A program made the position numbers and the translations under genes. From a virus, in IMG/VR virus record IMGVR_UViG_3300036780_000171, positions 1-64,000 of that record: 64,000 nt of DNA. One strand, given 5' to 3'. The notes beneath the pieces are model-generated. The model was given only the letters and a program-made list of their open reading frames with translations, did not search any database and had not been told where the DNA came from. Position 1 is the first letter of the stretch. Every line of letters starts with the position of its first letter. Below, piece by piece: positions 1-64,000 of the stretch.

Positions 1-82
1 GTTTGCCATTGTGGTAGGCATAGTCTGTATCGTCAAGTATATCTACTTGCATAGAGAATTTTTTAAATAATCTTTGCAAAAC

Positions 83-124
83 TGTGGATAACTACTTGAA
101 TATATTATTGTGGTGGTGTATTAT
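83..124 (+). promoter_or_regulatory. DnaA box plus promoter
   Basis: A perfect DnaA box (TGTGGATAA, complement of TTATCCACA) at 83-91 is followed by -35 TTGAAT (96-101), a 17-bp spacer ending GTGGTG, and -10 TATTAT (119-124). The same arrangement recurs at 51258-51299 and, reversed, at 39668-39710. It should drive the gene starting at 169, which has a 5' leader with a ribosome site. Confidence 0.75.
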
Positions 125-168
125 TAAAGGGTATTGATAAATTAAGTTTATTGAAAGGCGAAAAAGCA

Positions 169-435
169 ATGAACTACACAGATTTAGAAAAGCAATTTAT
201 GGAAACACTAAAGGCAGAAGCCTATGGTGGTTTAACCTTCACGGGAGATATTAACCCAGTGGGGATGAAAAAGGCACAGAAAAGTGGTGTGGTTAGTAGC
301 CTAGTTAAGAAGAATATTTTGGTCATAGACGAAAGAGATGAATTGATAGGGTTGGTTCCTGAGAATGGTGATACATATGAAGCAGTTTGGGAATTCAGAG
401 GTGTAAAGGTAGCAGAATTAATGGAGAGGGCATAA
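169..435 (+). CDS. Small hypothetical early protein
   Basis: 88-residue protein of unknown function. The start at 169 is chosen because AAAGGCG lies just upstream; this leader (AAAGGCGAAAAA before ATG) is repeated before the genes at 41941 (minus) and 51343. It is soluble, with a basic middle (KKAQKSG, VKKN) and an acidic end. First gene after a DnaA-box promoter, so probably expressed early. No family recognised. Confidence 0.7.
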   Translation: MNYTDLEKQFMETLKAEAYGGLTFTGDINPVGMKKAQKSGVVSSLVKKNILVIDERDELIGLVPENGDTYEAVWEFRGVKVAELMERA

Positions 436-448
436 GCCCCTCTCTTTT
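424..448 (+). terminator. Intrinsic terminator overlapping stop codon
   Basis: GAGAGGG (424-430) pairs with CCCTCTC (438-444), a 7-bp stem followed by TTTT. It overlaps the stop codon of the upstream gene and could reduce read-through into the gene at 464. Confidence 0.6.
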
Positions 449-463
449 AGAAAGGCTACTATA

Positions 464-682
464 ATGATAGTAATAACTAGAATCACAGCGGTTCAAGAAG
501 GCTCATGTACGGGTGAAGGATATATGCCTAGTGAAGATGCAACTATCTACGGTATGGGTAATGACCAAAAAATGTACTACTGGGGCAGAACTAAAAGCAC
601 TAGAATCGAGCACGAACCGGATGAGGAAGGTAATCAATACCACTATGAGCATGAGTGGGGATGGAAGCCTTATGAGCCATAA
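464..682 (+). CDS. Small acidic hypothetical protein
   Basis: 72 residues, rich in Tyr, Glu and His near the C-terminus (HYEHEWGW). AAAGG lies 9 nt upstream of the ATG. No membrane segment and no family recognised. Confidence 0.6.
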   Translation: MIVITRITAVQEGSCTGEGYMPSEDATIYGMGNDQKMYYWGRTKSTRIEHEPDEEGNQYHYEHEWGWKPYEP

Positions 683-688
683 CACTAT

Positions 689-728
689 GGGCGGTACCGG
701 GTATGGCGGTTCGACTCCGCAACCGCCT
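689..728 (+). other. tRNA-like acceptor/T-arm minihelix
   Basis: GGGCGGT (689-695) pairs with ACCGCCT (722-728). Inside is a 4-bp stem GCGG/CCGC (706-709 with 717-720) around a canonical T-loop TTCGACT. It looks like a tRNA lacking the D and anticodon arms, or the tRNA-like end of a larger RNA. It lies between two coding regions and has no CCA. Function unknown. Confidence 0.35.
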
Positions 729-744
729 CGCCTAAAGGTTTGTC

Positions 745-966
745 ATGGATAACGATATATCTGCAAAATACGAGAAAAATGGCATTGTAATTTTATTTAA
801 TTTCAATAGAGACGAAGTCATTTTTAAAAAGAATGGCCTAACTATTAGCATACCATTTGAAACTTTTAAAGATTTTGCCAAAGAAATGGAAAATGCAGTA
901 ACTGAACTTGACAAAGAAGTTAACGAAATGCTTTATGATAAAATTCTCAAAAGGAAACACCTATGA
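745..966 (+). CDS. Small hypothetical protein
   Basis: 73 residues, with an N-terminal beta-rich half (GIVILFNF) and a C-terminal acidic and basic helix. It overlaps the next gene by an ATGA junction, so the two are probably translated together. No family recognised. Confidence 0.6.
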   Translation: MDNDISAKYEKNGIVILFNFNRDEVIFKKNGLTISIPFETFKDFAKEMENAVTELDKEVNEMLYDKILKRKHL

Positions 967-1427
967 GATTTCGTTGGACAATCGACGAACTAAATGCCGC
1001 CAGTGATATGCTCATATTACGCAGCCTAGTGGTCGAAAGAAAGTCAAACCTTACCAATGTATATTCTCCGCTCGCAAAACGGTTAGACAAGCTGTACGCT
1101 AAGCTAGATGGACAAATACTGCATGAACAATCTACAACGCCAACTTCTGCTATGAATGAAGTCTGGCGCATTATCGAAAATGCCAGACAGAGATTAAATC
1201 CCGATTTATACGATGCAGACAAGCTGCTGGAAAAAGCGCAGCATATTGTACTTAATTATAAGCCGCCCGACCCACCGGAACCATCGGTTTGTAAAAGGGC
1301 TGGCGAGAAACTAGACAATCAAGAATGTATTGCGCTCGGTGAGTGTTCTTGGTTTCGCCACAGCCAGGACTCATTTAGATTATATCCTGAATTAAGTAAT
1401 GTTCCACCAGGATATCGAGATGAATGA
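963..1427 (+). CDS. Hypothetical protein with Cys motif
   Basis: 154 residues. The first 100 are predicted helical; the C-terminal part has three Cys (CKRAG, CIALGEC) and a proline-rich hinge (KPPDPPEP). It starts in an ATGA overlap with the gene before. Not assigned to a family. Confidence 0.6.
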   Translation: MRFRWTIDELNAASDMLILRSLVVERKSNLTNVYSPLAKRLDKLYAKLDGQILHEQSTTPTSAMNEVWRIIENARQRLNPDLYDADKLLEKAQHIVLNYKPPDPPEPSVCKRAGEKLDNQECIALGECSWFRHSQDSFRLYPELSNVPPGYRDE

Positions 1428-1764
1428 CCAACCTGAATTTCGAGCCTGGAATAATATTGATAAAGTTATGGTTGGGTGGGATTATTTTGAAAAATGCCCC
1501 GAAGAATTTGTAGGCCAGCCAGAAGAACTCGAAATAATGCAATATACCGGCAAGAAAGATGCTAATGGAACAAAAATCTTCGCCAGCGACATTATAGAAT
1601 ACTTTGGCATTAGAAAAATTGTCGGCTGGAATAATGAGCTTTCGATGTGGGGTTTGAAGCGAAGTATTGACGGTAAGTTCCACGAGCAGTTTGCCACGGT
1701 CGACTTGGAAAAAAGCGTGGTGATTGGCAACACTTTTCAGAATAGTAAACTTTTGGAGCAATAA
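1420..1764 (+). CDS. YopX family phage protein
   Basis: 114 residues with the YopX family layout: N-terminal EFRAW, central MQYTGKKDANG followed by an IFASDII strand, and C-terminal VVIGNTFQNSKLL. YopX proteins are widespread in phages and their role is unknown. The start at 1420 was chosen over 1399 because family members begin a few residues before FRAW and AGGA precedes it. A second paralogue lies at 27331-27780 on the other strand. Confidence 0.85.
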   Translation: MNDQPEFRAWNNIDKVMVGWDYFEKCPEEFVGQPEELEIMQYTGKKDANGTKIFASDIIEYFGIRKIVGWNNELSMWGLKRSIDGKFHEQFATVDLEKSVVIGNTFQNSKLLEQ

Positions 1765-1765
1765 C

Positions 1766-1948
1766 GTGAACAAATCAGTCGTTATCCGGCCATGTGCAGA
1801 ATGTGAATATATGCAATATAGCAAGCGCGATAAACTACAAATTGTGCTCTGTTATCATTGTTACAACTGGTTTGGCTCCGATAAGGAAAAACGATTTTAC
1901 TGCGAAGTATGTAAACCCAAGTTTGAGAATGAAAGGACTAACCAATGA
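1766..1948 (+). CDS. Zinc-ribbon small protein
   Basis: 60 residues from a GTG start. Three CxxC pairs (CAEC, CYHC, CEVC) indicate a zinc-binding fold. It overlaps the next gene through ATGA. Phages often encode such proteins as transcription or nucleic-acid adaptors; the specific role here is unknown. Confidence 0.65.
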   Translation: MNKSVVIRPCAECEYMQYSKRDKLQIVLCYHCYNWFGSDKEKRFYCEVCKPKFENERTNQ

Positions 1949-2250
1949 AAGGTGAAGGTCGCAAAAGACAAGAAATTCCAAACGGCACTATAGTTGGCAC
2001 CACTAAAATTCTCTTTAGAACCAATAGAAAAACTGGTAGGCCAGGCGACAACGAACAATACTTATATGCCGGAGAATGTCTTAGGTGTGGCACCATTCAA
2101 GAAAGACGTATAGGCGATTTTCGAGAACGCAAACGGTGCGTAAATTGCCCGCCACAAAAAAGTTACCAACGACCTATTGTAGTACGAACTTTTGTCAGTA
2201 TAAATAATATAAAAACACCAGTGGCCAAGGGTATATATGGAGATAGTTAA
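1945..2250 (+). CDS. Basic zinc-finger-like protein
   Basis: 101 residues, strongly basic, with paired cysteines (CLRCG, CVNCP) that probably bind zinc. The N-terminal part resembles small phage proteins found beside HNH genes, but no HNH residues are visible. ATGA overlap upstream and TAATG overlap downstream place it in one operon. Confidence 0.6.
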   Translation: MKGEGRKRQEIPNGTIVGTTKILFRTNRKTGRPGDNEQYLYAGECLRCGTIQERRIGDFRERKRCVNCPPQKSYQRPIVVRTFVSINNIKTPVAKGIYGDS

Positions 2251-2351
2251 TGTCGCAGGCAGATAATAGGGAAAAATGGATTAACTGGATAATCAATGGC
2301 GGCGAGATGCCGACTATCGAGTTACCGAAAGTGCCAGATGTCAAATTATAA
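2250..2351 (+). CDS. 33-residue hypothetical protein
   Basis: A short ORF whose ATG overlaps the preceding TAA (TAATG) and whose end overlaps the next start. It has a Trp-rich N-terminal helix (KWINWIIN). Kept because of its tight coupling on both sides; expression is inferred. Confidence 0.45.
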   Translation: MSQADNREKWINWIINGGEMPTIELPKVPDVKL

Positions 2352-2535
2352 GAAGACAGATATAATTTGTTTCGTATGCGGTAAGATGTTTCCTACTTAC
2401 TGGAAATTTTGGTGGCATATATGGGATGGCGAACATCCTAATTATGTTGATTACTGTTACACCCCCAAACTCAAACAACGCAAAGACTATCCAATGGTTT
2501 ACGACCTAATCAACTTTATTAAAAAAAGAAGTTAA
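2338..2535 (+). CDS. Zinc-finger-like small protein
   Basis: 65 residues with CFVC near the N-terminus and a downstream His/Cys (WHIWDGEH, YCYTP) that could complete a zinc site. Last gene of the left plus-strand block; its stop codon abuts the stop of the convergent gene at 2536. Confidence 0.6.
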   Translation: MSNYKKTDIICFVCGKMFPTYWKFWWHIWDGEHPNYVDYCYTPKLKQRKDYPMVYDLINFIKKRS

Positions 2536-2754
2536 TTATCTAGCATCATTCACGCCTTGAGAAGCGCGTAATGCCTTGCGGGTTTCATTCTGCACGTTAA
2601 TCACTTCAGTTTGTAATGCTGGGTCACGCAGCTGATTCATGGTGCTAACAACTACTGCACCCTCTGACCAAGGATGTGTACCGTCATTATTATTTGGTAC
2701 CGTGCGTGAAACGCTGCTGGTTGCTGGTGCCGTTGCATCTGCTACATATGGCAT
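2536..2754 (-). CDS. Small late hypothetical protein
   Basis: 72 residues, Ala/Thr/Val-rich. The start at 2754 was preferred to an ATG 10 codons upstream because AGGAG sits 8 nt before it. It lies at the distal end of the capsid block, so a minor virion component is possible but not shown. Confidence 0.55.
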   Translation of the reverse strand: MPYVADATAPATSSVSRTVPNNNDGTHPWSEGAVVVSTMNQLRDPALQTEVINVQNETRKALRASQGVNDAR

Positions 2755-2798
2755 ATCTTTTTCTCCTAATAAACTGTTTTCCATTGTAAACTAGAGTA

Positions 2799-3788
2799 TT
2801 ATGCTGCGCAAGCTTTTTGGTAGGCTTTAGAAGCTTGTTCTGGCGTGTCATACGTGCCTAGGTGCTTCTTTTTACCATCAACTTTTGTAAATGCGGTGAA
2901 GCGGCCGTTACGTTGGGTGCCGACACCGCGTAGACCAACCTTGCTGCTATGGCCGGTATATCGTACACCAATTCGGTCTTTATTGCTTTTGATTTTCATA
3001 AGTTTTACACATTCGGGGCTGCAATATTTTTGGCCGTAGCAGCCGGGTTTGGCTTCCCAGGTATTGATACAATCGGGGCGTTGGCAGGTCAGAGTACGTT
3101 TATCATGTTTAGCAGTGGCATTAGCTGCACATGCTCTGCTGCAGTATTGCTGGTGATGCCTGCCGCCAATTGGAATTTCCCAGATTTTACCGCAATATAG
3201 GCACGCATGGGTTGGACGGGGCTGGTTTTTACGGGCTTTATTATAAGCAATTGCTGCTGCAGGATTATGGGGAGTAAGCTTTAAATCAATATCGGTCTTT
3301 TTCCTGTGACATTTCTTACATAATGTCTGCCCACAAGCGATATTCCATAGTTCTATACTTGCCAGTGCCTTCTCTATCGAGTTAATCTTGTTATTTTCAA
3401 GTATCTTATAGAACATGACTGGATAATGGTCAGCATGTAGGTATACACCACGCTCACCACAATCTTTATTCTGGCACGTATAGTCATCTCGTTCGAATAC
3501 TGCTTTACGCCAAGCTTTATATTCCGGCAATCGCCGTATCTTTTCTGCCAATTTTGATACACCGCCTTTCCAGTTTGGATTATTAGCTCCCATTATTCTA
3601 GTATCGCGTTTCTTGAAAGCATTAGCTGGTTTATAGCCTTTTCTATATGTATTGCCTTTAGAGTGACAAGAATGTGAGCAAAACTTTTGCTTTAGCTGAC
3701 TCTTATATATGTTGGTAACTAAATTGTTACACCCATTTCTCGCACATTTTCTTTTCCATAGATTATTTTCGAAGTAAGTTATTTCCAT
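2799..3788 (-). CDS. HNH endonuclease with zinc fingers and AP2 domain
   Basis: 329 residues. In order: a Cys zinc finger (about 15-45), an HNH core near 100-165 (CQNKDCGERG, LHADHYPV, CKKCHRKK), two further Cys fingers (about 190-265) and a C-terminal AP2-type DNA-binding domain (LRGVGTQRNGRF, LGTYDTPEQA). This is a free-standing homing-type nuclease. It has its own leaderless promoter and sits just beyond the capsid terminator. No effect on neighbouring genes is visible. Confidence 0.88.
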   Translation of the reverse strand: MEITYFENNLWKRKCARNGCNNLVTNIYKSQLKQKFCSHSCHSKGNTYRKGYKPANAFKKRDTRIMGANNPNWKGGVSKLAEKIRRLPEYKAWRKAVFERDDYTCQNKDCGERGVYLHADHYPVMFYKILENNKINSIEKALASIELWNIACGQTLCKKCHRKKTDIDLKLTPHNPAAAIAYNKARKNQPRPTHACLYCGKIWEIPIGGRHHQQYCSRACAANATAKHDKRTLTCQRPDCINTWEAKPGCYGQKYCSPECVKLMKIKSNKDRIGVRYTGHSSKVGLRGVGTQRNGRFTAFTKVDGKKKHLGTYDTPEQASKAYQKACAA

Positions 3789-3794
3789 CTATTT

Positions 3795-3823
3795 ATTATA
3801 TTATAGTTCCGGTTAAAATAAAA
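3795..3823 (-). promoter_or_regulatory. Promoter of HNH gene
   Basis: -10 TATAAT (3800-3795) lies 7 bp before the ATG, so the transcript should be leaderless. The -35 (TTTTAT) is weak and coincides with the T-tract of the upstream terminator. Confidence 0.5.
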
Positions 3824-3847
3824 GAACTCCCATAACAACGGGAGTTC
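3811..3847 (-). terminator. Terminator after major capsid gene
   Basis: Read on the minus strand, GAACTCCC and GGGAGTTC form an 8-bp stem (3847-3840 with 3831-3824) with an 8-nt loop, followed by TTTTATTTT. It ends the capsid transcript. Confidence 0.8.
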
Positions 3848-3889
3848 AACGAAGCTAACACTGTAGTTCGTGCTATATTATGACATATA

Positions 3890-5170
3890 TCACGAGACTG
3901 TGCCAGTCCCGATTATGCTGAAACTGCTAGCAAAATGAGCGTGGAAGTTCATACGTGAAACGGCACGCAAAGCTGTCATGTCCTGTTCAGCCAAGTTAAT
4001 GGTTGTGCCATCACTTCCCTGAATAGTACCCTCAAGCAATGTGGTCAGTTGTAGACCGCGCTTCATGATGAGATATGCATAGCTCATGTCACCGAAAGCA
4101 ATGAAGCCCTTGTTGTTCGCGTCTTGTCCAAGACCTGGAAGAACCTCTGTCAGCGTGTACGGGTAACCCCAAATCGTACCGTCTGCCACACCGTTTGGAC
4201 CGGGTGACCAGATGTAACGACCGTAGTTATCCTTAATACGCTGGATAAGGCCGAGCAGAGTCTTTTCGAAGTAGAACCGGCCATTTTTCATCGCCGGTGT
4301 CGGGATGTTGTAAATGGCTTGGTTCAAATGATCGAAGGTCAGGCTAGTAACACTGGAGCCAACCGGCACAGTGAATACTCCAGATTGGTGGAATAGACCT
4401 GTGGTTGGGTCAAGAAATCCTAGATAGTCCTGCCAACGAGCATTTTCACGAGCATAGTCAATGGTCAATTCATTGTAAACATTAACGGGGCTGTCCTGCA
4501 CAAGTTCGTCAGAAAGCGCGGCAATGGCAGCGAACTTACGAAGCGGAATGAGCGTTTGCCCAAACTGCATCTTAGTACCGCTCTTTGCAGCACCTTCCGC
4601 GATTTCGTACATTGAAACCGAACCAGTCTTTTTGTTGAGTGTAACAGCGTTGCTGTTTGTCTCATAAAGCCGTGCGAACTGACGCACAACACCAAATTGC
4701 TCTTCAAGGCGAATAACATCGGCCAAGAAGTCGGCTGGTGGAACAAGGTACGCACCATCTGCAGAAGTACCAGTAGCTTCACCCAAGTATCCGGCCTTAA
4801 CTTGCGTATCAATGGCTTCGGCGTTCAAATCGCTCAAGGCTTTGCGGTCATCTGTATAGATGGCCTTCACCTGCTCGAAGAAGAAACGTTCCTTACCAAG
4901 AGACTCAAGTTTAGACTTTACGGTTACTACAGGTTTCACATCTTTGTCGGTCGCGCCCGGGTTTGTAGCATCCTTGCGAACTACGCCCTCGATACTTTCC
5001 AGCTTCTTTTCAACCATTTCGTCAACGCTGCCTTTTACAGCTTCGTCAACCATGGTTTTTAGAGCCGGTGCCAACTCGGCAGCAATAGCTTTAGCTACGG
5101 CATCATCAACCTCGATAACGTCATCTTTCTTGTCTTTGACGTCGTCAGCAGTTGTTGTTTGCTTACTCAT
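3890..5170 (-). CDS. Major capsid protein, HK97 fold
   Basis: 426 residues. The first 90 or so are acidic and helical (DDVKDKKDD, DEAVKGSVDEM), like an HK97 delta/scaffolding domain removed by the protease. The rest matches phage_capsid family features: an E-loop region, SNAVTLNKKTG, and a C-terminal stretch with IAFGDMSYAYLI and an RMNFHAHF strand. The neighbouring protease gene is transcribed just before it. A strong terminator follows. Confidence 0.9.
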   Translation of the reverse strand: MSKQTTTADDVKDKKDDVIEVDDAVAKAIAAELAPALKTMVDEAVKGSVDEMVEKKLESIEGVVRKDATNPGATDKDVKPVVTVKSKLESLGKERFFFEQVKAIYTDDRKALSDLNAEAIDTQVKAGYLGEATGTSADGAYLVPPADFLADVIRLEEQFGVVRQFARLYETNSNAVTLNKKTGSVSMYEIAEGAAKSGTKMQFGQTLIPLRKFAAIAALSDELVQDSPVNVYNELTIDYARENARWQDYLGFLDPTTGLFHQSGVFTVPVGSSVTSLTFDHLNQAIYNIPTPAMKNGRFYFEKTLLGLIQRIKDNYGRYIWSPGPNGVADGTIWGYPYTLTEVLPGLGQDANNKGFIAFGDMSYAYLIMKRGLQLTTLLEGTIQGSDGTTINLAEQDMTALRAVSRMNFHAHFASSFSIIGTGTVS

Positions 5171-5211
5171 GCGAAAATACCTAATTTAATTAAAGATAGC
5201 GGCGAATTATC

Positions 5212-7089
5212 TTAGTGAAGCGCCTTTAGCTCATTGAGTACCAGCTCGACTACTCTGTCACCGGCTTGAGCCGTCTTCTTGGCTTGTGCCAAGACTACTC
5301 TGCGCTTTCGCACTTCCGCGTGAGTATCAGCGTTTGTGGTATCGAGGGAGTTCACCTTGGACTCCAACGCCACAGCTATCTTCGTAAAGGTAGCGGCTAA
5401 TTGTTTTAGATTATCGTCAGAAAGTTTGCTGATGTCAAGTTTTTTTAAATCGTCAAGTGAACGAACGGTATTGGACGCTTGTGGGTTATCATTGCCGCCG
5501 GTTGACATGGCGTGCTCGCCCATGTCGCCACCATCACCCATGCCCATATCGCCAGCACCGTTGCGGTTACCGCTTTGCTCATCATCTTGGTGGTCTTCAT
5601 CAGGATTTGGTACGCCAAGCGCTTGTGACATGTCTACTTGTAACTGGTCAACAATTTTATCTACTTGTGAAATGGCTTGCAGCACGTTCAGCCACAGATT
5701 TTCATTGTTATTGTCATCGTCCTTGCCAACCAAGGCTTTGCCAGGCTGTACGTTCGCATCGTTATTATTACCAGTAACAACAGTATTGGAAGGCGATGGT
5801 GTTGGCGGATTTTGTGGATTATTGCCACCGGCCGGAGCGGGTTGTTCAGGCTGTGGCTGCAGCGGGTCAGGTTCCATGCTGTCGTCCTTGGTAATGGCTA
5901 CTAATAGTTCTTTGCGACGCTCTGTAGTAACTCCCTTTTTAAGCGACTGGCTAGAGTAAACGGTTTCATCGTCTTCGGGTGTATCGTCGTCATCAGGTGG
6001 GGTATAGCTGCCATCAGCGACTTGCCCGAGCAGACCAGCAGTTTCCTTGAGTAAATCGTTAAAATTTTCGGCCGGTGTATCAGGCGAGCAGTATACGTCA
6101 ACAAATGCCCACCAAATATCCATGACACCATCAAGGTTTTGGTACTTTTCGTCAAGCTCCTGTTCCTCGGCTATCTCATCAGCCACCGCGCCTTTATCAA
6201 CAATTTCGTCGGTAATAGCTTTCATATCAGGCACATCTTTGTCAAATTTCTTATAATATTTTTTAATTTGAGCATATACGGCCGATTTATCACTTTCTGG
6301 AATATTCACGCCACCACGAGCGCCATTTACCGCACCCATAGCCGCGCTGACACCATTCCAAACGGCTTTCAAGCTGCCGTCCATAACTTGAGCAAATGGT
6401 AACTTATATCCGCCTTGTTTGTCGGCATTTTCAGGGTCAACCCAAAAGAAGGCTTTGCGATACTTGCTAAAGTCAATATTACCATCGCTATCGCTTGCCC
6501 ATTCCTTAACAGAACTAATGGCCTTGCCCTTATCCCAAGCAGTACCTTCATCAGCGACTGGCAAGTCGCTTGAAATAGCACCCTTGAAAACCACATGGAT
6601 ATACTTGGCTTCTTTTTGCGTCAGATTCAGACCACGGGTCGTAATAGCTGCTAAAGCATTCGCCGGAACAGGTACCACACTAAATTCTGCCATCTCACTT
6701 TTAGTATACGTATCACCATCAATTTCCTCGGGAACAAAGCCAATCGAAAGCGCACAAACACCTTCTTTAATAACCTTACTTACAAAAGATGCTTGCGGAT
6801 TAAAATCAGTAAATAGTTTAAATCTGGATAATAGCTCACCAGTTTTTGTTTTAGTCAGACTAATAGCTTTGCCAATAATATTTTCCGAGTGCTCGTAATC
6901 GTGGCCGAAAAGGACAATCGGGTTGGTGGTAATAAAGGCGTGTGTATCCAAGCCGCTAACCTGGATTTTCTCACCTTGACGGTCAAGGTCACTGGTGGCC
7001 ACGATACCTTCAAACGTACCATCGCCTAAGTCTTTTACTTTTGTAAAGTTTCCGTCTAGGTAAAGCCGCTTAGCGTTCGTTACTTTCAT
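5212..7089 (-). CDS. Prohead maturation protease with scaffold-like extension
   Basis: 625 residues, far longer than a simple HK97 protease (about 180-230). Residues 1-165 look like the S78-type protease: an N-terminal FEGIVATSDLDRQGE strand, the His region FGHDYEHSE, and the serine region VCALSIGFVPEE. A middle part (about 170-300) resembles a domain often fused to phage proteases (AFFWVDPENADK, YKLPFAQVMDG). The rest is low-complexity, rich in Asp, Asn, Pro and Gly, and ends in a coiled coil, as expected for a scaffold. Confidence 0.82.
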   Translation of the reverse strand: MKVTNAKRLYLDGNFTKVKDLGDGTFEGIVATSDLDRQGEKIQVSGLDTHAFITTNPIVLFGHDYEHSENIIGKAISLTKTKTGELLSRFKLFTDFNPQASFVSKVIKEGVCALSIGFVPEEIDGDTYTKSEMAEFSVVPVPANALAAITTRGLNLTQKEAKYIHVVFKGAISSDLPVADEGTAWDKGKAISSVKEWASDSDGNIDFSKYRKAFFWVDPENADKQGGYKLPFAQVMDGSLKAVWNGVSAAMGAVNGARGGVNIPESDKSAVYAQIKKYYKKFDKDVPDMKAITDEIVDKGAVADEIAEEQELDEKYQNLDGVMDIWWAFVDVYCSPDTPAENFNDLLKETAGLLGQVADGSYTPPDDDDTPEDDETVYSSQSLKKGVTTERRKELLVAITKDDSMEPDPLQPQPEQPAPAGGNNPQNPPTPSPSNTVVTGNNNDANVQPGKALVGKDDDNNNENLWLNVLQAISQVDKIVDQLQVDMSQALGVPNPDEDHQDDEQSGNRNGAGDMGMGDGGDMGEHAMSTGGNDNPQASNTVRSLDDLKKLDISKLSDDNLKQLAATFTKIAVALESKVNSLDTTNADTHAEVRKRRVVLAQAKKTAQAGDRVVELVLNELKALH

Positions 7090-7164
7090 ATTTTTCCTTA
7101 TTAAAAATCCCAGGCATGCAAAATAACTATATTTGCACGTCCGGGCTCTGCTGACCTCAACGGA

Positions 7165-7341
7165 CTATGCTTGTATAGTGGCAAACTCTGTTTCTTTTGT
7201 CAAGTTTTTTAGACCTGACTGCGTTATGAAGTTGACTTGCACCAGTTCTTTGCATTTATGGCATTTGACTTCACCAACGCAAACGCTCGCTTTGAGCAAT
7301 AGTACATGACATTTTGGGCAATAGATACTATGATTGGTCAT
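7165..7341 (-). CDS. Com-like zinc-finger protein
   Basis: 58 residues. The N-terminal half has two CxxC pairs with the spacing of phage Mu Com (IYCPKCHVLLLKA, VKCHKCKELV). Com in Mu is a translational activator that binds mRNA; here the target is unknown. Its start overlaps the end of the upstream gene by 14 nt. A TTGACA -35-like box lies inside its 3' end and could feed the protease gene. Confidence 0.6.
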   Translation of the reverse strand: MTNHSIYCPKCHVLLLKASVCVGEVKCHKCKELVQVNFITQSGLKNLTKETEFATIQA

Positions 7342-7666
7342 TATTGTTGGCTAATGCTTCTATACGCAGTGTCGATGATTCACGTTCGTTGCTCGCGTAA
7401 TTAATCTGTAGTATACCACGGTATACGCCGGGTTCAGGGCAATCAGCACCACCGGCTGTCCAACGATAGATACACTGGCCTGCCACCGGCTCGCTGATGG
7501 TACAAGAGTTGGAAGTATCATTGGTATTCTGGCCGGTTTTTAAATCACGTATCAGAAATTTAACGGTCGCGCTAGTCAGATTAACGATACTGCCATCGGT
7601 ACGCAAACAAGTGAATGTTATATCAGGAGCGCTATCACCGGCGACAATCTGGATAATTGGTTGCAT
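7328..7666 (-). CDS. BppU-like baseplate/tail protein
   Basis: 112 residues with the pattern of the BppU N-terminal domain found in many tailed phages: an early GDSAPDITF strand, VNLTSATVKFLIRD, a central CTISEPVAGQCIYRW and a final GVYRGILQINY strand. It probably belongs to the tail tip or fibre base. It follows the large fibre gene with 14 bp between them. Confidence 0.7.
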   Translation of the reverse strand: MQPIIQIVAGDSAPDITFTCLRTDGSIVNLTSATVKFLIRDLKTGQNTNDTSNSCTISEPVAGQCIYRWTAGGADCPEPGVYRGILQINYASNERESSTLRIEALANNNDQS

Positions 7667-7680
7667 GTTCCACCTTTCCC

Positions 7681-10600
7681 TTATATATTACTTTTCTTGA
7701 AGTAAACTAGCAATGTTTGCTCCTGTAAAGTTACTGGCACGTTTTGCGCCTGGAAATACAGAGTTATATCAAGCGGTGCGGCTACCAACTGTGGTGCCAC
7801 ATTAACATTATCGCTCGTCACCACGTCATCTTCGATATAGAAGAAAATTACTTGGCCTACTATTAGGCTGTCACTTATGGCTACGTTATCGAAAACAGTG
7901 ACAAATAACTCTGGTATAAATACGTTCAAATTTTCTATGGTGGTAATATTTTCCGATTTGCTGACCAATAGCGGTGCTTTCACGGAAACTATTTCACTCG
8001 TTGCTATGCTATCTGCAAATGATAGACTGGTGATTATTTGCAGCGTTACGTTTTCACTGATTATAGCGGCTTCACTGATAATAATTTTACTGCCAAATAT
8101 TACGCCACTAGATTCAGTAACACTGCTGTTTTCCTGAACTAATATAAAGCTGTCGACTTCAAGGCCAGTTGACTCGCTGACAAGTGTACTATCACTTACT
8201 GCCACCAGTAATGTTGGCACCAGCATGTTGACTACGTCATTTGCTCCGATAGTCTCGCTGACCGTTATATTTTCGTCAGAGTAGACCGCCACTGCTTCGG
8301 TTGCAATAGCGCTTTCAGACTTATTCACGAAGCTGGAAATAGTCAGCTTAATCGTTTCGCTGACCGTTATGCTATCACTGAATACGCTATCTGGCACAGA
8401 GGTATGCAAGGCAAGTGTTTCAGATGTTCCAATATTATCAAATGTCACTATACCGCCGCCGGTATTTACTAATACCGCTTCGTCGGCAAGTGCCATATCG
8501 CTGACCGAGATAAATAACGTTGGAATGAGCAACGTTGGCGTATCTGATGTAGCAATATTGTCGGTGACACTGATAAATTCAAAGTTAAGCAATATTATTT
8601 GCTCACTTACGGTCACACTATTGCTTGTAGAAATATTAATTGAGTATAGTAGCCCGACACTCTCGCTGGTTGTGCTGCTATCAGAAACTGAAATCTGGTC
8701 GGCCTGCGCCACATTAACCGTTTCGCTAGTCGTGCTAGTTTCTACAACACTAACCCTATTTATGACAGCAAAGCTGACAGACTCACTTACCGTAACGTTG
8801 TCGCTAACCAAAATAGATATAGTACTTTGTGTTGCCACTGTTTCGGTATGGCTCACACTCTCACTAACGTTTACATTGCTGATGCTTAATACTGAAACTG
8901 ACTCGCTGGTAGACAAAAGTTCAAAGTTTGAGCCGTCGGTAAGAATATCCCCGTTTTCATCTGTTAGGAAATTACCAGCTTCATCTGTCAACCGACCATC
9001 AGTCAATGAAATAAGCAGTGGAAAATCAAGCTTAAGCGTTTCGCTAGTTGCCACATTGTCCGAAATGGTAATGGCATAGGCTTGAGCAACATGTAGCGTC
9101 TCCGATGTGCTGACGTTTTCAGAAACCGAAATAAAGCTGGTAATCGACACATAGGCTATATCTATGCTATCTACTTCATCAGTGTAATACTGGCCGACAA
9201 AATCTTGCGTAGTAACGGTTTCGACTATAACAATGGGCGCTATAAATAGCACTATCTCACTTAACGTCACCGAGTCAGAAATAAATAGGTTCAAAGGGTT
9301 GGTGAAAAAACTAATAGCTTCGCTTGTAGTAATGCTATCGCTAATGCTAATCGAGTAGGAAACAACTGGTTTTGGTACACTTTCGCTTGTGGTAGCGCCG
9401 TCGCTTACCGATATGGCAAATGCTACTTGCGTAGAAACGCTTTCGCTGGCAGTAGTGGAATCTGAAACGCTAATCGAGTATGAAATATTTGGATTTGGAA
9501 TTGTTTCGCTTATGGTAATGCTATCGCTTACCGCTATGCCGGTCGCTTCTTGCAAACTAATGCTTTCGCCGGTTGAAACAGTATCACTGACACTGACGAA
9601 ATCAGTAATCGCTATGGTAAGCGCTTCGCTGGCAGTAGTGCTATCGCTAATGCTCAAAAGATATAAAGTATAGAATAGCGATACTATTTCAGAAGTTTGC
9701 ACCATTTCGCCATTGACTTGGCTAATTGTATAAATATAGAAAATCAAGTCGTCGGAAAGTGCTCCCCATGTGCCACCTTTGAAATAGCCAGCCCCACCGG
9801 CATATCCACCACTGAAATCTACGCCAACGTTCACCGTGCCGGAACCCGTACCATTTGGTTCTATGGTCACAAAATATGACGTACCATTCGCTAGACTCAC
9901 CTGATTTGCACCACTAAATATAAAGTCGATAAGCTGGAACGACGTTGTTAGTATTGATGTATCAAAGTTGTTTGACGTGGCTAATAGCGTACCGTTTGGC
10001 GAACTATATAGTTTGGCAACCATGTTACCGGAGTTTGCGCCACTACCCTTTAATTCGTACGTAACTTTGCCAAGCATACCGCCGGTGGCAGTAAATGTTT
10101 CGCCCAACCCCGGGCTTACACTAAAGTCAACGGCATCGGTGCCATTTTGATGACTTTGGTCATAGTTGGCAGTCAACGTATAGACATTCGAAATTGGATT
10201 AATAAAGCTGGTGACTAACTCCTTAAGCGTTTCGCTGGTGGTTATTGAGTCGCTCACGGAAATTGTGCTGGCTTCAAGAGTAGCTATTGACTCGCTGGTG
10301 GTTATTGAGTCGCTCACGTTAATAGACAACGCTACACTTACATTGACAGTTTCGCTGGTTGTTATCGAATCAGATTTATTGACATTGCTTACAACCGTCA
10401 AATGGGGAGTATCTATCGTAAATACTTGGTCAGAGTAGTATTGAGCCACCACATCGCTTGTGGTTATTGAGTCAGATACATTAATAATGTATCCCCCAAC
10501 AAACGCAACTACGCCTACCGCGCCTGTACCCAGATTATTAGCCGTAAATGTTCCCGCATACGCACCCGTTGTATTAACGACTTGGTCTTCCATTGCGATA

Positions 10601-11130
10601 TCAAAACTGCTCTCAGCATTTTGTAGTACCAGATTTCCATAACCTGAACCTGCTGAGAATGAACTAGCCGCAGAGTTAGCATTGGCAGCAATAGCTACCA
10701 GTAAATCATTAGCATTTGTCGTAGTTGACATATTACCGCTTGACCAACTTGTCAGTGCTGAAATAGTGCCTGTCTTTGACTGGTCAACGATTGGACTACT
10801 GGGTGAAATCCCAGAATATTCGCGTGCAATCGCTTCGACCTGCCAGCCAGTTGAGCTTATATGCAATGTGACTGTATTAAAACCGCCTGTGATATTAGAG
10901 CTATAGAATAGATATAGGTTTTGTCCTGTACCCGTACCATTGACATTAGGAACAGCCGTATATGTATTTCCTGCCCCATCGCTTACTGAACTAAGCGTTA
11001 TAGGCGTATTCATATTAATACCTATGATGACCGCGTTGCCAGCCGTTACATTGGCACCAAAAGTTAGTACCAGTGTTGACGAGTTGGCATTGGCACCGTT
11101 CTTGGCTGTCTGAATAAGTGAAAAAGCCAT
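7681..11130 (-). CDS. Giant repeat-rich fibre/adhesin-like protein
   Basis: 1149 residues. An N-terminal beta-rich domain (about 1-205, with ITLSSVSDGAGNTY) is followed by about 33 imperfect copies of an 18-25 residue unit with consensus ISVSDSITTSE-S/T-V. Near residues 310-475 the repeats are broken by a second globular domain (LGKVTYELKGSGANSG, SYFVTIEPNGTG). The Ser/Thr/Val repeats recall surface stalks. Likely a virion fibre for host contact. AAGGAG precedes the ATG. Confidence 0.75.
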   Translation of the reverse strand: MAFSLIQTAKNGANANSSTLVLTFGANVTAGNAVIIGINMNTPITLSSVSDGAGNTYTAVPNVNGTGTGQNLYLFYSSNITGGFNTVTLHISSTGWQVEAIAREYSGISPSSPIVDQSKTGTISALTSWSSGNMSTTTNANDLLVAIAANANSAASSFSAGSGYGNLVLQNAESSFDIAMEDQVVNTTGAYAGTFTANNLGTGAVGVVAFVGGYIINVSDSITTSDVVAQYYSDQVFTIDTPHLTVVSNVNKSDSITTSETVNVSVALSINVSDSITTSESIATLEASTISVSDSITTSETLKELVTSFINPISNVYTLTANYDQSHQNGTDAVDFSVSPGLGETFTATGGMLGKVTYELKGSGANSGNMVAKLYSSPNGTLLATSNNFDTSILTTSFQLIDFIFSGANQVSLANGTSYFVTIEPNGTGSGTVNVGVDFSGGYAGGAGYFKGGTWGALSDDLIFYIYTISQVNGEMVQTSEIVSLFYTLYLLSISDSTTASEALTIAITDFVSVSDTVSTGESISLQEATGIAVSDSITISETIPNPNISYSISVSDSTTASESVSTQVAFAISVSDGATTSESVPKPVVSYSISISDSITTSEAISFFTNPLNLFISDSVTLSEIVLFIAPIVIVETVTTQDFVGQYYTDEVDSIDIAYVSITSFISVSENVSTSETLHVAQAYAITISDNVATSETLKLDFPLLISLTDGRLTDEAGNFLTDENGDILTDGSNFELLSTSESVSVLSISNVNVSESVSHTETVATQSTISILVSDNVTVSESVSFAVINRVSVVETSTTSETVNVAQADQISVSDSSTTSESVGLLYSINISTSNSVTVSEQIILLNFEFISVTDNIATSDTPTLLIPTLFISVSDMALADEAVLVNTGGGIVTFDNIGTSETLALHTSVPDSVFSDSITVSETIKLTISSFVNKSESAIATEAVAVYSDENITVSETIGANDVVNMLVPTLLVAVSDSTLVSESTGLEVDSFILVQENSSVTESSGVIFGSKIIISEAAIISENVTLQIITSLSFADSIATSEIVSVKAPLLVSKSENITTIENLNVFIPELFVTVFDNVAISDSLIVGQVIFFYIEDDVVTSDNVNVAPQLVAAPLDITLYFQAQNVPVTLQEQTLLVYFKKSNI

Positions 11131-11182
11131 AAGAAGCTACTCCTTATGGTTTATAAGTTTTATAGTATATGGAGCCATGATA

Positions 11183-11917
11183 TTAGCTCCATATCTTTGG
11201 GCCGTTGATATTTTGGATGCCAGGAGCTACTACTACGCCTACTGGAATAGCTACATTACCATTTGGAGTCATAGCATATAAAGTGAGGTCATCAAACCAT
11301 GCATCCATAATAAGCGTAGCTGTACCTGTATTTCCGATAATCCCTAACCGAATCTGCAGTAAAGTAAAACCTGCGCTCGGTGTAGTGCTAATAGTATATT
11401 GTGTCCAGTCGGCAGTTATTTTGACTTTGGTTGAAACTTGTGTGGTTCCACTTGTATTATCAGGTTTTCTGGTAATAAGAGAAACAAATGCTCCATCATT
11501 GGAATCACCGCTTGTATAGTTAGTTTTTAGATAAAATGATAATATATATGTCGTGCCAGGATATACTGGTATACCATAATGCGGCGTATTAGTAGTATTA
11601 GAACTAGGGAAGATAGATACGTTAATAGCTGAACTGGTTGCAAGAGTTGATAATTTCATAGAGTTTGAACCACTATTAAAAGTGCTGGAATCAAATTGAC
11701 AGGAACGAGAACCTGCTGCACCTGTTGTTTCAGCTGCCCAGCGCCATGTATCATCTGTAGCTGAGCCACTGGCAGTACCATTAATCCATACATTTGATAT
11801 TGTTGTAGCAGCCGTAAATGATGGAACTGACTCAAATCCACCATTAACTACAAGATTTTGTCCTACATCTTCTTGTAAGATAATATTGTCAGATTTATTT
11901 ATATTGAGATCGGCCAT
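11183..11917 (-). CDS. Carbohydrate-binding-like tail protein
   Basis: 244 residues. Begins with a fibre-repeat-like segment (INKSDNIILQEDVG) and continues as a beta-sandwich of CBM_4_9 type: NLVVNGGFESV, then YILSFYLKTNY and AWFDDLTLYAM at the end. It probably binds host surface glycans. The short shared N-terminal repeat links it to the adjacent giant fibre. Confidence 0.7.
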   Translation of the reverse strand: MADLNINKSDNIILQEDVGQNLVVNGGFESVPSFTAATTISNVWINGTASGSATDDTWRWAAETTGAAGSRSCQFDSSTFNSGSNSMKLSTLATSSAINVSIFPSSNTTNTPHYGIPVYPGTTYILSFYLKTNYTSGDSNDGAFVSLITRKPDNTSGTTQVSTKVKITADWTQYTISTTPSAGFTLLQIRLGIIGNTGTATLIMDAWFDDLTLYAMTPNGNVAIPVGVVVAPGIQNINGPKIWS

Positions 11918-11925
11918 ATTTATCC

Positions 11926-13566
11926 CTAACTGATATTAAGACTCCTAGAGACTTCAACCCAATTTGTTCCATCCCATTCCAACATCCAAATATCGGTTGC
12001 GTTAGCTGCAACGGTTGGCGAGAATGCACCACCAACCAGCCTGGCATTAGAAGGCTTGCTGATTGTACGTGAACCGGTACCATCTTGCGTTAGCTCAAGT
12101 GTAAGGCGGTCGCCCTTAACGGCACCGTTTGTAATGGTAGTCGTAACATTGCCGGTCAACGTCGCAACTATATGCTGGCCGTTGACCCTAGTAAAGGTGG
12201 TTGCGCCCGTAATGTTACCTTTAACAAACAAGGTATCAGGGTTAATACCAGTATTATTACGAATGGTTTCTGAAATAATAGTACCTGAACTTGCGTAGCC
12301 CGCCGATAAGTAACCAACAATCGTATTATCTGCTATTGATGGGTTTACGATTTGCTGTACACCGGCCACTAGGTTGATACCATTTCGCATGAGTGTTGTT
12401 ATCCGATCGTCAACGACAATGTTTGAAATCATATTGATATCTCGTATGGCACCACCGCCCGCAGATAAAACAATACCGTCATAGGTATTCGACGTAACGG
12501 ATGAAGGGTTAATAATAGTATTACCTAATATTGTTAGACGTCGCGTTGTACCATTGATATTAATACCGTTTTGGGCGATATCGTGGATAGTATTGCTATT
12601 AATAGTTAGATACTTTGAGGTACCACTTATATTAATGCCATCGAAGGCATTAGTGCTAGATGGATTAAAATGCCTAATTTCGTTACCCGTAATAGAGATA
12701 CCAATACCGTTGATGACGTTAATACCATAGTAGTCAGTCTCTAGTTTATTACCGCTAACCACGCAATCATTTATTGAGCTGCCCGTACCTTCGAGTAAGA
12801 TATGACCACGGCCGCCATTTATAATTTGACTAGTGTTACCGACGAGAGTAAGGTCAGTACACAGAAAGCCACCAAATGCCTCACCGCCCGCATCCACGGC
12901 CACATTATTCATAACTGTGATGTTGCTGCTACCAGTCGCCGCAGTGATACCTGCCGCGCCGGGTGGCGTCGTGTTGATATTACATTGGCTAATCGTAGCA
13001 TTACTGGTATGCCGGACTTTGATACCTTCTTTACCCGAGTCAACCACACATACACCGCTAATTTTGACGTTACTGGTATAGTCGAAAGTGAAAGCGCCAT
13101 CTGTGCTAGTGACCGTGCCTGTGGTATTGTTGCCATTAATCTGTAAGTCAGAAACGATAATATTTGTATTGCCGCCGGAGATATTGGTAAAGTCACTGTT
13201 ATTTAGCACCTCAACCGTATTGCTATGGGCTTTTAAAACTGTTCCCCATCCCTCGCCGGATAGCCAGACATTCGAGGGTATTTTGAGTACCGCCGATATA
13301 TCATAAGCGGTACTATGTGCACGAATATGAACGCGACCACCCCCAGCAGTATTGACAGCATTAAGTGCAGTTTGGATCTCGACATCATCTGCCACGCCAT
13401 CGCAAATATAGTCAGCATTAGAAAATCCTATTGTAGCAGTAACAGTACGATTCTTTAGTAAACCACTGATTGGCGTATCTTTTGTTTGACTACCATGAAA
13501 AACTGGTACTAAGTCTGTATCTGATGGTGGATTAGTGATCGAGCCATAGCCCCATAGATTGCCCAT
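11926..13566 (-). CDS. Right-handed beta-helix tail spike
   Basis: 546 residues. N-terminal attachment region (1-60), then a pectate-lyase-like beta-helix (about 60-420) with repeated turns such as GININGTTRRLTILGNTI and NTIHDIAQN. The C-terminal domain (about 455-546, TLTGNVTTTITNG) resembles a trimerising cap. Probably a spike that recognises or cuts a surface polysaccharide; catalytic residues could not be assigned. Confidence 0.8.
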   Translation of the reverse strand: MGNLWGYGSITNPPSDTDLVPVFHGSQTKDTPISGLLKNRTVTATIGFSNADYICDGVADDVEIQTALNAVNTAGGGRVHIRAHSTAYDISAVLKIPSNVWLSGEGWGTVLKAHSNTVEVLNNSDFTNISGGNTNIIVSDLQINGNNTTGTVTSTDGAFTFDYTSNVKISGVCVVDSGKEGIKVRHTSNATISQCNINTTPPGAAGITAATGSSNITVMNNVAVDAGGEAFGGFLCTDLTLVGNTSQIINGGRGHILLEGTGSSINDCVVSGNKLETDYYGINVINGIGISITGNEIRHFNPSSTNAFDGINISGTSKYLTINSNTIHDIAQNGININGTTRRLTILGNTIINPSSVTSNTYDGIVLSAGGGAIRDINMISNIVVDDRITTLMRNGINLVAGVQQIVNPSIADNTIVGYLSAGYASSGTIISETIRNNTGINPDTLFVKGNITGATTFTRVNGQHIVATLTGNVTTTITNGAVKGDRLTLELTQDGTGSRTISKPSNARLVGGAFSPTVAANATDIWMLEWDGTNWVEVSRSLNIS

Positions 13567-13609
13567 ACTTTTCTATCTACCATACAAGTATGGAAAAGCA
13601 AAATTACTT

Positions 13610-13729
13610 TTAGGGAGGTAGTATTTTAACCGTAAAAAAGTGCTTTATGCCATTAAACCAGCGTTTATAAACACTTAAGTTGTCGCTAGCTTTGACTTTA
13701 TCACGGACTTTTATTTCTAATTCACTCAT
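13610..13729 (-). CDS. 39-residue hypothetical protein
   Basis: Short basic ORF whose ATG overlaps the TGA of the gene upstream (ATGA) and which ends before the spike gene. No RBS visible. Kept for its coupling; function unknown. Confidence 0.4.
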   Translation of the reverse strand: MSELEIKVRDKVKASDNLSVYKRWFNGIKHFFTVKILPP

Positions 13730-13935
13730 TTCACAATAGCAGTGACCTTAGTATAGTCATCGACTGCTACGCCTAGTGTATCAGTTTTATTTGGCACTTT
13801 TTGGAAAGTTATGGTTAGCGATTTATCAGGAGTAAGATTATTCCAGTATGCGAGTTCTTGGCGCAATAAGTCCATGACATACTCAAACTGTTCGCGAGTT
13901 TCGATTCTATCTGGCAATGTTATTTGAAAGTCCAT
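13726..13935 (-). CDS. Small hypothetical protein
   Basis: 69 residues, with an acidic helical centre (REQFEYVMDLLRQELAYW) and a beta C-terminus. It abuts the gene at 13937 and overlaps the one at 13729. No family recognised; co-transcribed with tail genes. Confidence 0.55.
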   Translation of the reverse strand: MDFQITLPDRIETREQFEYVMDLLRQELAYWNNLTPDKSLTITFQKVPNKTDTLGVAVDDYTKVTAIVK

Positions 13936-13936
13936 T

Positions 13937-14347
13937 TTATGCTACTAAATCCATTAAATTAAATTCCTTAACTAATCTAATATTTTCTGGCGCAATATTA
14001 GTAGTCACGATATATGCCAATTCATCCTTATGATAATACCAACTTCCTATAACACCATCATGGTATAAGTTTACTTTGCCTGTGATATTATCGGGGTTAC
14101 GCAGAATATCTTTCTCATTATAGTCGAATTCAAGCAATATAATCTTAGTACTTTGTTTCACCGAAGTTTGAAAAATAATACTCCCAAGTTCTGACTTGCC
14201 GGTTGGGCGTGTTGCCCATGTCCATATTCCAAATACTTGCTTTTCAAAATATGACTCAAGTGCCGGATGATTTATTGGATAAATTTTGAGGCCTGTTTCT
14301 TGAATACTAAGCCAGTTTTTATAACTTGTGTAGTGGTAACCTACCAT
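13937..14347 (-). CDS. Possible ADP-ribosyltransferase-like protein
   Basis: 136 residues. The N-terminus GYHYTSYKNWLSIQETGL resembles the H-x-T ... NW..I...GL signature of DarT/Tpt1-type ADP-ribosyltransferase folds. Later strands (IILLEFDYNE, ENIRLVKEF) would fit, but no catalytic glutamate can be assigned with confidence. It lies between tail and glycosyltransferase genes. It could equally be an unrelated structural protein. Confidence 0.4.
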   Translation of the reverse strand: MVGYHYTSYKNWLSIQETGLKIYPINHPALESYFEKQVFGIWTWATRPTGKSELGSIIFQTSVKQSTKIILLEFDYNEKDILRNPDNITGKVNLYHDGVIGSWYYHKDELAYIVTTNIAPENIRLVKEFNLMDLVA

Positions 14348-14359
14348 TAATATTCCTTA

Positions 14360-15196
14360 CTAGATATTTCCATTTTGTTCACACCATGCTTGCACGCCGC
14401 CTATAGGGAATTGAAGGCCACTTACTCTATCAATGTGCATACAACTAATATTAGAATCTATCGCAAACGGATACTTCTCGTTTGCAAGTTTAGGCCAGCC
14501 CGCCTTGACAAGATAACTGCCAGCAATCACGCGCTTACAAAAATCGAGGTCAGATGTACCGACAAGCGCTTCCTGTGAGCCTTTTTCTTCATTAAACCAC
14601 GACTTTACCGGCGTTTCAAATACACGACGTATGGTATTGCCACCACAAATATATTCAGGGCTATCATTCCAAACGGCCTTTAGTAGCTTAACACTTAACA
14701 ATAGCATGCCGGTCGGTACACCATCGCACATTACAATATCGCCTAGTTTCCAGTCGGTATAGTAAGAGTTGCCACGACCACGGTAAACCATTGGCTCTGC
14801 CGGTTCTGAACGGGTGAAATATAAGCCTGAAATTACCGGATACTTACCCGAGCGCATATATTCATTAAATCGAATAAAGCCATCGGGCGGCGGGATGGTA
14901 TCATCTTCTATGAGCAGTAGCCATTCGTAGCCTTTAGTAACGGCTTCGTTGACGATCAGGTTCTGTGCGTCGGCCACGCTATAGCGCATGGGTATGAATG
15001 ATGACATGTACTGTATCATGTCGACCTTTGACCAGTTGGCTGGAATGGCCTGCCCGTACCGCGCACTGCACCACTCCATTCGAACTGGCCCCGTAGTCGG
15101 TGTGCCAACGAGTAATCTGTTACTATAGCTAGTCACCCCTGAATCGACTATCTTACTTGTATATTCAGGCACTTTCGTTTTCTTAGCTACTGCCAT
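14360..15196 (-). CDS. GT-A type glycosyltransferase
   Basis: 278 residues. A GT2-like fold: the segment WLLLIEDDTIPP carries a metal-binding DxD-type motif, followed by YPVISGLYF and CDGVPTGMLLL. No membrane segments. Together with the RmlB and methyltransferase genes upstream it suggests sugar decoration of a virion protein or of the host surface. It overlaps the HNH gene at 15183 by 14 nt. Confidence 0.75.
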   Translation of the reverse strand: MAVAKKTKVPEYTSKIVDSGVTSYSNRLLVGTPTTGPVRMEWCSARYGQAIPANWSKVDMIQYMSSFIPMRYSVADAQNLIVNEAVTKGYEWLLLIEDDTIPPPDGFIRFNEYMRSGKYPVISGLYFTRSEPAEPMVYRGRGNSYYTDWKLGDIVMCDGVPTGMLLLSVKLLKAVWNDSPEYICGGNTIRRVFETPVKSWFNEEKGSQEALVGTSDLDFCKRVIAGSYLVKAGWPKLANEKYPFAIDSNISCMHIDRVSGLQFPIGGVQAWCEQNGNI

Positions 15197-15641
15197 ATTT
15201 TCTCCTTCGAGTGACCCAAGCTCTGTTACCTATATTGTCATATATAACATGGCATCTGGCGCATAATCTTTTCCAATCTGTAGCATCACGAAGATATTTT
15301 CCACTAATATTTGCCCAATGAATCTGGTGGCCTTTAAGCCCGCTTTTACCGCAATGTTCGCATTTGTCAGGCTTGCCTAGCATTTTATTTATCCACTTAT
15401 GAATACCAGAATAGCTAACTTTATCGCCTTTCCATGTTACACTTCCGCTACCACTAAATCTCTTGCTTAATTTTTGTTTTGCTTCTTCCGGCAATCTTTT
15501 ACCGATATGACCTAGTCTATTCTTCTCACAATATTCTTCTGACATTTTTTTGCCTTTATTCCATGGAGTTCGACCAATACCGGCAGCACTTATCTTAGCT
15601 CTGGTTTCGGCTGATGGGTTATGTCCTTTTACAAATGGCAT
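15183..15641 (-). CDS. NUMOD3/HNH homing endonuclease
   Basis: 152 residues. NUMOD3-like repeats lie at the N-terminus (AETRAKISAAGIGRTPWNKG, LPEEAKQKLSKRF). A C-terminal HNH follows (CEHCGKSG, IHWANISGKY, LCARCHVIYD). The start at 15641 overlaps the rmlB stop (TAATG), so it is co-translated. A paralogue is at 53943-54410. Unlike most nucleases here it shows no promoter of its own. Confidence 0.85.
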   Translation of the reverse strand: MPFVKGHNPSAETRAKISAAGIGRTPWNKGKKMSEEYCEKNRLGHIGKRLPEEAKQKLSKRFSGSGSVTWKGDKVSYSGIHKWINKMLGKPDKCEHCGKSGLKGHQIHWANISGKYLRDATDWKRLCARCHVIYDNIGNRAWVTRRRKYGSS

Positions 15642-16693
15642 TACAGTAACCATTCCTTGTGAGCCATTGTCCACTTTACCGTTTTTTCAAGACTATCTTC
15701 AAAACTAAGTGGCTGCTGCCAACCTTCCTTAGCCAGCTTGGTACCATCGAGCGCATAGCGAAGGTCATGCCCTGGTCGGGAGCTGTGGAAATCAACTAGC
15801 TTATACTTTAGTGGCTTGCCAACAAACTTTGAAACCAGCTGTGCAAGCTCTAAGTTGCTGACCTCGCGTTCGCCAACAACGTTATAACGAGTTAAAGTGG
15901 TAGCTTCACCGTAAAGTGTTGGCTCAATATTCTGTAAGATAAATAACAGCGCGTCAGCCTGGTTGCGGGCGTGTAGGTAATAGCGTGTGCCGATTATATT
16001 ATCGGCTGACGCATGGATAGAAACTGCTTCGCCAGCGATAACTTTCTTAATGGTCATTGGGATAAACTTCTCTACGTCTTGGAGTTCTCCAAACAAATTC
16101 ATTGTATTAGTGATAATAATGGGTAATCCATAAGTACGCCAATATGAAAAGCAAATATCTTCCTGGCAAGCCTTGCTGGCAGAATACGGGTTGCTCGGTT
16201 GGTGCGGCTCGCCTTCCTTGTGACGATGGTTGCCGTATGCGGGGCCAAAGACTTCGTCGGTTGAGATATGGATAAACTTTTTTATATTCTCTGTAGCGCC
16301 ATACTCGTAGGTCGTATTGCGTTTTTTAAGCCATTCAAGCATGGTCAGCATTAGATGTACGTTATTCTCAATAAACGCGCGTGGGTAATCTATACTGCGG
16401 TCTACGTGGGATTCTGACGCGATGTTCAATACGTAGTCAACTTCGCCAATCTTATAATCCATTTGTTCACTAATTGGTACGGCCAAATCATGCACAATGG
16501 TGGTAACTCGGTTTTTGTCCTGTCCGTCAAGCTGTTGGGTAATTCTGTCAATTTTTCCCTTGTGCCGGAAACTATCAATAATAACGACTTCCCAATCCGT
16601 GCTCGTCAGGATATGGCGCAATACATGGCTGCCCATGAAACCACCAGCACCAGTAACAAGAACACGCTTACTTGGTTCTGACTTCTTCGACAT
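15641..16693 (-). CDS. rmlB: dTDP-glucose 4,6-dehydratase-like
   Basis: 350 residues of the extended SDR family. N-terminal Rossmann motif VLVTGAGGFMGSHV, then HISTDEVFG and the catalytic YSASKACQED (Tyr-x3-Lys). It would convert a dTDP-glucose-type sugar to the 4-keto-6-deoxy form. The start at 16693 has AGAGGA upstream; an in-frame ATG 18 codons earlier lies inside the methyltransferase gene. Close relatives could be other NDP-sugar dehydratases. Confidence 0.85.
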   Translation of the reverse strand: MSKKSEPSKRVLVTGAGGFMGSHVLRHILTSTDWEVVIIDSFRHKGKIDRITQQLDGQDKNRVTTIVHDLAVPISEQMDYKIGEVDYVLNIASESHVDRSIDYPRAFIENNVHLMLTMLEWLKKRNTTYEYGATENIKKFIHISTDEVFGPAYGNHRHKEGEPHQPSNPYSASKACQEDICFSYWRTYGLPIIITNTMNLFGELQDVEKFIPMTIKKVIAGEAVSIHASADNIIGTRYYLHARNQADALLFILQNIEPTLYGEATTLTRYNVVGEREVSNLELAQLVSKFVGKPLKYKLVDFHSSRPGHDLRYALDGTKLAKEGWQQPLSFEDSLEKTVKWTMAHKEWLL

Positions 16694-17345
16694 ACTGTTC
16701 CTCTCGGGTAATATCCGTTGGCTTACTAATGCCCTTGTAGCTTTCATCTTCCGGCCGTTTTACCAAAACAACTTCCAATAAGCCATTTATCTGAACATAC
16801 TGCGCTTCAATCTTCCATGGCTTTGGCCGGTAGAACTGATATAGGCCTGATGGTTGCAACGGGTCAAAGTAATCCATGGTGGCCTCATTGACAAAATTCG
16901 TATGCGTTGGGTCTTGCATCATGCCTGGTGACTCGGCATATGGCACGACAAACGCGAATTTGCAGTTTGGCTTGAGGATGCGCCAGATTTCATTCATTAC
17001 GTTAATAAAGCCGGGGCCGGGCAAACCCATGTATTCGTCGGCTTCATCTTTGGTAATCGTGCCTTTCATAATGAGCAGGTCAACCAAGCCTTGCAAGCGT
17101 TTATCACCGCTATGCGGATTAATATGTTCAAGCACATGCGACGCAATAACTTGTAACGCACACTCATCCGGCAGAGGCCACGGGGTTTTTTCAATATCCC
17201 ATACCAAGTCAACCGTATCAAATGGCAGAATATCAATGCCAAAAAAGCCAGGTTGTTTTGAGGCTCCGCTACCAACGTCGATTTTTAGACCTTGCTTTTC
17301 CTTGATAAGTTTTTGTATCTTGTCGGGAATTTGCGTTGTTTTCAT
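16668..17345 (-). CDS. Class I SAM-dependent methyltransferase
   Basis: 225 residues. SAM-binding motif I is LKIDVGSGASKQPGFFGID, followed by VIASHVLEHI (motif II/III type), as in methyltransferases of polysaccharide clusters. It overlaps rmlB by 26 nt. Probably modifies the sugar made by the neighbouring enzymes. The start at 17345 was chosen over an earlier ATG because the conserved fold begins soon after; no strong RBS. Confidence 0.72.
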   Translation of the reverse strand: MKTTQIPDKIQKLIKEKQGLKIDVGSGASKQPGFFGIDILPFDTVDLVWDIEKTPWPLPDECALQVIASHVLEHINPHSGDKRLQGLVDLLIMKGTITKDEADEYMGLPGPGFINVMNEIWRILKPNCKFAFVVPYAESPGMMQDPTHTNFVNEATMDYFDPLQPSGLYQFYRPKPWKIEAQYVQINGLLEVVLVKRPEDESYKGISKPTDITREEQYVEEVRTK

Positions 17346-17390
17346 TGGTATGAGTTTAGCATAGCTTGATATATTACACAAGCTTAATAT

Positions 17391-18149
17391 TTAACTATTC
17401 ACTACTGGTTTTAGACTAACTATTATAAGCGACTCATCGATATAATACTTGCCATCTTTAAATTTAATTATGCCATTTTGTATAAGTTGGGTAGCTACTT
17501 TTTCTAGTTGGGCATGAACATATAGATGGTCGCTCGTATCTTTACATAAATGAAGATTCTCACTGCCATTATTTTTCTTATTTAAATCAATATGGTGAAC
17601 TATCTCTTGTGGTTCCAAGTATCGACCAATTTCTTTCTCTTTGACTAGACGATGTTCCATTACATAACCTTGTTTATTCGCATAAGGATGGGCTGGCGTA
17701 TGAATATAAATATGTCCATTGCCGCCTTTTGCCCTACCGCCTTTCCAATGGGCTGCTTTTTCACCAAACCTTCCTTCTCTATACTTAATCTTCTGAGCTT
17801 CTTTTGGATTACGGGTTTTAATTCCCATGTGCGTTAAGGCTGAATGTACATTACCAACAGTAGCGTCAATATCTAGGGCTATTTGTTTAACTGACTTTTC
17901 TTGGGTAACATATTGCTCACGCAACCATTCTTTATTATTTAGTTGTGGGTACCGACTTGTATGTTTTCTAGCTCCAAGTCCATGTTTGCGTAAAGCTCTT
18001 AAAACTGGATACTTTGTACATTTTAGTAAAGTACCGATTTGTGCAGCGGTCATGTTTTCGTCTACATACTTTTGTTTTAACCATTCTTTATTTTTAAGTT
18101 GCTCTATTGGTGAATATATACTTACCCGTGTAGAATCAACTTCTTCCAT
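17391..18149 (-). CDS. HNH endonuclease with HTH repeats
   Basis: 252 residues. Two or more copies of an N-terminal module (NKEWLKQKYVDENMTAAQIG; NKEWLREQYVTQEKSVKQIA) look like helix-turn-helix DNA readers. The HNH core near 160-215 has GYVMEHRLV, IVHHIDLNKKNNGSENL and LHLCKDTSDH. It has its own promoter, with the ATG 8 bp after the -10. A related gene is at 39702. Confidence 0.88.
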   Translation of the reverse strand: MEEVDSTRVSIYSPIEQLKNKEWLKQKYVDENMTAAQIGTLLKCTKYPVLRALRKHGLGARKHTSRYPQLNNKEWLREQYVTQEKSVKQIALDIDATVGNVHSALTHMGIKTRNPKEAQKIKYREGRFGEKAAHWKGGRAKGGNGHIYIHTPAHPYANKQGYVMEHRLVKEKEIGRYLEPQEIVHHIDLNKKNNGSENLHLCKDTSDHLYVHAQLEKVATQLIQNGIIKFKDGKYYIDESLIIVSLKPVVNS

Positions 18150-18156
18150 AACAATA

Positions 18157-18185
18157 AGTATATATAATTACCAACAACTAATCAA
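18157..18185 (-). promoter_or_regulatory. Promoter of HNH-HTH gene
   Basis: TTGATT (18185-18180), 17-bp spacer, TATACT (18162-18157). The ATG begins 8 bp downstream, so the mRNA should be leaderless. Confidence 0.7.
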
Positions 18186-18237
18186 TACCTAAAATTAAAT
18201 ATATAACCGACAAAGAGAACATAGCTTTGTTTAGTAA

Positions 18238-18260
18238 CAAAAAGCAACAGGTTGTCGCTT
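18238..18260 (-). terminator. Terminator after structural gene
   Basis: On the minus strand AGCGACA pairs with TGTTGCT across a 3-nt loop and is followed by a T-run. It would end the transcript of the gene at 18290-18799 before the HNH promoter. Confidence 0.65.
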
Positions 18261-18289
18261 TAAATACTTTAACAATAAACTTGACAGTT

Positions 18290-18799
18290 TTACGAAAAAT
18301 TTATCTGGTATGTCACATTGACATTTTGGTTAGTCGCCAAAGTACTCGACGCATAGGTATTACCAGCAAATAGCGTACCGGATGCAGTTGTCGGACCAGA
18401 AACACCAAACAAACCAATATTCGAAATGTTTGCAGATGCCGTAAGGAAGCTGTTGGCACTTGAGAAAGTAGCAGTGTTAACGAGAGCTTTAGAGTTGGAA
18501 CTGGTGGCTGCTGTTACAGCTGCACGAACTACGGAACCAGAACCATTAGTAGAGACTTCGCCTGAAAGTGTGGTATCTGTAGCGGCAGGAGCAGCACCAG
18601 TTCCAAGCGCGGCGTGGGAAACTTGCGAACCCGTTAAGCCGGTACCAAGGCGACTAACAATATACTGGTTGAAACCTAGGTTGGTGATAAGATTTTTGCG
18701 CCAGCCAGAATTGCCAACAATTTCACCATTTTCCTCGATTTGGATGCGAAACATACCCCTAACTTTTCCATGCTCTTTGGTGGCAATAGTTGATTTCAT
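18290..18799 (-). CDS. Ser/Thr/Ala-rich virion-like protein
   Basis: 169 residues. N-terminal strands (GMFRIQIEENGEIVG, GWRKNLITNLGF) are followed by a Ala/Ser/Thr-rich beta region ending VNVTYQINFS. This layout is common in phage head or tail decoration proteins. It has a plausible promoter upstream (TTGCAA, 18 bp, TATAGT) and AAGGAG before the ATG. No named family. Confidence 0.6.
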   Translation of the reverse strand: MKSTIATKEHGKVRGMFRIQIEENGEIVGNSGWRKNLITNLGFNQYIVSRLGTGLTGSQVSHAALGTGAAPAATDTTLSGEVSTNGSGSVVRAAVTAATSSNSKALVNTATFSSANSFLTASANISNIGLFGVSGPTTASGTLFAGNTYASSTLATNQNVNVTYQINFS

Positions 18800-18901
18800 C
18801 CCTGTTTCTCTCTCCTTAAGCCATACTATACATTACTAGAATACTACATTGCAAGCATTTTTAATATTTAGTTTTTCATGCCAAGAATTTATAATAATGG
18901 T

Positions 18902-19633
18902 ATGGCTTTTCCTAGAGGTCGAAGACACCCGAATAATACAAGAGTAACCATATACTGCGAAGTTTGTGGCAAGAGTCGCGAGTTGCCACGCTGTCACTAT
19001 AAACGAGGTAATGGTAGATTTTGTAGCAAGGCTTGCCATAACAAAAGCATGCAAGGTACCACTGCCCATAACAATAAACAAGTAGAGATAGTATGCGAAT
19101 TATGCGGCAAAGCTTTCAAAGTTCGACCAAGTAGGATTGGTCGAAGTAAATATTGCAGTATAGCTTGTGCCAACAAAGGTAAAGTCGAACTAATGCGTCG
19201 GGTTGCTGTGTATAGCTTTAATATAAATTCCACCAAGCGCACGAACATTGAAGTTAAGATGGCAGAATTACTAAGTATCTGTAATATAACTTACATTGAA
19301 CAAGAACCCTTGTACGAAAAATGGATAGCTGACTTTGTGCTTTATAGATTTGGCATTGTTATCTTTTGCGACGGTATTTACTGGCATAGTAAACCGAAAG
19401 TCGCGGCAAAAGATAAAGGTCAGACAAGATACTTAGAAAAGTGTGGGTGGAAAGTACTTAGATTTACCGATAAAGAAATTCTTAAAGCACCAGAGTATTG
19501 TATAAGCAAGATACTTGCAAATTTAACTCCTTCTACCGTAGCTTTGCCATCACAGCAATCACCCACAGACACTACAAACTGGGACAATAGACTTTTTACT
19601 GCACCGGATGGCAGCTTATTGTATTACGGGTAG
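18902..19633 (+). CDS. DUF559/VSR-like nuclease with zinc fingers
   Basis: 243 residues on the strand opposite to its neighbours. Two N-terminal Cys fingers (CEVCGKSR...CSKAC; CELCGKAF...CSIAC). A VSR/DUF559-type nuclease follows: MAELLSICNITYIEQEPLY, WIADFVLYRFGIVIFCDGIYWH and GWKVLRFTDKEI, with the usual acidic residues. Start 18902 was chosen because TATAAT lies 8 bp upstream; an ATG at 18878 is in frame. It overlaps the portal stop tail to tail by 18 nt. Likely mobile. Confidence 0.8.
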   Translation: MAFPRGRRHPNNTRVTIYCEVCGKSRELPRCHYKRGNGRFCSKACHNKSMQGTTAHNNKQVEIVCELCGKAFKVRPSRIGRSKYCSIACANKGKVELMRRVAVYSFNINSTKRTNIEVKMAELLSICNITYIEQEPLYEKWIADFVLYRFGIVIFCDGIYWHSKPKVAAKDKGQTRYLEKCGWKVLRFTDKEILKAPEYCISKILANLTPSTVALPSQQSPTDTTNWDNRLFTAPDGSLLYYG

Positions 19634-22156
19634 CACAGTACACATACAGTTCGGGTGAAGCCCTGCAGCTTGTATATCTTCGTAGTCAATTAATAATGTG
19701 CCTCCATCAACACCAGTTATTGACTGGCCTTTGCTAACGAAAGCGTCGCTATTTGGAACTATACTACCATTTAAAGCCTCACAAAATTGGCAAGGGTCTG
19801 GCCCTGCTGCGTAGTATTCCTTAGCAATTACAAAACCTGACTGAATATAAGCATCAACAGCTGCCGAGTTGGCTTCATGCATGGTTTCGGTGCGGGCAAT
19901 GCGAACACTACGGTAGCCCATTGCTTGGCCGAATACGTCATCAATTTCCTTTGACAAGTCTTTTAGTGATAGCCCTTGGTTATAGCCACTTTTAATAACA
20001 GAAATAAGTTTGGCTTGCGTTTCTTCACTAAAATCTTTGGCAACCTTTTCCACGCGCTGGGTAATGCGGTCAATGCTTGATTGGCTTAACTCGAACTTAA
20101 TTGAACTATCAACAATATTCGTGGCTGATTGGCCAGACTGTTTCATAAGTTCAATTAGCAATGGCATCATATTCGTTGACATTTGTGCAACAAAGCCATC
20201 ACCGCCAAAATCTAAGGTATCGGGGTCGGGCTGGTCTTGCTGGTCATTAGCAGCCTTGCGCCGTGGCTTGGTGGCTACGAGCAGGCCATGTACTTTCAGA
20301 CGTTGGTCACCAACCGCATTTTTCATTAAGTCAATGACTTGCGGTTGATAGGCCTGTGCCATTTTGACAATGCCAAGCCTATAGTTTTCTTTTGCGGCCA
20401 CGCTTAGTGGGAGCGGCTTGTAAGCTTTTTTTTTAGATTTTAGTATCAGCTTCTTTTTAGCTGATTTCTTTTCTTCGGCATGACGATATCTACCTTTTTC
20501 ATCGACCCATATATTCGGGCTATCTTCACGGCCATCACAAGGAACCGGCTCTTTGGCTTCTTCACTATTAACGTAGCCACTAGCGTCACAACGGTAACAT
20601 TCGAAGCCGGTTTCATAATGCTCGCCCTTTGAATCGCAGCATTCACAAGCTATGCTGCCTTTTGGAATTTCAGCGCCATAGGCAGTCTGTGCTTTTTTAG
20701 CAGGCTTCACCTTGACATGCTTTTTAATAATACTAGTAATCGCCAATTGTGTTGCGTCGGCTGTTGCGCCACCGGCATCGCCCACACTGGTTTCGCCGCC
20801 ACTTTGTGATGCTTCATTGCCACCGTCACTATTATCATCGGGTGAACCACCGCCGCCTTGGTTAGTCTGGTCATCGCTTCCGCTATTGCCAAAACCGGTA
20901 GTATCAGTGGTTTCCATATTGGTTTTTACTTCAAGTGGTACCAAGTTAAGCGGAACCATCAAAGTATCACCGCCATCGAATGACTGCAAGCCTTCCAAAG
21001 CACGTACTTCGTTTGGTGTCATAAATGGCATGGTCGGGCCGACAGCTTGCTTATAGTAGGCAATTTTCTCGTCGTTATCTTGTGGAATTGGCGACTTGTA
21101 GGTAACGGCCAGATTATCTTTGTATTTCTGGTTGTAGAAGGTTTGGATAAAGTCGACCAGCCGGTTCATTTTTGGGTCAATGACCCGCTTGGCAAAAATA
21201 TATTCTGCTGTTTTGGCACTGGCATAGTTAACGTTTTCGGTAATACCAAGGATAGGCTTCGAAACGCGGAACATAAACATAATGTCATCACGAGTCATGG
21301 TTTTTAGCTCGCTCAAGTTAATATCAGAGAACGTGCTGCCAATCTTGGTATAGTTCGCATCCACATTACGAAGAAAGGCTGTCTTGCCCGCATTTTGGAC
21401 ATCACCATACTCACGACGCCACTGGCGCTTAATTTTCTCGAATTCTGGTTCAGGAATAGTGCCTTTGAAATTTACTATACCGGCTGGTGTGGCATTATTA
21501 GCCAAGAAGTTACGGCTATAACGCGAGGTATATTCCTCGGTTTGGATATAGACAATACCGGCTTGCACCGTACCCATACCACGATAGGGATTAATCGGGT
21601 TGGGCATCTTAAAGTGAATGACTTCGTCAAGTTCGAGTGGCACTTGCACGCGGCCATTCCATTTATGGTAGATATAGCCGGAAACTTCGCCCGTTTCCTG
21701 GTTATAGACAATCTGCACCAAGTCAGGCCGCATAATCCATAATTCTTTTGGCTTGGCAGTAATAGTACCTTTTGGCACGTACCAAAAGGCTTCACCGGCC
21801 AGCTCGATATGTGTTTGTGTCATTTCAATGAACTCATACGAGCTTTGGGTGGGATTCGGATGTTTTAATAATTCCAAAAACGGATGCTGCTTGGTATATG
21901 GTGCTAATGAGTCATCGGCTTGCTTGGTCGCCAACTGAAACTCAATACGGGCTACATCTTCGGCAATAGCACTTACGCAGGCATATGTAATGCCCGTGTA
22001 CTTTTCGAGTTGCTCAAGCTCACCAACCAAGTTGTTTGGATTAAACCATTGACTAAAAAACGACAATGGCCCGACATCGCTAATAATGTTTGCCAAACCA
22101 TTTAAAAGTTTAGTTCTGATATTTTTTACACCGTTAGATAAAAAGTTTGGCATCAA
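19616..22156 (-). CDS. Portal protein fused to MuF-like domain
   Basis: 846 residues, about twice a normal portal. Residues 20-400 match the HK97-type portal (YTGITYACVSAIAEDVARIE, WIMRPDLVQIVYN, MFRVSKPILGI). A Gly/Ser/Asp linker and a small Cys motif (CECCDSKG, CYRCDASG) lead to a C-terminal MuF head-morphogenesis domain (about 690-846): RIARTETMHEANSAA, CQFCEALNG, HPNCMC. The fusion joins the DNA gate to a protein usually encoded next to it. Confidence 0.9.
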   Translation of the reverse strand: MMPNFLSNGVKNIRTKLLNGLANIISDVGPLSFFSQWFNPNNLVGELEQLEKYTGITYACVSAIAEDVARIEFQLATKQADDSLAPYTKQHPFLELLKHPNPTQSSYEFIEMTQTHIELAGEAFWYVPKGTITAKPKELWIMRPDLVQIVYNQETGEVSGYIYHKWNGRVQVPLELDEVIHFKMPNPINPYRGMGTVQAGIVYIQTEEYTSRYSRNFLANNATPAGIVNFKGTIPEPEFEKIKRQWRREYGDVQNAGKTAFLRNVDANYTKIGSTFSDINLSELKTMTRDDIMFMFRVSKPILGITENVNYASAKTAEYIFAKRVIDPKMNRLVDFIQTFYNQKYKDNLAVTYKSPIPQDNDEKIAYYKQAVGPTMPFMTPNEVRALEGLQSFDGGDTLMVPLNLVPLEVKTNMETTDTTGFGNSGSDDQTNQGGGGSPDDNSDGGNEASQSGGETSVGDAGGATADATQLAITSIIKKHVKVKPAKKAQTAYGAEIPKGSIACECCDSKGEHYETGFECYRCDASGYVNSEEAKEPVPCDGREDSPNIWVDEKGRYRHAEEKKSAKKKLILKSKKKAYKPLPLSVAAKENYRLGIVKMAQAYQPQVIDLMKNAVGDQRLKVHGLLVATKPRRKAANDQQDQPDPDTLDFGGDGFVAQMSTNMMPLLIELMKQSGQSATNIVDSSIKFELSQSSIDRITQRVEKVAKDFSEETQAKLISVIKSGYNQGLSLKDLSKEIDDVFGQAMGYRSVRIARTETMHEANSAAVDAYIQSGFVIAKEYYAAGPDPCQFCEALNGSIVPNSDAFVSKGQSITGVDGGTLLIDYEDIQAAGLHPNCMCTVLPVIQ

Positions 22157-22214
22157 TGCTTTCCTGGTTCTAAAGTTTATAATACCAGTTTAAGCTATTT
22201 ATAACCAAAATACT

Positions 22215-22724
22215 CTAGTTATTGAGTAGTGGTGCAAAGTATTTTTTTTCAGCAATCCTACGAGCATTAATTGCAGCTTGTTTTTCAATGTAGTAACCAA
22301 GTGTTATTTGTTTACCGTTTAGTCCTATTCTAACACGCCATCTTCGTTGGCTTTGAACCCAGTACACACCTTTTGTACCAGATTTATTATTGTTTTGGAT
22401 TCTTCTATTAATTTGTTGAACTGTTCGACTTACCCATCGGCAGTTAAAAAGCCAACTATGTGTTTTACATTCACTACACTTTCCACAAGTATAATTATCA
22501 TTATTATTTTTTCGGTCAAGGGTATAGTTACTAGGTCGTTCACCCATATCTTCTGTAAAGTTATCTAAGCCGTTATTTTCTCGCCATCTTTCACAAACTT
22601 TAATACCCCGACCACCATAATCTTTATATCTCTTATGCTTTGTATTATAACAACGCTGAAGCATGTCTTGATATATCTGTCCTAAGGGGTTTTTCGGTAT
22701 ATGAGTACGCCTATGATAATTCAT
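22215..22724 (-). CDS. HNH/AP2 homing endonuclease
   Basis: 169 residues. N-terminal HNH-like core (YGGRGIKVCERW, YTLDRKNNNDNY, CNCRW-type region with FNCRWVSR) followed by an AP2-type DNA-binding domain (SGTKGVYWVQSQRRW, ITLGYYIEKQAA). It has its own leaderless promoter inside the 3' end of the upstream small gene. It separates the portal gene from the small membrane proteins. Confidence 0.82.
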   Translation of the reverse strand: MNYHRRTHIPKNPLGQIYQDMLQRCYNTKHKRYKDYGGRGIKVCERWRENNGLDNFTEDMGERPSNYTLDRKNNNDNYTCGKCSECKTHSWLFNCRWVSRTVQQINRRIQNNNKSGTKGVYWVQSQRRWRVRIGLNGKQITLGYYIEKQAAINARRIAEKKYFAPLLNN

Positions 22725-22731
22725 AATCTAT

Positions 22732-22760
22732 ATTATAGCATACTTACCATATTTTTTCAA
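22732..22760 (-). promoter_or_regulatory. Promoter of HNH/AP2 gene
   Basis: TTGAAA (22760-22755), 17 bp, TATAAT (22737-22732); the ATG is 8 bp after the -10. It overlaps the end of the gene at 22744-22899. Confidence 0.65.
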
Positions 22761-22899
22761 TTTTAGCGCATAAATAGCCTACTATTAGTATAGCAGCGGT
22801 AAATAAGGCCATACCAATATTAGAAAATATTGCTATGAGAAAACAAATAATAAATACGAAGATGCCATACCATCTGGAAATTGCAACGCGTTTATTCAT
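22744..22899 (-). CDS. 51-residue two-TM membrane protein
   Basis: Two hydrophobic segments (about 12-27, GIFVFIICFLIAIF, and about 29-44, MALFTAAILIVGYL). GAGGT is placed 5 nt before the ATG. It is coupled to the membrane gene at 22906-23046. Size and topology allow a holin-like role but nothing proves it. Confidence 0.55.
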   Translation of the reverse strand: MNKRVAISRWYGIFVFIICFLIAIFSNIGMALFTAAILIVGYLCAKIEKIW

Positions 22900-22905
22900 G
22901 GTACC

Positions 22906-23046
22906 TCAATTTAAAAGTAAGGCATGGCTATATCGAGCCTGGTTAATAGCTTGATTTATTGAATCATTTATATACAAGCAACACATGACTACAGTTAAAA
23001 TAACACATATAGCTATGACCGGTAAGCTGAAAAGAACATTTTTCAT
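22906..23046 (-). CDS. 46-residue membrane protein
   Basis: A single N-terminal hydrophobic segment (VLFSLPVIAICVILTVVMCC) and a short polar tail. Its stop codon lies within the ribosome site of the next gene, so the pair is probably translated together. Function unknown; possibly lysis or envelope related. Confidence 0.5.
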   Translation of the reverse strand: MKNVLFSLPVIAICVILTVVMCCLYINDSINQAINQARYSHALLLN

Positions 23047-23100
23047 AATTAAGCTCTTATCATTAGTATAAATTCGTAACAGATATAAAACAAGAAAATA

Positions 23101-23129
23101 TTGATAATTTTACACTCGTGCTATATAAT
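23101..23129 (+). promoter_or_regulatory. Promoter of plus-strand tRNA operon
   Basis: TTGATA (23101-23106), 17-bp spacer containing CTCGTGC, TATAAT (23124-23129). The ATG of the leader peptide at 23136 lies at the expected transcription start. The 20 nt from the -10 onward are identical to those of the promoter at 25355 on the other strand. Confidence 0.85.
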
Positions 23130-23133
23130 AAAA

Positions 23134-23255
23134 ATATGGCTAAACTAAACGTATTATCAAGTTCGTTTTATCTCTTGGAAACTCCAGAGGTCTATTAGCC
23201 ATATGCTAACTTGGTACGAGAATAAAACCTCTGGAATTTAACCAGAGGTTTTTTT
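23134..23255 (+). promoter_or_regulatory. Attenuator of plus-strand tRNA operon
   Basis: A terminator stem (ACCTCTGG 23227-23234 with CCAGAGGT 23242-23249, then a T-run) precedes the first tRNA. A second copy of CCAGAGGT (23184-23191), inside the leader frame, can pair with the same ACCTCTGG and block the terminator. A 10-bp stem (23134-23143 with 23195-23204) closes the leader. By analogy with trp-type attenuation, a ribosome reaching the stop would cover the antiterminator and allow termination; stalling at Leu/Ser/Phe/Tyr codons would permit read-through. Confidence 0.7.
23136..23198 (+). CDS. tRNA-operon leader peptide
   Basis: A 20-codon reading frame starting at the predicted transcription start. 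Residues 4-14 read LNVLSSSFYLL. Codons include CTA, TTA, TCA, AGT, TTT, TAT and TTG, exactly one or more codon for each of the seven tRNAs downstream (Leu UAG, Leu UAA, Ser UGA, Ser GCU, Phe GAA, Tyr GUA, Leu CAA). Codons 17-19 (CCA GAG GTC) form the antiterminator segment. Interpreted as a regulatory leader peptide, not a functional protein. Confidence 0.7.
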   Translation: MAKLNVLSSSFYLLETPEVY

Positions 23256-23264
23256 AATACCTAA

Positions 23265-23339
23265 TGCCTTGTAGCTCAACAGTAGAGCATCGGCCCGAAG
23301 AACCGAGTGTAGTGGGGGCAGCACCCACCGAGGCAACCA
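23265..23339 (+). tRNA. tRNA-Phe-like (GAA), non-canonical loops
   Basis: 75 nt with encoded CCA. Acceptor TGCCTTG/CGAGGCA, D stem GCTC/GAGC, anticodon stem TCGGC/ACCGA (last pair C-A) and loop CCGAAGA giving anticodon GAA. The usual U33 is C. The T-loop is GGCAGCA, not TTCRANY, and the D-loop AACAGTA lacks the GG pair. The tRNA-Pro at 25070 shares these oddities. Confidence 0.7.
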
Positions 23340-23342
23340 TAA

Positions 23343-23430
23343 TCGGGAGCGGCGAAGATGGCGAGTCGCAGCAGTCTGTAAAACTGTTGTCCTTGTGGCT
23401 AAATAGGTTCGAATCCTATCTCCCGAACCA
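23343..23430 (+). tRNA. tRNA-Tyr (GUA)
   Basis: 88 nt, CCA encoded. Acceptor TCGGGAG/CTCCCGA, anticodon loop CTGTAAA, a long variable arm as expected for bacterial tRNA-Tyr, canonical T-loop TTCGAAT. Confidence 0.92.
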
Positions 23431-23431
23431 T

Positions 23432-23509
23432 GCTCATGTGGCGCAACTGGTAGACGCAAACGGCTCAAACCCGTTCCAACTACAGGTTCGAATCCTGTCA
23501 TGAGTACCA
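23432..23509 (+). tRNA. tRNA-Leu (CAA), short variable loop
   Basis: 78 nt, CCA encoded. Anticodon loop CTCAAAC reads TTG. The variable region is only about 6 nt, unlike normal bacterial tRNA-Leu with a long arm. Confidence 0.85.
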
Positions 23510-23510
23510 A

Positions 23511-23587
23511 GCCCCGGTGACGGAACTGGCATACGTACTTGGCTTAGAACCAAGGTTTTAGGGGTTCGACTCCCCTCTGGGGTACCA
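23511..23587 (+). tRNA. tRNA-Leu (UAG), short variable loop
   Basis: 77 nt, CCA encoded. Acceptor GCCCCGG/CTGGGGT, anticodon loop CTTAGAA reads CTA. Variable loop only 5 nt (GTTTT), again short for tRNA-Leu. Confidence 0.85.
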
Positions 23588-23593
23588 ATTTAT

Positions 23594-23677
23594 GCGTCGT
23601 TGGCGGAACAGGTATACGCAGTCGGCTTAAACCCGATGCCGCAAGGTTTACTGGTTCGAATCCAGTACGGCGTACCA
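23594..23677 (+). tRNA. tRNA-Leu (UAA)
   Basis: 84 nt, CCA encoded. Acceptor GCGTCGT/ACGGCGT, anticodon loop CTTAAAC reads TTA; a 12-nt variable arm fits class II tRNA. Confidence 0.9.
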
Positions 23678-23683
23678 AAATAT

Positions 23684-23771
23684 GGAGGGTCGCAAGGCTG
23701 GCGTGCTTATCGGTTTTGAAAACCGTGATGGGGTAAAACCTGTGGGGAATCGTTCTCTCCACCCTCCGCCA
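23684..23771 (+). tRNA. tRNA-Ser (UGA)
   Basis: 88 nt, CCA encoded. Acceptor GGAGGGT/ACCCTCC, anticodon loop TTTGAAA, long variable arm. The T-loop ATCGTTC swaps the usual T54 and A58. Confidence 0.85.
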
Positions 23772-23797
23772 AGTACCATCTGAAAACTGGAAATTAG

Positions 23798-23883
23798 GGT
23801 GAGTGAACTGGTTGGGAATCAGCTTTGTTTGCTAAACAAATGGCACCGCAAGGTGTGAGTGTCGGGAACTCCGCTCACCGCCA
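23798..23883 (+). tRNA. tRNA-Ser (GCU)
   Basis: 86 nt, CCA encoded. Acceptor GGTGAGT/GCTCACC, anticodon loop TTGCTAA, variable arm with a CACC/GGTG hairpin. T-loop GTCGGGA and the first T-stem pair are irregular. Confidence 0.82.
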
Positions 23884-23892
23884 TGTTATAAT
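23884..23892 (+). promoter_or_regulatory. Extended -10 promoter
   Basis: TGT directly before TATAAT gives an extended -10; no -35 is visible because the upstream bases belong to tRNA-Ser. The ATG at 23899 is 7 bp downstream, implying a leaderless message. Confidence 0.45.
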
Positions 23893-23898
23893 CAGAAT

Positions 23899-24036
23899 AT
23901 GTTGGAATTTATAATTTTAATTCTAGTCTTGCTTTGGGTTGGCGGCTTATTGGCAAATGTTGGCGGCTTAATAAATCTGTTGCTCATAGTTATTCTGGTC
24001 TTAGTGATTGTTAAGCTTGCACAGCGTGCCAGATAG
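23899..24036 (+). CDS. 45-residue membrane protein, lmo0937-like
   Basis: Almost entirely hydrophobic: segment 1 about 4-18 (FIILILVLLWVGG) and segment 2 about 23-40 (LINLLLIVILVLVIV), with a short basic tail. Size and WVGGLL...GGLI pattern resemble the lmo0937 family of small membrane proteins. It sits at the end of the tRNA operon. Role unknown. Confidence 0.6.
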   Translation: MLEFIILILVLLWVGGLLANVGGLINLLLIVILVLVIVKLAQRAR

Positions 24037-24044
24037 CTTATAAT
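24017..24044 (+). promoter_or_regulatory. Promoter of small RNA candidate
   Basis: TTGCAC (24017-24022), 16 bp, TATAAT (24039-24044), overlapping the end of the small membrane gene. Predicted start near 24051. Confidence 0.55.
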
Positions 24045-24050
24045 CAAAAG

Positions 24051-24169
24051 TGCAACTACTCTTAGTTGCAGGGTGAGTCATGGGGTGGCCTTTTGAAAAA
24101 ACCACTTGCGTTGAACTGAAACGAGCTTTTATCGACCGGGGCTTGGTAGCAGGAAGCAAGTGGTTTTTT
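24051..24169 (+). ncRNA. Structured small RNA candidate
   Basis: About 120 nt from the predicted start to a T-run. A 5' hairpin (TGCAACTA/TTAGTTGCA region) begins at the first base. A perfect 14-bp stem (24096-24109 with 24156-24169) encloses 46 nt and ends in TTTTTT. No known RNA family recognised. It lies between the two convergent tRNA operons. Confidence 0.45.
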
Positions 24170-24179
24170 CATGGCAAAG

Positions 24180-24210
24180 AAAAAAGGCCAGATTTTCGCT
24201 GGCCTTTTTT
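24180..24210. terminator. Bidirectional terminator between tRNA operons
   Basis: AGGCCAG and CTGGCCT form a 7-bp stem flanked by A6 and T6, so it can end transcripts from both directions where the convergent operons meet. Confidence 0.75.
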
Positions 24211-24229
24211 ACTCACATATAAGATTCTC

Positions 24230-24305
24230 TGGTTGCGGGAACACGAGAGTTGAACTCGCTTAAGAAGCCTTATGAGAGCTTCGAGATACCGACCTGCCGC
24301 CCGCA
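24230..24305 (-). tRNA. tRNA-Met-like (CAU), degenerate
   Basis: 76 nt with encoded CCA. Anticodon stem AAGCT/GGCTT and loop CTCATAA give CAU; T-arm GCGAG/CTCGT with loop TTCAACT is good. The D-arm is weak and the acceptor pairs over six positions only, with two extra bases on the 3' side. It could be elongator Met, initiator or a lysidine-type Ile tRNA. Confidence 0.6.
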
Positions 24306-24322
24306 TTATTAATTATATCATA

Positions 24323-24397
24323 TGGTTCAGGTGCTTGGATTCGAACCAAGATTGCGTGAGTCAAAGTCACGAGTCCTACCTATTAGACGACTCCTGA
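24323..24397 (-). tRNA. tRNA-Gln (UUG)
   Basis: 75 nt, CCA encoded. Anticodon stem CGTGA/TCACG, loop CTTTGAC. T-loop TTCGAAT. One A-A mismatch in the acceptor stem. Confidence 0.88.
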
Positions 24398-24398
24398 T

Positions 24399-24475
24399 TG
24401 GTTGGCGAGGTTGGATTCGAACCAACGAATTACCAAGTTCAGAGCTTGGAGCCTTACCAGCTTGGCCACTCGCCA
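24399..24475 (-). tRNA. tRNA-Gln (CUG)
   Basis: 77 nt, CCA encoded. Acceptor TGGCGAG/CTCGCCA, anticodon stem CCAAG/CTTGG, loop CTCTGAA. Fully regular cloverleaf. Confidence 0.93.
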
Positions 24476-24547
24476 TGGTACACCTAGTCGGATTTGAACC
24501 GAACATCAAGGCTTAGAACACCTTTTCACCTGTCCTGGGCTGGGTGC
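24476..24547 (-). tRNA. tRNA-Arg (UCU)
   Basis: 72 nt, CCA encoded. Anticodon stem AAGGT/GCCTT, loop GTTCTAA. The D-arm is short and poorly paired, and the acceptor has one C-A mismatch. Confidence 0.75.
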
Positions 24548-24548
24548 T

Positions 24549-24623
24549 TGGAGGGCTAGGAGAATTTCGAAATCTCGACTGCCGCATTAAGAGTGCGGTT
24601 CTCTGCCTCTGAGTTACTAGCCC
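24549..24623 (-). tRNA. tRNA-Lys (CUU)
   Basis: 75 nt, CCA encoded. Acceptor GGGCTAG/CTAGCCC, anticodon stem CCGCA/TGCGG, loop CTCTTAA. Most of it overlaps, on the same strand, the 3' end of the HNH reading frame at 24556-25029. Confidence 0.9.
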
Positions 24624-25029
24624 GTTTTCTGCGCCCAGTACGCCAGCGATATTTATTCTGACTATCTGCCGAAGCTCTCTTACAAGCATTACATCGACAG
24701 CCATATTTATATCCTGTATATGTACCATGGATTAAATGTCGTTTTCTTCTTCCAGCTAACCTACCTTTACGAGAAGCATCTTGCATATTGTCAGCGCGTG
24801 TACCAAGAAATAAATGGCTAGGGTTTACGCATATCTTATTGTCACATTTATGGCATACATCAATTCCTTTGGGTATATCCCCGTTAGAAATAATCCATGA
24901 AACACGATGTGTGTCAATAACTTTTTTGCCGACTTTAAAACAGCCATAGCCATTTTTAGTACGTCTTGCGGCCATCCATAGCCAGCAATTGCTAGATTTA
25001 TCGACTTTAAGCCAAAAACGCTTCTCCAT
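24556..25029 (-). CDS. HNH endonuclease running into tRNA-Lys
   Basis: 157 residues. HNH core: [49 protein letters not shown] basic Cys segment follows ([13 protein letters not shown]). About the last 22 residues are translated from the tRNA-Lys sequence, so the true C-terminus is set by the insertion site. It has its own promoter, and divides the minus tRNA operon into Trp-Pro and Lys-Arg-Gln-Gln-Met. Confidence 0.87.
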
Positions 25030-25037
25030 TGGTCGTC

Positions 25038-25066
25038 ATTATAGCACGAACCTTTTTAATGTACAA
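25038..25066 (-). promoter_or_regulatory. Promoter of HNH gene in tRNA array
   Basis: TTGTAC (25066-25061), 17-bp spacer ending CGTGC, TATAAT (25043-25038); the ATG is 9 bp downstream. It starts 4 bp after tRNA-Pro. Confidence 0.7.
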
Positions 25067-25069
25067 TAT

Positions 25070-25145
25070 TGGTCAGGGTTGCAGGCTTTGCTCCCGCCGC
25101 CTCTGAGTCCCAAACCCAGCGCTCTACTAAATGAGCTAAACCCTG
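25070..25145 (-). tRNA. tRNA-Pro (UGG), non-canonical loops
   Basis: 76 nt, CCA encoded. Acceptor CAGGGTT/AACCCTG starts with the C1-G72 pair typical of tRNA-Pro. Anticodon loop TTTGGGA. The T-loop is AGCAAAG and the D-loop ATTTAGTA, lacking the TTC and GG signatures, as in the Phe-like tRNA at 23265. Confidence 0.75.
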
Positions 25146-25148
25146 ATA

Positions 25149-25219
25149 TGGCACCGGTGTAAGGGTTCGAACCTCATCTCGCAGTTTTGGAGGCTGCTAC
25201 GCTCCTAAGCGTCACCGAT
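25149..25219 (-). tRNA. tRNA-Trp (CCA)
   Basis: 71 nt, ends GCCA. Acceptor ATCGGTG/CACCGGT, anticodon loop CTCCAAA, T-loop TTCGAAC. Short D-arm. The first tRNA of the minus operon; reads only TGG. Confidence 0.85.
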
Positions 25220-25221
25220 AC

Positions 25222-25348
25222 GAAAAAACCGCCCTTGTGTAGGCGGTTTCCTTTGCTATGTTAAGAATTCTGACTATGCTAAGAAACCACCCGTGCTAAT
25301 CGGATTATCGTGCTTCCACACGCGGACTGGTTTACATATGTTAGCCAT
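25222..25348 (-). promoter_or_regulatory. Attenuator of minus-strand tRNA operon
   Basis: Terminator stem AAACCGCC (25249-25242) with GGCGGTTT (25233-25226) and a T6 run lies just before tRNA-Trp. GGTGGTTTC (25291-25283), inside the leader frame, can pair with GAAACCGCC (25250-25242) with one G-U pair and so exclude the terminator. Start-region GCTAA can pair with TTAGC near the leader stop, as in the other operon. Same design as 23134-23255. Confidence 0.65.
25274..25348 (-). CDS. tRNA-operon leader peptide
   Basis: 24-codon frame starting at the predicted transcription start. Residues 6-12 read KPVRVWK, with CCA, TGG and AAG matching the operon's tRNA-Pro, tRNA-Trp and tRNA-Lys; the Arg codon (CGC) is not read by the Arg UCU tRNA and no Gln codon is present. 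The antiterminator lies in codons 20-22. Regulatory role inferred. Confidence 0.6.
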   Translation of the reverse strand: MANICKPVRVWKHDNPISTGGFLA

Positions 25349-25354
25349 ATTTTT

Positions 25355-25383
25355 ATTATATGGTAGTGAATAAAAAAAATCAA
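25355..25383 (-). promoter_or_regulatory. Promoter of minus-strand tRNA operon
   Basis: TTGATT (25383-25378), 17 bp, TATAAT (25360-25355), directly after the terminase stop codon. From the -10 on, 20 nt match the promoter at 23124. Confidence 0.8.
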
Positions 25384-25386
25384 GTC

Positions 25387-26793
25387 CTACATAAATACCA
25401 CATCATTTGCCGTTACTGCTACAGTGTTACTAAATGTCATTGAAGCGGCATCGGCTATGTCAGGACTAGCAATACCACGTTTGCCAAGCTCTTCCTTTGG
25501 CTCAATTTTCACTCGGCTGGCGCTATCCGGCTTATAGTTAATTAAGCTAATCTGATAAAATTCTTCGGTTTTAACAATTTTGCCGCCGCCCTTTACCCAC
25601 TGGCCAAGTAACCAGTATGCTTCCGCGCGCAAGTTAGCATAGCTGTCTTTTTCGTATGCTGTAGTTCCGCCTTTGAATGTATTGACTACTATATTTCGTT
25701 CGGCCAAACGGTTGCCCACGCCATGACCCACGCCGCTATCGTCAACCGTAACGTCTGTGCTGGTTATCTCGTATTCTTTCATATAGCCTTCAATCCGGCC
25801 GACTTGTGCCATTAAATCAGGGTCACGGTTCTTTTCTAGCAAGCGCATATAATTGTCGTAACGCAGCACAAACGTGGTGTAGTTACTTCCACCGGCCGCG
25901 ATGTCAACACCTAAGCGCGGCCGACCCACGGGGCGCGGTATTTGTAGCTCGGCATCTTCGTATGCTCTCTCAAGGTCACTATCCGTAACCAGCTTCCGCC
26001 AGCCCTGCTCATTAACTTCATCTTCTTCGGGGAATTGGCAAGCATAGAGAATATCGAAAAAGGCTTCATTTCGCATTTCCTCGATAAAGGCTTCGCTATA
26101 GCGATTTTCTCTAAGTGCCTGCACATAGTCGATAAAAATACGGAAATAGCGGCCATTGTTCCATGTCCGGTGGAAGTGATTGCGATAAAATGGGTTGCCA
26201 ATTTTGAGCAAGAAGCTATCTTGCTGACCACCAAGCATACGCATAACCATGCTCTGTAGGTCATCTGGAATCAGCGCTGACTCGTCTTCTATAATATTTG
26301 GGCTACCAAAGCCAGTTAATGACTCTTTCACGCGTTGGCGGTTGCGAGAGTCGGCTGTAAAGGTACGTATGCCGCCGCCGCCTTTCCAAGTCACCTGTCG
26401 CTTATTTCTGGTACGACGCAATTTATCTAGCGGTTCGTTCGGGTCAAGCTCAAGCTGGCTATAGAATTGTTCATGGTCGAATGAGTGCTGTATCACCTTT
26501 TCCATAATAATCTGCGACTTTGGTTCTGACCCCGTCACAATAGCAAACTGCTCATGAAAGGCTTGGCTACGCACGATTAAAGCCATCGCCACCGTTGAGC
26601 TTTTACCATACTGTGTGCTGGCAATAACCTGCACCCGTTGGTGGTCTTTTATAAATATGACATTAAAAATATCTGCCTGGCCGTCTGTTAATTCAAACGG
26701 TAAGCCTTTATCATCTCTAAAATAGCGTCTAACTATTTGCTTCGCTATTTCCCGATTCTGCTGTCTCGCTTGGCTCGTCGTCGGCATTTTCAA
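25387..26793 (-). CDS. terL: Terminase large subunit
   Basis: 468 residues. ATPase half: Walker A-like STQYGKSSTVAM, Walker B IIEDESALI and a coupling region near SLTGFGSPN. Nuclease half: RLGVDIAAGGSNYTTFV, DVTVDDSGVGHGV and SPDIADAASM supply the acidic metal ligands of the RNase H fold. It packages DNA through the portal. Its 5' end overlaps the small subunit gene by 65 nt; the start could be a few codons in (KMPTTSQ). Confidence 0.93.
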   Translation of the reverse strand: MKMPTTSQARQQNREIAKQIVRRYFRDDKGLPFELTDGQADIFNVIFIKDHQRVQVIASTQYGKSSTVAMALIVRSQAFHEQFAIVTGSEPKSQIIMEKVIQHSFDHEQFYSQLELDPNEPLDKLRRTRNKRQVTWKGGGGIRTFTADSRNRQRVKESLTGFGSPNIIEDESALIPDDLQSMVMRMLGGQQDSFLLKIGNPFYRNHFHRTWNNGRYFRIFIDYVQALRENRYSEAFIEEMRNEAFFDILYACQFPEEDEVNEQGWRKLVTDSDLERAYEDAELQIPRPVGRPRLGVDIAAGGSNYTTFVLRYDNYMRLLEKNRDPDLMAQVGRIEGYMKEYEITSTDVTVDDSGVGHGVGNRLAERNIVVNTFKGGTTAYEKDSYANLRAEAYWLLGQWVKGGGKIVKTEEFYQISLINYKPDSASRVKIEPKEELGKRGIASPDIADAASMTFSNTVAVTANDVVFM

Positions 26794-27172
26794 GGTTCTT
26801 TCTCATAAGATTGGCTAGTTCACGCAACTCGTCATCTTCTTTGGTTTTAATCTCGCCCTCGACTTCAACCTTGGCTTTATTTGTAAAGTTTGGGTCTTTT
26901 TTCTCCAAGTACCATTTGGCCGTTGGTAAATCTTTCCCTGATGCAAGGGCTTCGGCCACTATATCACGGCTGGTTTGGGCTAGAAAGTTTTTAGCTGCTT
27001 CCATTCTTTGGGAAAACTCAGGATATTTTTTCAGCCAATCATAATAGGTCGTTATATCTATAACAGCGTAACGACAAGCTGCTTCGATTGAGCTATCACG
27101 CTGAAGCATAGCAACGAGTTTCCCAACGATTTCCTCGCTATAAATTGTTGGTCTACCTATTTTTTTTGCCAT
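26729..27172 (-). CDS. terS: Terminase small subunit
   Basis: 147 residues. N-terminal helix-turn-helix (GRPTIYSEEIVGKL, SIEAACRYAVIDITTYYDWL) typical of small terminases that bind the pac/cos site, then a coiled-coil oligomerisation part and an acidic tail. It directly precedes terL. Confidence 0.8.
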   Translation of the reverse strand: MAKKIGRPTIYSEEIVGKLVAMLQRDSSIEAACRYAVIDITTYYDWLKKYPEFSQRMEAAKNFLAQTSRDIVAEALASGKDLPTAKWYLEKKDPNFTNKAKVEVEGEIKTKEDDELRELANLMRKNLENADDEPSETAESGNSEANS

Positions 27173-27173
27173 A

Positions 27174-27326
27174 CTATTCTTTCGAAAGCTCGCCTGATAT
27201 TTTGGCAGCCATTAGGCACCAAACGCAAGTCCAGCCTCGTTTATTCGTCTTAATATTTAATGTGCGTACAAGCTTGGTGCCTGGACCTTGAATCGGGCAG
27301 TCATGTACTGGTGGTTTTTCGGCCAT
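27174..27326 (-). CDS. Small Cys-containing protein
   Basis: 50 residues with CPIQGPGTK and TCVWCLMAA; probably a zinc knuckle. It ends just before terS. No family recognised. Confidence 0.5.
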   Translation of the reverse strand: MAEKPPVHDCPIQGPGTKLVRTLNIKTNKRGWTCVWCLMAAKISGELSKE

Positions 27327-27330
27327 CTTT

Positions 27331-27780
27331 TTATCCTATACTCAATACTATATTCTCTGGCATACAGTCGCACTTCCATAAATATCCGGTTACTTTTTTG
27401 GCAATACTATCATACTGTGGTTGCATTGGTTGACCACAGTTCAGACACTCATGTTTGGCTAAAAGCCGGGGATTCTCATATACATTGCCAAGCACCTCGT
27501 AATCTACCGTGGGTTCGTCAATATTGAAGCCAATGGCTTGTATCGTGCCAATAAACTTTGAGCCATATTTGACTTCGAAAATAGCTCGTCGGTCTGACTT
27601 ATATGATACAATATCGCCTTCGTATATTGGTTTGCCAAATTTATCTTTGTAGCCGGTATATTGCATAACATGGAAATTGTACTTAATGCCATACCGCAAG
27701 ACATTCCAAGGTGTAGCATCAGGTGAAGCAAGCATTTCTCTACTGTCTTTATCCCAAGCCCGAAATTTAAACTCACGCAT
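27331..27780 (-). CDS. YopX family protein with zinc ribbon
   Basis: 149 residues. N-terminal YopX features MREFKFRAWDKDSREM, MQYTGYKDKFGKPIYEGDIV and VLGNVYENPRLL. An extra C-terminal zinc ribbon (CLNCGQPMQPQ...WKCDCM) is absent from the paralogue at 1420. Role unknown. Confidence 0.88.
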   Translation of the reverse strand: MREFKFRAWDKDSREMLASPDATPWNVLRYGIKYNFHVMQYTGYKDKFGKPIYEGDIVSYKSDRRAIFEVKYGSKFIGTIQAIGFNIDEPTVDYEVLGNVYENPRLLAKHECLNCGQPMQPQYDSIAKKVTGYLWKCDCMPENIVLSIG

Positions 27781-27781
27781 C

Positions 27782-28372
27782 TTAATTCTCGTTGATTAAC
27801 TCAAGCAATGCGGTTTCTTTGCTCTCATCAATAGCCAATAAATGCTGCATGACTCTATCGCCATCATCCTTGCCAAAGTGAAATACGATGGTCACACCAT
27901 CACCGGCTACTTTACCGCTGCTATCATAGTTATCAAAGTCAAAGTTCGCAATTTCCTGCAGCTCTTCCAGTTCGGTTTCCGTGTAAGGCAATAGCACTTG
28001 GCCGGGGTACTCAATAAGCAATTTGTTTACCAGGTAGGCTTCTTCGACCCTATCGAATGGTACTTGCTGCTGGTACCAGATAGTTAATTCACGGGCGCGT
28101 TTATCGTCAACCTTACCTTCATTGTAGATATTTATTTCTGTAAAGCCTAGCTCTTTTGCCGCAGTGTATCTTTGGGCACCATCAATAATTTCGTAAGAAT
28201 CTTTTTCTAATTCTCTCACTAATATTATGCCTCTTAAACCATTAGTTTGAATACTTTTAACTATCTTGTGGTATTCACTGGTGTCTGCTTTTTTCGGATT
28301 ATACTCATTAGGTTTAACACTATTAATGTCAACCTTTAGTATCTTAGCTGGTTCGAAGTCTAGATTTGCCAT
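27782..28372 (-). CDS. ParB/Srx-fold protein
   Basis: 196 residues. ParB-like nuclease fold: DINSVKPNEYNPKK, VKSIQTNGLRGIILVREL, IDGAQRYTAAKELG (box II). No HTH DNA-binding half, so not a partition ParB. Phage genes of this type often accompany DNA-modification genes; the adjacent DpdA-like gene fits that. Could act as nuclease, NTPase or specificity factor. Confidence 0.8.
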   Translation of the reverse strand: MANLDFEPAKILKVDINSVKPNEYNPKKADTSEYHKIVKSIQTNGLRGIILVRELEKDSYEIIDGAQRYTAAKELGFTEINIYNEGKVDDKRARELTIWYQQQVPFDRVEEAYLVNKLLIEYPGQVLLPYTETELEELQEIANFDFDNYDSSGKVAGDGVTIVFHFGKDDGDRVMQHLLAIDESKETALLELINEN

Positions 28373-28427
28373 ATACTCTTATATTCTTGTTATGCCAGGT
28401 CGTATGGTTATTATTATACTGCTGTAG

Positions 28428-29174
28428 TTATGACCAATCAACCCCTCTCTTGCGCCATAGGTCTGTTACCTGGTGTTGTAATTTTATAAAATGTTGGGCT
28501 TCTTTGGCGAGTCTGATAGCATAAGGCGTTACCTTAGCATTGACAATAATTGCCCGTTTGTCTTTGAGCCGCTTGGTACTACCATACTTGCCCGGGCTTA
28601 ACCAGGCGGTGCTATCCACGCTATAGTATGGGTAACGCTGCAGCATTGGCGCATTGGTCATGCCAAGCCCGTGAACGCGTACATCGCCCCGTGTATGCGA
28701 AAAAACATAGTCCAAAAAGCTAGTTAGGACATCGCGATTGGTGTTTACTCCGGCCACACCGCCCACGGCCATGAGCGCATCGTTATCTGACATAGCCCGT
28801 TGTAGTACTTTATCGCGCAGCGAACTATCGCAGTAATCCGAGTAGTGGTATATGTCAATGATTTTGGCTTTGGTTTGCGCTCGCAGCTGATTAAGATTTT
28901 TTTCCGTTTGGGTTGGGTCGCTGGTGTCGAGATTAAAGGCCAGCTTTACGTTGTAGCGATTTATATAGTCTATATATTGCTGGACAGGTATATTAATACC
29001 TTTGACGCGAGCGGTATAGCCGCCGCTATCAATAATCATTTGCTTAAAATCTGACTGTCGGGGATTCTTTTTATATCCCAATGACCATGCGGACTTTAAG
29101 CAGTAATCAGCGCCTTGTTGTTTGAGAATATCATGGAATAGCGGGGTTTCCGAGCCAGCAAAAAATAATTTCAT
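28428..29174 (-). CDS. dpdA: DpdA-like DNA deazaguanine transglycosylase
   Basis: 248 residues with the TGT-like barrel pattern of phage DpdA proteins: N-terminal KLFFAGSETP, active-site DSGGYTA, AFNLDTSDP, and MAVGGVAG. Such enzymes exchange guanine in DNA for preQ0-type bases. The preQ0 genes lie beside it (29431-32942). It is shorter than bacterial DpdA, as usual in phages. Confidence 0.8.
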   Translation of the reverse strand: MKLFFAGSETPLFHDILKQQGADYCLKSAWSLGYKKNPRQSDFKQMIIDSGGYTARVKGINIPVQQYIDYINRYNVKLAFNLDTSDPTQTEKNLNQLRAQTKAKIIDIYHYSDYCDSSLRDKVLQRAMSDNDALMAVGGVAGVNTNRDVLTSFLDYVFSHTRGDVRVHGLGMTNAPMLQRYPYYSVDSTAWLSPGKYGSTKRLKDKRAIIVNAKVTPYAIRLAKEAQHFIKLQHQVTDLWRKRGVDWS

Positions 29175-29434
29175 TGCTCATCAATTTCAATCGGCTTGCC
29201 ATTAAATACGTAAATACCTTGGGCTATCATTTCGTTAAATAAATCGACCCTATCTTGCAATATGTGGTCGGATAGTAATTTATGCTCTGATTTGGTGGCT
29301 GCCCATTCTGAAAACTCGGCATTGGTCAAGCTATCTGCACCAACATAATAAGGCTGGCCATTTTTAAACTTGACTAATTCAACATTATGTAAATTATCCA
29401 GCGTACACTGTTCCATGACTCGCAAGACTCTCAT
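29171..29434 (-). CDS. Hypothetical protein in deazaguanine cluster
   Basis: 87 residues, coupled by ATGA to both dpdA and queC. Predicted alpha/beta; no motif recognised. Its position suggests a part in base modification. Confidence 0.6.
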   Translation of the reverse strand: MRVLRVMEQCTLDNLHNVELVKFKNGQPYYVGADSLTNAEFSEWAATKSEHKLLSDHILQDRVDLFNEMIAQGIYVFNGKPIEIDEQ

Positions 29435-30405
29435 ATGGCACCTCTCATCTCAAACCAACGTTTTAGTAGCATCTTGGTACGGCCAATACGATAATCCCGT
29501 ATATCCAGCTTGCTGGTCAATATGCTAGGGTCTGGCTCTTCCAGATGTGGTTCGTGAATACCGTTATTTTCCATGGCTATAGCACGACTGACACAGGCAT
29601 TGCAAGTACCGCAAGCTATCTCGGAATCACTATAACATGACGTTGAGAAATCGGTTAGCTCTTGGGCATCGAACTCCTGACCGTATTTGTGGATGAGCTG
29701 GCTTTTTGTCCACTTGCCAAACGGCGTATGCACTTTGACTTTTTGTGGTTCAAGCCCTTGAAATTTGCCGGTGGTAATAGACTTGAGCAGTTTGCTGGCG
29801 TGACGGTAAAAGGTGGGATTTTTATCAGGTGCCCATTCGGCAATCTGGCTTAGTACAATATCAGGCGAATACGTGCTGGCAGCCATAAGAAAGTATAGAT
29901 TACGATATGGAATATAGCCATTATCCATTTCATGCTGACCAAGTTGTAGGCTACGGTCAATGGTAATGTCACCGTCAAACCGTTCACGTATTTTTCCAAC
30001 GGCTGCCAGTTCTTTGTCTTGTGCTCTATGGCCTATGGCAAAGTATACGGCTTTTGGCTGGCCTAGTAACCGCCAAGTGGCAAAGCTATCCAATCCGCCC
30101 GATAATAGCATGACACTGTCTTCTGGTGGCTGCTCCACGCGTTTATGCTGATATGGTTCGTAAGCAAAGTTGTGGGTATACCTATCTTGTTCCATGTGTC
30201 GTTGCCAGGCTTCGCCAAGCGCTGGTGCAATGGCTGATGCCCTACTGACTGCCACATCGGTATTATGGTGGTTGCGACATAAACGTTGCCAAGTCTCGAT
30301 TTGCACGGCTTGGCCGAGTACAAACATATCAGGCAAGGTCGTTAATACCGCTTGCTCAAAACCGGCTTCTTCGTATGTAGTCGCAAAATGTTCGTGGGTT
30401 TTCAT
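29431..30405 (-). CDS. queC: 7-cyano-7-deazaguanine synthase-like (QueC)
   Basis: 324 residues. PP-loop SVMLLSGGLDSFATW and the zinc ligands CYSDSEIACGTCNACVSR identify QueC, which makes preQ0 from CDG with ATP and ammonia. About 100 extra N-terminal residues precede the PP-loop (normal QueC is about 230). That extension is unrecognised. Confidence 0.85.
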   Translation of the reverse strand: MKTHEHFATTYEEAGFEQAVLTTLPDMFVLGQAVQIETWQRLCRNHHNTDVAVSRASAIAPALGEAWQRHMEQDRYTHNFAYEPYQHKRVEQPPEDSVMLLSGGLDSFATWRLLGQPKAVYFAIGHRAQDKELAAVGKIRERFDGDITIDRSLQLGQHEMDNGYIPYRNLYFLMAASTYSPDIVLSQIAEWAPDKNPTFYRHASKLLKSITTGKFQGLEPQKVKVHTPFGKWTKSQLIHKYGQEFDAQELTDFSTSCYSDSEIACGTCNACVSRAIAMENNGIHEPHLEEPDPSILTSKLDIRDYRIGRTKMLLKRWFEMRGAI

Positions 30406-30407
30406 GT

Positions 30408-30530
30408 CTATTGGAATGACGTAAATATTGATGTAGCAGCGCCGACAAAAATAAGTGCAAAAAATAGAATAATGCCGACAATTAGCGCGGCAAATATTAA
30501 GTTATTTAGATTATATTTAAGCTTTACCAT
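30408..30530 (-). CDS. 40-residue single-TM protein
   Basis: One long hydrophobic helix (LIFAALIVGIILFFALIFVG). The ATG lies inside the 3' end of the folE fusion gene; no clear RBS. Function unknown. Confidence 0.45.
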   Translation of the reverse strand: MVKLKYNLNNLIFAALIVGIILFFALIFVGAATSIFTSFQ

Positions 30531-31599
30531 TAATAAATGAAATCCATTCCTGGCGTGTAGCCAGCTGCTCCTTAAATGCCCCGAGTAAATGAGCTGTAGT
30601 GACTTCTTGACCATCTTGTTTGACCCCACGCATAACCATACAATAGTGCCTGCCCTTGATAGATACTGCTACTCCTTTTGGTTCTAGGTTACTATAAATT
30701 GCGTTTGCAAGATGAACAGTCAGCTGTTCCTGGAGAATAGGTTGACGACCGAGTAGTTCAGCTATCCTTGTAAACTTAGATAACCCCATAACTGACCCGT
30801 CAGGAATATATGCTAACGCAATGCTATAGTCAACTGGCAATAAATGATGCGGGCATAAACTATAGACCTTTATATTTGTGAATACTATCATCTCATCATT
30901 GTCACAAGGGAATTTTGACTTGAAAATTGCTTCTATTTCTTGCTTGGCTTTTGGCTTGTTACCTTCAAATAACTCCTGATACATTCTGGCAACCCGCAGC
31001 GGAGTTTCTTTAAAATCAGGTTCATCAAGGTTGACGCCTAGAGACTTAAGAATCTTCGCAATGTAGTTCTCAACGGTAGCTAAACCAGCAAAGTGACCAC
31101 TTGTTTTGCCGACTTCATTATGTATTTTTGAATGGTCTGGACGACATAAAATAATTAGGTTGGAAGTATCATTATTCCATTTCCTACCGTCAAGATGATG
31201 CACGATTAAGTCAAAGCCATCAACTGGTTCTCCACATCTTTGACAAAACTTACCACGTTCTTTAATAATAATTTTTTTGGCGATAATAAAAGAATCTTTG
31301 GTTAAGCTTTCTTTTATCTTTTCTATCTGTTCGGCCGTCTTTGGATATTTACCGCTTTTTTGTCTTAATTCTATTTGTTTCTGGTCTTGCATTTGTCTGG
31401 TAGCAAGCTCACTTTTTAGTTGTCTCAGCTTAGGGGTATATGATTTCTTAATAATATTGCTATGGTCTTGATAGCGACAAGTAACCGAACAATAAATTCC
31501 TTTTTGCATACTAGGGTAATACTCAAACTTTTTGTCGCAAACTAGACAAGTTGCAGTTTTTTTGGCACCATTTTTGCTGCTTTGGTTATTTTTTACCAT
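30517..31599 (-). CDS. folE: HNH endonuclease-GTP cyclohydrolase I fusion
   Basis: 360 residues. Residues 1-45: Cys finger (CLVCDKKF, YCSVTCRYQ). About 115-165: HNH core (CQRCGEPV, LIVHHLDGRKWNNDTSN, CRPDHSKIH). About 172-360: a complete FolE (ETPLRVARMYQELFEG, SLCPHHLLPVDY, GLSKFTRIAE, HYCMVMRG), with zinc and GTP residues present. FolE makes dihydroneopterin triphosphate, the first step to preQ0. No start codon is visible at the join, so FolE is probably made only as the fusion. Confidence 0.88.
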   Translation of the reverse strand: MVKNNQSSKNGAKKTATCLVCDKKFEYYPSMQKGIYCSVTCRYQDHSNIIKKSYTPKLRQLKSELATRQMQDQKQIELRQKSGKYPKTAEQIEKIKESLTKDSFIIAKKIIIKERGKFCQRCGEPVDGFDLIVHHLDGRKWNNDTSNLIILCRPDHSKIHNEVGKTSGHFAGLATVENYIAKILKSLGVNLDEPDFKETPLRVARMYQELFEGNKPKAKQEIEAIFKSKFPCDNDEMIVFTNIKVYSLCPHHLLPVDYSIALAYIPDGSVMGLSKFTRIAELLGRQPILQEQLTVHLANAIYSNLEPKGVAVSIKGRHYCMVMRGVKQDGQEVTTAHLLGAFKEQLATRQEWISFINGKA

Positions 31600-31605
31600 G
31601 TATTT

Positions 31606-31634
31606 ATTATATATTACTAAAAAGATAAGTACAA
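31606..31634 (-). promoter_or_regulatory. Promoter of HNH-folE
   Basis: TTGTAC (31634-31629), 17 bp, TATAAT (31611-31606); ATG 7 bp downstream, so leaderless. It starts just beyond the queE stop. Confidence 0.7.
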
Positions 31635-31637
31635 ACT

Positions 31638-32411
31638 CTATGTGCCTCTCACGTCTCCGAATAGCGCGATATGCAGCCTGCCGGAGAGATTAAAGCCGTG
31701 CTCGATACAAAAGTCCACTAATTGGCGTTGACCCGACTGGATTTTTTCAGCCGTGCGGCCTTCGGGCATCAGAAAGACGCGCTGTGGCGGTATGTCATAC
31801 TTGTCCACCAGGCTAAGCGCTTCTTCCAGGTCATGGTAGGTTGAGATAACAAACTTAAAGTCGGCTTGCGGCAACGCGACAAAGGCTTCCATGGCACGCG
31901 GTTTGTCGCGTTTCTTCGGGTAGTTGCCGGAATTTTCGAGCTTGGGGCTGACGTTAAATTGGCCAACCCTGGCCGCCAGCTCAGGTTTTGGGGCAATGGT
32001 GCCGTTGGTTTCAATCTCAGTGGCAAACGACGGGTCACGCTGCCACACTTTGTCTATAAGGTCGACTATGCGGCCTTGTTGGAGAAGCGGCTCGCCGCCA
32101 GTCACTATTAACCGGCGTGGGGCTTTGGCCACCACTATATCAGCTACGGCGTCGGTATCCAGGCTCATTTCTTCGGCCGCACGGCGGAATATGCGATTGT
32201 CGTCGTGTGGTGCGCTTTCGGCAGCGCTATTCTCAAACCGCCATGTTTCTGGCACATCGCACCACGAACATGTCAAGTTGCAACCGCTCAAGCGCACGAA
32301 CGTTGAAGGCTCGCCAGCGTGTCGACCTTCGCCCTGGATAGTATCGAATATCTGTGGTAGCTCCGAGCCGCTTTCCATACGCGAAAGCGTTAGGTCGACA
32401 ACTTCGCTCAT
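31638..32411 (-). CDS. queE: 7-carboxy-7-deazaguanine synthase-like (QueE)
   Basis: 257 residues. Radical-SAM cluster motif GCNLTCSWCD (CX3CX2C), preceded by DTIQGEGRHAGEPSTFVRL and followed by IVTGGEPLLQQ. QueE converts carboxytetrahydropterin to CDG. An insertion of about 35 residues after the cluster motif (ENSAAESAPHDDN region) is longer than in many QueE. ATGA overlap with the membrane gene upstream. Confidence 0.88.
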   Translation of the reverse strand: MSEVVDLTLSRMESGSELPQIFDTIQGEGRHAGEPSTFVRLSGCNLTCSWCDVPETWRFENSAAESAPHDDNRIFRRAAEEMSLDTDAVADIVVAKAPRRLIVTGGEPLLQQGRIVDLIDKVWQRDPSFATEIETNGTIAPKPELAARVGQFNVSPKLENSGNYPKKRDKPRAMEAFVALPQADFKFVISTYHDLEEALSLVDKYDIPPQRVFLMPEGRTAEKIQSGQRQLVDFCIEHGFNLSGRLHIALFGDVRGT

Positions 32412-32569
32412 ACGAGTTCCTCGAAGATACCAAGTATTTCAGCCACGATAAGCAAAATGCCAGCCCATACCAGCCATGCTAGATGTAACGTTGTTACAAC
32501 CCCGACAAGTGAGATACCTGCTAGGATTCGAATAAGCGACTTTGCCAGACTAATATTTTTATGATTCAT
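32408..32569 (-). CDS. 53-residue two-TM protein
   Basis: Two hydrophobic stretches (LIRILAGISLVGVVTTL; AWLVWAGILLIVAEILGIF). It overlaps queD and queE at its two ends. No motif; conserved role unlikely to be base synthesis itself. Confidence 0.5.
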   Translation of the reverse strand: MNHKNISLAKSLIRILAGISLVGVVTTLHLAWLVWAGILLIVAEILGIFEELV

Positions 32570-32942
32570 AAGTAACCTCGGCATAGCTGGTATCGGTTTC
32601 GTATAGTTTTATATGGGTAACTTCAACTCTATCATTATTAATTCGCTCGCTAAACTCTTTAAAAAGCAACATGCTAATGTTTTCGGCCGATGTCTGTATG
32701 CCGAGACTTATATTCAAATCTTGATGGTCGTATTTTGGTTCCAGCTCTTTCCAGAATGCTTTGACAAGACCGAAATCTTCTACAAAACCTACCTTACTGA
32801 CTTGTACATCTTGCCGTAAGCTTACGGTGACAAACAATTTGTAATTATGGCCATGTTGGTTCTTGCACTTGCCCTCGTAACCATTGCCGAGATGATGAGC
32901 TGCACTAAAACTAAATTCTTTGGTTATACTCTGTTTTAACAT
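32559..32942 (-). CDS. queD: 6-carboxytetrahydropterin synthase (QueD)
   Basis: 127 residues. Zinc His ligands in FSAAHHL and HGHNY, the catalytic Cys in KCKNQHGH, plus DHQDLN and TSAENIS of the family. It converts dihydroneopterin triphosphate to carboxytetrahydropterin. First of the preQ0 genes on the transcript. Confidence 0.92.
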   Translation of the reverse strand: MLKQSITKEFSFSAAHHLGNGYEGKCKNQHGHNYKLFVTVSLRQDVQVSKVGFVEDFGLVKAFWKELEPKYDHQDLNISLGIQTSAENISMLLFKEFSERINNDRVEVTHIKLYETDTSYAEVTYES

Positions 32943-32972
32943 ATTATTTATCTCCCCCTTATTATATTAAAT

Positions 32973-33497
32973 TTATGCACCAGCGTCAACTAGTTTTCCC
33001 TGTTTTATGTCTCGTAAATATTGCTCAAAGGCGGGATTACACAAGCAAGCTGGCGAGCGTTTTTCACGCAGGATTTTTATGGCTTCGTCGGCGCTTTTCC
33101 CGCTCAACATCAAGGCTCGTGCGGCCACCAGGCTGGAACGATTCAGCCCGGCTTGGCAGTGGACTAAAACCGGCGCGGTCTTACGACAAACATTGACCCA
33201 GGTGGCAATGGCATCGACTTCTTCGGTATTCTGTTCCAAGCTGTCATACATGGTGACCGACATGGCCGAACTAAGTTCATGTTTGATGGTGTAGTGTTCC
33301 CATGGATAGAGCGAAACGAGGTGCTTGATAAAAGTTGGTAAGACTAGCCCGTTCTCGCAGCCGCCTTGCCACAGGTTGTAACCTATCTGGCTTATGAAAG
33401 GCACGTCAAATGGGGTGTTACCATGGCGGGCGATACCGACCATGCGCTTGCTGGTCGGGTCGAACTTTATATCTATCTTGGTTGGGTCATTATTCAT
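32973..33497 (-). CDS. Dual-specificity-type protein phosphatase
   Basis: 174 residues. P-loop HCQAGLNRSS (CX5R) at about 115-124 with an upstream general-acid region near YDSLEQN. The fold suits a DSP/tyrosine phosphatase. Substrate unknown; may act on host signalling or on RNA 5' ends. Confidence 0.82.
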   Translation of the reverse strand: MNNDPTKIDIKFDPTSKRMVGIARHGNTPFDVPFISQIGYNLWQGGCENGLVLPTFIKHLVSLYPWEHYTIKHELSSAMSVTMYDSLEQNTEEVDAIATWVNVCRKTAPVLVHCQAGLNRSSLVAARALMLSGKSADEAIKILREKRSPACLCNPAFEQYLRDIKQGKLVDAGA

Positions 33498-33898
33498 TGT
33501 TTCAACTTCTTCTCCAAGCGATATGTATAACCGGCTACGTTTAGGATAACCGGCACGTAATCCTCGGCTTGCCCAAATGGACGGTCGTTATAATTGTAGC
33601 GATATAAAGCAAGCTCTAATAGTTGATAGGCTTCTATACCATTTACTTGAAAACCGCTGCCAGCTACTTCACCATCTTCGGTCATAAGGCCGTGTGCTGT
33701 GTATATAAACCCAAGTTTCTTAAATGGTTCAAGCAGTGTCTTTAGTTCGTTACGGTTCATGTTGGTGGCTTTCTCAAGGCTAGTATAGTTATGACAATAC
33801 TCATGCTGGTATGACCACCATAGTGTCTCTGCCAAAGCTGCCGTCTTTTCGTTAAACTCTAGCACAACATGCACCAAGTCTTTTTTATCTTCTGTCAT
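33494..33898 (-). CDS. Hypothetical protein, possible winged helix
   Basis: 134 residues. The segment YTSLEKATNMNRNELKTLLEPFKKLG resembles a winged-helix reader. It is in an ATGA-linked run of early-type small genes. No family assigned. Confidence 0.5.
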   Translation of the reverse strand: MTEDKKDLVHVVLEFNEKTAALAETLWWSYQHEYCHNYTSLEKATNMNRNELKTLLEPFKKLGFIYTAHGLMTEDGEVAGSGFQVNGIEAYQLLELALYRYNYNDRPFGQAEDYVPVILNVAGYTYRLEKKLKQ

Positions 33899-34203
33899 TT
33901 GAACTTCTTTATGGCATCTTTAGATTTCTTTGGATTTTTGACCGGCACAAACTCGTCGCCAATGGTGGCAAATACCAACATCCGCCATTTATGGTTGACG
34001 GCTTGACGAGCTATTTTATGTGGTATTTTGGGATGACGGGTTTGGTGGAGACTAATCATAGTTTTGAAATAGTCATCGCGTTGTTGTAACGTGTATGGTC
34101 CAACTAAACGTTGTTCTGTCTTGCCATCTTCTCTGGTAATTTCAATATAATGCTCTGGCCGTGGCTGTACTAAGCGGTGGTCTGCCTTTTTATAGCTGCT
34201 CAT
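33895..34203 (-). CDS. Basic hypothetical protein
   Basis: 102 residues, rich in Lys, Arg and His, ending in a lysine patch (KKSKDAIKKFK). ATGA-coupled on both sides. Not recognised. Confidence 0.5.
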   Translation of the reverse strand: MSSYKKADHRLVQPRPEHYIEITREDGKTEQRLVGPYTLQQRDDYFKTMISLHQTRHPKIPHKIARQAVNHKWRMLVFATIGDEFVPVKNPKKSKDAIKKFK

Positions 34204-34496
34204 TTTTTGCTACTTTCTTTCTCAATTAGCTTTTTAATAAGAAAACTCCATTCATCAGTTTTGAATTCTATATAATCTGAACTTGACATCGTGATACTTT
34301 TCAAACGTACAAGTAATTCGTCTTCGTATGGTGCTGGTATATATTCGGTAGCTATCTTGTAGCCATTTTGTGTCCGTTCAAACGGCCAAGTAGTCTCCCA
34401 CTTACCGTCTATCTTGCACCAATAGTGTCTGGCTCTAATAAATGGGCACGTTTCGTAAAGTTTTTTTGATAGCTCAAAGTTTAGATTCATTGTCAT
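34200..34496 (-). CDS. Hypothetical protein
   Basis: 98 residues with Trp-rich first half (HYWCKIDGKWETTW). An ATG two codons downstream is also possible. ATGA-coupled to the gene after it. Not recognised. Confidence 0.5.
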   Translation of the reverse strand: MTMNLNFELSKKLYETCPFIRARHYWCKIDGKWETTWPFERTQNGYKIATEYIPAPYEDELLVRLKSITMSSSDYIEFKTDEWSFLIKKLIEKESSKK

Positions 34497-34881
34497 ATTC
34501 CATAACGTAATCTTTGGCTTGTTGCTTTGTCATGTATTCCCCGCTCCAATCACTATAAATTACACCATCGCAAAGGTCTATAAGCTGACAAATAATTTTC
34601 TTTTGTTCGACAGTATCACGCTGTGTCATAGCAGATATGGAAGAACCGATATTGTTGTATTTTTCCATTAAAATTATTGCTTCGGGGTTTTCGGTAAAAT
34701 CCCACCTTTTTAGCGTTCCCCATTTCAAAGCTAGTAAATCATGGCCGGTTTCGGGTTCAAAATTTTCCAACTCATTACGAGCTTTTTCAATAGCGTTGTG
34801 AGCTTTGGCTGCCTCGTCAGTCGATAGTTTTTGGCCTTGATATTTTTTAATAAGTGCGTGCATATAACCCCTTATCTGCAA
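34474..34881 (-). CDS. Hypothetical helical protein
   Basis: 135 residues, mostly charged helix; overlaps neighbours on both sides (23 and 35 nt). A later start (MHALIKKYQG) would shorten the overlap. No family recognised. Confidence 0.5.
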   Translation of the reverse strand: MQIRGYMHALIKKYQGQKLSTDEAAKAHNAIEKARNELENFEPETGHDLLALKWGTLKRWDFTENPEAIILMEKYNNIGSSISAMTQRDTVEQKKIICQLIDLCDGVIYSDWSGEYMTKQQAKDYVMEYDNESKL

Positions 34882-35311
34882 AATTTTTAATTTCCTGTAG
34901 TTCTATATCCATTGCTTGGCGAGCCAACTTCGGATTACGTTCAGCATTAGCCAGAACACCTTGATAGCCGGTTTCCATCATAAATCGAAAAACTGATTGA
35001 ATATCCAAAATAATGCCGTAATAGGTGGCTGGCATAATAATATCTGCACCCTTTTCAGTAGCCCGCCAGGTTGGGTCAAGCGCATGTTCGCCGTCAGTTA
35101 GCCATGCGTGCAATATCCAATGCTTTTTGCTAGAAGGCTTGGCATAGCCTTCTACATACTTATACTTTGGAAAACAGGCCATTGCTTGCATAATACAGGT
35201 ATCGAAACATTGACCGACTTCGCCGCGTTGGATATCTTCTGGTAGTAATGCCGACTCATAGTATCTCGCGCCAAGTTGTTGCAATTGCTTAAATTCCCAT
35301 TCGTCAGTCAT
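34847..35311 (-). CDS. Transglutaminase/cysteine-peptidase-like protein
   Basis: 154 residues. GEVGQCFDTC, HWILHAWLTDG and HALDPTW supply Cys, His and Asp in the order of a papain/transgl-core triad. Similar small proteins occur in phages. Substrate unknown. Confidence 0.55.
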   Translation of the reverse strand: MTDEWEFKQLQQLGARYYESALLPEDIQRGEVGQCFDTCIMQAMACFPKYKYVEGYAKPSSKKHWILHAWLTDGEHALDPTWRATEKGADIIMPATYYGIILDIQSVFRFMMETGYQGVLANAERNPKLARQAMDIELQEIKNFADKGLYARTY

Positions 35312-35313
35312 GC

Positions 35314-36048
35314 TTAGCCTTTCAATCTAAATACTGCCGACTCATTAAAACGTCGCTCAATTTCAAAACCAAGTTGTACTAGCACCTGTGCTTCTTCGCT
35401 GATATGCACTAATCCGTGACCACTTACCAGATAAATGCCATATAGCGAAAATAGGCCGCCACGTTTTAGTACATGCTTTACTTGCTTATAGAATAGTAGT
35501 CGTTCATTTCTATCCATAAGACCAATGACAGCCGAGCTGCTAACCGCATCAACGGTTTTGCGTTTTAGTGGTATCTTCTCGCATAAATCGGCACAAATAA
35601 ACTCGCTATCGAAATTGTATTTGTGCCAGCCTTGGCTATGCTCAATAAGGTCGACCGCATAGGCTTTATCATAGCCAAGCAGCAATGCCACGTCAGCATC
35701 GCAGCTATCGCCACAACCGGCATCAAGAAATATGCCACCATCGACTTTCTGGCTACTAAGTGAACCATGGAATAGCTGGCGCATGGCCGTACTCATGATG
35801 TAATTGATACTCTTGTAGCGATTAGGGCTATGCATATTATTCTCGACTGTGCATTGTGGTTCTGGATAATAACCGGATTTCCAATAAAACTCATAGTGGC
35901 GACGGCGTTCACCGCCTTTTGCCCGTATTTTGCTTAACATGAGCTTCATGCGTTCGGGGTCTTTGCGATTCCACTTAATGGGTTCATTGACGAAAATTTG
36001 GAAATTTCCTATGTTAACTGGTTTCATATCTACTGTTAAACTAATCAT
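35314..36048 (-). CDS. Class I SAM-dependent methyltransferase
   Basis: 244 residues. Motif I FLDAGCGDSCDADVALLLG, motif II CADLCEKIP and VLKRGGLFSLYG. The N-terminal third is unusual. No target-specific motif, so protein, small-molecule or RNA substrates are all possible. ATGA overlap with the gene upstream. Confidence 0.7.
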   Translation of the reverse strand: MISLTVDMKPVNIGNFQIFVNEPIKWNRKDPERMKLMLSKIRAKGGERRRHYEFYWKSGYYPEPQCTVENNMHSPNRYKSINYIMSTAMRQLFHGSLSSQKVDGGIFLDAGCGDSCDADVALLLGYDKAYAVDLIEHSQGWHKYNFDSEFICADLCEKIPLKRKTVDAVSSSAVIGLMDRNERLLFYKQVKHVLKRGGLFSLYGIYLVSGHGLVHISEEAQVLVQLGFEIERRFNESAVFRLKG

Positions 36049-36176
36049 ATTTTAAATGTCCTATTACACTTTTGACACTGCAGTTTATTCCAGCCGGTAA
36101 CTTCCAGCATCCTGCCATAGCAGTCAGGACAGCGATAGCCGAGAAAAATCATTAATCTGCGCCATAAATATATCAT
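36045..36176 (-). CDS. 43-residue zinc-ribbon protein
   Basis: CPDC and CQKC pairs 20 residues apart form a zinc ribbon. ATGA-linked on both sides. Function unknown. Confidence 0.5.
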   Translation of the reverse strand: MIYLWRRLMIFLGYRCPDCYGRMLEVTGWNKLQCQKCNRTFKI

Positions 36177-36316
36177 TTCTTTTTACCCAATAGACTACTG
36201 ATTATGAAATACGGATAAATCTTGCCGTTACTTCGCACTCTGGCACGCAAGCGGCCATTGCCAATACTCGCATATGGCTTTAGGCCTTTTGGTGATAGAT
36301 AAAACCCAAATCTCAT
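36173..36316 (-). CDS. 47-residue basic protein
   Basis: Short, beta-rich and basic (GNGRLRARVRSNGK). ATGA-linked on both sides, which is the reason for keeping it. Resembles the small DUF4236-like proteins that start FYLSPKG but this is tentative. Confidence 0.5.
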   Translation of the reverse strand: MRFGFYLSPKGLKPYASIGNGRLRARVRSNGKIYPYFIISSLLGKKK

Positions 36317-36537
36317 GACTTTATCTCCGGTGGTAACATGCCATTTTTACGTAACTCTTGGGTTATGGCTTCCTCGGTTTTACCATATAAAATAATTACT
36401 TCGTGGCTTTCCAGCCCTAACTCATCAAGTGCAAAATATATTGGTTTGCCTTGTTTCAGCCGTTCAATATTGCCGTCGCTCAAACCAAAGCCAAAAACAG
36501 TTATGCCATTCTTTCTTTTTGCTTGAAACTTTATCAT
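36313..36537 (-). CDS. Small hypothetical protein
   Basis: 74 residues (KFQAKRKNGITVFGFGLS). Start chosen at the ATGA overlap with the upstream gene, four codons after another ATG. Not recognised. Confidence 0.5.
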   Translation of the reverse strand: MIKFQAKRKNGITVFGFGLSDGNIERLKQGKPIYFALDELGLESHEVIILYGKTEEAITQELRKNGMLPPEIKS

Positions 36538-36773
36538 GGCTTGCTCCATGTCAAATCTTCGTAGTCAGTCGCTGCCGCAGTATACCTATCGTAATGGTCA
36601 ATTTTGGCATTATTGCCATTAGCATAAACAACGAAAGCTAACTTGCTTTGATTCTTAAAACTCTTAATACGACCACGTTCCCATTGCTTAGGGTCATCAA
36701 TAGCATGTAGTGGTATGTAATAAATGGTCTTGCCAATATCCTGCTCGGTTAGTTTGGTAATTGGCTTACCCAT
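36534..36773 (-). CDS. Small hypothetical protein, SH3-like pattern
   Basis: 79 residues. GKTIYYIPLHAIDD, ERGRIKSF and AFVVYANG strands suggest a small beta-barrel. The start is the ATG overlapping the upstream stop. Function unknown. Confidence 0.5.
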   Translation of the reverse strand: MGKPITKLTEQDIGKTIYYIPLHAIDDPKQWERGRIKSFKNQSKLAFVVYANGNNAKIDHYDRYTAAATDYEDLTWSKP

Positions 36774-37317
36774 TGGTAGCCTCGCAATATGGATTTGGCT
36801 TGCCGCTAATAGGGTCTGGTTCACAACTGCCTATTTTTAATAGTGTACCAGTGGCCGACCACTCATTTCCCCACAAGTCATATTGTGGCCGGTTTGGGTC
36901 AGTACAATTCTCATAGCACTTATTGGTGCTGGTCACCGGCGCATCTTTGTCAAGCGCACCATTCGGGTTAAACTCGCAGACATCATTGCCCGTGTTGCCG
37001 ACACATGTGCCGCTGGTATTGTGTGATGTGCTAGTAACCGGCTTTGCTGGTATAGTGGACTTTACCACTGGCTTTGGTGCTGGCACAGCAGGTGTGACAG
37101 TCGCTGAACTTGCCTTGTATGTTGGGGTTGGAGCTGGCTTGCTAGGATGAGTCACGGGTTTAGTAGGTTTATTATCACTTATTTGTATATCGGGCTTGGA
37201 GCTGGTTAGTGTAACAGGGGCAAGCTTATTGGTATTTGATAAACTAACAAGGCTGGCAGCTATGGTCACCAGTGAAAATAGTATCAAGCGTTTCATGATT
37301 TTTTTAATCCCGCTCAT
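36766..37317 (-). CDS. Secreted Pro/Thr-rich protein with Cys end
   Basis: 183 residues. N-terminal signal peptide (KKIMKRLILFSLVTIAASLV), a Pro/Lys/Thr-rich linker, and a C-terminal Cys-bearing region (CVGNTGNDVCEF, CYENCTDP, CEPDPISG). Exported or surface-exposed after synthesis. ATGA-linked to the gene upstream. Confidence 0.6.
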   Translation of the reverse strand: MSGIKKIMKRLILFSLVTIAASLVSLSNTNKLAPVTLTSSKPDIQISDNKPTKPVTHPSKPAPTPTYKASSATVTPAVPAPKPVVKSTIPAKPVTSTSHNTSGTCVGNTGNDVCEFNPNGALDKDAPVTSTNKCYENCTDPNRPQYDLWGNEWSATGTLLKIGSCEPDPISGKPNPYCEATNG

Positions 37318-38144
37318 AGTTCTTCCAAAAACTTCACTTCCTTATCCCACGCGCCAAGAATTTGCCAGAAAAATCCGAATGGCGACTGCGCCAGTAAGAT
37401 TGGGTCACGACGTCTTGTTACATCAGTAGTCTTGGCTTTCTCTACTATTAAGTAATAGTTGGTTTTCTGGTCACATAACTTGTCGGTCAGCTTTTCATAC
37501 CTGGCAATTTCCTTCACGGCCTCTTTTGGTAAGTCTGGAATAAGCGTAGCGATATTCTCGGCCTTAAGATGGGTATGCGCGTTTAGAACGGCTGCTATGG
37601 CCTCGCTGGTGGTATATGGCCAGTCGTTATAGCCATCTTTAAATGATTCATATTGCCTTCTATTTTCAAGCCTGATAAGCATCGAACACATTTCCTGATA
37701 GGCATATTTGTAAACGCCGGTCATGTCACTACTATCACGGACTTCCCAGGCATCGGCTATATGGCCGCCGAGCGCTTTTGGCAGCTTAACTTTCTGAGCC
37801 CTTGGTTTCTTGGGAATAAGTAGCTCTATCTTTTGCTTTAGTACGATGAGCTGTTCGTCAAGGTAGTCTGGGCGGCAGTTAATTGCCATTTTGGGGATAG
37901 TCAAGGTGCCTAACTCGTAGATTTCCTTGGGAGTCAGTTCCGGCAATTTCTTTTTGGAAGGCTGCTTTTTCTTTTTGGTGATTCCACTTACCTCGCTGCC
38001 GCTATAATCCAGGTCGGCTATCTGAACATAGTCACCATAATCCATGGTAGTTGAAGTACCTTTTAAAATACCATGCTGGGCAAAATCGTATAATCTGCTT
38101 TCTTTCTGCTGCTCAAATAGCTTATGTCCAAATATTTTTATCAT
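37314..38144 (-). CDS. Hypothetical protein
   Basis: 276 residues, a lysine-rich segment near 58-70 (KKKKQPSKKK) and helical C-terminal two-thirds. No domain recognised. ATGA-linked to both neighbours. Confidence 0.6.
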   Translation of the reverse strand: MIKIFGHKLFEQQKESRLYDFAQHGILKGTSTTMDYGDYVQIADLDYSGSEVSGITKKKKQPSKKKLPELTPKEIYELGTLTIPKMAINCRPDYLDEQLIVLKQKIELLIPKKPRAQKVKLPKALGGHIADAWEVRDSSDMTGVYKYAYQEMCSMLIRLENRRQYESFKDGYNDWPYTTSEAIAAVLNAHTHLKAENIATLIPDLPKEAVKEIARYEKLTDKLCDQKTNYYLIVEKAKTTDVTRRRDPILLAQSPFGFFWQILGAWDKEVKFLEEL

Positions 38145-38323
38145 TGTTTTTCCTTTTTATGTAGAATAATCAGCTCCGTGGTAATAATGGCACCAAGCAA
38201 AAATCCTATGCCGACTTGCCAGCCAATGAAAATTGCCAGAAATAATGTGACTGACACGACCAATACAATGTAATGTGCTGCTTTATTTACCTGTTCGTCA
38301 TTCTTCATTGTTTTCATCTTCAT
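38141..38323 (-). CDS. Two-TM membrane protein
   Basis: 60 residues with two hydrophobic segments (HYIVLVVSVTLFLAIFIG; GFLLGAIITTELIIL) and charged ends. Start uncertain: in-frame ATGs also lie at 38317 and 38308. Function unknown. Confidence 0.5.
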   Translation of the reverse strand: MKMKTMKNDEQVNKAAHYIVLVVSVTLFLAIFIGWQVGIGFLLGAIITTELIILHKKEKQ

Positions 38324-38450
38324 CCTCCACTACTTCACCGCTTGTATAGCCTTCCTTAATTAGTTCGCCAATGTGCTCCTGGTCGACTTCGCTAAGCTCA
38401 AGGTCGTTCGGCGAAAGCGTTAATTCCCACCAACCGCGTTGGTCAGCCAT
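38298..38450 (-). CDS. 50-residue acidic protein
   Basis: Starts MADQRGWWELTLSPND with GGAGAAG just upstream and ends in an acidic tail (EDEDENNEE). The pattern is common in small phage proteins of unknown role. Confidence 0.5.
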   Translation of the reverse strand: MADQRGWWELTLSPNDLELSEVDQEHIGELIKEGYTSGEVVEDEDENNEE

Positions 38451-38895
38451 CATCTTCTCCCATGGTATCAGCATCGCGTTGGAATATACTAATTGCATCT
38501 TTAGCACGTTTCCAGCCCTTTTTACTACCTAAAATCTCATTGAGTTTTTCTACAGCAGCAGTATTACGGTTTAAGCTATTAATCAGGTGGTCGGCTGAAT
38601 TATTGCGTTGTATATCGAGCTTTTGTTTAATGTTTTCGGCACTATCTTCACTCTTTGGCGTTGGTAATGTTTTCTGCTCATCGCTAGATTTTTTCATATA
38701 CTTTTCGCCGTGCTTTGCCATTTCCCTTTTATAGTCTTCATAGGTAATGACTTCTGGTATGCGACAAATGGTAATTACACCTTGGCCTCGGCCGGTGATT
38801 TCGGCAATTACCTTGCTGCTTTTGTGCTGCTTGAGCAGCATTTTAATCAGGTCAAAATCATCCTTACTGACCCGTGTGTGTAGTTGCTTTGGCAT
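38443..38895 (-). CDS. HTH-coiled-coil hypothetical protein
   Basis: 150 residues. An N-terminal HTH-like segment (DLIKMLLKQHKSSKVIAEIT) is followed by a Lys/Glu helix and a coiled coil. May bind DNA. Overlaps the ArdC-like gene by 32 nt. Confidence 0.5.
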   Translation of the reverse strand: MPKQLHTRVSKDDFDLIKMLLKQHKSSKVIAEITGRGQGVITICRIPEVITYEDYKREMAKHGEKYMKKSSDEQKTLPTPKSEDSAENIKQKLDIQRNNSADHLINSLNRNTAAVEKLNEILGSKKGWKRAKDAISIFQRDADTMGEDDG

Positions 38896-39661
38896 TGCTG
38901 TATCTCCCTGCCTTTAAAATAATATCAACTGCCCGAAAAATGGGGCGGATTTCTTCGTTACTTGGCATCTTGCCATTCAGCCAATGCTGTATGTAGCCGC
39001 GAGCACCTTTCTTATCCCAATCCTGGCCGTCTATAGCTTCTGTTTCGTTCATAATGATATATGCCACGGCTTCGGCTTGAAACTCACGTATATCGCGTTC
39101 TATAGCCTTTGAGTCCATAATCTCTTTGTCAGTATGGCCAAGTATAATATGGGCAATTTCGTGTATTGCAGTTTCTATAGGGTATTCCGCTATCGGATTT
39201 ATCGCGAATGAATGGTGGTGGGCATATCCCTGCACGTTGCCATTGGTGCGTTTAAATTCTTCTTGGCCAATAATCAGCTCACTGCAGGCCGCTAATACGC
39301 TCCAGGCTGGTAGTTCAATATGCTTTTTAAGTTCTTCGCCTTCCGTATCTGACAATGTAAACACGCATTTGAGCGGTTTGAAGATAATAAATTCTTCTTT
39401 CTTTTCGCCTTTTTCATTTGTCTTATAGACCGGCGTGGGCTTGACAATGATTTTTGCTTTGCTGCCCTTTTTAACTGTACGTCCGAGTTGTTTCCAACGT
39501 AACCACGTAGCTACCGGCTCTTCGACATCTTGCGACCATAATAGTAACTGATTGCCATAGCTGTAGTTATAAAAGCGGTTAAATATTTTGCTTAGGCTGC
39601 CTTCCACCTTGATTGCCTCTGTAATTAAGGCTGACCAATCTGGTGTTTTTATTACTTCCAT
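38864..39661 (-). CDS. ArdC-like antirestriction protein
   Basis: 265 residues. N-terminal ssDNA-binding part (NRFYNYSYGNQLLLWSQ, RTVKKGSKAKIIVKP) and a metallopeptidase domain with AIHEIAHIILGH (HExxH). ArdC proteins protect incoming DNA from restriction. Start 39661 is used because it lies 7 bp after a -10 and matches the family start; longer N-terminal frames would cross the promoter. Confidence 0.85.
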   Translation of the reverse strand: MEVIKTPDWSALITEAIKVEGSLSKIFNRFYNYSYGNQLLLWSQDVEEPVATWLRWKQLGRTVKKGSKAKIIVKPTPVYKTNEKGEKKEEFIIFKPLKCVFTLSDTEGEELKKHIELPAWSVLAACSELIIGQEEFKRTNGNVQGYAHHHSFAINPIAEYPIETAIHEIAHIILGHTDKEIMDSKAIERDIREFQAEAVAYIIMNETEAIDGQDWDKKGARGYIQHWLNGKMPSNEEIRPIFRAVDIILKAGRYSNAKATTHTGQ

Positions 39662-39667
39662 ACCATA

Positions 39668-39710
39668 AGTATACACAACCGTGATACATAAATCAAGTAG
39701 TTTATCCACA
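39668..39710 (-). promoter_or_regulatory. DnaA-box promoter of ArdC gene
   Basis: DnaA box (TTATCCACA on the plus strand, 39702-39710), TTGATT (39696-39691), 17-bp spacer ending GGTTGTG, TATACT (39673-39668). ATG 7 bp on. The box also encodes the last codons and stop of the HNH gene upstream. Confidence 0.75.
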
Positions 39711-40187
39711 CTTATGTTTATGTTGTACCCATCGACCAAGAGTATCTCTGACAAAACAAGATTTATTATGCATCTTTATATGCTCGCCATTTGAAACAAA
39801 AACTTCTAAGTTGCTCGGGTCATTATTTTTAGTATTGGCATCTTTATGATTTACAACTTCAGTGGGCTTTAATCTACGTCCTATGAAAATTTCGGCTATT
39901 AGCCTATGCTCCGCGACATAACCATCAGCTCTAGCTAAATGATGTTCAGGCAGTAATATATGTTTATAGCCTTTTATCCATCGTATGCCGCCTTTCCAGT
40001 GACCATTTTTTTCACCTGATGCTCTAGCCCAACTAGTACGGCGCGGTGTTTTTGTACGCTTAAGAGATGTTAAAACCGACTGCTCATAGCATCCATACTG
40101 GTTAGCAATTTGTTTGCCGGTTTTGCCAGATAAGTAACATTTTTTGATTTCTTGATCTTGACTAGGATTAAATAGAGATTTTCCCAT
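39702..40187 (-). CDS. HNH endonuclease with HTH
   Basis: 161 residues, related to 17391-18149. N-terminal HTH (DQEIKKCYLSGKTGKQIANQ) and C-terminal HNH core (YVAEHRLIAE, EVVNHKDANTKNNDPSNL, EHIKMHNKS). Own leaderless promoter. It ends exactly in the DnaA box of the ArdC promoter. Confidence 0.87.
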   Translation of the reverse strand: MGKSLFNPSQDQEIKKCYLSGKTGKQIANQYGCYEQSVLTSLKRTKTPRRTSWARASGEKNGHWKGGIRWIKGYKHILLPEHHLARADGYVAEHRLIAEIFIGRRLKPTEVVNHKDANTKNNDPSNLEVFVSNGEHIKMHNKSCFVRDTLGRWVQHKHKCG

Positions 40188-40193
40188 AGTAAG

Positions 40194-40222
40194 ATTATAC
40201 CTAAATTAGGGAATAGCGTTAA
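40194..40222 (-). promoter_or_regulatory. Promoter of HNH gene
   Basis: TTAACG (40222-40217), 17 bp, TATAAT (40199-40194); ATG 7 bp downstream. Confidence 0.6.
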
Positions 40223-40692
40223 CGAAAGAGTGGATAATATATTTCATACTTTTCGCTATTTTTATACATCGTTAGTGGTTGACCTTTCTTACTTTGATGC
40301 CACCATAAAATCAGACGACCAGTCCTGCCATTTCCATCCGCCCAAGGATGACAATGTTCTAATGCTATATGAGCAACGAGCGGGTCAAACTCTTTGTTAG
40401 GGTCGCCATAATCCAGGAGCCAATTTTCCATCAGATGCGGCACTATATGCCAAGCAGGACAAACTCTACCGCCGACACTGACGTTAATGTCACGGTAATA
40501 GCCGCGCCAGTTTGGTTGCAAGTCGTCCTGAAACAACGTCAGTTGTTTCTGTAGCTTACAAATTACGCCTTTGTTGAGTTGCTTTTGCTTGATAAGCCAT
40601 GCCCAGGCGTCTATGCCAAGCTTATCTGCTTTTTTGCTATCATAGCCTTCTATACAGTTTGACTCATGAATATATGCAAGCATGTCTGTCAT
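40219..40692 (-). CDS. Fic/Doc family protein
   Basis: 157 residues. Fic motif HPWADGNGRTGR near 115-126, which catalyses nucleotide transfer to proteins. The N-terminus holds SNCIEG, matching the autoinhibitory (S/T)xxxE(G/N) helix of class II Fic proteins. So the enzyme is probably regulated in cis. Target unknown; could modify host proteins. ATGA-linked to the gene upstream. Confidence 0.85.
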   Translation of the reverse strand: MTDMLAYIHESNCIEGYDSKKADKLGIDAWAWLIKQKQLNKGVICKLQKQLTLFQDDLQPNWRGYYRDINVSVGGRVCPAWHIVPHLMENWLLDYGDPNKEFDPLVAHIALEHCHPWADGNGRTGRLILWWHQSKKGQPLTMYKNSEKYEIYYPLFR

Positions 40693-40847
40693 AACAACTC
40701 GATACCAATACAGCTGCCACCGAGCAGAAAACCGCCCAAACCTATCCAGCCGCTAGGCGGCTTGCCATGAGCCACCAGAAAGGCTTGAAATGCCAACGTG
40801 ACAGCCCATATAAGAATGGCTGCGATAAATTCTAATACTCTATTCAT
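40689..40847 (-). CDS. 52-residue two-TM protein
   Basis: Two hydrophobic segments (FIAAILIWAVTLAFQAFLV; WIGLGGFLLGGSCIGIELL). ATGA overlap with the Fic gene, so translated together. It may anchor or accompany Fic; speculative. Confidence 0.5.
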   Translation of the reverse strand: MNRVLEFIAAILIWAVTLAFQAFLVAHGKPPSGWIGLGGFLLGGSCIGIELL

Positions 40848-41349
40848 TTGGCGATACTCCGCGCATTACGATAGCTTCTACGTCGGTCACATCATTTAAT
40901 CTTGCAAATTCACCAAAAAGTTCATCTGCTTTTTCATTATATGCCTTCGCTGCATTCTTACTATCATCAAATATTCCTATGTAGTGATTTTTTCCATTGT
41001 ATTGTATTTGTGCTATCCATTTCATACCATTTGCTTGTTTGCGGCAGGTAATACCTTTATAACCAGAAGTATTATTCGATTGCTTAAGTTTATTACTACC
41101 ATTATTTGACCGTCTACCAATTCTAAGATTATTGCGCTGACAGTTTAGTTTATCCAAATCTTTATGGTCAACTTCTAATCCTATTGGCTCGCCAAGTAAT
41201 AATCTATGTAAGTATATTTTTCTTTTGCTAGGCCACTCTTTTCTATGAGCATATCGGCCATCATATGTCCATTTCCATTTACTCAACCAATCGTAATCGG
41301 CATCATCAACCATTGCGACCTTACCCTTTGTAAGTTTTACAAGCTTCAT
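40840..41349 (-). CDS. HNH/AP2 homing endonuclease
   Basis: 169 residues. HNH core near 35-75 (YAHRKEWPSKRKIYLHRL, EVDHKDLDKLNCQRNNLRI) and a C-terminal AP2-type domain (SGYKGITCRKQANGMKW, HYIGIFDDSKNAAKAY). Start at 41349, overlapping the end of the HAD gene only slightly upstream. No separate promoter found. Confidence 0.87.
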   Translation of the reverse strand: MKLVKLTKGKVAMVDDADYDWLSKWKWTYDGRYAHRKEWPSKRKIYLHRLLLGEPIGLEVDHKDLDKLNCQRNNLRIGRRSNNGSNKLKQSNNTSGYKGITCRKQANGMKWIAQIQYNGKNHYIGIFDDSKNAAKAYNEKADELFGEFARLNDVTDVEAIVMRGVSPNE

Positions 41350-41353
41350 ATCT

Positions 41354-41704
41354 TTACTTTTCTCGCACAATTAAATTGAGCTTGCCTATTGCTGTACTTT
41401 GAATGTCATCAAAAGCTATGTCAACATTTAAGAGCTGCCAATCAGTTTTACTGGCATAATTATCAACCCAGTGATTAATATGTAACTCTCTAGCAACTTG
41501 GCGGGCATATAGTTCGCCACTACCTGACCAGACTAAAATCTTAGTATTCTTGAACTTATGAAAAATTCTAACCAATGTGCGTATATCTTCATTGGCAACT
41601 ATAGTTTTACTTGTATTATTACGAAGCGTACCGTCTATATCAAAGGCAATAACTACTTTTTTCATTTCTCTAGTAGGTAAACCGAGTTCTTTATTTGCGT
41701 CCAT
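41354..41704 (-). CDS. HAD-type phosphatase-like protein
   Basis: 116 residues. Motif I AFDIDGTLR, motif II ILVWSGSG, motif IV VDIAFDD. Short, without a cap domain. May be a nucleotide or polynucleotide 3'-phosphatase. A start at 41662 (MKKVVIAFD) is also possible. Confidence 0.75.
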   Translation of the reverse strand: MDANKELGLPTREMKKVVIAFDIDGTLRNNTSKTIVANEDIRTLVRIFHKFKNTKILVWSGSGELYARQVARELHINHWVDNYASKTDWQLLNVDIAFDDIQSTAIGKLNLIVREK

Positions 41705-41731
41705 AACTATTTAAAAATTAACTTGCTATAT

Positions 41732-41941
41732 TTAGTAACTGTTTCGCATCAGGTTTATAAAACTTTCCTTCGGGTAGCTTTTTTTGCCATATTTCTTGGC
41801 GATTTCGGCTCGTCCAGCGTTTATCCGGTTGATAATTGGCTGTGCTTCGCGCTGGGCTTGTTCCCTGTTAATTTCGCCATTGTCGTACCGCTTTTTGACT
41901 TCTGCTATGTCCATTCTATTCTTGACTGCTTCTGGTTTCAT
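41732..41941 (-). CDS. Small charged hypothetical protein
   Basis: 69 residues, Lys/Arg/Glu-rich helix. It has the same leader (AAAGGCGAAAAAGCA before ATG) as the gene at 169, and a promoter of the same type, so the two are probably co-regulated. Confidence 0.6.
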   Translation of the reverse strand: MKPEAVKNRMDIAEVKKRYDNGEINREQAQREAQPIINRINAGRAEIAKKYGKKSYPKESFINLMRNSY

Positions 41942-41979
41942 TGCTTTTTCGCCTTTCAATGATTAACCTTTATATTATT

Positions 41980-42054
41980 AGTATACACCACCTCGATATA
42001 TAATTCAAGTCTTTTTTGCTCAACTTTTAAGAATTCCTTAAAAATTGTGGATAA
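41980..42054 (-). promoter_or_regulatory. Promoter with distal DnaA box
   Basis: TTGAAT (42008-42003), 17-bp spacer ending GGTGGTG, TATACT (41985-41980). A perfect DnaA box (42046-42054) and an AT-rich imperfect palindrome around GAATTC (about 42025-42045) lie upstream. The box is inverted relative to the other DnaA-box promoters. Confidence 0.65.
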
Positions 42055-42121
42055 CTATTTTATCAAAATAAAAGCGAAAAAACGAAATATATATGGAGAA
42101 CTCTTTTTCTCGCTTTTACAT

Positions 42122-42694
42122 TTAGTAGTAGTTGTTTGCTTTATGGAAAGCTACCTCGGCAGCCCATGAACCATACCGGCCAAGTACATATTTATTTGCC
42201 CAGCGTAACTGGCAAACTTCATCTGCGGCTGAACAACCATCTTTGCCGCATGGTACGGTTTGCTCAAGATGACAAGCTCCTGATGATGGTTCAACTTCAT
42301 TTGGGTTCCAACCTGATTCAGCATTTATTGTCCATTCGACATAACCATAATCTGACGATGCTATACCAGCTTCGGCCATGAGTTCTTTATGCGAACCAGT
42401 CGGATAGTTTGGTGCTACAGGTGCTGGGTCAGGTGTAAGTTTTGGTGCCGGTGTGGACGGTGGGGCTGGTAAATGGCAAGTGCCATCTTGCGCCCATATT
42501 ATATCCTTGGAGTTTGGACAATGTGGCCATGTCGCCGGATTATTCGGGTCAAACTTTGGTTTTGGCGGCTTCTTTGGCTTGGCAATTTGTGGCACTGGTA
42601 AAATAATTGCCACATCTTTTGAAGATGTCACAGGTTTTGTATTTGGAACATTATTCGCGCGTGGGGAAATATTGAATGGCTGGAATAAAGCCAA
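42122..42694 (-). CDS. Secreted lysozyme/transglycosylase-like protein
   Basis: 190 residues from the TTG start. A Pro/Lys-rich linker is followed by a lysozyme-like domain: TINAESGWNPNEVEPSSGACH (the catalytic Glu in ESGWNP), then LRWANKYVLGRYGSWAAEVAFH. Likely the endolysin or a tail-linked muralytic enzyme. Upstream in frame there is a signal-peptide-like stretch (RALIFFFSLALF) without ATG or GTG; a rare ATT start at 42736, 6 nt after AGTAGG, would include it. Confidence 0.72.
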   Translation of the reverse strand: MALFQPFNISPRANNVPNTKPVTSSKDVAIILPVPQIAKPKKPPKPKFDPNNPATWPHCPNSKDIIWAQDGTCHLPAPPSTPAPKLTPDPAPVAPNYPTGSHKELMAEAGIASSDYGYVEWTINAESGWNPNEVEPSSGACHLEQTVPCGKDGCSAADEVCQLRWANKYVLGRYGSWAAEVAFHKANNYY

Positions 42695-42870
42695 TGAGAA
42701 GAAAAAAATTAACGCACGTTCAAAGTTTCTATAAATAAAAAACCTACTCGTTAACTAGACCAGTATATCAAATGCTGGCAAGTCGTTTAATAGTATTCAA
42801 TTTCAAATATCTGGTAAATAAATACTTACCAATGCTCAATTATAAAGTATGCACCAGAGCAATGCAAGAC

Positions 42871-43575
42871 CTATAATGGTCTTCCGTGCCTATCATATTT
42901 ACGTATTGAAATTGGCCTAAAGTTTTCAAATATTTGTTTTTTTCTATCCATGTAAATAGTGGCATCGCTATAGAGATACTCGTAGAAAGCTTTACAGCGT
43001 TTTTGTGATAATAACTTTAGTTGCCAAGTATTTGTAGCTCGTCGATTATCTTTGTATATGCACTTATCTTTGTCAGTTAGAAATGGTAAATGAGCCTTAA
43101 TACTAAATAGAAATTCTTGAGTACCACAGATAGATACCCCTAAACTTTGCCAGTCTTTGACCTTATGAATAAATACGCTACCATCGCCATCGAAATAACC
43201 ACGTATAAAATGTGGCTCTAATCGTTGGCTAATTTTTGGAAATTGTAATACCAATGACTTTCTTTGTATGCAGCCATATCTTTCTAAATCGGCGACCAGT
43301 TTTGTGGATATTATAGTCTGTAAATAATATGCTTTATCTACATTATAGCCGCTATGCGATATATAAATTCTAACAGGTTTATTTGTACCAATGCTTTTTG
43401 AGAATAACTCCAATGGTTCTAGCTCACCTAATCTAATACCTAGAACATCCTGACCTTGTTTCCTTTTTGTTATATACCCATCTGCAAAAATAAAACCAAG
43501 CCAGTAAGCTTTTTCAGCAGTATTGATAGTTTCAAAGAAATTTTCATTTAGCGTATACTGCCGTTTCCTTGCCAT
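42871..43575 (-). CDS. LAGLIDADG endonuclease
   Basis: 234 residues with two LAGLIDADG-type motifs: AYWLGFIFADGYI (about 18-30) and FIRGYFDGDGSVFI (about 122-135). A single-chain homing endonuclease without intron or intein context. Own leaderless promoter; the only member of this class in the window. Confidence 0.87.
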   Translation of the reverse strand: MARKRQYTLNENFFETINTAEKAYWLGFIFADGYITKRKQGQDVLGIRLGELEPLELFSKSIGTNKPVRIYISHSGYNVDKAYYLQTIISTKLVADLERYGCIQRKSLVLQFPKISQRLEPHFIRGYFDGDGSVFIHKVKDWQSLGVSICGTQEFLFSIKAHLPFLTDKDKCIYKDNRRATNTWQLKLLSQKRCKAFYEYLYSDATIYMDRKKQIFENFRPISIRKYDRHGRPL

Positions 43576-43581
43576 TTGTAT

Positions 43582-43610
43582 ATTATATCAAAATGTACAA
43601 TTTAATTCTA
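43582..43610 (-). promoter_or_regulatory. Promoter of LAGLIDADG gene
   Basis: TAGAAT (43610-43605), 17 bp, TATAAT (43587-43582); ATG 7 bp downstream. Weak -35. Confidence 0.55.
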
Positions 43611-43619
43611 TACCCTAAA

Positions 43620-43809
43620 GCAAAAAGCCTCTAACAAGTAGAGACTATGCCGGATACATTTGTGACTGTATTAGTGGTGGTTTGTGTAGCTTAAAAACTA
43701 CGTTTCCACATTTCAAGCCAGAGACTTTCAACTCCTGTATTTTTGGTGCCGGCCTAACCATTTCCGGACTACATGCGCCTGTTTAGTCGGTGCAATACCG
43801 TATCCTTTT
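43620..43809 (-). ncRNA. Non-coding stretch, possible structured RNA
   Basis: About 190 nt without a coding frame. Read leftward it has several short stems (CGGT/ACCG, CCGG/CCGG) and ends in a 5-bp hairpin (CTCTA/TAGAG) plus T-run near 43622-43643. Could be a 3'UTR or a small RNA; no family recognised. Confidence 0.3.
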
Positions 43810-44007
43810 TTATTTTAGCATAGAACGACAATTCTGGCATAAGATATATTCTTTGAACGATTTATCGTCAAACCAGATAATTTCAAATTTAGTTAAACAA
43901 CGCACACATTTTTTAGTGCGCTTATGGGCTTTAGGCTGTGACTTTACTTGGCGAGGTTTATCACGCCAAAAGTTAGCATTAGGTTGTAATGACTCTAGCC
44001 GAGTCAT
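43810..44007 (-). CDS. Basic zinc-finger protein
   Basis: 65 residues, with CVRC and CQNC pairs and a Lys/Arg-rich N-terminal part. Probably zinc- and nucleic-acid-binding. It ends next to the non-coding stretch at 43620. Confidence 0.55.
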   Translation of the reverse strand: MTRLESLQPNANFWRDKPRQVKSQPKAHKRTKKCVRCLTKFEIIWFDDKSFKEYILCQNCRSMLK

Positions 44008-44012
44008 TTATA

Positions 44013-44612
44013 TTACACTCGATGACGCTTGAGCCGTAGCAAATTGCCAAGATATCCAACTATACCAACCAGGGCTGCTGCGGGCAGCAAAAAATTACCG
44101 GCACCAGTATTTGGTAGTGTTGTAGGCTGTTCTACAGCAACTGGCTTCGTGGGCTTGACTGTTGGCGTTGTCACATTGGTAGTAGTTGTCACTGGTGGCA
44201 CAAAGGGTGGCGGCACACTAGGCGGGGTGCTTGGTGTTGTTGCTGGCGGAGTAGTAGGCAGTGGCGTAGTGATTGGTGGCGGCACTGCTGGCGGAGTAGT
44301 ACTTTTGTGGCACGGTTTCTTGTGCGGCTTTGGTTTGACATACAAAACCACTACAGGCTTTTTGTGGCACGGTTTCTTTGGTGCAGGTTTGACATATACT
44401 ATGGACTTGGGCTTTGGTGGGCATGGTTTAGTTTGTTTTGGCTTGGTATAAACCGGAGCCGGTTTATGACATGGCTTCTTATGGGAACCGGCCTGATATG
44501 TATTCGTGTGCTTATCGTTCTGGCTATATTGCTGGTTGCCGTGTGCCGAAGCAGTGGCCGGTGTCACCAGAACAGCTATTGCCACCAGCACGCCGAGTAA
44601 TAGCTTTTTCAT
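44013..44612 (-). CDS. LPXTG wall-anchored Pro-rich surface protein
   Basis: 199 residues. Signal peptide (MKKLLLGVLVAIAVLVTPATASA), Cys/His/Lys repeats (KKPCHK-type, several copies), a Pro/Thr stalk, and a C-terminal sorting signal: LPNTG, hydrophobic segment, then RLKRHR. A sortase substrate, so it should be fixed to a Gram-positive-type wall. The start at 44612 is chosen because it gives the signal peptide. Confidence 0.85.
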   Translation of the reverse strand: MKKLLLGVLVAIAVLVTPATASAHGNQQYSQNDKHTNTYQAGSHKKPCHKPAPVYTKPKQTKPCPPKPKSIVYVKPAPKKPCHKKPVVVLYVKPKPHKKPCHKSTTPPAVPPPITTPLPTTPPATTPSTPPSVPPPFVPPVTTTTNVTTPTVKPTKPVAVEQPTTLPNTGAGNFLLPAAALVGIVGYLGNLLRLKRHRV

Positions 44613-44688
44613 ATTTACAACCCTACAGCAAATATTCAGACTGTGCAAGTTTTTATTTTTTACACAGTGGTGTATAAAATGTATTCAC

Positions 44689-45039
44689 TTATTTAGATTT
44701 ACTACATGTATCAGAACACCAGCGAGTCCGATGTCCTGTTAACGTTTTACCACATCGTTCACACGTTAAACGTGAGCCGTTTTTAAGTTTTTGCTCAATC
44801 TTTTTATCACGGACAAGACCAATGCTTTGTTCAAAGGTTTTATCCCGTGCCTCACGTACTAATTCATGCCTAATTTGCCGATAATGGGTTCTGTAGCGTA
44901 AGTCATAGGCTAACATTTTTAATTCAAGCTTGAGTGAAGCCCTGAGATAATCCGCTTTTGTTGGTGTTTGTTGTTCTGGCTCATCTGCTACTAGTTCGCC
45001 GTCGATATATATTTTTAGTGGTTGTGTTTGTGTGACCAT
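44689..45039 (-). CDS. Zinc-finger protein
   Basis: 116 residues. Helical and basic in the middle (RYRTHYRQIRHELVREAR), with C-terminal CERCGKTL...RWCSDTCSKS. The start at 45039 sits 7 bp after the -10. Confidence 0.6.
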   Translation of the reverse strand: MVTQTQPLKIYIDGELVADEPEQQTPTKADYLRASLKLELKMLAYDLRYRTHYRQIRHELVREARDKTFEQSIGLVRDKKIEQKLKNGSRLTCERCGKTLTGHRTRWCSDTCSKSK

Positions 45040-45045
45040 AACTAT

Positions 45046-45073
45046 ATTATACACGAGCTTGATAAAATGTCAA
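45046..45073 (-). promoter_or_regulatory. Strong consensus promoter
   Basis: TTGACA (45073-45068), 16-bp spacer ending GCTCGTG, TATAAT (45051-45046); ATG 7 bp downstream. The closest match to the sigma-70 consensus in the window. Confidence 0.8.
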
Positions 45074-45090
45074 GTCCATTATCCAAAATT

Positions 45091-45126
45091 AAGAAAACAC
45101 CACCTGAATATTTGTGGTGTTTTCTT
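45091..45126. terminator. Bidirectional terminator
   Basis: A perfect 13-bp stem (AAGAAAACACCAC with GTGGTGTTTTCTT) with A-rich and T-rich ends. It lies after the gene at 45139-45711 and upstream of the promoter at 45046. Confidence 0.8.
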
Positions 45127-45138
45127 GACTAGACTAGC

Positions 45139-45711
45139 CTACATCTTGAGTGCTAACTTGCTAGTTCCACTACTTAATGTGACAGTATTGGCTGATGAGT
45201 TGGCAGTATAGCCAACCGTGTTCAGCTTACTAAAGCTATTTGCATTACTGGCATTGTAGTAACCAATTCTATTATCCCATTTGGCATTTTCAGAAATGGA
45301 ACCATAAGCTGCCGGCCAGCCCGCTGTTGAGACACCTGACGTGGTTGTAAGCACGGCTGGTACAACGGAACCACTCATTACTGTGGGTGCCTCATTTACT
45401 TTTTTTTCAGCTTTTTTCTTGACTTCGGAAACTTCCTCGCGAGTATCTTCGCGCAGGTTTTGCTTCTCGCTTTCGGACAACTGCACATCGTCTAGCGAGT
45501 TCACAAAGTCGATAATGCGCTTGGCATCTTCTGCTGACACGCCGACTGCTTCGAGTAACATATTGGTTTGCTCTTTGAGCAGCAATACTTCGTGGGCTTT
45601 TTCTTTTAGGGTTGATAGAACGTTAGCGAGTGTCTTCGCCCTGACAGCACGGTCTATGCGCTTAATATCGTCAAGAATATCAGGTTTCTTGTCTTCTTCA
45701 TCTTTTGCCAT
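45139..45711 (-). CDS. Hypothetical protein, coiled coil plus beta end
   Basis: 190 residues. The first 110 are charged helix (KRIDRAVRAKTLANVL, REEVSEVKKKAEKKV); the last 80 are Ser/Thr/Asn-rich beta (WPAAYGSISENAKW, TVTLSSGTSKLAL). Looks like a virion attachment protein but no family matches. First gene of the leftward block, next to the control region at 45.7-46.0 kb. Confidence 0.55.
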   Translation of the reverse strand: MAKDEEDKKPDILDDIKRIDRAVRAKTLANVLSTLKEKAHEVLLLKEQTNMLLEAVGVSAEDAKRIIDFVNSLDDVQLSESEKQNLREDTREEVSEVKKKAEKKVNEAPTVMSGSVVPAVLTTTSGVSTAGWPAAYGSISENAKWDNRIGYYNASNANSFSKLNTVGYTANSSANTVTLSSGTSKLALKM

Positions 45712-46041
45712 TTTCTAACTCCATATATTAAAATAGGCCTGCAAATGTCTTACCCTCTCGGATTGATTTTTCGCAAGCGATTTAAAATGACTGGTTGATA
45801 TTAAGGAACTACTTATATCGTAGCATACACGACTATGATTTACAATAAACTCATTGAACCTTAGCGGCCAGCATTATATAATTGGGTTAAGTAGGTTACT
45901 ATCCTAAGCAAATAGAAACCTACTTGAGTTATAAACTCGTAATGGCTGGGCTTCACAGTTTGGTATTCCTATGCTATAATTTTGGTAGCTTAGGATAGTA
46001 ACAAATCTAATAGAAGCCCGCCGGAAAGGAGGGCTTTTTAC
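45712..46041. promoter_or_regulatory. Divergent control region with inverted repeat
   Basis: 330 bp without genes separating the two arms. It holds a perfect 15-bp inverted repeat (45895-45909 and 45988-46002), a nested 9-bp repeat (AAGTAGGTT/AACCTACTT), and GAGTT/AACTC. The rightward promoter is TTCACA (45952-45957), 17 bp, TATAAT (45975-45980); the second repeat copy covers the transcription start. Just before the ATG at 46042, AGCCC and GGGCT pair around the ribosome site GGAAAGGAGG. Confidence 0.65.
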
Positions 46042-46821
46042 ATGGCAAATTCCCGTATCGTAAGTACCAACTTTTGGCGCGATACATATATAACAAATCT
46101 CGACCCGACAGAAAAACTGCTATTTTTATATTTTTTGACAAACCCGCAAACAAATCTAGCTGGCATTTATGAAATCGACTTGCGCCTCGTGGCATTTGAT
46201 ACCGGCATAGATGAGAGCATGGTCAAAAAAATACTAGAGCGTTTTTGCGATGACAGAAAGATATATTATGAAAATGGTTGGCTAATTCTTTGCAATTTTA
46301 TTAAATATCAAAAACTTAACGCGAATATGAAAAAGGGCGTTAGAAATATTATTGACTCGCTACCTGATTGGCTGCAAAAGAAAATTACACTCACTAATAA
46401 CAGGGGTATTATGCAACTAAAATTAAAACCCTTACCGAATGGTTCCAAACCCTTACCGAATGGTTCCGATAATATAATTAAATTAAATATAAATAAAATT
46501 AAATCTAATAAAAATAGAAAGTCGGTGGAAAAACCACCGGATATTATTGGTTCACTATTCTACCAAGCTATAAAAGCTTTGGGACTACCGGTTACAAACC
46601 ACAATACTATTAAAGCGAAAATTGAGGCATTAAAGCGTGAAATACCCGAAATCAAAGCAATCAGCTACCTTGAATTCATTCGTGATAAGTACTTATCACT
46701 TGAGATTGATTTTAAACCGCAAATTAATACTGCCCTCGATATTTATACGAAACGTGTACAAATTGAGAATGCAATTCGACAAGCCAGTAAAGAACAAAGT
46801 AATCAAGGGGTACGTTTATGA
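46042..46821 (+). CDS. Replication initiation/DnaD-like protein
   Basis: 259 residues. N-terminal wHTH module (STNFWRDTYITNLDPTEKLLFLYFLTNP, CDDRKIYYENGWLILCNF) as in phage replisome organisers, a Lys/Asn-rich linker and a C-terminal helical part. Ribosome site GGAGG lies in a hairpin. First gene of the rightward block, fitting a replication initiator or helicase-loader role. Confidence 0.72.
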   Translation: MANSRIVSTNFWRDTYITNLDPTEKLLFLYFLTNPQTNLAGIYEIDLRLVAFDTGIDESMVKKILERFCDDRKIYYENGWLILCNFIKYQKLNANMKKGVRNIIDSLPDWLQKKITLTNNRGIMQLKLKPLPNGSKPLPNGSDNIIKLNINKIKSNKNRKSVEKPPDIIGSLFYQAIKALGLPVTNHNTIKAKIEALKREIPEIKAISYLEFIRDKYLSLEIDFKPQINTALDIYTKRVQIENAIRQASKEQSNQGVRL

Positions 46822-47225
46822 GTTATCGCGTAACATTTAGAGACAGAACTACAGCCTTGCTCGAAAATAGCAAAGGCGAACAGCTAAAGAAATACCTACT
46901 TTCCAATAGACCGCCAGTAAACATTGAGATTAATGGCGAGCTATACAGAGCCAGTGAAATTATTAGCGTTAAGAAAGCGGTAGCCACTGAAGATAATATT
47001 CCAGTAGCCGATTGGAATACTTTACGACTACCGACTGGCAAAAAATGTCACGGCCAATATTCTGTCCAGAATGAAATAAACAAAATTGCAAAAAATACAT
47101 ATGGTAAGGTCCATTGGTCTAAACTTATTCATGATAAAAAGTGGCGCGAAAGTATATATCAGGAGTTACTAAAAACCCCAGATAAATGGTGTGACTATAA
47201 AAAAGGTACATGTTATTGTGAATAA
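46818..47225 (+). CDS. Hypothetical protein
   Basis: 135 residues, beta N-terminal half and Trp/Lys-rich C-terminal half ending in CDYKKGTCYC. ATGA-linked to the gene upstream. Not recognised. Confidence 0.55.
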   Translation: MSYRVTFRDRTTALLENSKGEQLKKYLLSNRPPVNIEINGELYRASEIISVKKAVATEDNIPVADWNTLRLPTGKKCHGQYSVQNEINKIAKNTYGKVHWSKLIHDKKWRESIYQELLKTPDKWCDYKKGTCYCE

Positions 47226-47349
47226 CAATAGTTGGAAAAACTTTAGCTTACCAGATAGAGATAATATCCGTAAGGCATATAAATCTGTGTGGCCTTTAGT
47301 TATATCAGGTCAATCGGTTGACCCATATTCAATTTGGCCACATGACTGA
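47218..47349 (+). CDS. 43-residue hypothetical protein
   Basis: GTG start overlapping the previous gene by 8 nt. Trp-rich (NNSWKNFSLPD, SVWPLVIS). Kept for its coupling; weak evidence. Confidence 0.4.
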   Translation: MNNNSWKNFSLPDRDNIRKAYKSVWPLVISGQSVDPYSIWPHD

Positions 47350-47358
47350 ACCAGCTAT

Positions 47359-47688
47359 ATGTCACCTATCGAAAAAAATGTTTGGGAAGATATCCGTTAT
47401 TACGGGCTTCCATTTTATCCACAGATACCATGTGGCAGGTATTTTATAGATTTTGCCGACCCTTATAGACAAATCGCTATAGAGGTTGACAGCAAAGAAT
47501 ATCATCAGGATAAACAAAAAGACCTGGAAAGAGAAAACTATTTACGTAAAAATGGCTTTATAACTATCTTAAGGTTTAGAGGAAAAGATACATTCGCAAA
47601 CTTAGAAGATTATTCTGGCAATAAAAAAGAAATCGCTGAATATACTATCGCTATGCTATGGGCTGACCATTACAAGCAATCGCGCTAG
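47359..47688 (+). CDS. DUF559/VSR-like nuclease
   Basis: 109 residues. SPIEKNVWEDI, FIDFADPYRQIAIEVDSKEYH and ITILRFRG match the catalytic E...D...ExK-type core of the DUF559 family. No zinc fingers. It may be a mobile nuclease or an immunity gene. No RBS seen; likely coupled to the gene upstream. A DnaA box occurs within this gene (47415-47423). Confidence 0.68.
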   Translation: MSPIEKNVWEDIRYYGLPFYPQIPCGRYFIDFADPYRQIAIEVDSKEYHQDKQKDLERENYLRKNGFITILRFRGKDTFANLEDYSGNKKEIAEYTIAMLWADHYKQSR

Positions 47689-47730
47689 TGTGGATAAACA
47701 CTTGATTTTTGCATTGCGGTTGTGTATATT
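47689..47730 (+). promoter_or_regulatory. DnaA-box promoter
   Basis: DnaA box TGTGGATAA (47689-47697), TTGATT (47702-47707), 17 bp ending GGTTGTG, TATATT (47725-47730). ATG at 47738 is 8 bp on. Confidence 0.75.
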
Positions 47731-47737
47731 AATGGTT

Positions 47738-47981
47738 ATGGATTTTGACAAAGATAAGGAACTTATCACAATGGGTGTTGACTTAGGGGTTTATACCATT
47801 GCCCGATTTTTTAGCGAAGGCGCAAAACCAAATAAAAAAGCATTTGAGATACTGGCAACACATTGCGCTAATAATTTGCAAAAAAACCGGCATGCCTGTC
47901 GAAGATTTAGCGCTGCATTGTCAGCCAGTCCTTGACGACATGCTTGCAAAGTTAAAGCCAACTAACCAAAAGGAGAATTAA
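47738..47981 (+). CDS. Hypothetical protein with apparent +1 frameshift
   Basis: The first frame (47738-47935) runs FDKDKELITMGVD to NNLQK at a run of seven A (47879-47885). A shift to the next frame gives a natural-looking end (TGMPVEDLALHCQPVL) that stops at 47981, overlapping the next ATG. Without the shift the tail (RHACRRFSAALSASP) looks random. May be programmed frameshifting, a mutation or a sequence error. Confidence 0.55.
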
Positions 47982-48196
47982 TGGCAGGAACAAGAGCCGG
48001 TGGCAAAGCTGCGGCAGCTACCAACAAGGCTAAATATGGCGCAGGCTTCTACGCGAAGATTGGTGCTTTGGGCGGAAAGAAAGGAACAACCGGCGGCTTT
48101 TATGCAAACCGTGAGCTGGCAAGGATAGCTGGCGCAAAGGGTGGCACTATTAGCCGACGAACAAAAACTTTAAGCACGACAGGTGCAAGGGCATAA
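47981..48196 (+). CDS. KGG-motif small protein
   Basis: 71 residues, basic and Gly/Ala-rich. KYGAGFYAKIGALGGKKG and AGAKGG match the KGG/Con-10-like motif. A related protein is at 50979. AAAAGGAG precedes the ATG. Role unknown. Confidence 0.6.
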   Translation: MAGTRAGGKAAAATNKAKYGAGFYAKIGALGGKKGTTGGFYANRELARIAGAKGGTISRRTKTLSTTGARA

Positions 48197-48197
48197 A

Positions 48198-48437
48198 ATG
48201 ACAACTTTAGTAGCAAAATTAAAAACTACAACAAAACCAATCAACTTTAATCTTAATTTTAGGCTACCAGCAATCAATAAAAAGTTAGCCACGATTATTT
48301 GCACAATATTTCTCGCGGTTATTCTGCAAAATCCGTTGGGAATAATATTAACCGATATGACTAATGAAATGATAATGCTGGCCTGGAATTGCTCAACAGT
48401 GATAGATAACTTACTGTTTGGCGGAGGTTACCAATGA
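48198..48437 (+). CDS. Membrane protein
   Basis: 79 residues with one clear hydrophobic helix (LATIICTIFLAVILQNPLGIIL) and a second weaker one. ATGA-linked to the next gene. Unknown role. Confidence 0.5.
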   Translation: MTTLVAKLKTTTKPINFNLNFRLPAINKKLATIICTIFLAVILQNPLGIILTDMTNEMIMLAWNCSTVIDNLLFGGGYQ

Positions 48438-48769
48438 AAGATTTACCAATTCAACGCTTGAGCGAGAAAGAGATAGAATCAGATTTCTTGCTTTTGGAAT
48501 CAGACCCAAAGTATAGAAAATTAAGGAAGCGTATGGGAAAACCAAATTTGAAATCGTTTATTAAACCAAAGTCGAAAAGGGCTGCCAAGAAGCATCGTAC
48601 CGAAAGCGGCTACTGGCGTATTATCAGACCTGTACTTGGCTATCCGCTAGTCATCTATATCGTGTTTAGGTTTTTGGTAACAAAATTTTACAAATTTGTC
48701 GGTCAGCCAGCTTTGCTCAAACTTGAAGCAGTCGGCAACATACTATACGATACAGCTATCACCAAGTGA
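48434..48769 (+). CDS. Basic protein with TM segment
   Basis: 111 residues: an acidic start, a Lys-rich stretch (KPKSKRAAKKHRTE) and a hydrophobic segment (YPLVIYIVFRFLV). Unknown role. Confidence 0.5.
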   Translation: MKDLPIQRLSEKEIESDFLLLESDPKYRKLRKRMGKPNLKSFIKPKSKRAAKKHRTESGYWRIIRPVLGYPLVIYIVFRFLVTKFYKFVGQPALLKLEAVGNILYDTAITK

Positions 48770-48802
48770 AAGAAATTGCGTATTTTACGTAAATAGCCCA
48801 GC

Positions 48803-48967
48803 ATGGTAACCAGAGTAGAACCACCAATCGAAATCCCGCCAAGTAAATTTAGCGTTACTGTGCTGGGTGGTAAAATGATTTTACACGAGTGGTTATATAT
48901 CAACCCGAACTTAACAGTTGGCGAAGCACAGAATATTTTTCGCAAGGTTAGTCATGGATACGTATAG
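48803..48967 (+). CDS. 54-residue hypothetical protein
   Basis: Beta-rich (FSVTVLGGKMILHEWLY). Overlaps the next gene by 14 nt. Unknown role. Confidence 0.45.
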   Translation: MVTRVEPPIEIPPSKFSVTVLGGKMILHEWLYINPNLTVGEAQNIFRKVSHGYV

Positions 48968-49178
48968 AGTTCGAATTATTAAACGGAACAATGGCAGTCG
49001 TCCATGGCGCTATGAATGGCATATATGGGTAAATGAAACTGCTCATCAAGAAACAAGTTATGCAATGACTAAGTTTGGTGCAAAACTGGCCGCCCACCAT
49101 GCGGCAAAGCAATTTCTAAGTCGTCAGAAACGCAGCACAAACCCTGTCATTGTTGATGACTACGAAAGAAAAGTGTAA
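48954..49178 (+). CDS. 74-residue hypothetical protein
   Basis: Starts MDTYRVRIIKRN; Trp/Arg-rich strands (SRPWRYEWHIWVNET) then a basic helix. Resembles a small DNA-binding fold. Start overlaps the previous gene. Confidence 0.5.
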   Translation: MDTYRVRIIKRNNGSRPWRYEWHIWVNETAHQETSYAMTKFGAKLAAHHAAKQFLSRQKRSTNPVIVDDYERKV

Positions 49179-49537
49179 TGATTAATATAGAAAAGTACGT
49201 TACCAATAAGCTGTCAGGTTTACAAGTCCGCTCGCTTGGCAATCATGATATCAAGGAAATTAACGACAAGGATGAAAAGATGCTCAATGCCTATATTAGA
49301 GAAATGACCATGGCATTGACTACCAACCAGCAAAAGGTTTCCAAAGTCGCCACCATGCATGCATTCGAGGGAACCAGCCAATACTTACATGGCTACTATC
49401 AAGCTGTGCTGGCTGGCATTGCCGAAGCGCTTGATAAGGAGTTACCCGATGCCGCCATAATAGTACGTAACATAGCTGAAAAAGCCAAATTTGAGATGTT
49501 TGAAGAATTCGTCAAGAACACGAAAAAAACTAGTTGA
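49178..49537 (+). CDS. Helical hypothetical protein
   Basis: 119 residues, amphipathic helices (REMTMALTTNQQKVSKVA, HGYYQAVLAGIAEALDK). Its ATG overlaps the stop of the gene before. Unknown role. Confidence 0.5.
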   Translation: MINIEKYVTNKLSGLQVRSLGNHDIKEINDKDEKMLNAYIREMTMALTTNQQKVSKVATMHAFEGTSQYLHGYYQAVLAGIAEALDKELPDAAIIVRNIAEKAKFEMFEEFVKNTKKTS

Positions 49538-49561
49538 AATATTATCATAGTGGTGTATAAT
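49534..49561 (+). promoter_or_regulatory. Promoter
   Basis: TTGAAA (49534-49539), 16 bp ending GTGGTG, TATAAT (49556-49561); ATG at 49572. Confidence 0.7.
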
Positions 49562-49571
49562 ATAGCGATAT

Positions 49572-49895
49572 ATGGGAAAACTATACTGTATCATATGTGA
49601 CCGCGAAGATACCGACGAGTCGCCAAAGCTGCTAACTTGCCAAGATTGTTACAATGGCTTCGGACCTAATGGCATTTATTATACCGAGGAAGAAAAACAA
49701 CTCCATGCCAAACGTTGGCAAGCCGTTATAGAAATTATCCAAGAGCAGTCATACCAAGGAACACAAAATGGCATTGAAGACGGCTTACAGACTGCCATTG
49801 ACGTAGTAAGTTTTCGCGGCATGAAAAAAGGCCTTGAAGATTTAAAGCAACGCTTGGAAATGGTCAAGGTGGAAAAAGATGCTGATAGCGCTTAG
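49572..49895 (+). CDS. Zinc-ribbon protein
   Basis: 107 residues. CIICDREDTD and TCQDCYNG form a zinc ribbon; helices follow. Unknown role. Confidence 0.55.
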   Translation: MGKLYCIICDREDTDESPKLLTCQDCYNGFGPNGIYYTEEEKQLHAKRWQAVIEIIQEQSYQGTQNGIEDGLQTAIDVVSFRGMKKGLEDLKQRLEMVKVEKDADSA

Positions 49896-50025
49896 TATTT
49901 TGGTTTTAATAATTTTAATAGCTGCCACCAATAGCAGGTTAAATAATCTTGAGGAAAGTCTGCGTTACCACACCAGCTGTCAAGGCGATAGCTGTATATG
50001 TAAGCAGAAAGAAGGTTATGAATAA
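49879..50025 (+). CDS. 48-residue TM protein with Cys tail
   Basis: N-terminal hydrophobic segment (LIALSILVLIILIAAT) and a C-terminal CQGDSCIC. Overlaps neighbours on both sides. Unknown role. Confidence 0.5.
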   Translation: MLIALSILVLIILIAATNSRLNNLEESLRYHTSCQGDSCICKQKEGYE

Positions 50026-50290
50026 ACTCGTAAAACCAGTCATTCGCCAGAAGCGCGTTGACTTCGCCGTAAAAGCCTTTAAAAAGCTGGTGCAATATCG
50101 TACAATACTAAGGAACCATAGCAAGATAGCTAATAGTCCTTTACCAAAACACAAGGATAAAAAGCACCAACAGCTAGTAGCCGATTGGCTGGTGAACGTA
50201 CAGAACGCGCAAAATGAGCTTGCCAAAGTCGAAAAGAGACTGAATGCCAATGAGTTCAAAGAATACGAAAAGCTATGCAGGGGAATATGA
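50018..50290 (+). CDS. Basic helical hypothetical protein
   Basis: 90 residues, starts MNKLVKPVIRQKR; long basic helix (FKKLVQYRTILRNHSK). Unknown; may bind nucleic acid. Confidence 0.5.
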   Translation: MNKLVKPVIRQKRVDFAVKAFKKLVQYRTILRNHSKIANSPLPKHKDKKHQQLVADWLVNVQNAQNELAKVEKRLNANEFKEYEKLCRGI

Positions 50291-51001
50291 ATGAGTTCAG
50301 AAGAAAGACAGAGACATAATGCTCGCAGTAGAGTATGGAAGAAAGCTAACCCTGAAAAGGTTAGGGCTTCTAGTAAGAGATACCGGGAAGCAAATCGTGA
50401 GAAAGTTAATGCATGGCATAGACTTTATCTAGAAAAGAATAGAGAAAAAATTAATGCTCGTCGAAGAATTTGGCATAAGGCTAATCCAGAGAAAGTAAAA
50501 GCCTATAAAAAAGCTACTTACGAAAAACATGGAGAGGCATATAGAGCTTATGGTAGAGAATACCATAAAACTAACCGTGAACGTTTGCGTATCTATGAAA
50601 ATCAATACAGGGCTGCTAATTTAGAAAAAGTTCGACTTGAAGAAAGAACAGCTCAAAAAAACAGAAAAGCTAATGATATACAGTTTAAACTAAGTGCAGT
50701 GCTTAGAACCCGTCTAGCAGTGGCAGTTAGACAGAACAGAAAAGTTGGTTCAGCTATTAGTGACTTGGGGTGTAGTATCTTTGAACTAAAAATTTATTTA
50801 GAAAAACAGTTCAAAGATGGCATGACTTGGGATAACTATGGCTTATGGCATATTGACCACAGAAAGCCTTTGGCAAAATTTGACCTTACAAATAGGCAGC
50901 AACTATTAGAAGCTGTGCATTATACTAATTTACAGCCACTATGGGCATATGATAACCAGCATAAAGGGGCTAAGGTCTATGAGCAATACACCATTCGGTA
51001 G
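50291..51001 (+). CDS. HNH endonuclease with basic repeats
   Basis: 236 residues. N-terminal half is six or so copies of a NPEKVRA-type 13-16 residue repeat, probably wrapping DNA. The C-terminal HNH-like core has WHIDHRKPLAKFDL and HYTNLQPLWAYDNQHKG. Immediately follows the gene before (TGA then ATG). Confidence 0.85.
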   Translation: MSSEERQRHNARSRVWKKANPEKVRASSKRYREANREKVNAWHRLYLEKNREKINARRRIWHKANPEKVKAYKKATYEKHGEAYRAYGREYHKTNRERLRIYENQYRAANLEKVRLEERTAQKNRKANDIQFKLSAVLRTRLAVAVRQNRKVGSAISDLGCSIFELKIYLEKQFKDGMTWDNYGLWHIDHRKPLAKFDLTNRQQLLEAVHYTNLQPLWAYDNQHKGAKVYEQYTIR

Positions 51002-51254
51002 GATCCAGGGTGTGCAGACTATGCGACGTAAATATGGGTCAGATATTTATACTAAGATTGGCGCAAGAGGCGGCAGAAATAGTTCAAGCCGACCCATGAA
51101 AGATGCTACTTATGCTAGTCTGGTTGCCAAAATTGGCTGGGTAAAGCGTAAATATAAAGCCGGTGATTTGACTGATAAACAATACGAGGAACAGCTTGGC
51201 TTGGCACAGCGAAAACTTGCCCGTTATCTCAAGAAAAACATAAAAAATGCATAA
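50979..51254 (+). CDS. KGG-motif protein, paralogue
   Basis: 91 residues. MRRKYGSDIYTKIGARGGR parallels the KYGAGFYAKIGALGG of the gene at 47981. The rest is helical and basic. It starts inside the HNH gene end. Confidence 0.55.
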   Translation: MSNTPFGRIQGVQTMRRKYGSDIYTKIGARGGRNSSSRPMKDATYASLVAKIGWVKRKYKAGDLTDKQYEEQLGLAQRKLARYLKKNIKNA

Positions 51255-51257
51255 AAC

Positions 51258-51299
51258 TGTGGATAATCTCTTGAATTAGTTATCAAGGTGGTGTATTAT
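51258..51299 (+). promoter_or_regulatory. DnaA-box promoter
   Basis: DnaA box TGTGGATAA (51258-51266), TTGAAT (51271-51276), 17 bp ending GGTGGTG, TATTAT (51294-51299). Nearly the same module as 83-124, including the AAAGGCG leader. Confidence 0.78.
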
Positions 51300-51342
51300 T
51301 AAAGTACATTAATAAATTATTTCATAGAAAGGCGAAAAAACT

Positions 51343-51552
51343 ATGGAAAAATATAAGATACATGGGGAAACAATATTTATTAAAAGCAATGGTATCATTG
51401 GACATTATATGGTAAACGGTAATGAAGTCGACAAGGTGATGACCCACAGTAATGGTGATGATTACTTGAGCAAATTTCATACGTTAGGTGAACTTCCACT
51501 AAATACAGAAGCCAAACTTCTAAATAAACTTCGAAAAGAAGGTAAGATTTAA
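51343..51552 (+). CDS. Small hypothetical protein
   Basis: 69 residues (EKYKIHGETIFIKSNGIIGHYM). AAAGGCG precedes it, as for the gene at 169. Unknown role. Confidence 0.6.
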   Translation: MEKYKIHGETIFIKSNGIIGHYMVNGNEVDKVMTHSNGDDYLSKFHTLGELPLNTEAKLLNKLRKEGKI

Positions 51553-51555
51553 TTC

Positions 51556-51584
51556 TTGATTTTAATATCACGCTGGTGTATAAT
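51556..51584 (+). promoter_or_regulatory. Promoter of recombination genes
   Basis: TTGATT (51556-51561), 17 bp ending GCTGGTG, TATAAT (51579-51584). ATG 8 bp on, so leaderless. Confidence 0.75.
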
Positions 51585-51591
51585 AAAATAT

Positions 51592-52287
51592 ATGAGTACA
51601 GCAACCCAAGACGCATTACTAAAACAACTAAAAAACCCTTTTGACCCAAAATTCGTTAAATGGCGTATAGGGTCAACCACCCAAGATAAAACTAAGGGTC
51701 AGGCCGTAGCATATATTGATGCCCGTGAAGTCAGAAAGCGGTTTGACGAAGTATGTCGTATTGGCGGTTGGCAAGATAGACTTATTCCTTGCACCGATGG
51801 CTTTATATGTGAAATATCAGTACTGATTGATGATAAGTGGACTACTAAGACAAATGCTGCGGGCTACACAAAGGTCGAAGCTGTAAAGGGTGGTGCTTCC
51901 GACGCTTTCAAGCGAGCGGCTACAATGTTTGGCGTGGGCGTTTATCTCTATTATCTACCGAAAATTTGGTTGCCCATTAAGCAAGCCGGTAAATCGTATG
52001 TGCTTGCGGAAATACCAGAACTACCCGATTGGGCGCTACCTGGCAAAGTCGAAAATTGGGAAGATATTGCCGAAATGGAAACCGATTTGAGTTCCGGCGA
52101 AGATGATATTGACGTTGATACTATCGTGTCAGTAGTCGACACGCTGCGGGCAGCGCAAACCAAAACAGAACTGGCAGAGCTTATCAAAAACCTATCGCCA
52201 GATGATAGGCTTATTTATGCTAACCAAATAGAAGTTAAGCGCAAGGAGTTAGAACACAATGCAAAGATTAACTCCGATAACAATTAA
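51592..52287 (+). CDS. Rad52/Rad22-like annealing protein
   Basis: 231 residues. Rad52-type core: FVKWRIGSTTQDKTKGQAVAYIDAREV region, IGGWQDRL, and GGASDAFKRAATMFGVGVYLYYLP. The C-terminal part is acidic and flexible. Anneals ssDNA during phage recombination. It forms a pair with the exonuclease gene that it overlaps by 29 nt. Confidence 0.87.
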   Translation: MSTATQDALLKQLKNPFDPKFVKWRIGSTTQDKTKGQAVAYIDAREVRKRFDEVCRIGGWQDRLIPCTDGFICEISVLIDDKWTTKTNAAGYTKVEAVKGGASDAFKRAATMFGVGVYLYYLPKIWLPIKQAGKSYVLAEIPELPDWALPGKVENWEDIAEMETDLSSGEDDIDVDTIVSVVDTLRAAQTKTELAELIKNLSPDDRLIYANQIEVKRKELEHNAKINSDNN

Positions 52288-53098
52288 TGCTCCCCAACGT
52301 AGTCCTGAATGGTATGCGGCTCGTCTAGGTTGTGTCACTGCTTCCGAAGTTTTCAAAGTAATGGCTTACTATTCCGTTACCGATGCCATGATAAAACAAG
52401 CCACTGAAATTTATGTAGAGCATGGCATTGACGAAGAGTATATCTTAGAAGTTAGCGAGAAGTGGCCATGGAAATTTGTGACAGATGTTGGCATTGAGTT
52501 GCAGGAAACGAGCGCCCGGCTGACCTACCGACAAGACCTAGTAGCCGAACGCATTACCAAAATGCGGGGTGATGACGATAGATATATTACGCAAGATATG
52601 AAACGGGGCATCATTAATGAAATTGCTGCCAAGTCAATTTATGCCGACCAAACCGGCAACATTATAAAAGACGCACTATTTATGACGCATCCGCATCTCA
52701 TGCTTGGCGCTTCGCCTGATGGCCTGGTAATTGATACAGTTACGGGCGAACTTGGCAATGCCGAAATAAAGTGTTTAAAGTCACGAAACCACTTGTATAA
52801 AGTCATTGATATGGACGAGGTGCCAGCAGATTATATTGACCAAATCCAGTTACAAATGTTTATTGATGGCCGCGATTGGTGCGACTTTATCGCCTACGAT
52901 AAGCGAGTCCTAGAAGATTTGCAGCTATTTATTAAACGAGTATCTTATGACAAGTTCTATGTTGAGCATGTAATGCTACCCGCAATTCTAAAATTCCTTG
53001 ATGAGTGCGACCGTGATGAACGCCGTTTCTATGCTATTGCGAAAGCAAAGCGAGAAAAACTACAAGCTGAAATTGCAGCTAGATTGGTAACGGCATGA
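52259..53098 (+). CDS. YqaJ-type viral exonuclease
   Basis: 279 residues. RSPEWYAARLGCVTASE near the start, GIINEIAAKSIY, GASPDGLVID and AEIKCLKSRNH (the ExK of the PD-(D/E)XK fold), then DQIQLQMFIDGRDW. It resects dsDNA ends for the Rad52-like partner. Its middle carries an insertion (YSVTDAMIKQATEIYVEH) not usual in lambda-type exonucleases. Confidence 0.87.
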   Translation: MQRLTPITINAPQRSPEWYAARLGCVTASEVFKVMAYYSVTDAMIKQATEIYVEHGIDEEYILEVSEKWPWKFVTDVGIELQETSARLTYRQDLVAERITKMRGDDDRYITQDMKRGIINEIAAKSIYADQTGNIIKDALFMTHPHLMLGASPDGLVIDTVTGELGNAEIKCLKSRNHLYKVIDMDEVPADYIDQIQLQMFIDGRDWCDFIAYDKRVLEDLQLFIKRVSYDKFYVEHVMLPAILKFLDECDRDERRFYAIAKAKREKLQAEIAARLVTA

Positions 53099-53463
53099 GT
53101 GACAAAGAGCTATTTGAAAAGATTGGTGCGCTTGATAAGTTTATAGCTTACTGTGAGAATACTAGCCCTGACGATTGGGCAACTGACGTAGTCCGAACCG
53201 TTGACGGTCGTAATTGCTTGCTCGGCCATTTTATAAATTATATCTATGGCGAAGACTATGAAGGCAATATTATGCCAGCCTGGGATATATTTGAGGAAAT
53301 GTGGGCTACACAGTTTATGTTTTATCCTGTCAATGACGGTCAGAGTAACAAGTATCAGCAACCAACTGCCAAAGAACGAGTTATCGCATATCTAAAAGAC
53401 CTATGGCTTGCCATCGAGAAACCGACGTGGGCATTAATGGACGAATATCATGGCACGAACTAA
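53095..53463 (+). CDS. Hypothetical protein, DUF6197-like pattern
   Basis: 122 residues. GRNCLLGHFINYIYG recalls small phage proteins of the DUF6197 type. ATGA-linked to the exonuclease gene. Assignment tentative. Confidence 0.5.
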   Translation: MSDKELFEKIGALDKFIAYCENTSPDDWATDVVRTVDGRNCLLGHFINYIYGEDYEGNIMPAWDIFEEMWATQFMFYPVNDGQSNKYQQPTAKERVIAYLKDLWLAIEKPTWALMDEYHGTN

Positions 53464-53950
53464 ATACTTAAAAAATACTAGGTTACAGCAAACGCTCGAC
53501 AACTATGCCAAAGACTTAAACGAGCTGGTAACAATTAAACCTATTAGCTTTGATATCCCAACAGTAGCAACAATGGTTAGACAAACCCCACAACGTAAAT
53601 GGAATGCAGCTCAGGCGATAGTAAATGCAACCATTGAGAAAAAGCAGTGCGAAAGCCACGTAAAAAGACTTAGAGCCATGAAAATGCTTGAAGCTTCACA
53701 TCATACTAAAAAAGGTAGATTAAGTAATGCTGATGACCGTAAGGCATTTGTAGACGCTGACGAGAAGGTAATAGCGGCAGAGATTGACTTAATAAATGCT
53801 GATGCAACATTAACTGCTGCTCGAATGGGGTATGACTGCTTGACAGATTTATATGAAGCTGGTAAAAAAATAATGAATTGGCTCATTGAAGAAGATAAGG
53901 CTACCCGTGATTATAACCGCTTTGTCGACGAAGGAAAAAGACATGCCTAA
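53450..53950 (+). CDS. Helical hypothetical protein
   Basis: 166 residues, long charged helices (KKQCESHVKRLRAMKML, DEKVIAAEIDLINAD). Overlaps both neighbours. Not recognised. Confidence 0.5.
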   Translation: MARTKYLKNTRLQQTLDNYAKDLNELVTIKPISFDIPTVATMVRQTPQRKWNAAQAIVNATIEKKQCESHVKRLRAMKMLEASHHTKKGRLSNADDRKAFVDADEKVIAAEIDLINADATLTAARMGYDCLTDLYEAGKKIMNWLIEEDKATRDYNRFVDEGKRHA

Positions 53951-54410
53951 AGGTATTTATACTAGAACAAAGCAAGCTCGTATGAATATGAGCCAAGTAC
54001 AACGTGGTCGCATACCTTGGAACAAAGGAAAGAAAATTACCAAAACACTTGGTAAAAATAATGGTAACTGGAAAGGAGATAGCGTTGGATATCAAGGTGT
54101 ACATGGTTGGATTCGGCGTACGCTTGGTACACCAGAACTGTGCGAAAATTGTGGCACTAACCGAAAAACAAGATACGAATGGGCTAACCTAAGTGGTGAC
54201 TATAAGCGCGATATATCTGACTGGGCAAGACTATGTGTAGTTTGTCATAGATTAATAGATGGTAATTATACTTGGAATAATAGAAAGTTGTTTGATAGAA
54301 ACTGTCTAAATTGTACTACAGCTTTTCGACCATCTAGTGCTATCCGTAAATTTTGCTCGCAATCTTGTGCTGGTAAATATAGTTGGGCTATTAGAAAGGG
54401 CACAACTTGA
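53943..54410 (+). CDS. NUMOD3/HNH homing endonuclease
   Basis: 155 residues, paralogous to 15183-15641. GRIPWNKGKKITKTL (NUMOD3-like), CENCGTNRKTR, YEWANLSGDY and LCVVCHRLID (HNH), plus a C-terminal extra finger (CLNCTTAF...FCSQSCAG). The start overlaps the previous gene by 8 nt. Confidence 0.86.
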   Translation: MPKGIYTRTKQARMNMSQVQRGRIPWNKGKKITKTLGKNNGNWKGDSVGYQGVHGWIRRTLGTPELCENCGTNRKTRYEWANLSGDYKRDISDWARLCVVCHRLIDGNYTWNNRKLFDRNCLNCTTAFRPSSAIRKFCSQSCAGKYSWAIRKGTT

Positions 54411-54435
54411 TTTTATTATCACGGTTGTGTATAAT
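54407..54435 (+). promoter_or_regulatory. Promoter
   Basis: TTGATT (54407-54412), 17 bp ending GGTTGTG, TATAAT (54430-54435). An ATG lies at 54442. Confidence 0.75.
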
Positions 54436-54441
54436 AAGAGC

Positions 54442-54483
54442 ATGAAAAGTAAAACTATGGAAAAAGTCTTATGGTATTTATAG
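54442..54483 (+). CDS. 13-residue leader peptide, possible
   Basis: ATG at the predicted transcription start opens a 13-codon frame (MKSKTMEKVLWYL) that overlaps the start of the next gene. Could couple translation to it. No terminator follows, so not an attenuator of the tRNA type. Confidence 0.4.
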   Translation: MKSKTMEKVLWYL

Positions 54484-54782
54484 GCTTTATCTATCTACTT
54501 CTCGGTTTTATATTCGGTGCATTTGTCGGCATAATGGCGATGACTGTTTATGGCGATACCATTATCAATGACGAGGTCAAAGAAATTCGCGGACAGCGAA
54601 TAGAAACCGCTAAACTACACTTTGAAACCAAGGTTTTTAAGAAGCTAATAAAAGAAAACCGCATTATAATGCTGCCCAAAGGCTTGACAAAGCGCCAGTT
54701 CTACTTGCTTAGATTAATTGCTCATTCAATATCAAAAATTGATAACGAAATTGCCCAGGTGATAAAAGAGGTCGAGAAATGA
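54471..54782 (+). CDS. Membrane-anchored hypothetical protein
   Basis: 103 residues. N-terminal TM helix (FIGFIYLLLGFIFGAFVGIMA) and a charged cytoplasmic-type helix region. Unknown role. Confidence 0.55.
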   Translation: MVFIGFIYLLLGFIFGAFVGIMAMTVYGDTIINDEVKEIRGQRIETAKLHFETKVFKKLIKENRIIMLPKGLTKRQFYLLRLIAHSISKIDNEIAQVIKEVEK

Positions 54783-54901
54783 GAATCTTTATACTTCGCA
54801 TGATTTGTGATGCAATGGAATGGCTGATGGTTAGATACATGCGATTGGCGGTATGTATCTACTCACCAGTAATACAATATAACGAAAGGAGTAAACTTTA
54901 A
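54779..54901 (+). CDS. 40-residue hypothetical protein
   Basis: ATGA-linked to the gene before. Hydrophobic and Met/Cys-rich (FILRMICDAMEWLMV). Weak evidence. Confidence 0.4.
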   Translation: MRIFILRMICDAMEWLMVRYMRLAVCIYSPVIQYNERSKL

Positions 54902-54957
54902 ACTGGTGCTGTAGAGGCAGATTAATTTTACCATAAAGTAATAAGGAAGAAAATACA

Positions 54958-55560
54958 ATGAGTGTATCTCTTACAAAAGGCGAAAGCGTAACTCTGAGCA
55001 AAGCAGCTTCCGATGCTGGTTCTACCGCACCACTTACCAAAGTGATTGCGGGTGCTGGCTGGGATGGCACAAGCAGTGACCCGATTGACCTCGACCTGAT
55101 GGCCGTGCTAATCGGTGACGACGGCAAGGCTTTGCCCGACGCTAATAATAATGGTAGTAATGCCGATGAAGCCCTGTTGTTTTTTAACAACAAGACTCTG
55201 CCAGGTTTGGCTCACAGTGGTGACAACCTGACCGGCGAGGGCGAAGGTGATGACGAGCAAATCGTTATTACACTTGCCGATGTTGCTGCCACCGTCAAAG
55301 AAATCGCTATTGTGGTCGCAAGCTACAGCGGTGAAAGCTTTGACAAGGTTGCAAACGCAAGTGTCCGTCTCGTGAACGAAGCCGACCAGAAAGAACTCGC
55401 CAAGTACGAGCTGACTTCTGGCGCGGAGTTTGCAGGCAAGCACGGTGTTGAGCTTGGTCGCCTGACTCGCAATGGTTCTGAATGGGAATTCAAAGCCACT
55501 GGTGCAGTCGTTGAAGGTGCTGATTTCGACGCAGTTGTCAAGACTCTTGGCATTAGCTAG
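54958..55560 (+). CDS. terD: TerD family protein
   Basis: 200 residues. N-terminal SVSLTKGESVTLSK, GAGWDG, DLDLMAVL, and the acidic Ca-binding segment SGDNLTGEGEGDDE. TerD proteins belong to the tellurite/stress module and are calcium-binding. A second copy lies at 55619. Confidence 0.92.
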   Translation: MSVSLTKGESVTLSKAASDAGSTAPLTKVIAGAGWDGTSSDPIDLDLMAVLIGDDGKALPDANNNGSNADEALLFFNNKTLPGLAHSGDNLTGEGEGDDEQIVITLADVAATVKEIAIVVASYSGESFDKVANASVRLVNEADQKELAKYELTSGAEFAGKHGVELGRLTRNGSEWEFKATGAVVEGADFDAVVKTLGIS

Positions 55561-55568
55561 AGCCAATC

Positions 55569-55590
55569 GGGGAGTTTCGACTCCCCACCA
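55569..55590 (+). other. UUCG hairpin between terD genes
   Basis: GGGGAGT and ACTCCCC form a 7-bp stem with a TTCG loop, followed by ACCA. It is between the two terD genes and has no T-run, so it may stabilise or process the mRNA. It also resembles a tRNA 3' end. Confidence 0.4.
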
Positions 55591-55618
55591 ATTTCATAAA
55601 CATAATGAGGTAAAACAT

Positions 55619-56203
55619 ATGTCAGATACGGTAAAGCTAGTAAAAGGGCAAAACGTAGAATTGAGCAAGGTTGCTCCGGGCATGACCAAGGCCATTGTTG
55701 GCTTGGGTTGGGATGAATTGCAAGGTTCAGAAACGGCCGACCTTGACGCGATGGCCTTTCTTTTGAAGACCGATGGCAAGGTTCGTAGTGACAAAGATTT
55801 TGTCTACTACAATAACCTCGATGGTGCTGCTCCTGCGGTTAAACACAGTGGCGACGACTTGACGGGCGGAAGTAGCGAGCATGGCGACGATGAGCAAATT
55901 CAAGTCGACCTATCAGCTATTCCAAGTGATGTTGAAAGCATCAAGTTTTTGGTTGACATTTACCAAGCTGCCGAAAAAGGTCAGAATTTTGGTCAAGTAA
56001 AGAATGCCTATGTTCGGTTAGTCGATGCAGCAACAAATCAGGAAGTAGTACGCTACGACCTGACGGAAGACTATAGCGGCAACACCGATGTCATGGTTGC
56101 CGAACTCTATCGCCACGATGGCACATGGAAATTTAAGGCCATAGGCGAAGGCTCGACTAAAGGCTCTAGCCAAATTGCGAAAGACCTTGGTGTTAACACA
56201 TAG
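55619..56203 (+). CDS. terD: TerD family protein, second copy
   Basis: 194 residues. VKLVKGQNVELSK, GLGWDE, DLDAMAFL and SGDDLTGGSSEHGDDE, the same calcium-site pattern. Divergent from the first copy, so not a recent duplicate. AATGAGG lies upstream. Confidence 0.92.
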   Translation: MSDTVKLVKGQNVELSKVAPGMTKAIVGLGWDELQGSETADLDAMAFLLKTDGKVRSDKDFVYYNNLDGAAPAVKHSGDDLTGGSSEHGDDEQIQVDLSAIPSDVESIKFLVDIYQAAEKGQNFGQVKNAYVRLVDAATNQEVVRYDLTEDYSGNTDVMVAELYRHDGTWKFKAIGEGSTKGSSQIAKDLGVNT

Positions 56204-56630
56204 TGATGTCCTTCCAGTCACATTCACTAAAAAAGTAGATTTTATTTCTAGTGAATGTTGGCTTTGGAAGGCCGGACTAACAAGTGCCGGCTATGGTAAC
56301 TTCAGATTCGATAAAATATACTACTTAGCGCATAGATTTTCATACTTAGTATTAGTGGGCAAGTTAAAACCAGCCGATATTCTCGACCATAAATGCCATA
56401 ACGAAGATAAGTATTGTAAAGGTGGTAAAAGCTGTCGGCATCGAAGATGTGTAAATCCTAGTCACTTAGAGATTACTACACAAAGAACCAATGTCTTAAA
56501 CGGCAAAGGTATAGCAGCAGTCAATAGTAAGAAAATCTATTGTAAAAGAGGTCATTTATTTGACAATGAGAATACTCGTTATCAAAACGGTAGAAGACAT
56601 TGTCGCAAATGTAATAAATTAAGGAGTTAA
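56190..56630 (+). CDS. HNH endonuclease in ter module
   Basis: 146 residues. CWLWKAGLTSAGYGNF, LAHRFSYLVLVG, ILDHKCHNEDKYC, CVNPSHLEITTQ (HNH), and a C-terminal zinc finger (CKRGHLFD...HCRKCN). Start uncertain (GTG 56190 or TTG 56175); both overlap the terD stop. Confidence 0.82.
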   Translation: MLTHSDVLPVTFTKKVDFISSECWLWKAGLTSAGYGNFRFDKIYYLAHRFSYLVLVGKLKPADILDHKCHNEDKYCKGGKSCRHRRCVNPSHLEITTQRTNVLNGKGIAAVNSKKIYCKRGHLFDNENTRYQNGRRHCRKCNKLRS

Positions 56631-56631
56631 A

Positions 56632-56766
56632 ATGTTAGAACTAATAATAGTGCTTGCAATTTACAGTATCTTAGTGTTGTTGTTTGTTCCGCTCAAAAAA
56701 ATTGGTGAATGGCAGAGCAAAGTTCGCGGCTGGGAAAAGAAAGTTAAAGACAAGCTCGACGAGTAA
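56632..56766 (+). CDS. 44-residue membrane-anchored protein
   Basis: Hydrophobic N-terminus (LIIVLAIYSILVLLFV) and a Lys-rich tail (WEKKVKDKLDE). AAGGAG 6 nt before the ATG. Unknown; sits between the terD pair and terC. Confidence 0.55.
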   Translation: MLELIIVLAIYSILVLLFVPLKKIGEWQSKVRGWEKKVKDKLDE

Positions 56767-56771
56767 ATAGT

Positions 56772-57785
56772 ATGTTCAAACTATTTCGCATACCCCTACT
56801 TGTAAATGGGGTAGCTCTATTAATTTCGTACTTCATATGGGGTTTGCCAGCAGCAATAACCGTTGCCATTCTAACGGTTTTAGAAATTAGTTTTTCGTTC
56901 GATAACGCAGTTGTAAACGCCAAGATACTTGGCCGCATGAATGAGTATTGGCAACGCATTTTCCTGACCATAGGCGTGCTTATCGCCGTGTTTGGCATGA
57001 GATTGCTATTTCCGCTCATTGTCGTGGCTCTGGCAGCCCATATGTCGCCACTAGCCGCTTTACACTTGGCGCTACAGCATCCTGACGAATATGCCAAGCA
57101 TTTAACCTATGCACACCCTGCAATCGCAGCATTTGGCGGTACATTCCTAGCTATGCTATTTTTGGACTGGCTGCAGGAAGAACGGGAAATACAATGGCTA
57201 ACACCGATTGAAAATACCTTGTTTAAACTTGGCCGCGTTGAGAATATATCGGTCATTATCATGGCCGTGGTTTTGGCTATCATATCGTTTACGCTGGGTC
57301 ACTCGGTCATGGTGTTAACGTCAGGCATACTTGGCTTGGCAACATACTTGGCTGTCAACAGCCTAAGCAGTTTCTTTGATAAAGACACTGTTGCCCAAGT
57401 CGCCAAGGCAGGACTTGCCACATTCCTATACCTTGAAGTTTTGGATGCCAGTTTTAGCTTTGATGGCGTGGTTGGCGCATTTGCCGTGACCAGTAATATC
57501 TTTTTAATTGCTATTGGTCTTGGCATTGGTGCCGCCTATATTCGAGGTTTGACCGTCTATCTGGTACGCAAAGGCACGCTAAGCGAATATGTGTACTTAG
57601 AACATGGCGCTCATTGGGCGATTGGTATTTTGGCTGCGTTGTTATTACTGACAATTAAATTCGATATTTCAGATATAATCACCGGCTTAATTGGTGTGGC
57701 GTTTATTGGTACCGCGTTTATAAATTCGATAATAGTAAAGAAAAGAGGCGATAATGCGCAAGTTATATCGGCTACTGAAAGATAG
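56772..57785 (+). CDS. terC: TerC/DUF475-like membrane protein
   Basis: 337 residues, about nine hydrophobic segments. Two acidic membrane motifs EISFSFDNAVVN (about 38-49) and EVLDASFSFDGVVG (about 223-236) are the TerC/DUF475 signature. Probably an ion or metal exporter that works with TerD. Confidence 0.9.
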   Translation: MFKLFRIPLLVNGVALLISYFIWGLPAAITVAILTVLEISFSFDNAVVNAKILGRMNEYWQRIFLTIGVLIAVFGMRLLFPLIVVALAAHMSPLAALHLALQHPDEYAKHLTYAHPAIAAFGGTFLAMLFLDWLQEEREIQWLTPIENTLFKLGRVENISVIIMAVVLAIISFTLGHSVMVLTSGILGLATYLAVNSLSSFFDKDTVAQVAKAGLATFLYLEVLDASFSFDGVVGAFAVTSNIFLIAIGLGIGAAYIRGLTVYLVRKGTLSEYVYLEHGAHWAIGILAALLLLTIKFDISDIITGLIGVAFIGTAFINSIIVKKRGDNAQVISATER

Positions 57786-58047
57786 CCCTGAACTCAAAAA
57801 GGATGCAATCTTACAAGAAGATTGCGACAATGGCGACCAAGGTTTTAGTATTCTTACTAAAGAGTATCTAAAGCATAGCGACCAAGGTGGTCTAAGTTAC
57901 TCGCGTAAAACCGTCATGAATTCACCCGAATGGTTCGAGGAAGTGTTCGACTTGAGCAAGATATTCTATGTTACTAAAAGTGAGCTGGATAAAGTCAAGG
58001 AATTACTTAAAAGTCCAAACTTTAACAAGTTTGTCAAGAAAAAATGA
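57754..58047 (+). CDS. Hypothetical protein
   Basis: 97 residues, soluble, Lys/Asp-rich. It starts 32 nt inside terC in another frame and ends ATGA-linked to the channel gene. No family recognised. Confidence 0.5.
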   Translation: MRKLYRLLKDSPELKKDAILQEDCDNGDQGFSILTKEYLKHSDQGGLSYSRKTVMNSPEWFEEVFDLSKIFYVTKSELDKVKELLKSPNFNKFVKKK

Positions 58048-58442
58048 ACCTTTTGCACCATATGAAGCGCATACACCATTTGCCAAGAAAGTATATTACT
58101 ATTTTAAGGCATGGCACCGAATCAATACAGGAATTACTGATAGTGTATTTATGCACCGTGCTTCTATGTGCCACAATTTTTTCGATAACTGAACATCAAG
58201 GCGAATTTAACTCAATTTGGTGGGCTTTTGTCACGGCATTAACTATTGGCTATGGCGACTTTTACCCGCATACGGTGGTAGGAAAAATTGATGCCGTATT
58301 GTTAATGCATTTGGTCACGTTATTTATTCTGCCAATCGTCATTGCACGAATGGCTAATAAAATCGTTAAAGATAAGGATAAATTCACGCTTGAGGAACGT
58401 GAAGAAATTAAGACAATATTACGTAAATTAGATAAGAGGTAA
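58044..58442 (+). CDS. Two-TM potassium channel
   Basis: 132 residues. TM1 about 29-47 (ELLIVYLCTVLLCATIF), pore helix (IWWAFVTAL) and selectivity filter TIGYGD at 67-72, then TM2 about 83-105 (AVLLMHLVTLFILPIVIARM). The filter is the K+ signature. A short cytoplasmic helix ends it. It would form a tetrameric channel in the host membrane. Placement between TerC-like and VWA genes links it to the ter module. Confidence 0.88.
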   Translation: MNLLHHMKRIHHLPRKYITILRHGTESIQELLIVYLCTVLLCATIFSITEHQGEFNSIWWAFVTALTIGYGDFYPHTVVGKIDAVLLMHLVTLFILPIVIARMANKIVKDKDKFTLEEREEIKTILRKLDKR

Positions 58443-58445
58443 GTT

Positions 58446-59219
58446 ATGTTTGGTCATCATAGTAATTCAAATTCAAAAACCGTTGCCAGAAGTGTACCGC
58501 TAGTCAAAGATAATAGCGGTGCTTCGGCGGTTAGTTTCGATAAAATAGAACAAAGCGGTGGTATTGACCTTCGTAAAAAGAGTGAAGCTGTCACTATTTC
58601 GCTACAAAAGCGTAACATTGGTGGTCTACGTGCACAAGTGGTAGTTATTCTTGACCATTCCGGTTCAATGTATGGCGACTATGCAAACCACAAGGTGCAG
58701 GATTTAGTCGAACGTTTTCTCGGTTTTGGCCTCGCAGTTGACATTGATGGAACTGTGCCGGTTATCCCATTCGACAGCGTGGTGCATAATGCTACCGAAG
58801 TTACACTCGAAAACTACCATAATGTAGTACAAGACAAAATTTGGAAGCCAAGCGGAATGGGCAGCACAAACCTGACCGACGCACTTAAAAAAGTGCGTGA
58901 TATAACTGCCAGTACCGATGCACCCATTTTCTGTGCTATTGTTACCGATGGTGAGCCAAATGATGATAACTCGGCCACGGAGCTTGTTTGCGACCTTGCC
59001 CGTTATCCCGTGTTTATTAAGTTTTTGGCAGTACAAAAAGTTTACTACCTCGAGAAACTCGATGACCTGCCAAGCAGCGAGCGTTTAGTCGATAATGTCG
59101 ATACCAAAGAATATGTAGGTAATATGTCGAGTGTAACTGATGAGCAATTTGCCGATGACCTAACCGATGAGTGGCAAAGCTGGGTCGATGCCGCTAAGCA
59201 GGTTGGTATCCTGACATAA
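58446..59219 (+). CDS. VWA (TerF/TerY-like) protein
   Basis: 257 residues. MIDAS motif DHSGSMYG (about 70), the later Thr in GMGSTNLTDAL and VTDGEPNDD make a von Willebrand A domain. In ter modules such proteins pair with TerD and TerC. AGAGGT precedes the ATG closely. Confidence 0.9.
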   Translation: MFGHHSNSNSKTVARSVPLVKDNSGASAVSFDKIEQSGGIDLRKKSEAVTISLQKRNIGGLRAQVVVILDHSGSMYGDYANHKVQDLVERFLGFGLAVDIDGTVPVIPFDSVVHNATEVTLENYHNVVQDKIWKPSGMGSTNLTDALKKVRDITASTDAPIFCAIVTDGEPNDDNSATELVCDLARYPVFIKFLAVQKVYYLEKLDDLPSSERLVDNVDTKEYVGNMSSVTDEQFADDLTDEWQSWVDAAKQVGILT

Positions 59220-59224
59220 ATAGT

Positions 59225-59253
59225 TTGTATTCTTAATTGCGCTTGTGTATAAT
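59225..59253 (+). promoter_or_regulatory. Promoter
   Basis: TTGTAT (59225-59230), 17 bp ending GCTTGTG, TATAAT (59248-59253). ATG 7 bp on. Confidence 0.75.
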
Positions 59254-59259
59254 AAGACT

Positions 59260-59598
59260 ATGGATAAGAAAGTAAAACAAGAATACAAACCACAAGAGCC
59301 AGACCCGAGTAGCAATACACAACGTAAGAGGTCAGGGAAGCCAGCTATTACGCTGGCTTCCAAGACTAAAACGACTACAGAAACTCGCAGATATATTGTT
59401 CGGCTCGGCCGTTTGACCGCTACGTTTGAAGTTACCCATGATGCCAAAATGACATTTTTTGACGGTCCAAAATCCAAGCAAATCAAGGAGTACCATTTTG
59501 AATTAAGCGACCCTCTAGTAGTTAAGAAAGTTTCGGCACTAATTACAGAATGTGCCAAGGTCGCATTAAAAGCTGTCAAGGAAATGAAGCATGACTAG
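59260..59598 (+). CDS. Hypothetical protein
   Basis: 112 residues from the leaderless ATG. Low-complexity Lys/Pro/Ser N-terminus, then beta strands (YIVRLGRLTATFEVTHD) and a helix. Not recognised. Confidence 0.55.
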   Translation: MDKKVKQEYKPQEPDPSSNTQRKRSGKPAITLASKTKTTTETRRYIVRLGRLTATFEVTHDAKMTFFDGPKSKQIKEYHFELSDPLVVKKVSALITECAKVALKAVKEMKHD

Positions 59599-60034
59599 AT
59601 ATGGGCCGGACTGCTTTTGTGGTTCACGAACTATTTACCAAGATAGCAAAGAATACTATCATGGCACCAGCTATGGCATGCGCTATATTTGTGAGCGCTG
59701 GCCTGAATGCCTTGGTTCGGTCGGTGCTCATCCCGATGGCCAGCCACTAGGCACTGTGCCAGACCCCGAAACAAAGCGACTGCGTGGCGTTTGTCATGGC
59801 ATGGTTGACGCAATTTGGCGCGACGCAAATCTGACCGCCAAAGAACAACGACAAAAGCGTGGTTCGGTATATCGTTGGCTACAAAATATTACCGGCCTAT
59901 CGCAAGGAGAATGTCATATTGGAAAATTTAATGCCGAGCAATGCCGCTTTCTAATTAAGTGTATTAAAGCCGTGCCGTATGAACAGAGACATGAACTACT
60001 GCCAAATCTTTATACGGGCAGAAAAATAGCATGA
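59591..60034 (+). CDS. DUF3268-like zinc-finger protein
   Basis: 147 residues. CFCGSR, YICERWPECLGSVGAHPDG, QPLGTVPDPETKRLRG match the phage zinc-finger-containing DUF3268 family. Overlaps the gene before by 8 nt. Function unknown; likely RNA/DNA binding. Confidence 0.7.
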   Translation: MTRYGPDCFCGSRTIYQDSKEYYHGTSYGMRYICERWPECLGSVGAHPDGQPLGTVPDPETKRLRGVCHGMVDAIWRDANLTAKEQRQKRGSVYRWLQNITGLSQGECHIGKFNAEQCRFLIKCIKAVPYEQRHELLPNLYTGRKIA

Positions 60035-60192
60035 CAAGAAATTCGGTATATTTTGCTTTGCTGATTTTTATAATTAATATACCTTTAGCATTTATGCTTT
60101 TATTCGGCGGTCTTGCAATGGCCGCCATAGTGGTAATAACTACTGGAACACTCATAATATGGGCAATCGCACTTGGCATAATCTCGTTGTAA
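60031..60192 (+). CDS. 53-residue two-TM protein
   Basis: Two hydrophobic stretches (VYFALLIFIINIPLAFMLL; AIVVITTGTLIIWAIALG). ATGA-linked to the gene upstream. Unknown role. Confidence 0.55.
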   Translation: MTRNSVYFALLIFIINIPLAFMLLFGGLAMAAIVVITTGTLIIWAIALGIISL

Positions 60193-60214
60193 TAGTTCTA
60201 AGCTCGTGCAATAA
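60187..60214 (+). promoter_or_regulatory. Promoter of glycosylation cluster
   Basis: TTGTAA (60187-60192), 16 bp ending AAGCTCGTG (identical to 45046), CAATAA (60209-60214). ATG at 60225. The -10 is weak. Confidence 0.5.
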
Positions 60215-60224
60215 TTACTCCAGC

Positions 60225-61178
60225 ATGAGAATAACATTCTTGGGAAATTTTCAAGTTCCCTTTAGTAGCGAAACACACCATAAAATAAGTCTCGAATCAC
60301 TTGGTCACTATGTTATACCGTTGCAGGAAACCCAAGCCGGCAGCGAGCAGATAATGCGTGAAGCCTTGCAGTCAGATATATTCGTTTGGGTGCATACGCA
60401 TGGCTGGAATACCCCGGGTGAGCGCAGCATGGCTTCCGTGCTTAATATTTTGCGTGATAAGAGCATACCAACCCTCACCTACCATCTTGACCTTTGGTTC
60501 GGCTTAAATCGTCAAGCCGAACTGGAAGCCGATGATATTTACAAGCATATCCAGCACTTTTTTACGGTCGATAAAAAGATGGCCGACTGGTTTAACGAAA
60601 ATGGCAATGGTGTTCAAGGTCACTATCTACCAGCCGGTGTGCTTGGGCAGGAATGCTTTATCGACGAAAATATCCAAAAGGTGAACGACGTGGTATTTGT
60701 TGGCTCACGAAATTATCATCCCGAATGGCCGTATCGTCCGACATTAGTAAATTGGCTGCAGCAGACTTATGGAAACCGCTTTATACACGTTGGCGGTGAT
60801 GGCATTGGTATAGTACGCGGCCATGAACTAATTGGCTTATATAACGCCACTAAAGTAGCCGTGGGCGACTCATTGTGCGTTGATTTTATTTATCCGTACT
60901 ATTGGAGCGATAGAGTATACGAAACAATGGGGCGTGGCGGTTTTCTTATTATGCCATATATCAAAGGCTTAGAAGACGAGTTTAAACTATGGGGCGATGA
61001 CAAAGAACTTGTAACTTATCCTTTCGGTGATTTTGAACGACTCAAAGAAGTAATCGACCATGCCCTAGTGAATGATAAAGAACGCGAAGCCATACGGATA
61101 CGCGGGCATAACAAGGTCAAGAATAACTATACATATAAACACCGCTGGCAAACCATTCTAACGGAGATTGGAAAATGA
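60225..61178 (+). CDS. CgeB-like GT-B glycosyltransferase
   Basis: 317 residues. N-terminal ITFLGNFQVPFS, a Rossmann-type half (DVVFVGSRNYHPEWPYR), and a C-terminal signature MGRGGFLIMPYIKGLEDEF. Glycosyltransferase of the CgeB/Glyco_trans_1 type; donor and acceptor unknown. ATGA-linked to the gene after. Confidence 0.8.
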   Translation: MRITFLGNFQVPFSSETHHKISLESLGHYVIPLQETQAGSEQIMREALQSDIFVWVHTHGWNTPGERSMASVLNILRDKSIPTLTYHLDLWFGLNRQAELEADDIYKHIQHFFTVDKKMADWFNENGNGVQGHYLPAGVLGQECFIDENIQKVNDVVFVGSRNYHPEWPYRPTLVNWLQQTYGNRFIHVGGDGIGIVRGHELIGLYNATKVAVGDSLCVDFIYPYYWSDRVYETMGRGGFLIMPYIKGLEDEFKLWGDDKELVTYPFGDFERLKEVIDHALVNDKEREAIRIRGHNKVKNNYTYKHRWQTILTEIGK

Positions 61179-61876
61179 GAACAATTATTAATGGTCGATA
61201 CTATTTAGAGCTACCTGAATTTAGAGCTAAGTTCTGGCACAATAGCCCCGATTGGGAAAAAGAACGCATCGAAGCCATGAGCAACGTGGTCAAGCGCGGG
61301 CAAACGGTTATTGACGTCGGCGCGGAAGTGGGCGACATTACGGCGTTGCTGGCAACATGGGTAGGTGACACGGGAAAAGTTATTGCCATGGAGCCAGTTG
61401 AACGTACATGGCCGTTAATACGCCGTATCTTCAAACTTAATAATTTACCCGCGCCGGTTAGCTTTGTCGGTTTTGCAGCCAATGAAACCAAAAACTATTC
61501 TGGTATTCCACGGGCAGGCTGGCCTGAATGTGCCTATGGTCAGATAATGGAAGAGCCAGGGTTCCAGTTCCTTGATGAACGCTGGGATTTACCGGCCATA
61601 AAAATTGACGACTTGTATGTTCAGCCGCAGATGATTACCATTGATACCGAAGGCTCGGAATTTGAAGTCATAAAAGGCGCGACCAGAACAATTAAATTAT
61701 GCAAGCCAGATATTTTTATTTCTATCCATCGTCAATTCATGATTGACCGCTTTCAACAAAGTGCCGACGAGTTGGTGACGTATATCGAAGATATTGGCTA
61801 CCGTTCAGACCTATTAGTTATCGACCATGAAGAACATTGGGCATTTACACCGAAAAGGGGAAAAAGTGAATCTTGA
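61175..61876 (+). CDS. FkbM family methyltransferase
   Basis: 233 residues. VIDVGAEVGDITALLATWVG (motif I), VIAMEPVERTWPL and MITIDTEGSEFEVIKGA (FkbM signature). O-methylates sugars in many surface-glycan clusters. Confidence 0.87.
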   Translation: MRTIINGRYYLELPEFRAKFWHNSPDWEKERIEAMSNVVKRGQTVIDVGAEVGDITALLATWVGDTGKVIAMEPVERTWPLIRRIFKLNNLPAPVSFVGFAANETKNYSGIPRAGWPECAYGQIMEEPGFQFLDERWDLPAIKIDDLYVQPQMITIDTEGSEFEVIKGATRTIKLCKPDIFISIHRQFMIDRFQQSADELVTYIEDIGYRSDLLVIDHEEHWAFTPKRGKSES

Positions 61877-62411
61877 AGATGTTGCCCGTAAACACGGTGC
61901 CGATAAGTTTGAGCATGGCTATTGTCCTCACTATCAAGCGCATCTACCACACAGGTTAGACAAGTTTACCATGCTTGAAATTGGAGTCGCGAAAGGTGCC
62001 TCAATGTTCATGTGGCATGAGTGGTTTAAGAACGCTACCATTATCGGCATTGACAATAATCCTGATATTCTAGACATACCAAATGACGGCTTTACTTTGT
62101 TTCATAGTGATGGCACTAGACAACATGAGCAGTTGGATACGTACAAATTCGATATAGTTATTGATGATGGTTCGCATACTTCAGGAGACATAATCAAAAG
62201 CTTTAAGCTATACTGGCCGAAGCTGAATTCCGGCGGCATTTATGTAGTAGAAGACCTAGCCACTCAGTTTGACCAGTTTTGGGAAGGCCGTCCGAACGGC
62301 TCTGATGCAACTGATATAATTGCGAACATGCTTCTCAAGACTTACCGGCAGTTTGGCATAAGTGAGTTTCACGCCTATAGAGAAATTGTATTTATGAAGA
62401 AAGACCAATAA
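61866..62411 (+). CDS. SAM-dependent methyltransferase
   Basis: 181 residues from GTG (AGGGGAAAA just upstream). LEIGVAKGASMFMWHEWF, IIGIDNNPD, FDIVIDDGSHTSGDII. The MycE/cephalosporin-hydroxylase-like class of sugar methyltransferases. ATGA-type junction with the next gene. Confidence 0.75.
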   Translation: MNLEDVARKHGADKFEHGYCPHYQAHLPHRLDKFTMLEIGVAKGASMFMWHEWFKNATIIGIDNNPDILDIPNDGFTLFHSDGTRQHEQLDTYKFDIVIDDGSHTSGDIIKSFKLYWPKLNSGGIYVVEDLATQFDQFWEGRPNGSDATDIIANMLLKTYRQFGISEFHAYREIVFMKKDQ

Positions 62412-63073
62412 TGAAGTACGCAATAGTCATGCCATTCATCTATAAGCCGTGGGCCGACGCCTGCCTGGCGTCATGCAAGCTGCCTGTCGAGAACATCTTG
62501 GCGGTCGACAATACTGTCGAAAATAGGGGTGTCGCGGCTTCCTGGAACCTTGGCATCGAGAAGATGAAAGTCCAGGATGCCGACTGGTTAATTATTTTAT
62601 CGGCAGCCATCAGATTTGGTGAAAAGGGCGGCCATGACTTTATTCAAGCTCTTGAAAATCATCCCGAGTGTGCCGTTATAGAAGCGGCTATGGGTATTGG
62701 CTGGCACTTAATAGCCTTTTCAAAGAAAGCTATTGAGTTGGCGGGCAAGTTCGATGAAAACTTTTATCCTGCTTACTACGAAGACTTAGATTATTCATGG
62801 CGGCTCAAAATGGCTTACGAAGACCTTGACCCAACGCATAATATCTCGAACAGCCCGATTTGGCATAAGGAAATAGTTGACGTAATGATTGCCGGTTTCG
62901 CCCACGGTGTGACCTTGGGTGGCGTACGAGCCGATACCACTAAACTCGTACAATACTATATTCAAAAGTGGGGTGGTGAGACTGGCCGCGAACGATTTAT
63001 GCGGCCATTTAATAATGTTGAGAATTTAATTAAGTTTTGGCCGCATAGTGAACGGGGCGGTGAGTGGATATGA
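62411..63073 (+). CDS. GT2 glycosyltransferase
   Basis: 220 residues. GT-A fold: NILAVDNTVENRGVAASWNLG, DADWLIIL, AYYEDLDYSWRL (the acidic ED...D motif of family 2). ATGA-linked to the next gene. Confidence 0.82.
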   Translation: MKYAIVMPFIYKPWADACLASCKLPVENILAVDNTVENRGVAASWNLGIEKMKVQDADWLIILSAAIRFGEKGGHDFIQALENHPECAVIEAAMGIGWHLIAFSKKAIELAGKFDENFYPAYYEDLDYSWRLKMAYEDLDPTHNISNSPIWHKEIVDVMIAGFAHGVTLGGVRADTTKLVQYYIQKWGGETGRERFMRPFNNVENLIKFWPHSERGGEWI

Positions 63074-64000
63074 AAATTCCCTATACATTACTTGATTTTA
63101 GCGGTGAAGTAAAAACCATTGCCAGCCAGTGGGATATGGCACTCATAAAAGACTTGCTTGACTGTAAAATATGGCAACCAGCCCAAGGTTATGAGTTTTT
63201 TGAAGAAACTGATAGAAGCAAGATAGGTGAATATTCTGATGGGGCTATTACTATAATCCCCGCTAGACAGAATGCTCAATACTTGGACAAAGTTCAAGAC
63301 TGGATTGAATGTCTAGGCTGGACAGTGTTAATTATCGTAGGTGATGAGGAGCGCAGTTTTGATTACACAAAGCTGAAGCATCCTAACATGAAAGTCTGGC
63401 TCATGCAGCCAAAGCTTGACGACAAGGCCGACTTCTTTATTGGTTCAGGCTATGCACCATTTACCAGGGAACTCATCGCACAAAACAAGCCATTTTACAT
63501 GGATAAACTTGGCGACTGGTTTTTTGCAGGACAAGTTAACCATCCACGTCGTAAGCAGGCAGTTGATATCTTAAAGCAAATAGAAGAACGCGAAAGCTTG
63601 AGCGGAAAGCTGGTTGAGACAAATGGTTTTACACAAGGCCTAACCCACGATACATACTGTGCTTTATTAGCAAACAATAAAGCCGTGCCATGTCCAAGCG
63701 GAATCCAGTCGCCGGATAGTTTTAGGGTTTACGAAGCACTAGAAGCAGGAGCCGTACCGATTGCCGATGATATTAGCACCGTACTTATCCATGAATCCGG
63801 CTATTGGCGAAAAGTTTTTAATGGTGAAGATGTGCCATTTAAGATTCTTGACGACTATGCCAACCTTGAAGGTTATATACTCGATATACAGCGCGAGTAC
63901 CCGGCTTATAGCAACAAGGTTTTTGCCTGGTGGGTTGGATATAAGCGACGCATGGCCTATGTACTTAATGAACAAGTCCACGAGCTATCTGGTATCGAAT
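63070..64000 (+). CDS. Exostosin-like glycosyltransferase, partial
   Basis: Open from the ATG at 63070 to the end of the window (310 codons, no stop), so truncated by the window. PCPSGIQSPDSFRVYEALEAG is the exostosin/GT47-type donor motif. Its start overlaps the previous stop. Confidence 0.75.
   Translation, partial: MKIPYTLLDFSGEVKTIASQWDMALIKDLLDCKIWQPAQGYEFFEETDRSKIGEYSDGAITIIPARQNAQYLDKVQDWIECLGWTVLIIVGDEERSFDYTKLKHPNMKVWLMQPKLDDKADFFIGSGYAPFTRELIAQNKPFYMDKLGDWFFAGQVNHPRRKQAVDILKQIEERESLSGKLVETNGFTQGLTHDTYCALLANNKAVPCPSGIQSPDSFRVYEALEAGAVPIADDISTVLIHESGYWRKVFNGEDVPFKILDDYANLEGYILDIQREYPAYSNKVFAWWVGYKRRMAYVLNEQVHELSGIE

Follow-up and report, generated by a model that had tools for sequence, protein, structure and literature searches.

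Leader Peptides with Matching Codons in Front of Phage tRNA Arrays: Sequence Evidence for Probable Multivalent Transcription Attenuators

Results

The window analyzed in this work comprises 64,000 nucleotides (positions 1 to 64,000) of the virus record IMGVR_UViG_3300036780_000171, which has a total length of 83,461 bp. Two convergent tRNA arrays are found there, each behind a promoter, a short leaderless reading frame and an intrinsic terminator (Table 1). Promoters and terminators were assigned by consensus matches and are inferred from sequence alone.

Table 1. Features of the two leaders and their tRNA arrays in the window.
Feature	Position	Strand	Sequence and basis
Promoter of leader 1	23101..23129	+	TTGATA-17-TATAAT; 11/12 consensus match
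Leader peptide ORF 1, leaderless, 20 codons	23136..23198	+	MAKLNVLSSSFYLLETPEVY-stop; read from sequence
Possible 1:2 hairpin	23170..23191	+	ATCTCTTGG ... CCAGAGGT; MFE fold
Region 2 of leader 1, antiterminator 5' arm, in last codons of ORF 1	23183..23191	+	TCCAGAGGT
Region 3 of leader 1, partner of either region 2 (antiterminator) or region 4 (terminator)	23227..23235	+	ACCTCTGGA
Intrinsic terminator of leader 1	23224..23256	+	11-bp stem, -14.8 kcal/mol, T run
tRNA-Phe (GAA)	23265..23336	+	Rfam RF00005, 39.2 bits; anticodon from sequence
tRNA-Tyr (GTA)	23343..23430	+	Rfam/ARAGORN
tRNA-Leu (CAA)	23432..23509	+	Rfam/ARAGORN
tRNA-Leu (TAG)	23511..23587	+	Rfam/ARAGORN
tRNA-Leu (TAA)	23594..23677	+	Rfam/ARAGORN
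tRNA-Ser (TGA)	23684..23771	+	By eye; tRNA-Sec model 26.4 bits, below cut-off
tRNA-Ser (GCT)	23798..23883	+	By eye: acceptor GGTGAGT/GCTCACC, anticodon arm TTTGT-TTGCTAA-ACAAA; not called by Rfam/ARAGORN
Second tRNA array: Trp, Pro, HNH gene, Lys, probable Arg, Gln, Gln, Met	24234..25221	-	
Intrinsic terminator of leader 2	25223..25249	-	AAACCGCC TACACAA GGGCGGTTTTTT
Region 3 of leader 2	25241..25252	-	AGGAAACCGCCT
Region 2 of leader 2, at ORF end	25281..25292	-	GGGTGGTTTCTT
Leader peptide ORF 2, leaderless	25274..25348	-	MANICKPVRVWKHDNPISTGGFLA-stop; read from sequence
Promoter of leader 2	25355..25383	-	TTGATT-17-TATAAT; consensus match

The ATG of leader 1 at 23136 starts 7 bases past the end of the -10 box, with its A at the predicted +1; the transcript would therefore be leaderless. 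Genes of the form TATAAT-N6-ATG are common elsewhere in this genome, and hence such a start is normal here. Leu, Ser, Phe and Tyr, the amino acids of array 1, account for 10/19 sense codons of leader 1, and with CTA, TTA, TTG, TCA, AGT, TTT and TAT a decodable codon is available for each of the seven tRNAs. Among 19-codon windows of this phage's own ORFs, ten or more codons for these four amino acids occur in 0.7%, and all seven tRNAs are served in 0.02-0.04%. The tRNA-Phe of array 1 apparently carries C at anticodon-loop position 33 and not the near-universal U.

The switch elements of leader 1 rest on a repeated sequence. CCAGAGGT is present at 23184 and again at 23242, where it forms region 4 and is followed by T7, while ACCTCTGG occurs a single time in the window, at 23227. 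The terminator hairpin itself spans 23224-23252, followed by Ts. In silico, the antiterminator (2:3) excludes the terminator (3:4), and 3 of 2000 dinucleotide shuffles offered the terminator arm a helix equal in strength to TCCAGAGGT/ACCTCTGGA. Taken by itself, the fold contrast of leader 1 is unexceptional, being equalled by 5/40 shuffles. An additional ATGGCTAA/TTAGCCAT pairing is present in the region, and as long as the leader is free of ribosomes the 1:2 hairpin might keep region 2 sequestered. The original prediction had placed here a promoter, a 20-codon frame at the start site, a terminator before the first tRNA, a duplicate (23184 and 23242) able to pair with one and the same sequence, and a cognate codon for each of the seven tRNAs (three Leu, two Ser, Phe, Tyr). 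All of this held at the places named; the 1:2 hairpin, the ATGGCTAA/TTAGCCAT pairing and chiefly the second leader (25348-25274, minus strand) had been missed.

Leader 2 follows the same plan. A 21-bp stretch (25361-25341, minus strand) is identical to the promoter and start region of leader 1; beyond the first dozen bases the sequences differ, and each leader has its own ORF and its own competing hairpins. The antiterminator helix of leader 2 has 12 bp and was matched in strength by 2 of 2000 shuffles. The last base of region 2 lies exactly 7 nt upstream of the last base of the stop codon in both leaders. Anticodons of array 2 are Trp CCA (subthreshold), Pro TGG, Lys CTT, Gln CTG, Gln TTG and Met CAT; the probable Arg (TCT) was read from sequence only. 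Leader 1 matches its own array in 10/19 codons (2/19 for array 2), leader 2 in 6/23 (3/23 for array 1). Leader 2 thus fits its array less well than leader 1, has no Gln codon, and covers 17 different amino acids among 24 codons.

Some neighboring features were recorded as well. The HNH endonuclease gene within array 2 lies at 24556-25029 of the window with a TATAAT near its ATG. A second HNH domain was found in one ORF together with a GTP cyclohydrolase-like domain (30517-31599), and at 30517-32942 a GTP cyclohydrolase-like gene adjoins a QueE-like and (by eye) a QueD-like one; they probably make up a 7-deazaguanine pathway that modifies DNA or tRNA. Between the convergent arrays (24090-24212), AAAAAGGCCAGCGAAAATCTGGCCTTTTTT and a long hairpin AAAAAACCACTTGC...GCAAGTGGTTTTTT are apparently bidirectional terminators.

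Relatives of the phage were sought by terminase and portal homology. Terminase relatives comprise viral contigs as well as contigs of Daviesbacteria, of another Patescibacteria bin and of a Pacearchaeota bin; a host among Patescibacteria is likely but not shown. In the closest relative (67% identity) terminase and portal adjoin. Within the records of 42 relatives, tRNA genes were confined to one virus record and two cellular bins, and the close relatives found via terminase and portal have no tRNA arrays. Conservation in relatives, named as a test in the original prediction, therefore had to be examined outside this lineage, and the codon match was found in other phages instead. The exact 20-mer TATAATAAAAATATGGCTAA, covering promoter and start, occurs in 10 viral contigs (among them L010, L012-L014, L016, L018 and L019), each time in front of an ordinary leaderless gene without tRNAs. 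The sequence common to both leaders is therefore not specific to tRNA arrays.

Viral contigs were scanned with a pattern blind to leader codons, which asked for a -10 box followed after 6 bases by ATG and, suitably spaced, for a T-run and the T-loop of a tRNA; afterwards, the ORF was required to end before the first tRNA. This yielded 41 different candidate leaders, 36 of them non-redundant (<60% mutual similarity). The fixed pattern defines the sample, and some of the phages are related and not fully independent. Several candidates (e.g. L220, L243, L285, L288) have no match or no terminator or seem to be unrelated. Many contain a Bacteroidota-type TATATTTG box according to our reading. Leaders and arrays correspond as follows: MIKFNEQQEDNQTE precedes Asn, Asp, Glu and Gln; MIKKMYYSFCFWFHVVNMT precedes Phe, Tyr, Trp and Cys; MNKQQLHQQPILIDTSQGGTGM precedes Pro, Gln, His and Met; MTNSVSYYEEEYNS precedes Glu and Tyr; and MKTLISNFNFDNDKP precedes Asp, Asn and Phe. 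An earlier pattern without the T-run was dropped, its matches being mostly mid-array sequence. A Shine-Dalgarno variant of the scan gave no convincing leader; either the class as detected is therefore leaderless, or other spacings were missed.

For the 36 leaders, 206 cognate codons were counted in front of their own arrays compared to 113.8±11.4 when the leaders were dealt to other arrays; 206 was not reached in any of 20000 permutations. Counted by amino acids of an array that occur in its own leader, the match was 107 compared to 64.1±5.2 (again 0/20000). Trp, for example, occurs in 6/6 leaders of Trp arrays but in 3/30 others, and Pro, His, Gln and Tyr behave alike. The match is confined to frame 0 of the ORF (z 8.1); none was seen in the other two frames, in the antisense frames or beyond the stop codon (z -1.2 to 0.3). 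We therefore argue that the codons are read by ribosomes rather than that tRNAs bind the RNA directly. By wobble rules 173/219 cognate codons are decodable by the array tRNAs, but only 15/34 for Leu. Isoacceptor-level specificity was considered and is not evident beyond amino-acid identity, and thus our claim is made for amino acids and not for single isoacceptors.

The fold switch was computed across the set for transcripts that stop in the terminator loop, with all RNA from the 5' end to 12 nt beyond the A site barred from pairing. The probability that the terminator 5' arm is sequestered is 0.71 with a mid-leader stall and 0.12 with a ribosome at the stop codon, a difference of 0.585 compared to 0.165 in shuffles (sd of the set mean 0.033). 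In 30/35 leaders this arm finds its best partner at the ORF end, in contrast to 37% in shuffles (p 4e-9), and the distance from stop codon to terminator arm is 20-30 nt in most leaders. A stall at nearly any upstream codon moves the predicted fold. Upstream of the computed switch point 182/479 codons are cognate (92.2±10.6 expected), whereas downstream no enrichment was seen (25/159, 21.3±3.9 expected). Here codon counts and computed fold, obtained independently of each other, agree. Confinement of cognate codons upstream of the switch is required by attenuation and is not predicted by the other explanations considered.

Two side observations concern the sequences of the set. L172, L211, L246 and L252 are related leaders (MLNTNLN.., MLKTNLL.., MLNVKLL.. 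and MMTHYVN..) that have diverged at the ORF end and the terminator arm; the pairing of these two is kept in L252 (GGGCCTGA/TCAGGCCC, stop codon included) and in L172 (CGGGGTT/AGCCCCG). Further, tRNAs within an array favor the same first codon base, with 106/200 pairs compared to 64.9±6.5 after shuffling in the 36 non-redundant loci; there are arrays consisting of UNN readers or of CNN readers only. Phage kinship may contribute to this trend, and a link to position-37 modification or nuclease specificity is conceivable.

Of the cultured phages, Cellulophaga phage phi38:1 carries its tRNAs in three groups, each preceded by a leader of its own; the region in question is at about 35,200-38,200 of NC_021796. 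MKTIMNIATDIRTKGVKLLGRSRVL precedes Lys, Ile, Gly, Met, Asp, Thr, Val and Arg; MKTNMTYNNFSWYSNCSFSSYNVERLYLS precedes Ser, Ser, Asn and Phe, together with Tyr (by eye) and Trp (as annotated in the relative Calle_2); and MNVTLLHQEPLEQLRLPSRVPYYGIDELS precedes Pro, Glu, Gln, His, Leu and Arg. Own-array matches are 18/24, 18/28 and 17/28, i.e. 53/80 codons, compared to 14-32 for the five other assignments, and this comparison within one genome is free of host or lineage effects. In Tenacibaculum phage Gundel_1, MKTKLYSYSCFSSWFKNRAG stands before a group with Phe, Ser and Ser (Tyr and Trp genes by eye). No such leader was found at the tRNA arrays of T4, Proteus phage Stubb (T5-like), Mesorhizobium phage Cp1R7A-A1 or crAss001. 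BLAST of three array regions against cultured phages returned only tRNA or endonuclease similarity, and a plasmid search nothing beyond short tRNA matches.

Discussion

The architecture, the match of codons and arrays, its frame specificity, its position relative to the fold switch and its recurrence are shown by sequence statistics. We consider it very likely, with a probability of roughly 0.9, that each tRNA array is under the control of a multivalent, ribosome-mediated transcription attenuator of the trp/his type. This reading is inferred from sequence alone, with no RNA, ribosome or reporter data. Those features of such an attenuator that can be judged from sequence are present: a short ORF lies between promoter and terminator, its codons are cognate to the regulated product, and, in silico, the hairpins are mutually exclusive and the 5' element of the antiterminator overlaps the ORF end (30/35 leaders of the set and both leaders of the window).

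In the proposed mechanism, RNA polymerase would begin at the A of the leaderless ATG with the ribosome behind it. A ribosome that reaches the stop codon would mask region 2, region 3 would pair with region 4, and transcription would terminate before the first tRNA. If any cognate tRNA is scarce (Leu, Ser, Phe or Tyr in leader 1), the ribosome would stall upstream and leave region 2 free; pairing of regions 2 and 3 would then prevent the terminator, and the whole array would be transcribed until the supply recovers. Such a circuit would act as an OR-gate feedback sensor of tRNA supply. The polarity, in which a stall means "on", follows from the fold. The original prediction had likewise proposed that stalling of the trp/his type turns the array on; this is supported by the set statistics, the frame and the switch position, with the response to tRNA supply remaining an inference. 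Translation of the leaders, the direction and size of the response, a rise of read-through under tRNA limitation and the trigger are inferred, too. Phage codon demand, amino-acid shortage and host tRNA cleavage are possible triggers.

The alternative that survives best is a general sensor of translation or ribosome availability, similar to ermC, in which any slowdown opens the array and codon identity is irrelevant. In its favor, leader 2 covers 17 amino acids, and the fold responds to a stall almost anywhere upstream. Against it, the match of leaders to their own arrays is far above permutation and the three leaders of phi38:1 fit three different arrays; we regard it as unlikely. Less probable still is a T-box-like sensing, in which uncharged tRNAs would bind the leader RNA and stabilize the antiterminator without translation. 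Similar target genes, the antiterminator/terminator logic and a UGGUAC stretch downstream of the leader 1 ORF speak for it. However, the codon match is strictly in the ORF frame and absent from other frames and strands, the distance from stop to terminator arm is narrow, and no T-box family match was obtained in the window, neither at gathering threshold nor at E<=1. It is equally hard to maintain that the response depends on the peptide product rather than on codon supply, e.g. through arrest of the translating ribosome or through an action in trans. Some known leader peptides do work in trans, e.g. peTrpL (PMC7298713), but the phage leader sequences vary freely apart from the array match. 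A fortuitous ORF before an ordinary terminator or a processing hairpin of the tRNA precursor, for which the abundance of short ORFs and the many hairpins in phage tRNA arrays could be quoted, is practically ruled out, as for the set it failed all the tests, namely those of permutation, frame, position and shuffling, and the design occurs twice in this genome.

Amino-acid operons such as trp and his (modelled in PMC1183508) and some synthetases (PMC2965389) are known to be controlled by leader-peptide attenuation. Like the trp and his attenuators, the multivalent attenuators proposed here have a short ORF in the leader, carry their regulatory codons ahead of the switch point, choose between 2:3 and 3:4 pairing and, as predicted, favor termination with a ribosome at the stop codon. 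The trp and his attenuators control biosynthetic enzymes, whereas the leaders described here are carried by phages, start leaderless, are multivalent and would control tRNA genes. They would work likewise but are not members of the amino-acid operon or synthetase attenuators, since tRNA genes follow and not biosynthesis or synthetase genes. The Phe leader (RF01859) and the his leader peptides before hisS paralogues (PMC2965389) also have codons matching the decoding machinery they regulate, although that is a synthetase or biosynthetic gene and not the tRNAs themselves. Leader 1 (23135-23258) matches RF01859 with 32.4 bits (E 0.0064), far below the gathering threshold of 55 bits, and hence does not meet the criterion for membership. 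T-box riboswitches sense the state of a tRNA by antitermination as well, but by direct RNA pairing with the tRNA, whereas the phage leaders match in the translated frame; neither a match to a T-box covariance model nor a tRNA match independent of a translated frame was obtained. Studies on phage tRNAs as counter-defense against tRNA-cleaving host systems (PMC10264068, PMC11555353) deal with the same cargo and a plausible need to replace depleted host tRNAs; they are, however, about the tRNAs and not about their control, and the main text of PMC10264068 contains neither "attenuat" nor "leader peptide". The open-access literature searched, which leaves most subscription journals uncovered, gave no report of a leader peptide in front of phage tRNA genes. 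To this extent the statement of the original prediction that no example is known for a phage tRNA array stands: attenuation by leader peptides is known, and its use on phage tRNA arrays is apparently undescribed in the open literature searched.

Codon compensation and replacement of host-destroyed tRNAs are the two sides of a decades-old debate on why phages carry tRNAs. A leader that lists the sensed amino acids would state what each array responds to, making the question testable in a cultured phage-host pair, and the tRNA losses a phage is prepared for could be predicted by sequence. Leader-peptide attenuation would be extended to tRNA genes, to multivalent sensing and to leaderless transcripts in phages that infect Bacteroidota and, probably, Patescibacteria; the leaders would represent natural single-transcript sensors of tRNA shortage.

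A bolder reading regards the arrays as a conditional, self-sensing rescue system, in which multivalent leaders would detect depletion of any array tRNA, e.g. by host anticodon nucleases, and switch on replacements, and in which the same circuit would autoregulate some chromosomal tRNA genes. We see no more reason to accept this reading than to reject it. The chromosomal part refers to a Patescibacteria genome in which a leader reading NNNRNNN precedes tRNA-Asn (L341; G323:C21:112560-112840, minus strand); this contig was the only one obtained from 380 genomes of the phylum to which the Daviesbacteria bin belongs. A relaxed scan of the taxonomic class of this genome gave no second convincing case. 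tRNA autoregulation of this kind perhaps exists beyond phages and would be rare in the form searched for. The leaderless frame in question, MKIKIFVNNNRNNNPLF-stop, contains six Asn codons and is followed by a terminator, and the tRNA-Asn adjoins a gene that by eye resembles CarD-type regulators.
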